From an uncultured Treponema sp. (GTDB taxonomy: Bacteria > Spirochaetota > Spirochaetia > Treponematales > Treponemataceae): DNA of 34,988 nt. The position numbers were made by a program, and so were the translations under genes. Of this stretch, positions 1 through 34,988 are shown piece by piece. Each line of letters starts with the position of its first letter. Position 1 is the stretch's first letter. The stretch lies in assembly GCA_946540605.1 (NCBI GenBank), contig CAMNIU010000152.1:1-34988 (forward strand), in the 5' to 3' direction. The notes beneath the pieces are model-generated. The model saw nothing but the letters and a program-made list of their open reading frames with translations, was not told where the DNA came from and searched no databases.

Positions 1-1
1 T

Positions 2-1225
2 GTGGACTCGGTGATTGTTGGTCAGTTTGTGGGGGCTGATGCTCTGGCGGCTATTGGTGCGACCGGCTCGATTACCTTTTTCTTTTTTGCGCTTTGTAAC
101 GGAATTGGCGCGGGTGGTGGAATTGTTACTTCTCACTTTTTTGGCGAGGGCAGCACAGACAAGGTAAAAAACTGTATTGCAAACACTGCCTACATCATGC
201 TGGTGATTCCTACTACTATCGGTGCGATTGCATTTTTTACTGCCGGCCCGATTCTGCATCTTCTAAATACTCCGGATTCTATCATGGCTGATTCAAAGGC
301 CTATATGCAGATTATGTGCGTTTGCATGGTGATGATTTCGGTTTACAATTTTGCTTCTTCTATGCTGAGGGCGCTCGGGGACTCTAAAACTCCCCTTTAT
401 TTTTTGATTTTCTCCTGCATTCTCAACGGCGTGCTGGATGTGATTTTTGTTTACAATCTTAAGCTTGGAGTTTGGGGTGCCGGCGTGGCGACTTTGATTT
501 CCAACATGGTCTGCGGTATTCTCTGTCTTGTTTTTGCTTTTAAGACTAATTCATATTTTAAGCTGGCTCGGGCAGACTGGCGGGTGAACCCTGTGATTAT
601 TGGCCGCTGCATAAAACTTGGTGTGCCGCTTTCCCTTCAGTTCTCGCTGATTGCGATTTCCTGCATGGCTTTGCAGCGGGTTGTTAACTCTTTTGGTTCT
701 GTTGCGGTTGCGGCCTTTACTGCGACCAGCCGTGTGGAGCAGCTGATTCATCAGCCTTATGGAACTTTGGGAACGGCTCTTTCAACTTATACCGGTCAGA
801 ACTACGGTGCTAAGAAACACGCCCGCATTATCGAGGGCTACCGCAAGAGTATGATTATGATGGCCATTTTTACCGTGATCATGATTCCGCTGATTCAGAT
901 TTTCGGAAGCCCGATTACCCGTCTTTTTGTAAAGGAGCCTGAGGTAATTGAGATGGGGGCTAAGGCCCTGAGAATTACCAGCTGGTTCTACATCTTCCTT
1001 GGTGTGATTTATGTTGTGCGCGGAGTTCTTAACGGAATCGGCGATGCAACCTTTGCCCTGATTAATGGTGTGACCGAAGTTGTTGGCCGCTTTGTTGTGC
1101 CGGTGATATTAGTCGCAATTCCGCTGATTGGCGTCTGGGGCATCTGGTGGTCGGTTGGAATCGTCTGGTTCCTGAGCGGGCTTACGGCCTGGCTGCGCTA
1201 TCTTTATATGAAGAAAAAGATTTAA
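2..1225 (+). CDS. MATE family multidrug/cation efflux transporter, 5' truncated by window edge
   Basis: This is an inner-membrane MATE (MOP superfamily) antiporter, a family that exports drugs or organic cations in exchange for Na+ or H+. The visible 407 residues are almost all hydrophobic helices. They open with a VDSVIVGQFVGADALAAIGA stretch, which in this family lies shortly after the first transmembrane helix, so about 35-50 N-terminal residues are missing upstream. The GTG at base 2 is therefore an internal valine codon and not the start. A second-half segment around residues 215-265 (LGVPLSLQFS, then FTATSRVEQLI and YTGQNYGAK) matches the internally duplicated MATE layout. The end is normal (YMKKKI, TAA). 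The next gene is 224 bp away behind a repeat cluster, so the two are probably not in one operon. The family call is secure; the substrate cannot be read from sequence. Confidence 0.93.
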   Translation: MDSVIVGQFVGADALAAIGATGSITFFFFALCNGIGAGGGIVTSHFFGEGSTDKVKNCIANTAYIMLVIPTTIGAIAFFTAGPILHLLNTPDSIMADSKAYMQIMCVCMVMISVYNFASSMLRALGDSKTPLYFLIFSCILNGVLDVIFVYNLKLGVWGAGVATLISNMVCGILCLVFAFKTNSYFKLARADWRVNPVIIGRCIKLGVPLSLQFSLIAISCMALQRVVNSFGSVAVAAFTATSRVEQLIHQPYGTLGTALSTYTGQNYGAKKHARIIEGYRKSMIMMAIFTVIMIPLIQIFGSPITRLFVKEPEVIEMGAKALRITSWFYIFLGVIYVVRGVLNGIGDATFALINGVTEVVGRFVVPVILVAIPLIGVWGIWWSVGIVWFLSGLTAWLRYLYMKKKI

Positions 1226-1378
1226 TGGATTGCTTCGCTGCGCTCGCAATGACGTTGGGAGATTGCTTCGCTTTCGGTTCGCAATGACGTTGGTGCGCGG
1301 TTCCTGAACTTGTCGAAGAGCGCAATGACATAAGTGCCGTCATTGCGAGGTGCCCAGAGGGCGACGTGGCAATCCATA
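1226..1378. repeat. Cluster of short dispersed palindromic repeats (GATTGC...GCAATGACG family)
   Basis: Directly after the MATE stop are three forward units, at about 1226-1254, 1260-1290 and 1299-1331, each ending in GCAATGACR. An inverted unit follows at about 1337-1378, starting CGTCATTGCGAGG and ending GGCAATCCAT. The first unit begins TGGATTGC and the last ends GCAATCCA, so the cluster has inverted ends and could fold as a large hairpin. The inverted unit, read on the minus strand, aligns with the copy at 27685-27722 (shared blocks GATTG-CACGTCGCC and GCAATGACG). No coding function is apparent; a short minus-strand reading frame here consists of repeat sequence. Confidence 0.75.
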
Positions 1379-1412
1379 ATGGCAATTCTTTAATGAGTAA
1401 AAAACTTGATGG

Positions 1413-1439
1413 TTGAACTTGCTGTAAGAAAACTATAAT
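1413..1439 (+). promoter_or_regulatory. Putative promoter for the GH127 gene
   Basis: A perfect -10 hexamer TATAAT lies at 1434-1439 with TTGAAC at 1413-1418 as a possible -35, spaced 15 bp (short of the ideal 17). Transcription from it would start around 1445-1447, only a few bases before the ATG at 1450. An mRNA from this promoter would be almost leaderless for that start codon. Confidence 0.45.
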
Positions 1440-1449
1440 CTACTAATAG

Positions 1450-4077
1450 ATGAAATCCCTGAAAATTAAAACTATGATTGTTGCAGCGGGTATAATTGCG
1501 CTGGCAACCGGATGTGTGCGAGGAGAAATACAAATGAGTAAAAATTTTGATTCAGAAGTTAAACGTTTAACTAATATAAAGGCTTTCAGTTTGGCTGATG
1601 TAAAGCTTGAAGATGAATATTTTCTTGATGTAACTCAGAAGGACCTTGATTTTTTGAACACTTTTGATGTTGACCGGCTTTTGTATAATTTCCGGCTCAC
1701 AGCGGGGCTGCCGAACAAAGTCAAAGCTCCGTATAGCGGCTGGGAAAACACACGAATCGGTGGACATACTTTGGGGCACTATCTTGCGGCGGCGGCACAG
1801 GGAATTGCTAGTGGCTATGGTGAATGCAAGGGGCGGGATGGTCTTGCTCTGTGCGAACGTCTTGCTTTGTTGATTAATGGTCTTTCAGAATGTCAGGCAG
1901 CAAGTGGGCGCGACGACCGCTGCAAGCAAGGCTTTATCTTTGGCGCCACAATGGCAGACCCTGCAAAGCCTGAGCTTCAGTTTGATAAGCTTGAGGCGGG
2001 AAATCAGGCGGACACCTGGGTGCCCTGGTACACAATGCATAAACTGATGAACGGTCTTGTGGAGACTGCTAAGCTTGCGGGTGGCCAGACTGCTGAGCGT
2101 GCTCTGGATATTGCAGAAAAACTTGGCGAATGGATGTATGAACGCACTTCCCGCTGGGATGAGGAAACAAGAAAGCGCGTACTGTCTGTTGAATACGGCG
2201 GAATGAACGACTGTCTTTACGAGCTTTATAAATGCGCGAAGGCAGCAGGCTATGCACAGGCAGACCATTTTAAGAAAGTGGCTCACACCTTTGACGAAGA
2301 ATATCTTTTTAAGGAGATTCTGACGGCGCCGGCGGTAAAAGGAAAAGATGCCAACATTTTGAATAATCGCCACGCGAACACAACTATTCCAAAGTTTGTT
2401 GGGGCTGTAAACCGCTGCCTCACTTTGAAAGAAGAAGGCGGCGATCAGGCTGAGCAGAAACGATATCTTGAATACTGCAAGGCTTTCTGGAAGCTTGTAA
2501 CTGAACATCACACCTACATTACCGGTGGCAACAGCGAGTGCGAGCATTTTGGCAAGGATGATATTCTTGATGCCGAGCGCAGTAATACAAACTGCGAGAC
2601 CTGTAACGTTCACAATATGCTTAAACTCACCCGTGCCCTTTTTATGCTGACCGGTGAACGCAAGTACGCAGACTATTATGAAAATACCTTTATCAATTCA
2701 ATTCTGGCTTCTGTAAACCGCGAGACCGGTATGACAACTTACTTTCAGCCTATGGCTACGGGCTGTTTTAAGACCTACTGCAATCCCGATGTAAACAAAA
2801 ACTATTTCTGGTGCTGTACGGGAACCGGCCTTGAAAACTTTACCAAGCTCGGCGACAGTCTTTATTTTTATGATGATGAAAATGCGACTCTGATTGTGAA
2901 CCAGTATTTCAGTTCGACTGTAAACTGGAAGGCTCGCGGAATAAAGCTGAGTCAGAAATCTGATATCCCTATGGGTGAGGCGGTGACTTTTACTTTAGAT
3001 GAAGCCACTTCTGATTTTACTCTGGCCCTGCGTATTCCAGACTGGTGCTGTGGTCAGGCGGCTCTTTTGATAAATGATACAGAGGTTGATAAAAAAGAAT
3101 TCTCTGAACAGGAAGGCTACATGCTCATCTGCAGAAAATGGCAGACCGGCGACACCATTACCCTGACCCTTCCAATGGAAATTAAAGCCTACAACCTGCC
3201 GGATAACGCAAATGCCGCCGCCTTCAAATACGGCCCTGTAGTTCTTGCTGCAGAGCTGGGGCGCGACGACAAAATGAAGCTGCGCCAGGTTGGGGTTCAG
3301 TGCGATGTCTGCGCAAACAAGATTATCCGCGGAATTGAAATCCCACTCAACGGCAACTACGGCGGTACAAATAACCTTAAGCCGCTGGCTCCGGAATACA
3401 TCAAAATCAAAAATGCAGACAGCACAGAAGCCTTCCTTTCTGATATCAACTCTCACTTTGAGCGGGAGCCGGGAAGTCTAAACTTCATTCTTCATGATAT
3501 TGAATGGGGTGAAGACAGTGACCTCAAGTTCTCACCATATTACCTCATCAACAATCAGCGCTATGGTATTTACTGGCTTTACGTTACAGAGCTGCCAAAG
3601 CAGACAGAAGCAGATGATGCAGAAAAAGAACTGGAAAAATATACTTTCATTGAAGGTATTGGCGTAGGCTACGGAGCCCAGACAGAAGGCAACGAAACTA
3701 CAGCCCCATACATGCAGGAAACAGGTACAGGCTCAGTTGGCAATGCAGGCGAGCTTACCCGTTATGCAAAGGATAAGGGCAGCTTCTCTTATGTCTGCAA
3801 GGTTATGCCGGACAAGAAAAACTTCCTTCAGTGTAACTTCCTCCGCGAAGATAACGGTAAGCGGATTATCATAAAGGCAGCCGAAACAGACACCCTTATT
3901 GCAGATTACATTCTTTCCTGCGACGGTTCGGAAGAAAAGTTCTTTAAGATTTTTGAAATCCCTGAAGCTCTTACAAAGGGAAAAGATGATTTGAGAATAG
4001 ATTTTTCTGCCGCAAGATGGTCTGATTCAGCCCGCCTTGCAGCGCCGTTAAACACGCTTTTTCTCAGCAGTAATTAA
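1450..4077 (+). CDS. GH127 beta-L-arabinofuranosidase-like lipoprotein (DUF1680 family)
   Basis: GH127 enzymes release beta-L-arabinofuranose from plant arabinan- or extensin-type glycans, using a zinc-bound cysteine nucleophile. The residues expected from characterised HypBA1 are visible: Glu383 and Cys385 in CETC, and the adjacent pair Cys455-Cys456 in FWCCTG. Cys455 would be the nucleophile. A TGGNSECEHF segment (residues 358-367) probably holds the acid/base glutamate. An (alpha/alpha)6 catalytic part covers about residues 45-520, followed by beta-sandwich regions to residue 875, making this a long-form member. The first 22 residues form a lipoprotein signal (hydrophobic run, then LATGC with Cys22), suggesting an envelope location. 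A second in-frame ATG at 1534 (Met29) has a much better ribosome site (AGGAGA at 1521-1526), so a cytoplasmic form is possible. The 3' end overlaps the convergent downstream gene by 30 bp. Substrate specificity is inferred. Confidence 0.88.
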   Translation: MKSLKIKTMIVAAGIIALATGCVRGEIQMSKNFDSEVKRLTNIKAFSLADVKLEDEYFLDVTQKDLDFLNTFDVDRLLYNFRLTAGLPNKVKAPYSGWENTRIGGHTLGHYLAAAAQGIASGYGECKGRDGLALCERLALLINGLSECQAASGRDDRCKQGFIFGATMADPAKPELQFDKLEAGNQADTWVPWYTMHKLMNGLVETAKLAGGQTAERALDIAEKLGEWMYERTSRWDEETRKRVLSVEYGGMNDCLYELYKCAKAAGYAQADHFKKVAHTFDEEYLFKEILTAPAVKGKDANILNNRHANTTIPKFVGAVNRCLTLKEEGGDQAEQKRYLEYCKAFWKLVTEHHTYITGGNSECEHFGKDDILDAERSNTNCETCNVHNMLKLTRALFMLTGERKYADYYENTFINSILASVNRETGMTTYFQPMATGCFKTYCNPDVNKNYFWCCTGTGLENFTKLGDSLYFYDDENATLIVNQYFSSTVNWKARGIKLSQKSDIPMGEAVTFTLDEATSDFTLALRIPDWCCGQAALLINDTEVDKKEFSEQEGYMLICRKWQTGDTITLTLPMEIKAYNLPDNANAAAFKYGPVVLAAELGRDDKMKLRQVGVQCDVCANKIIRGIEIPLNGNYGGTNNLKPLAPEYIKIKNADSTEAFLSDINSHFEREPGSLNFILHDIEWGEDSDLKFSPYYLINNQRYGIYWLYVTELPKQTEADDAEKELEKYTFIEGIGVGYGAQTEGNETTAPYMQETGTGSVGNAGELTRYAKDKGSFSYVCKVMPDKKNFLQCNFLREDNGKRIIIKAAETDTLIADYILSCDGSEEKFFKIFEIPEALTKGKDDLRIDFSAARWSDSARLAAPLNTLFLSSN
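1521..1536 (+). promoter_or_regulatory. Strong internal ribosome binding site and ATG in the GH127 gene
   Basis: AGGAGA at 1521-1526 sits 7 bases before an in-frame ATG at 1534. The upstream ATG at 1450 has no visible Shine-Dalgarno sequence. Use of 1534 would remove the lipoprotein signal and give a protein beginning MSKNFDSEVK. Confidence 0.55.
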
Positions 4078-4527
4078 AGCTTCAACCTCTTCCTTGTGAA
4101 GAGGTTCGTTTTCAACATAGGCTTTTTTATTGGCTTCAATTTCCTCATAAGGCCAGATTCTGCCCTTGTTCATGCCCGGGCATTCTGCAGCACATTCATC
4201 CCAGGTCTTTTCATCAGCGATCATCCATGACCAGAAAGGATATGTTGAACATTGAATTGGGCGGGCTTCGTAGGCCGAGCAGCCATTTTCCCAGAGAATA
4301 CAGTCGTAGTTCTTTTTTTCCAGCAATGCTAAAACTTTAGTTCCGTAATAATAATCAGCCCAGCGGCAGTATTTTGCAACAAAATCAGCAATACTCAAAT
4401 CAAAGTGCTGGCAGAGAGTCATTAAATCCCGCTTAGAAAGATATACGAATCCGGGAGAGTGACCGCAGCAGTAAGAACATCTTTGACACTCAAAATGAAG
4501 CCCATCTTTATAAAAACATTCAGCCAT
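4048..4527 (-). CDS. YkgJ-family cysteine cluster protein (UPF0153-like)
   Basis: This 159-residue protein carries the CxxCxxCC-type N-terminal cluster (CQRCSYCCG, residues about 14-22). A later C-x6-C followed by RPIQCSTYPFW is the hallmark of YkgJ/UPF0153 proteins, which are thought to bind zinc or an iron-sulfur cluster. A further CAAEC pair lies near residue 115. There is no signal peptide or membrane segment, so it is probably cytoplasmic. The molecular role of the family is not established. Its last 30 bases overlap the 3' end of the convergent GH127 gene. Its start is divergent from the next plus-strand gene, leaving 66 bp for two promoters. No clear ribosome site is visible before the ATG. 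Family assignment is firm, function unknown. Confidence 0.87.
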   Translation of the reverse strand: MAECFYKDGLHFECQRCSYCCGHSPGFVYLSKRDLMTLCQHFDLSIADFVAKYCRWADYYYGTKVLALLEKKNYDCILWENGCSAYEARPIQCSTYPFWSWMIADEKTWDECAAECPGMNKGRIWPYEEIEANKKAYVENEPLHKEEVEALITAEKKRV

Positions 4528-4593
4528 AACGGGCAGTATGATATCATTTTGAAGAAATTTAATAAACAGACTTTTTTGGCCGATAATCTTTAT

Positions 4594-5838
4594 ATGGCAC
4601 AGAAAACTGGAAAAACCAAAAAATCAAAAAAGAATCTTAAACAAAAGAAAGATTTTAAAATCAAAAAATCAACACTTTATACAATCATTGGTGTTGTAGC
4701 AGGAATTGCAATAATTGTCAGTACCGTTTGTATAGTACGTACAATCAAAAAACGTATTGAAGACAGAACTGTTCGCATTGCATTCTACGGCCTTTCTGAA
4801 GATAAATGTGAGCTTTTAAAAAAATATATCCCTCAGGAAGAAAATGTTATTCTGGAATTCGATACTATTTCAGAAGGAAATTTTGACCTTTCTGTTGTAA
4901 AGCAGAAGTACGATATGCTCTTTACCTGGAAAGGTGAGATTACAAGCAGTCTTGCTGATGTTGCAGATGATATTCCTCAAAGAGTTCTTGAAACAATGCC
5001 ACAGTCTCTTAGAGATAAAAAATGTGTTCCAATTTTACTTGATCATTGTGAATTCAGTTATAGACAAGATTTGTTGAAAAAAACTGGATTGGAAAATCCT
5101 CCTTCAAGTTTCAATTCTTTTATGGAATACTTGAATTCAGCAAAAGGAATCGTTTTCAGTCCATTTTTCTGTAATGGTGCAGAAGATAGAATTTTAATAG
5201 ATTTTACCGGCGCTCTGGTGATGGCAAATGGTGGATTAAATGCCTATAACAAACTTACAGAAGAATTGAAAAAAGTATCTGGTCTGGAAGAAATAATCGA
5301 TGTAGATTTAAATGGTCAGGGCTTTACGCTTCGTTCAGCTCTTGATCTTGTAAAAGAATGGCCAAAGCAGGGACTTACACATCCTTCGTGGTTTAATGGT
5401 CGTGGAAATGACCTTTTGTATTTTGCAGAAGATAATCAGCTGGGAGTTTTCTTTACACTTTTAAGTGAGCATAGAAAGATTCCATATAATGTAATTAAGA
5501 ATTATGAAACTTTCTTAGTTCCACCTAACTTTGACGGTTCAAACTATGGACTCATTGCACCAGCAATTTCCTGCATGTTGATTTCTGATAATCAAAACTG
5601 CAAGCGTTATATTGCAAACTTCTTTACAGAAGATGCACAGGCAGAGCTTTCGAATCAAACAAACCTTGGTCCGGTTCACTACAGAGCTCAGGCTTATGAC
5701 CGCCAGGCAGATGACGTTCGCTTCTGGTCTGCATCCTGCAAAGGCGGAGCCGTCCCAGATTTGTATTTTGGCGTTTATCAAAGAAAGCCGGAACTTTTGG
5801 CAAAGATGTGTACGGAAATTAGAAATTACGTACGATAA
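4594..5838 (+). CDS. Membrane-anchored extracellular solute-binding-like protein
   Basis: The ATG at 4594 is chosen because it gives a coherent N-terminus. Earlier in-frame codons back to 4459 run antisense into the neighbouring cysteine-cluster gene and have no such structure. The 414-residue product begins with a very lysine-rich tail (residues 1-27), then one hydrophobic helix (about residues 28-52, STLYTIIGVVAGIAIIV). A soluble region follows that resembles bacterial sugar-type periplasmic binding proteins: RIAFYGLSEDK at the first strand, DMLFTWKG, a PSSFNSFMEYL segment typical of family-1 binding proteins, and NYGLIAPAISCML late. No lipobox or cleavage site is evident, so it is probably anchored by an uncleaved helix facing the periplasm. 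No permease or ATPase gene is adjacent, so it could be a sensor or orphan receptor rather than a transporter part. The binding-protein assignment is moderate. Confidence 0.62.
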   Translation: MAQKTGKTKKSKKNLKQKKDFKIKKSTLYTIIGVVAGIAIIVSTVCIVRTIKKRIEDRTVRIAFYGLSEDKCELLKKYIPQEENVILEFDTISEGNFDLSVVKQKYDMLFTWKGEITSSLADVADDIPQRVLETMPQSLRDKKCVPILLDHCEFSYRQDLLKKTGLENPPSSFNSFMEYLNSAKGIVFSPFFCNGAEDRILIDFTGALVMANGGLNAYNKLTEELKKVSGLEEIIDVDLNGQGFTLRSALDLVKEWPKQGLTHPSWFNGRGNDLLYFAEDNQLGVFFTLLSEHRKIPYNVIKNYETFLVPPNFDGSNYGLIAPAISCMLISDNQNCKRYIANFFTEDAQAELSNQTNLGPVHYRAQAYDRQADDVRFWSASCKGGAVPDLYFGVYQRKPELLAKMCTEIRNYVR

Positions 5839-5910
5839 AAATTTCCGTGTTAAAGCAGTAAAAGCAAAACGAAACTTTAGTACGATGTATAGAATATATT
5901 GTCGATAAGT

Positions 5911-5990
5911 CAAAACTGGCGCAGTCGAAAAAGAGCCCCAAAAACATCATTCCGTTTTTGGGGCTCTTTTATCGACGAAAGCCAGTTTTT
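5911..5990. terminator. Bidirectional terminator with an extended outer stem
   Basis: A core hairpin pairs AAAAGAGCCCCAAAAAC (ending 5945) with GTTTTTGGGGCTCTTTT (5954-5970), with an 8-base loop. A-runs and T-runs on both sides suit termination from either strand. Outside it TCGA pairs with TCGA, and AAAACTGGC (5912-5920) pairs with GCCAGTTTT (5981-5989), extending the inverted repeat to about 80 bp. It lies between the convergent binding-protein-like gene and the acyl-CoA synthetase gene. Confidence 0.9.
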
Positions 5991-6013
5991 AGGTTCTCGT
6001 TAAATTGTATATT

Positions 6014-7786
6014 TTAATACGTCTTTGCCACAAAGTTTCGCTTTACTTTCTGCGAAGTGGTCATTTCCAGCGGTTCCTTAAGCAGCGTAATCTTGGAAAT
6101 CTGTGAATAAGCCTGGAAGCCCTTGTTTACTTTGCTAACGATTTTCTGCACGGCTTCCATTACTTCATCCTGAACAAAATCATTATTGCGTTCAACACCG
6201 AGAGTTTTATAAAGTTCATCACTAGGGTAAATTAAAGCTTCAATTTCTTCAGAAGTTTTTTCTTCATCGGAATAATATCCGCGAACGGTAATCTGTTGAA
6301 TTTCATCATATAGCTGGAATGCATCTTCAATTTCTTCCGGGTATACATTCTTTCCACCGCTGGTAACAATAAGGTTTTTTGCTCTTCCGCAAAGCTTAAT
6401 GTAACCTTCTTTGTCGATGCTTCCAAGGTCGCCTGTTTTTAAGAATCCGTCTTCTGTAAACATGGCCTTAGTTTCTTCCGGCATATTGTAGTAGCCTTGC
6501 ATTACCATTGGCCCTTTTACAGCAATTTCACCAACATCTTCAAAACCTTTCTTTGTAATAACCTTTTCCGGATTCAGAATTTTTACTTCTTCATATGGTG
6601 TAAAGGCACGGCCAACACTTTCAATCTTAAAATGTTCAACCGGATTCAGTGCAATAATTGGAGAAGTTTCTGTAAGTCCATAGCCCTGAATAAAATCAAT
6701 ACCCATAGAATTGTACTGACGGCAAACGCTGGCAGCCAGAGGACCACCACCTGAAATTGCAACGCGAAGAGTATAAATGCTTGCCTGCTCAAGAACCGGC
6801 TTAAACAATCTTTTTCCAGGATTAACATGGAAGACCTTTTTAATTAAGAAAGAAAGCCAGCTTACAAATCCAAGCAGTCCCGCAACTACTGGCCCTTTAG
6901 ATTTTATACCCTTGCGAATTCCAGAAAGCAGTTTATTATACAGCAGCGGAACTCCGAGCATAACAGTAATCTTTCCTTCTTTGAGTTCGCGAAGCAGTTT
7001 TGAAACAGCCATGCTCTTACCAAATACAATGGAAGCTCCAGTCATAAGTGGATTGATGAAGGCTGCCTGCATGGTGTAGGCATGATGAATAGGGAGCAAT
7101 GCGTAAAAAACATCAGTGTTGTAATGATTAAAATGCCGCTGAGCAATAAAGCCATCTGACATCAGGTTTCTATGCGAAAGCATTACACCCTTTGGTTTTC
7201 CTGTTGTACCGGAGGTAAAAAGAATTGCTGCAGTATCATATTCGTTACAAGGTTCATTCTTTTTATCTGCAGGAACTTCGTCTGCTTTTAGATTATAGAT
7301 AAAACGCTCGTTAGCTTCCGGATTTATAGAGTATACTTTGAGCTCTGGAAAATTCTTTGTATAGATTTCGGCTTTATCATCATCGCAGAAAACAAAAACT
7401 GGTTGTGCTGTATTTACGATGTTTACAACTTCGGGCTCGTGCAGTCCGTTATCAACCGGAACAACAATTCCACTTGCATAAAGGGCTGCCAGATATGCAG
7501 TTGCCCATTCTGGAGAGTTCTTTCCCATAACAGCAACGCGGTCACCTTTTTTTAAGCCGTTTGCTGTGAGCCAGTTTGCAAGTACTTCAACATTATGCAA
7601 AACTTCGCTGTAGGTTAGCGACCGTTTGGAGTCACCTGGGCCATCAAACGCCGTGAAGCACGGACGTTCGCCATTTCTCTTAGTCTGAATACGAAGAAGC
7701 TCAGGGAATGTAGGCCATTCACCACTGAACTCTGCACCACGAAAATCATCAAGATACTTCCACGGAATATTGTTAATGTCTGCCAT
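6014..7786 (-). CDS. Long-chain fatty acid--CoA ligase (AMP-dependent synthetase)
   Basis: This ANL-superfamily enzyme activates a fatty acid with ATP to an acyl-adenylate and transfers it to CoA. The motifs in order are a P-loop-like ILFTSGTTGKPKGVMLSHRN, the acyl/adenylate-binding YGLTETSP, the FLKTGDLG motif, a hinge-type VTSGGKNVYPEEIE, and a C-terminal lysine region (TTSQKVKRNF). At about 590 residues it has the usual length of bacterial long-chain synthetases. The start is set at the ATG at 7786 (MADINNIPWK); a longer frame from a TTG at 7822 adds 12 residues and has no better ribosome site. A weak AGGTG lies upstream of the ATG. It is divergent from the NlpC/P60 gene and ends against the shared bidirectional terminator. 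It probably feeds membrane lipid synthesis from exogenous fatty acids, as is usual for treponemes (inference). Confidence 0.9.
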   Translation of the reverse strand: MADINNIPWKYLDDFRGAEFSGEWPTFPELLRIQTKRNGERPCFTAFDGPGDSKRSLTYSEVLHNVEVLANWLTANGLKKGDRVAVMGKNSPEWATAYLAALYASGIVVPVDNGLHEPEVVNIVNTAQPVFVFCDDDKAEIYTKNFPELKVYSINPEANERFIYNLKADEVPADKKNEPCNEYDTAAILFTSGTTGKPKGVMLSHRNLMSDGFIAQRHFNHYNTDVFYALLPIHHAYTMQAAFINPLMTGASIVFGKSMAVSKLLRELKEGKITVMLGVPLLYNKLLSGIRKGIKSKGPVVAGLLGFVSWLSFLIKKVFHVNPGKRLFKPVLEQASIYTLRVAISGGGPLAASVCRQYNSMGIDFIQGYGLTETSPIIALNPVEHFKIESVGRAFTPYEEVKILNPEKVITKKGFEDVGEIAVKGPMVMQGYYNMPEETKAMFTEDGFLKTGDLGSIDKEGYIKLCGRAKNLIVTSGGKNVYPEEIEDAFQLYDEIQQITVRGYYSDEEKTSEEIEALIYPSDELYKTLGVERNNDFVQDEVMEAVQKIVSKVNKGFQAYSQISKITLLKEPLEMTTSQKVKRNFVAKTY

Positions 7787-7861
7787 GAGTATTATTTTAC
7801 ACCTGAATTCTCTGGAACGCAAAAAATAAAGTGTTATGAAAAAAATTACGACAATATAACT

Positions 7862-9049
7862 ATGAAGATTTTTGATGATGTAAAGGCGTTTATTGCCGAT
7901 AAAAGTGCCCGTGCAGCGGCCAAAAAGACTCTTTCAATTATGCTGCTTTTATTCTGCGTTTGTTGTGTAAAGCTTTGCGCAGAAGATACGAGCCCTGCAG
8001 AAGCTCAGGTAATGCGTGAAAAGTTTGTTGCTGAATCTAAAAAATATGTTGGTTCCCCTTATGTTTATGGTGCTGTAGGTCCGGATTCTTTTGACTGTTC
8101 GGGGCTTGTTTATTATACGGCCAAACAGTCGATTCAGAAGCAGCTTCCTCGTACAGCAAAGGCGCTTTACAATTACTGCCGTATTGTTCCTGATAAAGAT
8201 AAGGAAATTGGTGACCTTTTATTTTTTAAAACTAATGATACGGCGCCTATTACCCATGTTGGAATATATATAGGAAATAATCAGTTTATTTCTGCAATCA
8301 GTGACGGGCCTAATACCGGAGTAATTATTTCTTCATTAAAACAGGATTACTGGAAGCCGAAGTATGTTGCTTGCGGTCAGTTCTTGAAATCAGGTAAAAA
8401 GGCTGGATCTGATTCAGATGATTTTGAAGAGGAAGATTTTGTCGATAGTGACAGTAAATCAGTTGCAAAAAGTGGCAGTTCAAAGAAAAAGTCGGGCAGC
8501 AATGTAAAATTCAACGGAAGCAGTTTTTATGCTCCTGAAGGAGAAGGACTGGATGTTCTTGTAGCTGATGCTTCTTTGTTTGCAGACTGGTCTTTGATTT
8601 CTCCTAATTCGTTTATGTTCCAGTTCCGCGGAATTGATTTACAGACTCATGTGCGTTATACAAAATGGATTCTTGAACCTGGTATAGGTCTGGGCTTCCG
8701 CTTTAACGTTGGTATGGGCGTTTTCCAGATGCCGATTTTATTTACTGCCACAATAAATGATTATGTAAGATTCTATGCCGGTCCTGTCATTTCGTTTGGT
8801 AATGCCCGCATGATGGTAACTGGAGAAGATGCAAAACCTTCGTTCTTCCCTGGAATAATTGGTATTTCTCTTACAACTCCTTCTCTGGATATTGCCAAGG
8901 TAAAGGCACAGATTGTTCAGGATATCAGCTATACAGTTTTCAATAAGCCGGATAATTCGGCTCTTTCATTTACAAATTCAATTTCTGCCGGACTTGTATT
9001 TTTTACCGGTATCAGGGTAACCTTGGGAATTGGAAGTTTGTTTAAGTGA
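7862..9049 (+). CDS. NlpC/P60 cysteine peptidase fused to a C-terminal beta-rich (barrel-like) domain
   Basis: A signal-peptide-like hydrophobic stretch (residues about 24-41, LSIMLLLFCVCCVKLCA) precedes an NlpC/P60 domain (about residues 50-175). The catalytic cysteine is in DSFDCSGLVYY and the histidine in ITHVGIYIG, followed by the expected GNNQFISA strand. Such enzymes cut peptide bonds in peptidoglycan stems, often gamma-D-Glu-diaminoacyl bonds. After a low-complexity acidic/serine-lysine linker (about 180-220) comes a roughly 170-residue C-terminal region of alternating hydrophobic strands, ending in an LGIGSLF-type hydrophobic tail and resembling outer-membrane beta domains. This would tether the hydrolase at the outer membrane or periplasm. 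The stop codon overlaps the next gene (TGATG). The N-terminal assignment is firm, the C-terminal fold inferred. Confidence 0.85.
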   Translation: MKIFDDVKAFIADKSARAAAKKTLSIMLLLFCVCCVKLCAEDTSPAEAQVMREKFVAESKKYVGSPYVYGAVGPDSFDCSGLVYYTAKQSIQKQLPRTAKALYNYCRIVPDKDKEIGDLLFFKTNDTAPITHVGIYIGNNQFISAISDGPNTGVIISSLKQDYWKPKYVACGQFLKSGKKAGSDSDDFEEEDFVDSDSKSVAKSGSSKKKSGSNVKFNGSSFYAPEGEGLDVLVADASLFADWSLISPNSFMFQFRGIDLQTHVRYTKWILEPGIGLGFRFNVGMGVFQMPILFTATINDYVRFYAGPVISFGNARMMVTGEDAKPSFFPGIIGISLTTPSLDIAKVKAQIVQDISYTVFNKPDNSALSFTNSISAGLVFFTGIRVTLGIGSLFK

Positions 9050-9702
9050 TGATGAAAACATTTTGTAAGGGATTCCGAAACAAGTTCGGAATGACATTAA
9101 GCCTCGTATTTTTTTCACTTATTCTCGTTTCCTGTACAACAGAAGTTACTCTTTCTGTTCAAAAGGATGATTCTGTTGATATTCACTTTGAAGGTGGAGC
9201 AGGAGAAGCTTTTACAAAAATGATTAGTTCTGCTGCAGGGGTAGGAATGAATGCCGACGGGACTAATGTTGTAGATACAGAAGCCGTTTCTTATGAGCTA
9301 GCTAAAGCCGGTTTTTCAAATGTAAAAGTTGAACAGAAAACCGGCGGACTTGTACTTATTGATATGAGTGATAAAAAAAGCAGTTCATATATTTTCACTT
9401 CAGGAATCATCAAATCAGAAAAAGGAAAATTGTCCGCTGCAATTACACGTAAGAGTCTCGAAGATTTTTATAATTCTGCAGACGAGCAGACTCGTATGAC
9501 ACTGGATTTGTTTTTAGCTCCTGTTTTTAATAACGAAACAATGTCAGAAGAAGAATATCTGGAAATGCTCGGTTCGTTTTATGGCGATGGAGCTGCAGAT
9601 GAGGTTTCAAAAAGCATAGTGAAAATCAATCTGATTGCTAAAGACGGCAGCAAACAGACTTTAAAATATCCGTTATCGCAGATTTTATGTGGTAATCTGT
9701 AA
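9049..9702 (+). CDS. Small predicted lipoprotein, function unknown
   Basis: The ATG at 9049 overlaps the stop of the NlpC/P60 gene by one base (TGATG); ATG 9052 or GTG 9046 are in the same frame. The protein starts with a basic segment (CKGFRNKFGM), a hydrophobic core (LSLVFFSLILV) and a lipobox LVSC, so it is predicted to be lipidated at about Cys29. The mature part of about 190 residues begins with the beta-strand-like TTEVTLSVQKDDSVDIHFEG and has no recognised domain. The codons for the basic signal segment coincide with a dispersed hairpin repeat (9071-9096). A shorter start at ATG 9091 would leave out most of the repeat but keep the lipobox; it lacks a clear ribosome site. Coupling to the hydrolase gene suggests a shared envelope role, but this is only inference. 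Confidence 0.7.
   Translation: MMKTFCKGFRNKFGMTLSLVFFSLILVSCTTEVTLSVQKDDSVDIHFEGGAGEAFTKMISSAAGVGMNADGTNVVDTEAVSYELAKAGFSNVKVEQKTGGLVLIDMSDKKSSSYIFTSGIIKSEKGKLSAAITRKSLEDFYNSADEQTRMTLDLFLAPVFNNETMSEEEYLEMLGSFYGDGAADEVSKSIVKINLIAKDGSKQTLKYPLSQILCGNL
9071..9096 (+). repeat. Dispersed hairpin repeat inside a coding sequence
   Basis: The sequence reads GATT.., with arm ATTCCGAA (9072-9079), loop ACAAG (9080-9084), arm TTCGGAAT (9085-9092) and the tail GACAT. It is the same design as the copies at 18118-18146 and 33497-33532. Here it encodes part of the signal peptide of the lipoprotein gene (GFRNKFGMT). Confidence 0.75.
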
Positions 9703-9767
9703 TAATTAACTACAAGCATAGACTTTTATTCAATTATTTTTTCTGAAAATCTGTATAACGTTATGTT

Positions 9768-11351
9768 ATGAAAGAGTCAGAAATTTTTATTAATCAGATT
9801 GGCTATAAGCTATTCGATAACAAAAACGTTTTCGTGAGTAAATCTGCAAAAGGGGAGTCAAAAGAATTTACAGTATGCAATAAAATTGACGGGCAGGTTG
9901 TTTTTACCGGTGCTCTGATTGCAGCTCCCGATGATGAATTATCTGGCGGTGGTTATTATTCCGGTGATTTTTCCAGCATACAGACCGCCGGAGAATATTA
10001 TGTTTGTGTTGGCGAAGAACGCAGTTTTGATTTTAAAATAGCTGATGATGTTTATGATGCAGTGGCTCTTTCAACCTTAAAATATTTTACAGATTCACGT
10101 TGTGGTCAGGGAATCTGCCATACAGGAATTGCAGAAGTATATGGCACTGGCGAAAAGAAAAATGTTCAGGGTGGCTGGCATGATGCCGGTGACTATGGAC
10201 GTTATATTGTTGCAGGAACTAAAACTGTAATGGACATGCTTCTTGCTTATAAAAAATGTCCGGAAAAATTTTCAAACTTCGATCTGCTTGGTGAAATACG
10301 TTTTGAACTTGAATGGATGCTTCAAATGCAGAGAGAGGACGGTGCGGTTTATCATAAAATTTCGTGCTATCATTTCTGTGCCTTTATAATGCCTCAGGAA
10401 GAAAAAGATCAGCTTGTACTGGCTCCGGTTTCTACTGCTGCAACAGCAGATTTTGCCGGTTGTCTTGCTTATGCTTCTGGGTTTTATAAAGATTCTGATT
10501 CAGCTTTTGCAAAAAAATTACTGGATGCAGCTTTAAAAGCACAAACTTATCTTTTTTCACATGATGATGAGTTTTATATTAATCCGCCGGAGATTACTAC
10601 CGGAGGTTATGGTGACCGCGATGTTCGTGATGAACGATATTTTGCGCTTTGTTCACTTTTTGCCGCAACAGGTGATAAAAATTATTTGAACCAGGCTTTA
10701 AAATTCCGAGAAGAAAAAAAGAAGGATAAACCTGATCCTAAGCACCCCTGGAACTGCGGCTGGCAGGAAGGCTTTGGCTGGCCATTTGTTTCTGGCTATG
10801 GAACAGAAATTCTGCTTGAAGTAGCAGCAGGAAAATATGATGGAGCAGAGCTTTCGTCAGACTTAATTGCTGAGATTCATACCTGTATAATTTCCCAGGC
10901 AGAAAAAATTCTAGAGGTCAGCAATTCTTCTGCTTTTAAATATTGTTCAAAGCTGGTTTTCTGGGGAAGTAACGGCGCAATTTGTGACCTTGCTCATATT
11001 TTATTTATGGGCTATGACCTTACAGGCCGCGAAGATTTCTTTAAAGCTGCTAAAGCCCAGATAGATTATATACTTGGATGTAATCCGGTAAATTACTGCT
11101 ATGTTACAGGAGCAGGTTCAAAGCCGGTTGTTAATCCTCATCACAGACCAAGTGGTGCGAGTGGACGCGTATATCCGGGAATGTTAAGTGGTGGCCCTTG
11201 TGCAGGTTTGCTTGATGCTTATGCAAAGGAACATCTTACAGGGCTTCCTGCTCTTAAGTGTTTTGCAGATGCACAGCCAAGCTACAGTACTAACGAAGTT
11301 GCAATTTACTGGAACTCCGCTTTTGTTTATCTGCTTGCGCGTGTAAGATAG
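9768..11351 (+). CDS. Glycoside hydrolase family 9 (endoglucanase/cellodextrinase type) with N-terminal Ig-like domain, no signal peptide
   Basis: GH9 enzymes cut beta-1,4-glucosidic bonds by inversion. The N-terminal approximately 85 residues form the immunoglobulin-like CelD_N-type domain, beginning with the characteristic INQIGYKL. The catalytic (alpha/alpha)6 part shows GWHDAGDYGRY with Asp139 and Asp142, the conserved PHHRPSG at 457-463, and D-x4-Y-x-TNE with Asp501 and the proton-donor Glu510. All key residues are present. The protein begins MKESEIFINQIGY with no hydrophobic signal, unlike secreted cellulases, so it is probably cytoplasmic and acts on imported cello-oligosaccharides or other short beta-glucans. 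Length (527 residues) is normal for this subtype. The upstream gap of 65 bp is AT-rich with no convincing ribosome site. The following flavoprotein gene seems to have its own promoter near this gene's end. Confidence 0.9.
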   Translation: MKESEIFINQIGYKLFDNKNVFVSKSAKGESKEFTVCNKIDGQVVFTGALIAAPDDELSGGGYYSGDFSSIQTAGEYYVCVGEERSFDFKIADDVYDAVALSTLKYFTDSRCGQGICHTGIAEVYGTGEKKNVQGGWHDAGDYGRYIVAGTKTVMDMLLAYKKCPEKFSNFDLLGEIRFELEWMLQMQREDGAVYHKISCYHFCAFIMPQEEKDQLVLAPVSTAATADFAGCLAYASGFYKDSDSAFAKKLLDAALKAQTYLFSHDDEFYINPPEITTGGYGDRDVRDERYFALCSLFAATGDKNYLNQALKFREEKKKDKPDPKHPWNCGWQEGFGWPFVSGYGTEILLEVAAGKYDGAELSSDLIAEIHTCIISQAEKILEVSNSSAFKYCSKLVFWGSNGAICDLAHILFMGYDLTGREDFFKAAKAQIDYILGCNPVNYCYVTGAGSKPVVNPHHRPSGASGRVYPGMLSGGPCAGLLDAYAKEHLTGLPALKCFADAQPSYSTNEVAIYWNSAFVYLLARVR

Positions 11352-11362
11352 TATGCTATAAT
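11335..11362 (+). promoter_or_regulatory. Putative promoter for the flavin reductase-rubredoxin gene
   Basis: TTGCGC at 11335-11340 and a perfect TATAAT at 11357-11362 are separated by 16 bp. The -35 lies within the last codons of the GH9 gene. A strong GGAGG follows at about 11369-11373 before the ATG at 11384. Confidence 0.55.
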
Positions 11363-11383
11363 TACAACGGAGGTTATACCCTT

Positions 11384-12010
11384 ATGGATAATAAAGCTCT
11401 GTATTCTTTACAGTATGGTGTATTTTTACTCGGAACAAAAACGGGTGACAAGATTAATGCCTGCATTACAAACACTTGTTTTCAGGCCGCAAATGGTCCT
11501 GCGCGTATTGCAATTTCGGTAATTAAACAGAATCTCACTTGTCAAATGATAGAGGAAAGTGGCGTTTTTGCTCTTTCTGTTTTAGCTCGTTCCTGTTCGT
11601 TTGAAACTATCAGCCATTTTGGCTATCAGAGTGGCCGTAATGTAGATAAATTTGCAGATTTTGAATTTGCGACTGCAGGAAACGGATGCCCATTTATCAA
11701 AAAAGAAGCCTGTTCAGTTATAGAAGCTAAGGTTTGCAATAAGCTTGATTTAGGTACACATATGCTTTTCATAGCAGAGATAACTGATGCTCAGGTCCTT
11801 AGCGATGAGGAAGCCCTCACATATTCTTATTACCAGAGTAACATTAAGCCAAAGTCTGGTGCTGCTGCATCATCTTCAGAGCCTAAGAAAATAAAAGGCT
11901 GGCGTTGTAAAATCTGCGGTTACGAATATAATGGTGCTGATTTACCAGCTGATTTTGAATGCCCGATATGCGGACATCCTGCAGAAGACTTTGAACCGAT
12001 ATATGAGTAA
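11384..12010 (+). CDS. Flavin reductase-like/rubredoxin fusion (high-molecular-weight rubredoxin type)
   Basis: Residues 1-150 match the FMN-binding flavin reductase-like domain, with the characteristic NACITNTCFQ segment near residue 26 and a GVFALSVL strand. After a short Ser/Ala-rich linker comes a rubredoxin domain (about residues 170-208): WRCKICGYEY and then CPICGHP, giving the two CxxC knuckles that hold one iron. Proteins of this layout pass electrons from NAD(P)H-reduced flavin to partners such as flavodiiron NO/O2 reductases in anaerobes. No flavodiiron protein gene is in view, so the partner is unknown. The protein is cytoplasmic. A strong GGAGG ribosome site precedes the ATG and a clean terminator follows 7-8 bases after the stop, so it is probably a single-gene transcript. 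Confidence 0.9.
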   Translation: MDNKALYSLQYGVFLLGTKTGDKINACITNTCFQAANGPARIAISVIKQNLTCQMIEESGVFALSVLARSCSFETISHFGYQSGRNVDKFADFEFATAGNGCPFIKKEACSVIEAKVCNKLDLGTHMLFIAEITDAQVLSDEEALTYSYYQSNIKPKSGAAASSSEPKKIKGWRCKICGYEYNGADLPADFECPICGHPAEDFEPIYE

Positions 12011-12016
12011 ATAAAA

Positions 12017-12050
12017 TAAAAGGGCTGAAATTAATTTCAGCCCTTTTTTA
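12017..12050 (+). terminator. Rho-independent terminator
   Basis: A near-perfect palindrome pairs AAAGGGCTGAAAT with ATTTCAGCCCTTT around a TA centre, followed by a T-run. It closes the flavin reductase-rubredoxin gene and, having A-runs on the other side, may also serve the minus-strand 70-residue gene. Confidence 0.92.
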
Positions 12051-12083
12051 TATAGAAATTAAAATACTAAAGATTAGTATGTT

Positions 12084-12296
12084 TTATACTTTTCTACTTT
12101 CTAAGTCATTTAGGATTTTGTCTGTATTTGCAAATTCTACAACAGAAAGGTTTTCATTAAGAACAGCTTTTACAAGAGATCCTTCAATCTTGTAAATAAT
12201 TTTTTTATATTTTTCTGGTGAACAGTTTTTGTCCATGTAAGATTTGATAGCCTTATCTACACTATCAACCACTAATTTTTCTTTATTCGTTACCAT
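12084..12296 (-). CDS. Small hypothetical protein (70 residues)
   Basis: Although short, this frame is supported by a good ribosome site on the minus strand (AAAGGAGAG, 7 bases before the ATG), by an AT-rich 240-bp region upstream, and by a terminator just past its end. The product is highly charged and predicted helical, with no membrane segment or cysteine cluster (one Cys). The central segment YKKIIYKIEGSLVKAVLNEN faintly resembles the dimerisation helices of Fis-type DNA-binding domains, but the recognisable helix-turn-helix that should follow is not there. I do not recognise the family. It is divergent from the ABC exporter operon, so a regulatory link is possible but unproven. Confidence 0.6.
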   Translation of the reverse strand: MVTNKEKLVVDSVDKAIKSYMDKNCSPEKYKKIIYKIEGSLVKAVLNENLSVVEFANTDKILNDLESRKV

Positions 12297-12537
12297 CCGA
12301 AATCTCTCCTTTAAAAAAAATCTGGTTATTTTGTAATATTTTATTTTTTAATTTTGTTTCTTTTTTAAAATTTCACAATAATTTTATATCATAATTGTTA
12401 TTTTTGCAACCTAATTAATTTTTAGATTTTTACTCTGCTTAATAAAAATAAAGTAAAAAAAATAATTGCGAAATCTATTTAATTATTTTATAGTCGAATA
12501 TATATAGCAAAAAATAATTGCCAGAAAGGGAGAAAAA
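12297..12537. other. AT-rich divergent intergenic region
   Basis: This 241-bp spacer between the 70-residue gene and the ABC exporter operon is extremely AT-rich with many A- and T-tracts. It contains the exporter promoter described separately. A minus-strand promoter for the small gene is expected here but no convincing pair of boxes was found. Confidence 0.6.
12466..12494 (+). promoter_or_regulatory. Promoter for the ABC exporter operon
   Basis: TTGCGA at 12466-12471 and TATAGT at 12489-12494 are separated by exactly 17 bp. The ribosome site AAAGGGAG lies about 6 bases before the ATG at 12538. Confidence 0.65.
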
Positions 12538-13293
12538 ATGTTCGAGATAAAAAACGTTTCTAAGTCTTACAACAAAGGCGGCGCAAAAGCCGTAGAGTCA
12601 CTTTCGCTTACAGTAAATAATGGCGAGATTTTTGGTTTCCTGGGGCCAAATGGGGCAGGAAAAACAACTACAATTAAAATGCTCACAGGAATCATTCAGC
12701 CAGATGAAGGTGAACTTTCCTTGGACGGTATTTCAATTCTAAAACGTCCTGTTGCTGCAAAAAGACAGTTTGCATTTGTACCGGATAATCCTGAAACAGT
12801 TTCTCGCTTAAAGGCAATTGAATATCTTAATTTTATTGGCGATGTTTACAAGATTCCGACTGATGTACGCAAGCAAAGAATAGAAGCTTTTTGTACAAAG
12901 TTTGGCCTAAAGGAAGTTTTAAATAACAAGATTTCTTCGTTTAGTCATGGAATGAAGCAGAAGCTTTTTTTGATTGCAAGTCTCATTACTGACCCACAGA
13001 ACTGGATTCTTGATGAACCTATGGTTGGACTCGATCCGGAAGCAGCTTTTATTGTAAAGGAAATTATGCGTGAACGCGCAGCTGACGGAAAAACAGTTTT
13101 CTTTTCTACACATGTTATGGAAGTTGCAGAAAAACTTTGCGACAGAATAGGAATCATTAAACAGGGAAAACTGATTTTTGTGGGAACAATGAATGAGCTT
13201 AAGGAACAGCACGGAAAAACCGGACAGTCGCTGGAAGATATTTTCCTTGAACTTATTGGTAGTACAGCTAAGTCGAATAGTCAGTCAAACTAG
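12538..13293 (+). CDS. ABC transporter ATP-binding protein (ABC-2 exporter type)
   Basis: This 251-residue ATPase has Walker A GPNGAGKTT (residues 36-44), the signature variant SFSHGMKQK in place of LSGGQ, Walker B WILDEPMVGLDP, and the H-loop in FFSTHVME. This set is typical of ABC-2 type exporters that move lipids, drugs, antibiotics or polysaccharides. It powers the membrane protein encoded 12 bp downstream. It is the first gene of an apparent three-gene operon with the permease and a large exported protease, under a good promoter. The substrate is not predictable from sequence. Confidence 0.93.
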   Translation: MFEIKNVSKSYNKGGAKAVESLSLTVNNGEIFGFLGPNGAGKTTTIKMLTGIIQPDEGELSLDGISILKRPVAAKRQFAFVPDNPETVSRLKAIEYLNFIGDVYKIPTDVRKQRIEAFCTKFGLKEVLNNKISSFSHGMKQKLFLIASLITDPQNWILDEPMVGLDPEAAFIVKEIMRERAADGKTVFFSTHVMEVAEKLCDRIGIIKQGKLIFVGTMNELKEQHGKTGQSLEDIFLELIGSTAKSNSQSN

Positions 13294-13305
13294 TGAGGCA
13301 ACTTT

Positions 13306-15030
13306 ATGATTTACAAACTTTTTAAGATTCTGAATCAGGGTACATATAATTTTTCAGGAATGTTTGGAGAATTCAAAAAAGGTCCAAAAGGAATTGTTAA
13401 GGCAATTTTTTTGATTCTTTTTGCAATTTATGTTTTCGCCGTGATGATAGGTATGTACACGCTTTACATGATTGGTACTTACAGGTATCTGGCCGAAAAC
13501 GGAAATCAGCAGTTTATGCCGTTTATTTCAATGATGGTTGCACTCATGGTGATTATGTTCTTTGGCTTTACTTCTGTTGCTTCAACTTATTATACCGGTA
13601 CCGGCGAAGAATTTCTTATGAGCCTTCCGCTAACTCCAGGGCAGTTTTTTGGTGCGAAGTTTGCAGTTTCATTTGTTTCAGATGCAATTATGGGAGTAGG
13701 AATGTTTACAATTAGCTCATTAGTATACGGCTATAATGAAAGGCTTCTTACAAATCCTCTTTTTTATCTGGGCTTTATTGTTGCTGCACTGGCTTTTTCT
13801 ATAACGGCAGTCTTTGTTATTTATCTTCTATTTATTTTGATTCTGTATTTTATTCCTGTGCTCCGCAAGAAAAAAGTTATGACAGTAATTGCAACAATTC
13901 TTTTGATTGCCTTCTGTCTGTTTTATGCACTCTTAAATTCTTCGGTTTCTATCTCGTTTACGAATATGGAATTCATAAATGACAAGGTGGGTACTTCAAT
14001 AGATAAGATTTCCAGCTGGAGTTCTAATGTTCCAGTTTTTATGTATATTTCCGGGGCACTCAACGGAAAAATTATTCCGATTTTAATTCTTGCGGCTTTA
14101 GGCTCCCTGATTCTTTTTGTGCTTGTACCACTGGCCGGAAAATTATATATAAAAAGTCTGAACGGATTTTCTGATGAAAAATCAAAAAAGATTACTTCAG
14201 AAAAAGCAGAAGAAGTAATAAAAAAAGATGTGCGTTCAGTTTCAATATTCCATGCATTATTTGTCCGTGATGTACGAAACGTTGTTCGCGAGCCAGCGTT
14301 CTTTGCAAACGGCCCTTTGTTTGTTTTTATTTTTCCTGTAATTTTTATTCTTTCTTTCTGCATCGGTTTTATTGCAAGCGGTCAGAGCATTGGAGAACTG
14401 ATTTCAGATTTACAGCTGACAATTCTTGAAATACCGGCTGAAAAGTTTGTATCAATAAAATACTATGTAACTCTTGGTGCTGCAGCATTTACAATTTTTT
14501 CTGGAACTTTTGCAAATATTGCTACAACATCTTTTTCTCGAGAAGGAAAATCCTTAAACGATTTAAAGGCTATGCCATTGAAATTTGATATGATTATAAA
14601 AGTTAAATTCTGGCACGCTATGCTGTACGTGGGAATTGCGGCAATTATTTCTATTGTTTTACTTTCTGTAGTTTATTCGCTGTTAGCCTTGCCTGTCACT
14701 TTTATGGATTTTGTTCAGATGTGCCTTTTGATGATTTTGGTTTCTGTTTCAATTTCACTGCTTTTGATTTTCATTGATATGTTTATTGATACGGCAAATC
14801 CAAAGCTTAATTGGGAAACTCCAATGGCTGCAACAAAACAGAATTTTAACGTGTTATGGTCTATGCTTTTGACCATGATTACAATTGCACTGGTTGTTGT
14901 ACTTGTAGTGGTTGTTTTGCCTAAGAATATGCTTTCCTTACTGATATTAAGTGCTATATTTATTATTATTTCTTCACCAATCGGTGCAGGTTATTTCAGA
15001 TATGCAGAAAAGCGGCTTAAAAATTTATAG
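13306..15030 (+). CDS. ABC exporter permease, large ABC-2-like membrane protein
   Basis: The 574-residue product has many hydrophobic helices: an N-terminal set, another group between residues about 95 and 200, a central pair near 260-280, and a C-terminal group from about 345 onward. A charged cytoplasmic stretch (FSDEKSKKITSEKAEEVIKK, about residues 287-305) splits it. The arrangement suggests two joined half-permeases in one chain, which suits a single ATPase gene partner. AGG in TGAGGCAAC serves as ribosome site 12 bp after the ATPase stop. Its 3' end overlaps the start of the downstream protease gene by 29 bp, pointing to translational coupling. The transported substrate is unknown. Confidence 0.85.
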   Translation: MIYKLFKILNQGTYNFSGMFGEFKKGPKGIVKAIFLILFAIYVFAVMIGMYTLYMIGTYRYLAENGNQQFMPFISMMVALMVIMFFGFTSVASTYYTGTGEEFLMSLPLTPGQFFGAKFAVSFVSDAIMGVGMFTISSLVYGYNERLLTNPLFYLGFIVAALAFSITAVFVIYLLFILILYFIPVLRKKKVMTVIATILLIAFCLFYALLNSSVSISFTNMEFINDKVGTSIDKISSWSSNVPVFMYISGALNGKIIPILILAALGSLILFVLVPLAGKLYIKSLNGFSDEKSKKITSEKAEEVIKKDVRSVSIFHALFVRDVRNVVREPAFFANGPLFVFIFPVIFILSFCIGFIASGQSIGELISDLQLTILEIPAEKFVSIKYYVTLGAAAFTIFSGTFANIATTSFSREGKSLNDLKAMPLKFDMIIKVKFWHAMLYVGIAAIISIVLLSVVYSLLALPVTFMDFVQMCLLMILVSVSISLLLIFIDMFIDTANPKLNWETPMAATKQNFNVLWSMLLTMITIALVVVLVVVVLPKNMLSLLILSAIFIIISSPIGAGYFRYAEKRLKNL

Positions 15031-18000
15031 AAAATCATTATCAATATTTGTGATTATGCTGCTATGTGCAAGACTTTTTGCGTATAGCGGCATGTTATCT
15101 GGCGAAAAAAATCTGCTTGTTACAAAAACCAGGTGGTTTGATATTATCTACCCCAAGCGTTGTGAATTAAGTGCCACCCTTTTATATGAAAAAGCGGATG
15201 AAGTTTATGATGAAGTAACAGCCCTGTATGGACTTACTCCCGCTTTTAGAATGCCGGTTGTAATTACCCCGGCTGTAGACCAGTTCAATGCTTTCTGGAC
15301 CGCCGTTCCTTATAATCACATTGCAATTTATGATACTGGAGTTTCGGGCTCAAGTGAACTTGCGGTTTTTAGTGAAACCCTGCTTTCTACCTTCAGACAC
15401 GAATTAACCCATGCTGTTACCTATAATATGAAAGATGATGCGTGGCGTTCTGCTGACAAAGTTTTTGGAGACTGCTTTGTTCCTGGAATGCTTACGGTAA
15501 CAACTGGAATGGCAGAGGGAGCAACCCTAACTAGTGAAAGTGCAGCAGGCGAGGGCAGACTTAATGATGAATATGCAAAACATTATGTTAAGCAGGCAAA
15601 AATAGAAGGAAGGTTTCCGTCTTATCATGATGTCTCAGGTTCTTCTGATGTTTCACCGGGCGGGGCTCCTTATTATTTTAACGGAGCCTTTCATCAATGG
15701 CTGCAGGACAATTATGGAATGCAGGCTTATGCACAATTCTGGTTCCGGGTAGTAAACGGTAAGGGCTTTACAATTGCAGGAATATTTAAGAAAACTTTTG
15801 GCATAAAACTGAAAACAGCCTGGAATCAATTTGTTGCAGAATATGAAATTCCTGATGTTGAAGCAAATCCTGTAGCGGCAGGAATAGTTCGGGATTTTTT
15901 TGAGTCAGATTCAAAAGACTATTCTTTAATGAATAATGCTGGCTCACTTTATGATTCATTGAGCATTGCAACAATTACGGGGGAGAATGGAACTCCTTCT
16001 GCAACACGTTTTGTGTGGCTGGATCTTTTTGGCAGGCGTGTGTTTTCAGCTGATATCAAGCCATCTGATTCAAATCCAAAAGTCCGTCAGCTTTTTTCGA
16101 TGCAGGGAATTGATACTGTACGTCCTTCAAAAGACGGCCGTTTACTTGCCGTTAGCTATACCAGCGAAAACTCACCAGGCCCTTCTTCCCGTGTAAAAAT
16201 CTATGATATTAACCGCGGCTCATTTTATTCCGTGCGCGACTTCGGCCTTAAAGAGGCTGCAATAATTTGTGATGGCGGCTCTTACTATCTGGTAGCGCAA
16301 AAATATTTAGCCCAGCATTACAGCCTTTGCATTTATAAAATAATTTTTGATGAAAGCAGTAGCCACATAAAAGCTGTTGAGCCTTCCACAGAAATTAAGT
16401 TCCCTTTAGAAATAACCCCTTTTGCGTATACTCAGCTTGAGGAAGGAACTTTTGCCTTTATAAAAAAAGAGCGGCTGAATTACAGTGTATGCGTTTATTC
16501 TGTTGGAGGGCAGAAGCTGCGGGAGTTTTTGTTGGCTGACGGAATGGTGGTGCGCTCTCTTTCTGCAGGTGACGGGCAGTTTGTTTTCAGTTATGCAAAA
16601 AAAGGAACAATGCCACGCCTTGGTTTTATGGACATTGAATCCGGCGAATTAAAACTAAGTACCGAAGATATTTCCGGCGGAGTTTTTAATCCGGTTTTAT
16701 ATAATGGAACTGTGGTTTATAGAGGCAAGTTTTACAGGCAAAACAGACTTTTGTGTATGCCCGATGTAATGCATCGTAATTTTGAGACAGAACAGGCTGA
16801 GATTCTTGCAGATGATAACAGGCTCCCGGAGGATGCGGTTCTTGAGCCTGTAGAAATAACCGGAGCTAACAAAATCAATCCACTTCCTTCAACAGCGTAC
16901 TCTCCGTTTCCATATCTTCTTCGAGGAATTTTTATTCCTGTCAGCAGCTATCAGACTGAATACTTTGGAATAAATTCAGACTATTATTCGAATGCCGGTA
17001 ATTCCTATATTGGTGCCACTTATGTTACGGCAAATCCATGGACTGAAGGTACTTCAGATTTATACATGCTTACTGCAGGGTGGAATACTCTTTCAAAGGC
17101 TGTTGGCGTAGATCTTCAGATTACAAAAGGAACTTCAACGGCCTTGTTCAGAAGTGTTACCGAGTTAAAAACAGAATTTGATTCAAACGGCTGGAAACAG
17201 GGAGGAGCAAAATTAAGCCTTTCTTCAAACTGGGATTTTGGAAGATATTCAACCATCACTTTTTCCAATTCTTCTGAAGCTTTTGTTGGAAAGCAGGATA
17301 CCCGTTTTCCCGACGTTTACGAAAATCCTTCAAGCAAAGATTATAAGATTTTCCCTTCAGCTGCTTTCTGGGACAGCGATACTTTTGGAATTACAGCACC
17401 TTCAGATAATATCTTCTATTATAAATTGCAGAATATCGCATCAATACAATATTCAAATATAAGACGTGCGGGGCCTGGGCGTTTTGAATATATGGGACTG
17501 GCTGCTGCTGTGAGTCTTGGTGCAAGATACGATTCTGATTTTGATAATAATATAGATTATAAGAAGGCTCTTGCACTTGGTGGAAAGCTTACGGTTTGTA
17601 TACCACATCTTCTTCCGTTTGAATCAAAGCAGGGGTATACTTGTAATCTGCCACTTCGTTTGAATGCGGCTTTATTCCCTTCCAGTTCAATTTATGGTTA
17701 TGCGCAGCCAAAGATTTCTATGGGAACAGTCATTTTTGATGCAGCAGCGGAAACTACTGTTTTCAGTATGGATATTCAAAAGGCAATTCCAGGTATTACG
17801 GCTGTTTATCTGAATGATTTTTATATTTCTGCCGGTTATGCGGGAACAGCTGCAGCAGGTAGTGAGACGAAAGATGGTTTTCAGAATTTATGGATTGGAA
17901 AATATTTCCAAAATCTTTTTGATGGAAACGGATATTATCTTGATTCGGTGTATATAAAGTCTGCTCTGGAGCTTACTCCGAATATTGGGCTTTTTGCATC

Positions 18001-18115
18001 ACCTTCATATAAAATCGGTTTGATTACAACTTTCAGTTATGTTATTCATAGCCCCGAGCCTATAAAGCCTGAAGAACGAATAAAACTGTCTTTTGGACTT
18101 GATGTGAATTTTTAG
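15002..18115 (+). CDS. Exported HExxH metalloprotease with propeller-like middle and outer-membrane barrel-like C-terminus
   Basis: The start is set at ATG 15002, which gives a basic n-region (MQKSGLKIYRKS) and a hydrophobic core (LSIFVIMLLCARLFA) as a signal peptide. A frame open from 14951 would add 17 residues lying inside the permease gene. The 1037-residue protein has three parts. First is a gluzincin-like peptidase region (about 40-290) with HELTH at 133-137 and a downstream MAEGATL giving Glu172 as likely third zinc ligand, as in peptidase MA-like families. Second, about 310-600, are blade-like repeats (e.g. RPSKDGRLLAVSY near a DINRG turn) resembling a TolB/WD-type propeller. Third, about 630-1037, are alternating strands with aromatic girdles ending LSFGLDVNF, typical of an outer-membrane barrel. 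It overlaps the permease gene by 29 bp and appears to be in its operon. The substrate is unknown. Confidence 0.75.
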   Translation: MQKSGLKIYRKSLSIFVIMLLCARLFAYSGMLSGEKNLLVTKTRWFDIIYPKRCELSATLLYEKADEVYDEVTALYGLTPAFRMPVVITPAVDQFNAFWTAVPYNHIAIYDTGVSGSSELAVFSETLLSTFRHELTHAVTYNMKDDAWRSADKVFGDCFVPGMLTVTTGMAEGATLTSESAAGEGRLNDEYAKHYVKQAKIEGRFPSYHDVSGSSDVSPGGAPYYFNGAFHQWLQDNYGMQAYAQFWFRVVNGKGFTIAGIFKKTFGIKLKTAWNQFVAEYEIPDVEANPVAAGIVRDFFESDSKDYSLMNNAGSLYDSLSIATITGENGTPSATRFVWLDLFGRRVFSADIKPSDSNPKVRQLFSMQGIDTVRPSKDGRLLAVSYTSENSPGPSSRVKIYDINRGSFYSVRDFGLKEAAIICDGGSYYLVAQKYLAQHYSLCIYKIIFDESSSHIKAVEPSTEIKFPLEITPFAYTQLEEGTFAFIKKERLNYSVCVYSVGGQKLREFLLADGMVVRSLSAGDGQFVFSYAKKGTMPRLGFMDIESGELKLSTEDISGGVFNPVLYNGTVVYRGKFYRQNRLLCMPDVMHRNFETEQAEILADDNRLPEDAVLEPVEITGANKINPLPSTAYSPFPYLLRGIFIPVSSYQTEYFGINSDYYSNAGNSYIGATYVTANPWTEGTSDLYMLTAGWNTLSKAVGVDLQITKGTSTALFRSVTELKTEFDSNGWKQGGAKLSLSSNWDFGRYSTITFSNSSEAFVGKQDTRFPDVYENPSSKDYKIFPSAAFWDSDTFGITAPSDNIFYYKLQNIASIQYSNIRRAGPGRFEYMGLAAAVSLGARYDSDFDNNIDYKKALALGGKLTVCIPHLLPFESKQGYTCNLPLRLNAALFPSSSIYGYAQPKISMGTVIFDAAAETTVFSMDIQKAIPGITAVYLNDFYISAGYAGTAAAGSETKDGFQNLWIGKYFQNLFDGNGYYLDSVYIKSALELTPNIGLFASPSYKIGLITTFSYVIHSPEPIKPEERIKLSFGLDVNF

Positions 18116-18117
18116 AA

Positions 18118-18168
18118 GATTCTCGGGGCAAGCCCGAGAATGACATTATAGCAAATCCGAGAATGACA
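18118..18168. repeat. Dispersed hairpin repeat, one full copy plus a half copy
   Basis: The full copy is GATTCTCGGG-GCAAG-CCCGAGAATGACA in design: stem 18119-18127 with 18133-18141 and loop GCAAG. A second right half (AATCCGAGAATGACAT) follows at about 18154-18169 and abuts the sir2-type gene's stop codon. Placed between two convergent genes, the 9-bp GC-containing stem may help end transcription, though no long T-run follows. Confidence 0.75.
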
Positions 18169-18912
18169 TCACATTACTTTAATCTGACTAAGGACTTCAC
18201 CAATTGGTTCATGAATTACAAGAGTTGCCATGCTGTCCTGAGGTGTACTTGATTTATTCAGCAGGATAAGGTTTTCTCCATGGAAGTAGTCTATTAACCC
18301 CGCGGCCGGGTAAACCGTAAGCGAAGTGCCGCCAATAATCAAAGTATCGGCAGCCTTAATGGCTTTTACCGCCCCTTCAATTACCCGCTGGTCAAGCCCT
18401 TCTTCATACAAAACAACATCAGGTTTTATAAGACCGCCGCATTTTTTACAGTGCGGAAGTTTATCCGGAGAGTTCTCACTTTCGATGATAATCTTTTCAT
18501 CATAAAATTCATGACACTCAAGACAGTAATTACGCAGAGTGCTTCCATGCAATTCAAAAACATTTTTACTGCCCGCCATCTGGTGCAGGCCGTCAATGTT
18601 CTGTGTTACTACGGCAAGTAGTTTGCCTGCGGCTTCAAGCTCCGCCAGTTTGTAATGAGCAGGATTTGGCTTAATGCCCTGAGGTAAAAGTTTGGCTCTG
18701 TAAAACCGATAGAACTCCGGAGTGTTATTATAGAAGAAGGTTCGGCTTATAATCTGCTCAGGCGGATATTTCCACTGCTGATTATACAATCCGTCTATGC
18801 TACGAAAGTCTGGAATGCCGGATTCTGTAGAAACGCCTGCTCCACCAAAAAAAACAATTTTTTTGCTTTTATTAATGATTTGTTGTAAAATAGTCGTACT
18901 AGTTGTGCTCAT
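18169..18912 (-). CDS. NAD-dependent protein deacylase, sirtuin (Sir2/CobB family)
   Basis: Sirtuins remove acyl groups from lysines, consuming NAD+. The Rossmann NAD site GAGVSTESGIPDFRS, the TQNIDGLHQMAG motif and the catalytic histidine in ELHGS are all present. So are the four zinc cysteines as CLECH and CKKCGG, and a late GTSLTVYPAAG loop. The start is set at ATG 18912 because GGAGG lies 7 bases upstream; the frame stays open to an ATG at 18957, but that extension contains the ribosome site itself. The resulting 247 residues are the usual length for bacterial Sir2. It converges on the exporter/protease operon and is divergent from the large Ig-repeat gene. No acyl-lysine specificity motif could be assigned with confidence. 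Confidence 0.93.
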   Translation of the reverse strand: MSTTSTTILQQIINKSKKIVFFGGAGVSTESGIPDFRSIDGLYNQQWKYPPEQIISRTFFYNNTPEFYRFYRAKLLPQGIKPNPAHYKLAELEAAGKLLAVVTQNIDGLHQMAGSKNVFELHGSTLRNYCLECHEFYDEKIIIESENSPDKLPHCKKCGGLIKPDVVLYEEGLDQRVIEGAVKAIKAADTLIIGGTSLTVYPAAGLIDYFHGENLILLNKSSTPQDSMATLVIHEPIGEVLSQIKVM

Positions 18913-19042
18913 AATCAGTCCTCCTATAATAAAACCGTTGAATATAGTATAACCCATTTTAAATTAATGAAAAAGTATAAATTAGCCGATATTGAAAGTG
19001 AGAGAATTTACTCAAAAGAAATTTTTCTAATAGAGGTATTAG

Positions 19043-22000
19043 ATGGTAGATATTAAGAAAGTCCTTTTGGCAACAATTCTAAGCATTCTCGTTCCCGTCT
19101 TCGGTTTTGCCCATGGTAAGGGTGATGTTGAAGAAATCAGTGTAGAGAATATGAACAGCTGGCAGGAGTCTTTTGATTTGGAAAGTCGTAAGCCAGGCAA
19201 GTATAATATTATGATTACTGCACGTGACTTGGGTGGTAATGTTCACGTGGAAGGACCTCATAATATTTATTTGGATCCTAAATCAGATCTTCCTATTTGT
19301 GGAATTACAAACCCATATCCAAATATGCGCGTTGTAGGTAACCTTAATATTGTAGGTACCTGTGTTGATGATGATGGAGTTTCGCGTGTAGATTTGGTTT
19401 TTGATGAAGGAACCCCAATCGAAAAACATGTAACTGCAGAGGGTAAAGAATTCTGGTCATACTACCTCGATACCAATGACCTTGAAGAAGGCCCTCATAC
19501 CATCAAAGTAATTGGTTATGATATTAATGATATTCCTGTTGTAAGTAATCCTACTGTTCTTACATGGCAGCTTGACCGTAAGCAGCCTGTAACTGAGATT
19601 CAAGATAAGACAATGGGTATTCTTGTTTCAGGAAACGTAAAGTTTGACGGTATTGTTTCTGATGGAAACGGAATTAAAGAACTTTACTTTTCAACTGATA
19701 ATGGTGAAAACTTTGTTCCTGTAAAATTCGGCGGAAACAAAAACAAAGATCTCTGTGACTTTACAGTTTCTGTAGATACAAAAAAATTCCAGGATGGACC
19801 TGCTGTTTTGTGGTTTAAGGCTATAGATAAAGCTGGTTCTGTAGGATTGTATTCATTCCTTTATTTTATTGATAATACAAAACCTGATGTTGCAATTGTG
19901 TATCCAGAAGATGGCCAGATAATGGATGGTAAATTTACAGTTGCCGGTTATGCAAAAGATACAATCGGTGTAACTGATCTTACATGGAGCTTTGGTTCAG
20001 AGTCTGGTGAATTTGAACTTATTCCTGGTAACCCATATTGGGCTGTAAACGTTGATACAATTGGTCTTAAAGATAAATCTGCAAAATTTACAGTTCGTGC
20101 AAAAGACCGTGCAGGTAACGTTGTAGATGTAACACGCAATATTCCTCTTAATCAGGAAAATGATAAACCTGTAGTAACAATTTCTGATCCTATAAATGGA
20201 CAGAATTTTGGTGATTCAGATCCACTCTTTGTTCGTGGTATTGTTTCAGATCCTGATGGAGTAAAAGAAGTTCGCATTCAGCTTGATTCAAACGAACCGA
20301 TTGTTCAGGAAACAAAGGGTGTATTCTATTATCATCTTTGTACTGCAGAAGAACTTAGTGCCGGTAATCACAAGGTAACAGTTACTGCTGTTGATTCTAA
20401 TGATATAGTTGGAAATCCTGTTGTTGTAAATATTGTTTCTCGCGGAATAGCACCGGTTTATTCAGATGCAAAAATTACAGGCGGAAAAGATTCTGTTGAC
20501 TTTGTAAACGGAATGGAGATTCATCCTGAAAGCGGAAAGTCTTTCTCTGTTAATATTAATTCAGGGGTTGGAATCGTAAATGTTTCTTCTAAACTTACCT
20601 GGGGTGATGATGGTGTTTCAGAATCTTCTATTGCTCTTAAGAATGTAACTTCTTATAACTTTACACTTCCTATTGGTGCAGAAAGTCCAAAGGGTGTAAT
20701 GACACTTGAGGTTCAGGCAGAAGATATTATAGGCCGCGTTTCTACTTACCGCGGAATTTACTATGTAACAAATACAAATGTAGTAAAGGCAGAAGAACCA
20801 GTAATCGTATTTGATGACAGTACAGTTGCAGAAGATGGTTCTATCATAAGTAATCCTGAGTTCCCTGTTACTGGGTATCTGCTTGGAGCAAATGCTGCCA
20901 GTGCAGAACTTGTACCTTCAACAAAATTTGCTAAGGTTGAACTCGAGGGAAATCTCATTAAACTTATTTCTCTTGATGCAGTTGGAAGTTCAGAACCAGT
21001 TGTTGTAAGAATTAAGACAGATAAGGGTAAGACTGTTGAATCACGTCAGTTACGCTTCCGTGCAGATACTGCGCTTCCTGAGATTACTATTAATGATTAT
21101 TCAGACACAGTTGCTCTTAATGGCAGCGAAGGTTCAGTTTCTATTTCCGGTAAGGTTACCTGTGAAACTGGAGTAGGCGGACTCAAGTACAGAGTTATGT
21201 CTGCAAAAGTTGACATTCAGAAGGGAATTATTGGAACTGTTACAGCACCTGCCAGCAATGAAGATTTTACAAGTGTAAGTGTTGAAAAAGACGGTTCCTT
21301 CCGTTTTGACTTCTATCCGGATGGTTCTGGAGTACACCTTGTAGAACTTATTGCAGAAAGTGCAGGTGGTAATCAGGCTGCAAAAGCATTTGCCGTAAAG
21401 AATATTCCTGATGTTGAAGAACAGAACGGTAAAATGCCTGCTCCAAAGGCACCAGCTGTTTATTGGGCAGATGGTCTTGATGTTTATGCGCTTGCAGTTT
21501 ATCAGGGTGAACTGGAACAGGACTTTGCAGTTTATCCTCGTTCAGAAATGAATGAAGGTAATAATCCTGTAGCCTTTAATACAACTACAGCAGAAGGAAA
21601 GCCTGTTGCCGGAAAGTTCACTGCAGTTAAAAAGCCTTCTCTTGCTGCTCACATTGCAAACATAAATGATTCAGAATACTTTAGCGGTATGCCGGTTGTA
21701 CTCGGTTATGCTTCAAAAGATGTTGCAACAATCCGTCTTTATATTGATACAGGTGCGGCAGTTAATTCTGTAAGCTTCGAAATTACTGGTGATGAAATTG
21801 CCGGTGGTGCTGTAAGCCAGAAGGGTGCTGCAAAACTTATTAAGCCAACTCCAGATGAACCAATGCGCTGGATTGCAGAAATTCCTGCGACAAATCTTCC
21901 TTCTCGAGTAAACAAGCTTAGTGCTGTTATTAAGGCTGGTGCTCTTGAGCAGACCGTGACTGGTTCCTTTACAGTAGTTCGTGCAACATCTGATTCAAGA

Positions 22001-25000
22001 ATCAACGATGCCGAAGGTATTTATCCAATGGCAGCAGCTGACACTGAATATGATGAAATTGATGGCAATTACATTTTAAGCAACGGTTCAAAATTCTATT
22101 ATTATGCAAACTACAATGCTCCACTTAGCGTAGAAGTAGTTTCTCAGACTCCTGGCCTTGTTGCCGAAGTTGATGGAAATCTTATTACTCTGTCTGCTGA
22201 AAAAGACGGTATCTACAAGAATGTTACAGTTCGCATAACAGACCGATTTGGTGATAAATATAGTTCAAAACCTCTGAACTTTATTGCAAATACAAGCTTG
22301 CCTGAACTTAATCTTGTTACTCCAGAGCTTTTGCAGTGGGTAGGAAACGCAGTTAAAATTTCAGGTACTGCAGCGCATCCTCTTGGAATCCGCTCTGTAG
22401 AATACTCTCTGGATAACGGTGAAACCTGGGAGAACTTTGACCTTTCTAAGAATACAAATAGAGTTGGAGTTACTTTCAGCAAAGATATTGATATATCTTC
22501 AAGTTATGATGGTTTGATTAGAATTAACGTTCGTGCCCGCGATACTTCTGGACATGAAATCAGCGTTCTTTCTTCTGTTTACAAAGATGTAACTCCTCCA
22601 GAAGTTCGAGTAATTGAACCTCTTGATGTTGATGTTGTAAATGGTGAAAACCTTATTGTATTCGAAGTAAAAGATAACGGACTCTTTGCAGGTGCAGAAT
22701 ATCTTGCTCCTCCAGAAAAGGGTAGAACACAGACTCGTATTCCAATCGAAATGAATCCTCTTATCTATACTCATATTGGTACTGTAGAAGCACCAATCAG
22801 TGATGCAATGTCATTTGTATTCACAGATGATGCAGGAAATTCAACTCCAATTGAAGCATGGATGTTCAGTATTGATAGTGAATCTGACCTTCCACGTGCA
22901 GAAATCCACGTACCGGAAGATATGCAGGTTATTACCCGCGACTTCACAATTTCTGGTGTAGTTTACGATGATGATGGTGAATCATCTATCTTCTATAAGA
23001 TTGATAACGGTGAATTTAAGCAGGTTTCTACAAAAGAAATCTATAAGCAGCCGGATGCTTATGCAGAGTATAAGCTTAATACAAGCTTCTCAATTGATGT
23101 TCCTCTCAGCACTATGACAGATAATGAGCATACTGTTACAGTTTATGCAGTTGATGTAAACGGTGTTAAGGGACCGGAGGTATCACGCACTTACCGTATT
23201 TCTCTGGAAGAGCCAAAGGGTGCTGTAGAAAAGCCTACAATTGATACATCTGTTCGTAACATTGTAACAATTTCTGGTTGGGCAAGTGATAAGAACGGAA
23301 TTGCAAATGTTAAGGTTTCTCTTGATAACGGTAATACATATAACGAAGCTGTTGGAACAGAAAACTGGAGCTACACTGTAGATACTCGTGCTATTCCTGG
23401 TGGAACTCAGGTTGTGTTCCTTAAGGTAACAGACGGCTACGGTATTCAGGGACTTTATTCGAGTCTTATCAATATTGATAACAATGCACCTGTATTGAAC
23501 CTTGAGCTTCCTCTTGATGATTCAACTACAACAGGTATGTTGTTCTTCTCTGGTTATACTTATGATAATGTTGAAGTAACAGACTTGTACCTTACAATCC
23601 GAAATCTCGAAAAAGGTTCTTCTCCAATTGTAAAGAATCTTAAGATTGACCGAATTATTGGTGAAACAGTTGATATCACAAATCTTACAGATGGCTTTTA
23701 TAACGTAGAACTTACAGGAAAAGATAAGGCTGGAAATACTTCTAACGTAAGCCGTAACATTCACCTCGAAAAGAATGTTGCGCCTGCTACTGTAGATATT
23801 CTGTATCCGCTCAATGGTGAACATAAGAACGGTATGTTTACAATTTACGGACAGGCTGAATCTGAGACAGATATTTACTATCTCAATCTCTATATTGATG
23901 GCAAGTATGTTGCAGAAACAAATCTTACAGACTGTGGCTTCTTCAAGTTTGACCTTGGTCCAGGAAATCTTGAAGATGGTGAACATACTTATTACATCGA
24001 ATCTGTGCTTTCAACTGGTAAGACAGTTAATTCACGAGAGCAGACAATCACTTACTGTTCTGTAGGTCCTTGGATTACAATTGAAAACTTTACTTACGGT
24101 GACTTTGCTACAAACCGTCCATATATCCGCGGCCAGGCTGGATATTCTATCAGCGAAGATGAACTTCTGTTCTCTAAGACAAAGGAGGCTACTCCAGAAC
24201 AGAAGGCTGCAACAGCTGCAAAGAGAGTTGCAAAAATTGAAATGAGTTTCGATAACGGTAAGACATTCACAGAACTTTCAAAGAATGAAAAGTGGATGTA
24301 CCGTATAGAAAATCAGGATATTGAAGAGGGATACCACTTCTTCCTTCTCCGTGCAACAATGAAGAATGGTGAAACTGCTATTACTCGTACAATCATTCAG
24401 ATTGATAATACAGCTCCTTCTATCCGTTTGATTGCACCTATGAAGGGTGGACGCTATAACCAGGTACTTAATGCATCTGGACTTTCTAACGATGACGTTC
24501 AGCTTGAAGATGTAACAGTTGCATTGCGAAAGGGAGATAAGTCTTCTTACGAAGTTCCATCATTCATCCAGGGACTTTATGTAGACTTCCGTTTCTGGGG
24601 TGCAACACTCTTTGCTGTAGGTGCCGGACTTACCTTCTTCGACGATGTTGTAAAGGTACAGGCATCTTACGGTCAGTTTACACAGCAGCAGCGCGACGCA
24701 GTTACAAATGTATTCAAACGAGAGCTTACAGATCTTCGTTATGGTGGGCAGGTACTGTCTGGAAAGATTCTGGCAAATGTTGCCTCAATTCCATTCAGCT
24801 ATTTCCTTGGTCATGACTGGGACTGGCTTTCAGCTCAGGTTGCAATTGGTGCAGAGTTTGCATGGTTCAGCCAGACAAATAGTGGACGACCTCAGATTCT
24901 TTCTGCTGTCCTTACTCAGCTTGAGTTCCCTAGGGTAAAGATTCCTAATGTTAAGATGTTCAGTACATTCTCATTCTATACAGAAGGATCTTTGTGGTTC

Positions 25001-25084
25001 ATCCCAACCGATGTTTCCAGTGAAGTGAAGATTAAAAACCTTATACCACAGATTGCCTTTGGTTTAAGAACAAATATCTTCTAG
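19043..25084 (+). CDS. Giant Ig-like-repeat surface protein with barrel-like C-terminal domain
   Basis: A signal peptide (MVDIKKVLLATILSILVPVFG, cleaved near FAHG) starts a 2013-residue protein. Most of it is a tandem series of roughly 90-100-residue beta-sandwich units with recurring signatures: VxGxVxDxxGI, VxxSxDNGxT, NWSYTVDT, DxxGN and INIDNTAPxI, as in bacterial Ig-like/cadherin-like domains. An internal module recurs about 405 residues apart (around residues 630-680 and 1035-1085: EGNLIKL / DGNLITL, then RFRADTALPEI / NFIANTSLPEL). The last ~170 residues (from about 1843, FIQGLYVDFRFWG) have alternating strands and end RTNIF, resembling an outer-membrane-embedded domain. This suggests a long stalk or adhesin. 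The ribosome site AGAGG precedes ATG 19043. The next gene follows after 16 bp, so it heads an operon. The ligand is unknown. Confidence 0.82.
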   Translation: MVDIKKVLLATILSILVPVFGFAHGKGDVEEISVENMNSWQESFDLESRKPGKYNIMITARDLGGNVHVEGPHNIYLDPKSDLPICGITNPYPNMRVVGNLNIVGTCVDDDGVSRVDLVFDEGTPIEKHVTAEGKEFWSYYLDTNDLEEGPHTIKVIGYDINDIPVVSNPTVLTWQLDRKQPVTEIQDKTMGILVSGNVKFDGIVSDGNGIKELYFSTDNGENFVPVKFGGNKNKDLCDFTVSVDTKKFQDGPAVLWFKAIDKAGSVGLYSFLYFIDNTKPDVAIVYPEDGQIMDGKFTVAGYAKDTIGVTDLTWSFGSESGEFELIPGNPYWAVNVDTIGLKDKSAKFTVRAKDRAGNVVDVTRNIPLNQENDKPVVTISDPINGQNFGDSDPLFVRGIVSDPDGVKEVRIQLDSNEPIVQETKGVFYYHLCTAEELSAGNHKVTVTAVDSNDIVGNPVVVNIVSRGIAPVYSDAKITGGKDSVDFVNGMEIHPESGKSFSVNINSGVGIVNVSSKLTWGDDGVSESSIALKNVTSYNFTLPIGAESPKGVMTLEVQAEDIIGRVSTYRGIYYVTNTNVVKAEEPVIVFDDSTVAEDGSIISNPEFPVTGYLLGANAASAELVPSTKFAKVELEGNLIKLISLDAVGSSEPVVVRIKTDKGKTVESRQLRFRADTALPEITINDYSDTVALNGSEGSVSISGKVTCETGVGGLKYRVMSAKVDIQKGIIGTVTAPASNEDFTSVSVEKDGSFRFDFYPDGSGVHLVELIAESAGGNQAAKAFAVKNIPDVEEQNGKMPAPKAPAVYWADGLDVYALAVYQGELEQDFAVYPRSEMNEGNNPVAFNTTTAEGKPVAGKFTAVKKPSLAAHIANINDSEYFSGMPVVLGYASKDVATIRLYIDTGAAVNSVSFEITGDEIAGGAVSQKGAAKLIKPTPDEPMRWIAEIPATNLPSRVNKLSAVIKAGALEQTVTGSFTVVRATSDSRINDAEGIYPMAAADTEYDEIDGNYILSNGSKFYYYANYNAPLSVEVVSQTPGLVAEVDGNLITLSAEKDGIYKNVTVRITDRFGDKYSSKPLNFIANTSLPELNLVTPELLQWVGNAVKISGTAAHPLGIRSVEYSLDNGETWENFDLSKNTNRVGVTFSKDIDISSSYDGLIRINVRARDTSGHEISVLSSVYKDVTPPEVRVIEPLDVDVVNGENLIVFEVKDNGLFAGAEYLAPPEKGRTQTRIPIEMNPLIYTHIGTVEAPISDAMSFVFTDDAGNSTPIEAWMFSIDSESDLPRAEIHVPEDMQVITRDFTISGVVYDDDGESSIFYKIDNGEFKQVSTKEIYKQPDAYAEYKLNTSFSIDVPLSTMTDNEHTVTVYAVDVNGVKGPEVSRTYRISLEEPKGAVEKPTIDTSVRNIVTISGWASDKNGIANVKVSLDNGNTYNEAVGTENWSYTVDTRAIPGGTQVVFLKVTDGYGIQGLYSSLINIDNNAPVLNLELPLDDSTTTGMLFFSGYTYDNVEVTDLYLTIRNLEKGSSPIVKNLKIDRIIGETVDITNLTDGFYNVELTGKDKAGNTSNVSRNIHLEKNVAPATVDILYPLNGEHKNGMFTIYGQAESETDIYYLNLYIDGKYVAETNLTDCGFFKFDLGPGNLEDGEHTYYIESVLSTGKTVNSREQTITYCSVGPWITIENFTYGDFATNRPYIRGQAGYSISEDELLFSKTKEATPEQKAATAAKRVAKIEMSFDNGKTFTELSKNEKWMYRIENQDIEEGYHFFLLRATMKNGETAITRTIIQIDNTAPSIRLIAPMKGGRYNQVLNASGLSNDDVQLEDVTVALRKGDKSSYEVPSFIQGLYVDFRFWGATLFAVGAGLTFFDDVVKVQASYGQFTQQQRDAVTNVFKRELTDLRYGGQVLSGKILANVASIPFSYFLGHDWDWLSAQVAIGAEFAWFSQTNSGRPQILSAVLTQLEFPRVKIPNVKMFSTFSFYTEGSLWFIPTDVSSEVKIKNLIPQIAFGLRTNIF

Positions 25085-25100
25085 GCGTAAAGGAGTTAAG

Positions 25101-26225
25101 ATGTTTTGTAGAAAACTGAAAATATTATCTGCTTTACTTTTACTTACAGTTGTTTCAACTAAAGCCTTTGCCTTAGAGGAATACGTAAGTGATATCTATA
25201 AACAGATAGATGGTTGCTTTACTGCTAAGGATGAAGGTAAATTAAATGATGTACTTTCAAAAAATACAAAAGATAAGTATTATTATTTAATTGAGAATTA
25301 TACACAGAAAAAAATCCGTCGCCTTATCGTAGTTAATGATTACGATTTTGCAATGGAAGCAACACTTGCTCTTATTGAGAATAACCTCGATAATGAAGAA
25401 GCTGTTGAAATGTATTCTGTAATTTCAGATGCATACGAAATTCAACGTAAGCATGAGGCAGAACTTGAGCATCAGCGACAGCTTGAACTTGCCCGAATTG
25501 AAATGGAAAAAGAGAAGCAGCGTGGTAATGTAGAAAAAGAATATGTTTCCGCAGCTAAAACTTCTGGTGGTTCAGTTTATGTAAGTGGAAAGGAAACAAA
25601 ACTTACAAGTTACACCTGGAAGGCTTCTCTTGGAATGATAAATTTACTTCACTTGTTTGATAAACAGGGTGATATAAATTCTCTCCATTATGGTGTAGCA
25701 TTGGACTTTAGATACGAATACACGATGGAGAACAAAATGGCAATAGGAACAGATGCTTTTGTGGGGTTCCAGTTTCTAGGCTTTGCAGAAGATGAAAAAC
25801 TTGTTCCTATGCTCGGAGATGTTGACTTAGCTCTTAAGGCTTCATTTCCACAGGTTTCTAAGAATCTGTTCTTTAGAATGGGTTTTGATACACTGGTTAC
25901 AGGAAAATCAAAAACTGCACCAGATACAAATTCGGTTGTGGGAATGTTCTATTCTCCAACAATCGGTGTAAAGATGGAACGCATACCGCTTGGAGCATTG
26001 AAGTTAGATATTGGTGCGGATTGGCTTGCAGGACATCTATTTATGAAAGATATAAAGGCGGCAGCGGCAGCTTCTATGAATGTAGAGATTCCGTTTGCTG
26101 AAATGGAAAAAGTTAAGTTGAACTTTAATATTGGAGTTAGGGATAAGTTCTTTATTAAGAATGAAGGACTTGAAAATCGAGCAAGCGTAATTATGGCTAT
26201 TGGAGTAGAAAATGTTATTAGATAA
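25101..26225 (+). CDS. Exported coiled-coil/beta-domain protein of the Ig-protein operon, function unknown
   Basis: This 374-residue protein has a signal peptide (KLKILSALLLLTVVSTKAFA, cleaved before LEEYVSD). A helical region up to about residue 110 follows, then a short charged coiled coil (about 113-150; EAELEHQRQLELARIEMEKE). From about 165 a beta-rich C-terminal half runs to the end (LDFRYEYTMENKMAIG, VGFQFLGFA, FFRMGFDTLV). The C-terminal half looks like a small outer-membrane barrel or a beta domain placed next to it. AAGGAG lies 6 bases before its ATG, 16 bp after the Ig-protein gene, and its end overlaps the next gene by 14 bp. The packing implies it works with both neighbours, perhaps bridging the surface protein to the inner-membrane sensor (inference). 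No named family recognised. Confidence 0.75.
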   Translation: MFCRKLKILSALLLLTVVSTKAFALEEYVSDIYKQIDGCFTAKDEGKLNDVLSKNTKDKYYYLIENYTQKKIRRLIVVNDYDFAMEATLALIENNLDNEEAVEMYSVISDAYEIQRKHEAELEHQRQLELARIEMEKEKQRGNVEKEYVSAAKTSGGSVYVSGKETKLTSYTWKASLGMINLLHLFDKQGDINSLHYGVALDFRYEYTMENKMAIGTDAFVGFQFLGFAEDEKLVPMLGDVDLALKASFPQVSKNLFFRMGFDTLVTGKSKTAPDTNSVVGMFYSPTIGVKMERIPLGALKLDIGADWLAGHLFMKDIKAAAAASMNVEIPFAEMEKVKLNFNIGVRDKFFIKNEGLENRASVIMAIGVENVIR

Positions 26226-27678
26226 GCTTAAGAGAATTGTTATTGCATTATTAGTGTTCTTCTTTACAGCTCAGGTTTTTGCGGCAACAACAGATTTGGC
26301 CGTACGCTTTTTGGACAAAGCAAATGAAGCTTTTGAAGAAGATAATATTGAAGATGCTTACAAGTATGTAAACCAGGCTCTTGCGGTTGCAAAGGATGAA
26401 GATTCTCAGGCTAATGTCCTTATCTTTGCACAGACTGTATATAAGGTAAAATTACAGAAGATTCAGCAGAAATATGATGACATGGCACTCATTGATATAA
26501 AGATGAATCTTGAGAAGTACCCTAATGTTGAAAGTACTTCAATTAAGAAACTTATTAAGCAGATTGAAACTGATCAGGAAAATAAAGAAAAGGCTGCACA
26601 AAAGGCCGAGACCGCTGCTCAGCGAAAAGTAGAACAGGAACGCTTTGAAGCTCAGCAGGAATCTATGGAAGCTCAGTCTAAAGCCATTAAAGAGCAGGCA
26701 GAAGCAATGAAAGAGCAGGCTAAGGCTAGTAAGGAACAGGCTGAAGCTACAAAACAGAGCCAGCAGGAAATGAAATCTGCACTTGAAAGTATTGGAACAT
26801 CATTCAATGAAAATGCAAGAGAGCAGAAGCGTTCTACACGAGTAATTGCTTTTTCAATAATTGGAATTGCAATTCTTATCGTGTTTATTGTAATCCTGAT
26901 TATGGTTATTGTTCGCAAGGCTGCTAAAGCTTCTCAGATTCAACAGGAACAGTATGTTCAGGCATTTAAGATGCTGGCTGCAAATCAGAGTCAGACTAAC
27001 CGCCTTATGCTTGGTGGAATTACAGATATTTATGGTGGTAATCCATCTTTAAGAATTGCAGGTTCATCTACCTGGGCTCCGGCTGCTGCTCTTCCAGATG
27101 TTACTTTCTCAGAAGAAGATGAAGAGGAACTTAAACAGCTTGCCATTAAGTGTGAAGAAATTGGTCAGCAGATTGATAATGTAACCGGTCGAAAAAATAA
27201 CTCTAAGAACGTAAGTGAACTTGTTTATAAACTTTCCATTCAGCTTGGTCTCCCACAGGGAATGGCTATGCTCAATTTCTGTGCTTCTATGATTTACGAT
27301 GCCGGATTCCTTGCAATTGACCCTGATCTTCTTGTTGCAACTCAACTTACAGAAGAAGAAAAGAAGGCTATGAAGGAACACGTTAATCTTGCAGAAAAAC
27401 ATCTTGAGTTTGTTCCAAAGAAATACTGGAGTGTATTTGAAGATGCAGCTACAAAGCATCATGAAAATATTGATGGTACTGGATATCCACATGGACTTTC
27501 TGGAGATGAAATTCCACAGATTGCACGCCTTATTCGTGTAGCAGAAAGTTATGTTTCTCTTTCAAGTAAGCGTGCTTACCGCGATGCAATGGATAAGGAA
27601 ACTGCTGTTAATACACTTAAAGAACAGCCAGGAATCTATGATACAGAAGTTGTAGATGCTTTGGATAAAATAGTTTAA
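26212..27678 (+). CDS. Membrane sensor with exported helical/coiled-coil region and degenerate cytoplasmic HD-GYP domain
   Basis: The order is signal sequence (residues 1-25, ends QVFAATTD), TPR-like helices (about 28-115; LDKANEAFEEDNIEDAYKYV) and a long EQAEAMKEQAKASK coiled coil to about 190. One transmembrane helix follows (211-234) and then a cytoplasmic HD-GYP domain (about 300-488). HD-GYP proteins hydrolyse or sense c-di-GMP. HHENIDGTGYP (416-426) is intact and His390 is kept. The usual HDxGK is Tyr362-Asp363-Ala-Gly-Phe, and the usual VAD is VAE, so two metal-site positions and the lysine are changed. The protein may thus be a binding or weakly active relay rather than a normal phosphodiesterase. 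GGAG lies 6 bases before the ATG, and the gene overlaps its upstream neighbour by 14 bp, suggesting coupled translation. Confidence 0.82.
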   Translation: MLLDKLKRIVIALLVFFFTAQVFAATTDLAVRFLDKANEAFEEDNIEDAYKYVNQALAVAKDEDSQANVLIFAQTVYKVKLQKIQQKYDDMALIDIKMNLEKYPNVESTSIKKLIKQIETDQENKEKAAQKAETAAQRKVEQERFEAQQESMEAQSKAIKEQAEAMKEQAKASKEQAEATKQSQQEMKSALESIGTSFNENAREQKRSTRVIAFSIIGIAILIVFIVILIMVIVRKAAKASQIQQEQYVQAFKMLAANQSQTNRLMLGGITDIYGGNPSLRIAGSSTWAPAAALPDVTFSEEDEEELKQLAIKCEEIGQQIDNVTGRKNNSKNVSELVYKLSIQLGLPQGMAMLNFCASMIYDAGFLAIDPDLLVATQLTEEEKKAMKEHVNLAEKHLEFVPKKYWSVFEDAATKHHENIDGTGYPHGLSGDEIPQIARLIRVAESYVSLSSKRAYRDAMDKETAVNTLKEQPGIYDTEVVDALDKIV

Positions 27679-27684
27679 TAGATT

Positions 27685-27722
27685 AGATTGTCACGTCGCC
27701 TGCGACTCCTTGCAATGACGAC
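27685..27722. repeat. Dispersed palindromic repeat (GATTG-CACGTCGCC...GCAATGACG family)
   Basis: This copy lies just after the HD-GYP gene's stop. It begins GATTGTCACGTCGCC and ends CTCCTTGCAATGACG, with GTCGC/GCGAC pairing in the middle. It matches the minus-strand reading of the last unit in the 1226-1378 cluster. It may act as an end-of-operon hairpin. Confidence 0.7.
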
Positions 27723-27766
27723 AAACGATATTAAATATTTGTGCAATTTCTGCCGATAAAGAGAGT

Positions 27767-30106
27767 ATGAAAAAATCATTTTTTTGTACTCTCTTTGTTT
27801 TTTTAACGGCGCTTGCTTTTGCAGATGAAGTAAAGCCTTTATACCGACTCCCTGAAAAAAATCCTGTAAATGCACAGGAAGGTGAAACCGAGCACGAAGT
27901 ATTTCTCGTGGGCTCAGACAACGGACTTTTCAGGGTTACCAACAGAAATTCTGCAATTCCCGTATGGACAGAAAGCCGTGTAGACCAGCTTTTACGCGTT
28001 ACTTTGCCAGATGACAGTGGCGTTATAAAACCGGCCTGGCTTATGCGAACTCAAAAAGGTATTTTTTATAGTAATGACCTTAAGACCTTTGAAGAGCGAG
28101 ATAAGGGTCTTCCATTCCTGACAATCAAAAAATATTCAGAAGGTAAAACGACTCTTGAACTGCAGATTCAGGAACTAAAAGACCTATGTGTTAACCCTCT
28201 TAATAACAGCGAAGTTGTAACAGCAACGAAAGACAGTGTGTTCTTTAGCCGGGATGGTGGACTCACCTGGCAGAATCTTAGTTCTATGAGTAAGAATTCT
28301 CCCGGTGTAAAAGCTGTTGCAGTTGCTACTATAGAAAATCAACCGGTTGTATTTATGGCTCACCCGATATTTGGTCTTTCATTTATTTTGCCAGATAAAC
28401 CTAAGCCGGAATGGCAGGATATTGATGCAGGCTTTGAAAAAATGCCGTCTCTAACTTCGCCAGATGAAATTGCAGATATTCTTCCTGTTGTGCGTACTAA
28501 TGCAGATGGTTCAACTTATACAGAAATCTATATTTCGCAGACTTATATTCCACGAATATACCGCTTGAACTGGCAGGAAAAACAGGCAGAACTGATTTAT
28601 ACAGGTTCTGAACCTACCGATGTTACCGATGGTCTTACAACAATCGATAATGTTCTTTTGTATACAAAGCTCGAAGGTTTTGGTGCAATTGATTTAGATT
28701 CTCTGCAGAGTCCTGGAACTCCAAGTCAGGAAAAAGACTGGCACGATGCCTTTAGTTCCGTTCCTGGAATGATAAATACTGCCTGGATTCCTCAGTCTCG
28801 CAGTGGCTTTGCAAGAGGGCTTCAACTAAATGAACTCTGGCTTTTATATCCTGGAACTATAAATACTCCTTATGCAGAAATTGCTAATGGCCGTAAGAGT
28901 ATTTATGCTTCTGCATATCAGTGCAGCTTCCCCGAGGGAGTTGCCAAGTTTAAGAAGATCGTAAAAGACCGCAATATGAATTCAATTGTAATTGATATGA
29001 AGGATGATTACGGCTTTTTGCGTTATGATTCACATGATCCGCTTGTTCTGGAAAAATGTTCTACATCCGGTTATGCAATTAAAGACCTTAATAAATTTAT
29101 TGAAGAATTCAAAAAAGAGAATATCTATCTTGTAGCACGAATTGTAACTTTTAAAGACCGTTCTCTTTCAAAATATAAAAACGGAAAATATGCAGTCTGG
29201 GACAAAAAGCTTAATAAACCATGGCTTGGAATTAAGGGCTCAGAAGATGTCCTTGATGAAGAAGGTAACCCGACTGGAAATAAAGAAACAACTTATTATG
29301 ATGAGCAGTGGGTAGATCCGTATTCAGAAGAGGTTTGGGAATATAATGTTGCAATTGCAAAAGAGCTTGTTGCCCGTGGCTTTGATGAAATTCAGTTTGA
29401 CTATATCCGCTTTCCTACAGATGGATTAAATCTTTATAATGCTCAGTACCGCTGGCAGGATAAGGGGATGGATAAGGAATCTGCCTTGATTTCGTTCCTT
29501 TCTTATGCGCGTGCAAATATTCAGGCTCCAATTGGTATTGATATTTATGGTGCGAACGGCTGGTACAGAAGTGGTACCCGTACAGGTCAGGATGCGGAAA
29601 TGCTTGCAGAGTATGTTGATGTAATTGGCCCGATGTTCTATCCAAGTCACTTTGAGCAGACTTTCCTTAATTATGCTCCTGTGGCAGACCGTACTTACCG
29701 CATTTACTATTATGGTTCGTTCAGAAATACAGTACTTTGTCGTAACCGTGCAATTATTCGTCCGTGGGTTCAGTCGTTCTATCTGAATGTAAGCTACGAC
29801 AGACTTTATTATGATTCAGATTATATAAAGAAGCAGTTCTTTGGTGTTCGTGATTCTCTGGACCGCGGCTATATGTGCTGGAATAATTCTGGTGAATATG
29901 GAACGACACCACCTGATATTAGTGAAACTGATAAATTTATAGGAACAACCGCAGAAGCAAGCAGGGAATTCCGTAAACCTGCAATTGGTGATACAATGAA
30001 GCCCCTTTATGTAGATTCGGATGTTTCTGTATTAGATAGTATTCTTTCGCCGTATCGCGAAGAAAATACAACAGTATTCCGTCCGTTCTTAAAAGTAATG
30101 CCATAA
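27767..30106 (+). CDS. DUF4015-type putative glycoside hydrolase with N-terminal beta-propeller-like region
   Basis: A signal peptide (KKSFFCTLFVFLTALAFA, cleaved before DEVKPLY) precedes a ~350-residue beta-rich region. That region holds an Asp-box-like SRDGGLTW near residue 162 and sequences reminiscent of sialidase or photosynthesis-factor propellers. From about residue 375 (KSIYASAYQC) to about 690 is a TIM-barrel-like DUF4015 domain: NSIVIDMKDDYGFLRYDS, NIYLVARIVTFKD, FDEIQFDYIRFPTDG, PIGIDIYGANGWY and DVIGPMFYPSH. The acidic FDYIRFP strand is the likely active-site region. The substrate is unknown; a polysaccharide is expected from the fold. AAAGAGAG serves as a ribosome site. The mnmE gene follows 12 bp after the stop, so the two are probably co-transcribed, an unexpected pairing. 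Confidence 0.83.
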   Translation: MKKSFFCTLFVFLTALAFADEVKPLYRLPEKNPVNAQEGETEHEVFLVGSDNGLFRVTNRNSAIPVWTESRVDQLLRVTLPDDSGVIKPAWLMRTQKGIFYSNDLKTFEERDKGLPFLTIKKYSEGKTTLELQIQELKDLCVNPLNNSEVVTATKDSVFFSRDGGLTWQNLSSMSKNSPGVKAVAVATIENQPVVFMAHPIFGLSFILPDKPKPEWQDIDAGFEKMPSLTSPDEIADILPVVRTNADGSTYTEIYISQTYIPRIYRLNWQEKQAELIYTGSEPTDVTDGLTTIDNVLLYTKLEGFGAIDLDSLQSPGTPSQEKDWHDAFSSVPGMINTAWIPQSRSGFARGLQLNELWLLYPGTINTPYAEIANGRKSIYASAYQCSFPEGVAKFKKIVKDRNMNSIVIDMKDDYGFLRYDSHDPLVLEKCSTSGYAIKDLNKFIEEFKKENIYLVARIVTFKDRSLSKYKNGKYAVWDKKLNKPWLGIKGSEDVLDEEGNPTGNKETTYYDEQWVDPYSEEVWEYNVAIAKELVARGFDEIQFDYIRFPTDGLNLYNAQYRWQDKGMDKESALISFLSYARANIQAPIGIDIYGANGWYRSGTRTGQDAEMLAEYVDVIGPMFYPSHFEQTFLNYAPVADRTYRIYYYGSFRNTVLCRNRAIIRPWVQSFYLNVSYDRLYYDSDYIKKQFFGVRDSLDRGYMCWNNSGEYGTTPPDISETDKFIGTTAEASREFRKPAIGDTMKPLYVDSDVSVLDSILSPYREENTTVFRPFLKVMP

Positions 30107-30118
30107 TAAGAGGACGTT

Positions 30119-31585
30119 ATGACTCCTAATCAGTACACACCGGAAGAACCAATCTCATCTATTGCAACAGCCTTAGCACCTGCTGCACTCGGAATTGTAA
30201 GAGTGTCAGGTAAGGGCTGTATTGAACTTGTGAGCAAAGTATTTTCTCGCCCTAAGGCACTGCTTGCGGCAGCGGGGAATACTCTGGTTTATGGTTGGAT
30301 ACAAGAGGTGGTTGAGTCTTCCGAAACCACTAAAGTCTCTAAAATAGACGAGGTTATGCTTGCTGTGTATCGTGCTCCAAAAAGTTTTACCGGCGAAGAT
30401 ATGGTTGAAGTCTTTTGTCACGGTGGGCCTGCGGTTGTAATGGCAATTCAAAACCTTATGCTCAAAATCGGGTTCCGTCAGGCTAACCGCGGTGAATATA
30501 CCTTCCGTGCTTTTATTAATGGAAAAACTGACCTTACACGAGCAGAGGCTGTAAAAGAAATTATTGATTCACATACTGATGTTTCGCGCTCTCATGCAGC
30601 AGGAAGACTCGCTGGCTCTCTGTTTACTGAGATTGATTCCATTAAAAAACTTATAGTTGATACGCTCGCCGCCATTGAGGTTGAAATTGAATATCCTGAG
30701 GACGAGGAAACTATTGCAGACTCCTTTGATCGTGAAGATATTGAAACTGCGGCGAGAAGACTTGAGGCGCTGGTGGATTCGTGGCGCGGCGAAAAGTTGT
30801 ATCAGGATGGCGCGAGGGTAGTATTGGCGGGGCGCACGAACGCGGGTAAGTCTTCGTTGTTTAACGCTATATTAAAAGAAGAACGCGCAATTGTAAGCGA
30901 CATTGAGGGAACGACTCGCGACTGGCTGGAAAGCTGGGCGAGCATTAACGGTATTCCGGTGCGTTTGTTTGATACGGCTGGTTTGCGACAGACTAATGAT
31001 GTTATTGAAGCGCAGGGTGTAGAAATAAGTCGAAATCTTGTGCAGGATGCGGACGTTGTTTTGTACCTTGTGGATGGAACTCAGGGAATGAATGATGAGG
31101 ACCGTGAATTTATTGAAAAGTGTGAAGAGCCGCTGATTGTTGTTTTGACGAAGAGTGATAAAATAGGGGAAGCGGCTCAGGCACAGCCTTCGCCGAGACT
31201 CGCTAAAAACAGTCCACTGGACTGTTTTTGCCCTGTTTCACAGGGCCGCTCCCTATCTCCCGCATCCTGCAAAATATCTTCTAAAACCGGCGAAGGCATG
31301 GCAGAACTTTTTGCACAAATCTATGGCATATTAACTGCTGGCATTGCAGGCGCAGCTACGGAACGTTCGCAGGCTGGACTTGGTTCTGCACGTCAAAAAG
31401 AGGCTGTTGCTGCGGCACTTGAGAGTGTACGACACGCATTGGTTTCGGCTGATGACAATTATACTCTGGATGCTGTGGTTCAGGACCTGGAAGATGCACT
31501 GGATTCTCTCGGTGAAGTTACAGGTGATGTTACTCCAGATGATGTTCTTGGCAGCATTTTTGCGAACTTTTGTGTGGGTAAATAG
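30119..31585 (+). CDS. mnmE: tRNA uridine-5-carboxymethylaminomethyl(34) synthesis GTPase MnmE, with in-frame insertion
   Basis: MnmE, with MnmG, modifies the wobble uridine of certain tRNAs. The order is an N-terminal tetrahydrofolate-binding domain (from ISSIATALAPAALGIVRVSG), a helical domain, then the inserted G domain with P-loop GRTNAGKSS (Lys244), GTTRD switch I, DTAGLR and LTKSD (G4). A G5 SSKTGEG follows, and the C-terminal FCVGK has the conserved cysteine. At 488 residues it is longer than the usual ~450-460. The extra length lies between G4 (Asp347) and G5 (about Ser387), where E. coli MnmE has about 18 residues. The encoding DNA is palindromic and unlike the rest in composition. 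The active-site motifs are intact, so the protein is probably functional. RBS: AGAGGA before the ATG. Confidence 0.95.
   Translation: MTPNQYTPEEPISSIATALAPAALGIVRVSGKGCIELVSKVFSRPKALLAAAGNTLVYGWIQEVVESSETTKVSKIDEVMLAVYRAPKSFTGEDMVEVFCHGGPAVVMAIQNLMLKIGFRQANRGEYTFRAFINGKTDLTRAEAVKEIIDSHTDVSRSHAAGRLAGSLFTEIDSIKKLIVDTLAAIEVEIEYPEDEETIADSFDREDIETAARRLEALVDSWRGEKLYQDGARVVLAGRTNAGKSSLFNAILKEERAIVSDIEGTTRDWLESWASINGIPVRLFDTAGLRQTNDVIEAQGVEISRNLVQDADVVLYLVDGTQGMNDEDREFIEKCEEPLIVVLTKSDKIGEAAQAQPSPRLAKNSPLDCFCPVSQGRSLSPASCKISSKTGEGMAELFAQIYGILTAGIAGAATERSQAGLGSARQKEAVAAALESVRHALVSADDNYTLDAVVQDLEDALDSLGEVTGDVTPDDVLGSIFANFCVGK
31164..31255. repeat. Palindromic insertion inside the mnmE coding sequence
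   Basis: Three nested or adjacent stems are visible: AAAAACAGTCC (31205-31215) with GGACTGTTTTT (31219-31229), GCCCTGT (31230-31236) with ACAGGGC (31240-31246), and an imperfect outer stem TAGGGGAAGCGGC (31164-31176) with GCCGCTCCCTA (31245-31255). It keeps the reading frame and encodes roughly EAAQAQPSPRLAKNSPLD and following residues between G4 and G5. It resembles a mobile palindromic repeat captured in a permissive surface loop. Confidence 0.75.
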
Positions 31586-31590
31586 TCGGA

Positions 31591-31619
31591 TTGCGAAAAC
31601 CTTTTAATTCCATTAAAAT
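31591..31619 (+). promoter_or_regulatory. Promoter for glmS
   Basis: TTGCGA at 31591-31596 and TAAAAT at 31614-31619 are separated by exactly 17 bp, just after the mnmE stop. The ATG at 31652 follows a CAGGAGAAA ribosome site. The 66-bp leader is too short for a glmS ribozyme and none is seen. Confidence 0.6.
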
Positions 31620-31651
31620 ATTTATATTAAAAACATACAGGAGAAATTTTT

Positions 31652-33496
31652 ATGTGCGGCATTGTCGGCTACGTTGGAAATAAAATGGCATCTCAGGTGC
31701 TTATTAATGGTTTGAAAAAGCTTGAGTACCGTGGATATGATTCTGCAGGAATTGCTATTCTTGAAGGCGACGATATTCTTGTGCGCAAATGTAAGGGCGC
31801 TCTTAAATTTCTGGAAGAAAAAATTGCCGGCGAGGTAATTAAAGGCTCTGTTGGAATTGGTCATACACGCTGGGCTACTCACGGTGAGCCTAGTGATACT
31901 AACAGCCATCCTCATACAAATATGGATGGTACTATTTCTATCGTTCATAATGGTATTATTGAAAATTATGCTGAGCTGAAGGCTAAGCTGCAGGCTCAGG
32001 GAATTGTATTTAAATCTCAGACTGATACTGAAGTTGTTGTTCATCTGCTTGATCAGAAGTACAAGGCAACTGGTGATATTTTTAAGGCTTTGATAGAAAC
32101 TCTTCATATTCTTGAAGGTTCATATGCTATTGAAGTTCTCTGTAAGGATTATCCTGACCGTATTATTGCTGCACGTAAGGAAAGTCCGCTTGTAGTTGGT
32201 CTTGGTAAGGGTGAAAACTTTATAGCATCTGATGTTCCGGCTTTGCTTGAGCATACCCGCGATGTTTACTATCTTGGTGAGCGCGAACTTGCTGTTTTGT
32301 ATACTGACCACGTAGATCTTTTTAATTTTGAAGGCGAAAAAATAATCAAAGAACCAAGTCACGTTGAATGGGATATTGATGCGGCAGAAAAGGGTGGTTA
32401 TGAACACTTTATGATTAAGGAGATTCATGAGCAGCCTAAAGGTCTTACTGATACTATGCGTCCACGCATTGTTAAGGATGGCAGCGGTAAACCAACTGAT
32501 GTTTATTTTGAAGAAAACAAGATGGATGATGCCTGGAAAAAGGCTGGCCGTGTAGTTATTACTGCCTGCGGTACTGCTTACCATGCCGGTGTTGTTGCAA
32601 AGTATGCTTTTGAAAAGATTGCCCGAATGAAGGTTGATGTTGATGTTGCTTCTGAGTTCCGCTACCGTGACCCTATTCTTGATAAAGATGATATTTTTAT
32701 TGTAGTTTCTCAGTCTGGCGAAACTGCTGATACTTTGAGTGCTTTGCGTCTTGCTAAGGCTCAGGGACTTAAGGTTGTTGCAATTACTAACTGTGTTGGT
32801 TCTACTGTAAGCCGTGAAGCTGATGATGTAATATACACATTGGCTGGTCCTGAAATTGCAGTTGCTTCTACTAAAGCTTATACAACTCAGCTTGTATGTT
32901 TGTTCCTGCTTGCTGTAAAAGCTGGTAAACTTCGTGGCACTTTGAGTGACGAAGATGCTACAAAGCTTTTGTGCGAACTTGAAAGCATTCCTGCTAAGGT
33001 TCAGGAGATTCTCGACGGTAAGGATGTAATACAGAAGTTTGCAAGCCAGCAGTTCAACAAGGATAAAATTTTCTACATTGGCCGCCAGTTTGATAGCGCA
33101 ACATCTTTGGAAAGCGCATTGAAGCTTAAGGAAGTTTCATACATGCATTCTGAAGCATTTGCTGCCGGTGAACTTAAGCATGGTCCTATTGCTTTGATTG
33201 ACCCTCAGACTCTTGTTGTAGCAATTGCAAGTGAGCCAAAGCTTTATGATAAAATTGGTTCGAATATGGTTGAAGTAAAAAGCCGTGGGGCAACTGTTAT
33301 GGTAATTACTCAGGATGCAGGAGATGCTTTTGAAGGCAAGGCTGATTTAGTATTTAAGATTCCTGAATGTTCTTCTACTTTGGCATCATTGCTTACTATT
33401 ATTCCAGCCCAGTTGTTTGCATATTATTGTGCAATTATGCGCGGCTTTAATCCGGATAAGCCAAGAAACCTCGCAAAGAGTGTTACTGTAGAGTAA
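31652..33496 (+). CDS. glmS: Glutamine--fructose-6-phosphate aminotransferase (isomerizing)
   Basis: GlmS makes glucosamine-6-phosphate from fructose-6-phosphate and glutamine, the entry step to UDP-GlcNAc for peptidoglycan. The N-terminal class II glutamine amidotransferase domain starts MCGIVGYVGN with Cys2 as nucleophile after Met removal, followed by LEYRGYDSAGIAI and HTRWATHGEPSDTNSHPH. Two SIS sugar-isomerase domains follow (ITACGTAYHAGVVAKY, VVSQSGETADTLSALR, SEAFAAGELKHGPIALI), and the C-terminus is the conserved KSVTVE. The 614-residue length is normal. It has its own promoter and a strong ribosome site. A hairpin repeat of the GATT...AATGACA family lies immediately after the stop. 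Confidence 0.98.
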   Translation: MCGIVGYVGNKMASQVLINGLKKLEYRGYDSAGIAILEGDDILVRKCKGALKFLEEKIAGEVIKGSVGIGHTRWATHGEPSDTNSHPHTNMDGTISIVHNGIIENYAELKAKLQAQGIVFKSQTDTEVVVHLLDQKYKATGDIFKALIETLHILEGSYAIEVLCKDYPDRIIAARKESPLVVGLGKGENFIASDVPALLEHTRDVYYLGERELAVLYTDHVDLFNFEGEKIIKEPSHVEWDIDAAEKGGYEHFMIKEIHEQPKGLTDTMRPRIVKDGSGKPTDVYFEENKMDDAWKKAGRVVITACGTAYHAGVVAKYAFEKIARMKVDVDVASEFRYRDPILDKDDIFIVVSQSGETADTLSALRLAKAQGLKVVAITNCVGSTVSREADDVIYTLAGPEIAVASTKAYTTQLVCLFLLAVKAGKLRGTLSDEDATKLLCELESIPAKVQEILDGKDVIQKFASQQFNKDKIFYIGRQFDSATSLESALKLKEVSYMHSEAFAAGELKHGPIALIDPQTLVVAIASEPKLYDKIGSNMVEVKSRGATVMVITQDAGDAFEGKADLVFKIPECSSTLASLLTIIPAQLFAYYCAIMRGFNPDKPRNLAKSVTVE

Positions 33497-33532
33497 GTGT
33501 CATGCTGATCCTGAAACAAGTTCAGGATGACA
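33497..33532. repeat. Dispersed hairpin repeat after glmS
   Basis: The stem ATCCTGAA (33508-33515) pairs with TTCAGGAT (33521-33528) around an ACAAG loop. Outer TGTCAT (33498-33503) can pair with ATGACA (33527-33532) as an alternative. It starts one base after the glmS stop, between convergent glmS and the GGDEF gene, and may serve as a terminator-like element. Its loop is identical to the copy at 9080-9084. Confidence 0.75.
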
Positions 33533-33544
33533 ACTTTGCATCTA

Positions 33545-34837
33545 TTAAATATTTGAAATAATTCTGTTTCGACCGCTGGACTTTGCTTCATACATAGCCT
33601 TGTCTACGCGGTCGAAAATTATTTGGGCGGTATCGCCTTTTTTTAGTTCCGTTAATCCGATACTACATGTAATTTTGATTGCTTTTTCAAACGTAGTATC
33701 TTCTATTTTTTGTCTGAGTTTTTCGGCAATTGATTTTAGTTCTTCAAGATTCATTTCATAACAGACGCAAACGAATTCTTCGCCACCCCAGCGGCCTATT
33801 GTCATTTTATAAGGCTGTATAAATTCTTTTATAGCTTTTGCAAACTGTTTAAGAACGATATCACCTACTGAGTGTCCATATTTATCATTTACTTTCTTGA
33901 AAAAATCAATATCCAGCATCATATATGAAACAGATTCGCCATTGCTATTAAAGGCTTCTATTGAGTTGCTGATTTCGGTCTCAATTCTTCCGTGATTGTA
34001 AATGTCTGTGAGCGGGTCTTTTGAAGCAAGTTCTTCATAACGTTTAAGTGTATCAAATAGTTTAAGATGATTTTCGTGGATATTCTGAACCATGAATACA
34101 AATCTGAAATCTTCTTCATTTGTTGTATGTGCACGGCTAAAAATCAATTTTACCCAGATGAATACTCCTTCAAGGTTTTTCATCTGGCAGTCAAAAGAGG
34201 TTGCACGGCCTGGTTCAAGATTTTTTTTGAGATATTCTGGATCTGTGCGTTCAAGAAATAGTTTCTGATCATCTGGCCAAATCATATTTACAATCATTTG
34301 GCGCCAGGTGGTATATTTTACATCGTAGTTCTGTGGATTATTTGAAATCTCTGTTACATTGATGCTGTAGGAAATGTCCTTAATCAAATCAACATACATA
34401 GAAAACAAGAAGGTGTTCTGTATAGTGTCAATTTTACGGTCTGTAAGAAAGTCTCGCAGATATTCGCTGTTATCAAGTTCATCAAGAATAAATACGTATT
34501 TTGTACAAGATTCATCAATTGGGTATATGGAAATTTGAACAAGATGAGTTTTTTCATCAATGTTCAGATTTACCCGGTCAACATATTTACCCTTAAACTT
34601 TCCCATCATAGGGATGAATACATGATAATCATCTGTTATTTTTTTGGGGCTGCCATTAAGGTTAAACCAGAGTTTTTCAACAAGACTTTTATAGCTTCCT
34701 TCGTTTTCAACAAATGTTTCAAACAGGCCTTGTTTTTTTACAGTTTGATAAGTGTCTTTTTCTGCATCAACAATAATTATGGAATCAATTTTTTGAAATA
34801 ATAAATCCGAAATACTTTCTTTTGTGTAGACACTCAT
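33545..34837 (-). CDS. GGDEF-domain protein, predicted diguanylate cyclase with PAS-like sensor region
   Basis: Diguanylate cyclases make c-di-GMP from two GTP. The C-terminal GGDEF domain (about residues 270-430) has DPLTDIYNHGRIE at its start, MLDIDFFKKVNDKYGHSVGD, an intact active site RWGGEEF (GGEEF at 351-355) and a CSIGLTEL strand. The RxxD product-inhibition site normally just upstream is absent (IQPYKMTIG instead), so feedback control may be missing. The region before it (about 140-260) is PAS-like (TSFDCQMKNLEGVFIWVKL, then FVFMVQNI). The N-terminal ~130 residues are not recognised. No membrane helix or signal peptide is present, so it is cytoplasmic. AAAGGA lies 7 bases before the ATG. 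It could supply the signal read by the HD-GYP protein encoded about 6 kb upstream, but that is inference. Confidence 0.9.
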   Translation of the reverse strand: MSVYTKESISDLLFQKIDSIIIVDAEKDTYQTVKKQGLFETFVENEGSYKSLVEKLWFNLNGSPKKITDDYHVFIPMMGKFKGKYVDRVNLNIDEKTHLVQISIYPIDESCTKYVFILDELDNSEYLRDFLTDRKIDTIQNTFLFSMYVDLIKDISYSINVTEISNNPQNYDVKYTTWRQMIVNMIWPDDQKLFLERTDPEYLKKNLEPGRATSFDCQMKNLEGVFIWVKLIFSRAHTTNEEDFRFVFMVQNIHENHLKLFDTLKRYEELASKDPLTDIYNHGRIETEISNSIEAFNSNGESVSYMMLDIDFFKKVNDKYGHSVGDIVLKQFAKAIKEFIQPYKMTIGRWGGEEFVCVCYEMNLEELKSIAEKLRQKIEDTTFEKAIKITCSIGLTELKKGDTAQIIFDRVDKAMYEAKSSGRNRIISNI

Positions 34838-34948
34838 CTCATTTTCCTTTCTCTCCTTATCTATTATTGCACCAGGTTATTAAGTTTGCAATCTTTTTTT
34901 TACTTATTGAATTTTTTGCAATAATCTGATAAATTATAAAAACATTTC

Positions 34949-34988
34949 GGGCCATTAGCTCAGTGGTTAGAGCAGGGGACTCATAATC
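34949..34988 (+). tRNA. tRNA-Met (CAT anticodon), 3' part beyond window
   Basis: The visible 40 bases fit the tRNA 5' half: acceptor GGGCCAT, TA, D-stem GCTC with GAGC closing around AGTGGTTA, anticodon stem GGGGA, loop CTCATAA with anticodon CAT, and the first two bases TC of the pairing strand. The look is that of elongator tRNA-Met, though a CAT anticodon can also mark tRNA-Ile2 once modified, and the missing 3' half cannot be checked. AT-rich DNA with TATAAA lies just upstream. Confidence 0.85.

Follow-up and report, generated by a model that had tools for sequence, protein, structure and literature searches.

Control of outer-membrane proteins by c-di-GMP is known mainly through Lap-type proteolysis, and little is known about the outputs of c-di-GMP to the envelope in spirochaetes. 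The solved protein nearest to the one studied here is DvhD from Desulfovibrio vulgaris, a dead HD-GYP receptor of c-di-GMP that belongs to a Lap-like adhesin system. DvhD is unable to hydrolyse c-di-GMP, binds it in a metal-free form with a Kd of ~99 nM and has helical stalks that splay on binding (PMC13090378).

We analyzed a window of 34,988 nucleotides from a draft genome of a Treponema-like genus (G000; 256 contigs, ~85% complete). An earlier reading of this DNA, made from the sequence alone (the sequence-only reading), had recognized in three of its genes, here called P1, P2 and P3, a unit that spans the envelope and is centred on a degenerate HD-GYP domain, with a Lap-like logic but unrelated parts, and our analysis agrees with this view. 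As with LapD, LapG and LapA, a dead cytoplasmic c-di-GMP domain that would act on the periplasm is found together with a large envelope protein. However, P3 has only an HD-GYP domain where LapD has GGDEF and EAL domains, P1 is barrel-anchored and lacks the architecture of a type 1 secreted adhesin like LapA, and Peptidase_C93, the family searched for as LapG-type protease, is absent from the 85% complete source genome. The receptor logic is known from LapD and DvhD (PMC13090378); the differences are a co-encoded, predicted outer-membrane barrel as partner instead of a protease, and the lack of a dCache domain.

The locus and the predicted folds of P1 and P2

P1 (19043..25084), P2 (25101..26225) and P3 (26212..27678) are all encoded on the + strand, and the spacings taken from the ORF list are 16 bp between P1 and P2 and -14 bp between P2 and P3. 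Shine-Dalgarno-like motifs precede the three starts, namely tagAGGtattag for P1, AAGGAGttaag for P2 (AAGGAG at 25090..25095, + strand) and tGGAGtagaaa for P3 (GGAG at 26202..26205, + strand, within the P2 gene). The gene positions, the spacings and the good ribosome sites given by the sequence-only reading are borne out by the ORFs and the sequence. Terminator and promoter patterns between the genes were not more numerous than in shuffled sequence. The next gene on the + strand (27767..30106) codes for a DUF4015 putative glycosyl hydrolase (Pfam E 1e-82), which is a conserved neighbour by synteny and which we do not assign to the unit. Between P3 and this gene, at 27688-27724, lies a palindrome-like element, TTGTCACGTC...GCAATGACGACAA, which resembles a dispersed intergenic repeat. 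The GGDEF gene that had been thought able to supply the signal is real (33545-34837), and stands three genes off on the strand opposite to P1-P3, but the source genome has 34 GGDEF matches, this one included; we thus dropped it as a dedicated source of c-di-GMP and give it no evidential weight.

P1 is a 2013-residue protein with a signal peptide and Ig repeats (Pfam Big_7, E 6e-47). In the AlphaFold2 model of its last 454 residues, two Ig domains are followed by a linker and eight strands, the latter forming a predicted outer-membrane barrel (residues 1840-2013, the last being a Phe; 24560..25081, + strand). Foldseek on this end of P1 returned mostly Ig matches and the barrel emerged only with VIA-align, which superimposed it on OprF (4RLC; Z 14.1, rmsd 3.0 over 127 aa) and OmpA (Z 12.1), at ~10% identity, so that the likeness is one of fold only and implies no function. 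A type V autotransporter was considered and rejected, because a 12-stranded translocator barrel would then be expected whereas eight strands are predicted, with OprF as best match. In OmpA and OprF, both ends of the barrel are directed towards the periplasm. Since the Ig chain of P1 lies N-terminal to a predicted barrel of this type, it should be periplasmic, barring an unknown export step. The description of P1 as an Ig-repeat protein with an outer-membrane-like end is therefore upheld, but its designation as a surface stalk becomes doubtful.

P2 (374 aa) was modelled with AlphaFold2 on 15 orthologs, with a mean pLDDT of 84.5 and values mostly of ~90 or above in the barrel strands. The predicted layout consists of a signal peptide, helices ending in a long helix (residues 99-143), a disordered linker and ten strands. 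We distinguish a periplasmic helical or coiled-coil arm (residues 26-143, with modelled helices over 45-143; 25176..25529, + strand) and a 10-stranded barrel (residues 168-374; 25602..26222, + strand). The prediction has the even strand number and the match to solved barrels that characterize outer-membrane beta-barrels. VIA-align gave Z 18.4 with an omptin and Z 18.1 with OpcA, again at ~10% identity, a likeness of fold without any implied function. The exported coiled-coil/beta protein of the sequence-only reading was thus right but understated. FapF, too, has an outer-membrane barrel preceded by a helical N-terminal part in the periplasm, and it occurs, weakly, among the Foldseek matches of P2; P2 differs from it by its ten strands, and the genes seen near P2 include none of the Fap amyloid type. 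A homology between the P2 arm and the exported segment of P3 was looked for with hhalign and rejected, the matches being weak and driven by the signal peptides.

In three genomes (G111, G156 and G145, at loci L156, L157 and L158), P2 is reduced to an arm of 118-119 aa, the barrel being gone. These short proteins are still encoded between P1 and P3. As they keep the arm and always have P1 upstream, they suggest that the arm is the part that P3 needs most, or that the P1 barrel substitutes for that of P2.

The degenerate HD-GYP domain of P3

P3 (488 aa) is composed of a signal peptide, an exported TPR-like or coiled-coil segment (residues 25-210; 26284..26841, + strand), whose probable topology is drawn from sequence and hydrophobicity, one transmembrane helix (residues ~207-243) and a cytoplasmic HD-GYP domain (27193..27651, + strand; Pfam HD_5, E 5e-26, 92 bits for a cut-off of 27.2). 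This matches the earlier description of a single-pass protein with an exported coiled coil and a degenerate HD-GYP domain inside the cell.

The degeneracy was analyzed by alignment to PmGH, with N330 placed opposite H189 via DvhD and the family profile. P3 belongs to the same domain family as the active HD-GYPs, and has the GYP motif, the ligand-contact residues and the equivalents of D222, H250, H276 and H277. However, Y362-D363 stands for H221-D222, F366 for K225, E445 for D305 and N330 for H189. An active phosphodiesterase has the metal ligands H189, H221, D222, H250, H276, H277 and D305 together with the catalytic K225, and P3 does not have this set. The replacements are nearly constant among P2-linked P3s, with Y for H221 in 97/98, F for K225 in 97/98, N for H189 in 93/99 and E for D305 in 89/98. 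Among eight ordinary HD-GYPs from the same genome, by contrast, H is retained in 8/8, K in 7/8 and D in 7/8. The dN/dS of the domain is 0.025 and 0.047 in two comparisons, the lowest value within P2 and P3 (0.10-0.14 for the exported part of P3 and 0.08-0.23 for the P2 barrel); as judged from these ratios, the domain is not decaying but is under strong purifying selection.

The best PDB matches of P3 are 9RBZ and 9RC0, that is, the cytoplasmic part of DvhD. The DvhD residues L577, K582, Y621, R650, Y652 and R653 correspond to L379, K384, Y425, R454, Y456 and R457 of P3; the second of these, K582, holds a phosphodiester of c-di-GMP in DvhD (PMC13090378). All six are well conserved among P3s, with L379 in 94/98, K or R384 in 90/98, Y425 in 93/98, R454 in 98/98, Y or F456 in 98/98 and R or K457 in 96/98. 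A basic residue at position 384 is also found in 7/14 other HD-GYPs with a broken motif and in only 6/64 of those with an intact HD..K motif, counts that are to be read with the relatedness of the sequences in mind, as they are not independent events. This yields a testable sequence rule, according to which a basic residue at P3-384/DvhD-582 accompanies the loss of the catalytic HD motif.

By sequence comparison, P3 thus has the features of a DvhD-type receptor, namely a lost HD motif and retained canonical c-di-GMP residues, and both are membrane proteins with a dead HD-GYP domain lacking the H of the HD motif. The likeness does not extend to all contacts, since E668, a specificity contact in DvhD, is replaced by Q, K or another residue in P3s, and P567 and R569 of its bridging site are changed in most of them. 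P3 further differs from DvhD in retaining D222, H276 and H277. DvhD has a periplasmic dCache domain and a cytoplasmic PAS domain, for which no Pfam or NCBIfam match was found in P3, whose exported part looks helical and TPR-like, with a coiled coil. Finally, DvhD controls the protease DvhG, whereas P3 is encoded with a predicted outer-membrane barrel, and the genes seen next to P3 include no protease.

Pairing of P2 with P3 and the place of P1

We searched 200 genomes of the genus and 393 of the phylum with a P2 profile, fetched the surroundings of the matches and labelled the neighbours by profiles. In 100/102 P2 loci, P3 lies directly 3' of P2 in the same orientation, and the two frames overlap or nearly abut. 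One of the two remaining loci (G195) is at a contig end. At the other (G211, L175), P1 and P2 are present and P3 is missing downstream, through either an assembly error or a real loss. The pair also occurs in other genera of the family (L162-L168) and in three distant families (G251, G267 and G537), where P2 is barely recognisable and P3 is still next to it, and one genome (G001) carries a second, divergent pair at another locus. The isolate Treponema sp. C6A8 and many rumen and gut MAGs have relatives of P3; among the single-contig genomes of the family, those of 1.1 Mb and 2.8 Mb showed no P3-like gene at E <1e-30. A literature search found no description of the P2-P3 pair in Treponema.

P1 behaves differently. 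It is immediately upstream of P2 in 61/102 P2 loci, with a median gap of 15 bp. This is a majority, and the three genes are accordingly not apart in most relatives, a finding that would have spoken against the sequence-only reading. On the P3 tree, however, the adjacency of P1 needs three changes only and fills one 57-genome clade, while it is missing from a 27-genome sister clade in which P2-P3 is usually located between MnmE and GlmS and P1 elsewhere. There are also loci (L176-L181) that lack P2-P3 and in which DUF4015 and MnmE come right after P1. The core unit is the P2-P3 pair, not the trio, and P1 is a looser, partly clade-specific neighbour. Because P1 adjacency varies by clade and the order P1-DUF4015-MnmE exists without P2-P3, the pair behaves as a cassette gained or lost as a unit beside P1. 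When P1 is not linked to P2-P3 (L051-L057), its usual neighbours are Sir2 and another giant protein, of ~1900 to >3300 residues.

The proposal of the sequence-only reading was a three-gene adhesin system, in which P1 would be the adhesin that acts as effector, under the control of a P2-P3 pair dedicated to it. Besides the frequent adjacency, which is constant in the genomes with a barrel-less P2, this proposal can invoke the presence of P1 anywhere in the genome in 92/96 genomes with P2, compared with 61/104 without it (Fisher p ~1e-10); the four P2-bearing genomes without P1 are 74-88% complete. On a GlmS tree of 61 genomes, which were picked by category and include some GlmS paralogues and one broken row (G101), all informative independent pairs favour an association of P1 with P2, ~3.5 to 0, but the sign test on this tree is not significant (median p 0.125). 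The 61 genomes that have P1 without P2-P3, and the few changes of adjacency noted above, also argue against P1 as a fixed member. We thus find the three-gene system somewhat unlikely: the pairing of P2 with P3 stood, and the fixed membership of P1 did not. Since P1 is adjacent in the majority of loci and present in nearly all P2-bearing genomes, it may nevertheless be a client of P2-P3.

A possible relay between the two membranes

We give about even chances to a reading in which P2 and P3 constitute an inside-out c-di-GMP relay spanning two membranes, with P3 as the receptor, the P2 barrel as its target and P1 as a possible client. P3 would be located in the inner membrane, where its HD-GYP domain, unable to hydrolyse c-di-GMP, would, like DvhD, bind it without needing metal. 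This would rearrange the helical stalk, the transmembrane helix and the exported coiled-coil segment of P3, and this segment would contact the helical periplasmic arm of P2. With the P2 barrel anchored in the outer membrane, cytoplasmic c-di-GMP could thereby change the state of an outer-membrane protein. P1, with its long Ig chain and its predicted place in the outer membrane, could be acted upon where it belongs to the same operon. A precedent for the proposed direction is offered by DvhD, which signals inside-out in its Lap-like adhesin system. If true, a direct relay from receptor to barrel would represent a different solution from Lap-type proteolysis.

The main rival is a signal in the opposite direction. 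P2, together with P1 where present, would then sense the state of the outer membrane or the surface, and P3 would relay it inward, its dead HD-GYP domain being a protein-interaction module that may not bind c-di-GMP. The receptor-like layout of P3 fits this idea, as do the higher dN/dS of the barrel in comparison with the HD-GYP domain, expected of an exposed input, and the fact that, elsewhere in the phylum, the gene before that of a P3-like protein codes for an envelope lipoprotein and not for a barrel. However, the near-invariant set of c-di-GMP contacts would need another reason, and we consider outside-in sensing unlikely. Quite improbable, in our opinion, is a structural tether in which P2 and P3 would bridge both membranes for envelope mechanics with the HD-GYP domain only as an anchor; the long helix predicted in P2 and the coiled-coil-like segment of P3 would suit such a role, and the layout seems to resemble that of envelope tethers, but neither the strong purifying selection on the cytoplasmic domain of P3 nor its near-invariant ligand site would be expected from an anchor. 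Phosphodiesterase activity of P3, by way of an unusual metal site, is hardly credible in spite of the four ligand equivalents that it retains, because those of H189, H221 and K225 are all lost and in PmGH each of the mutants H189A, H221A and K225A is essentially inactive (PMC4159591).

Returning to the inside-out relay, we tentatively propose, while doubting it somewhat more than the relay itself, that it exemplifies a class spread across spirochaetes, in which a dead HD-GYP receptor of the inner membrane, equipped with an exported TPR or coiled-coil segment, would directly operate a co-encoded outer-membrane partner without the protease on which Lap-type systems depend. The partner would be a 10-stranded barrel in Treponemataceae and, elsewhere, a kelch-like lipoprotein accompanied by a form of the receptor that keeps the HD motif.

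In other Spirochaetota, proteins with the layout of P3 (signal peptide, TPR, coiled coil, transmembrane helix and HD-GYP domain, with the HD dyad retained in most) are encoded -11 to 34 bp after a kelch-like lipoprotein of ~370-407 aa, as in L273:2009-4991, L275:2209-5185, L276:1747-5070 and L279:1221-4120. The kelch-like lipoprotein is a second kind of envelope partner for proteins of this layout. Members of the genus without P2 (L265, L267, L268, L266, L045 and L047) have a P3-like gene after the DUF4015 gene at -4 to 23 bp, a spacing that looks translationally coupled. In one genome (G061, L149), two P3-type genes flank MnmE.
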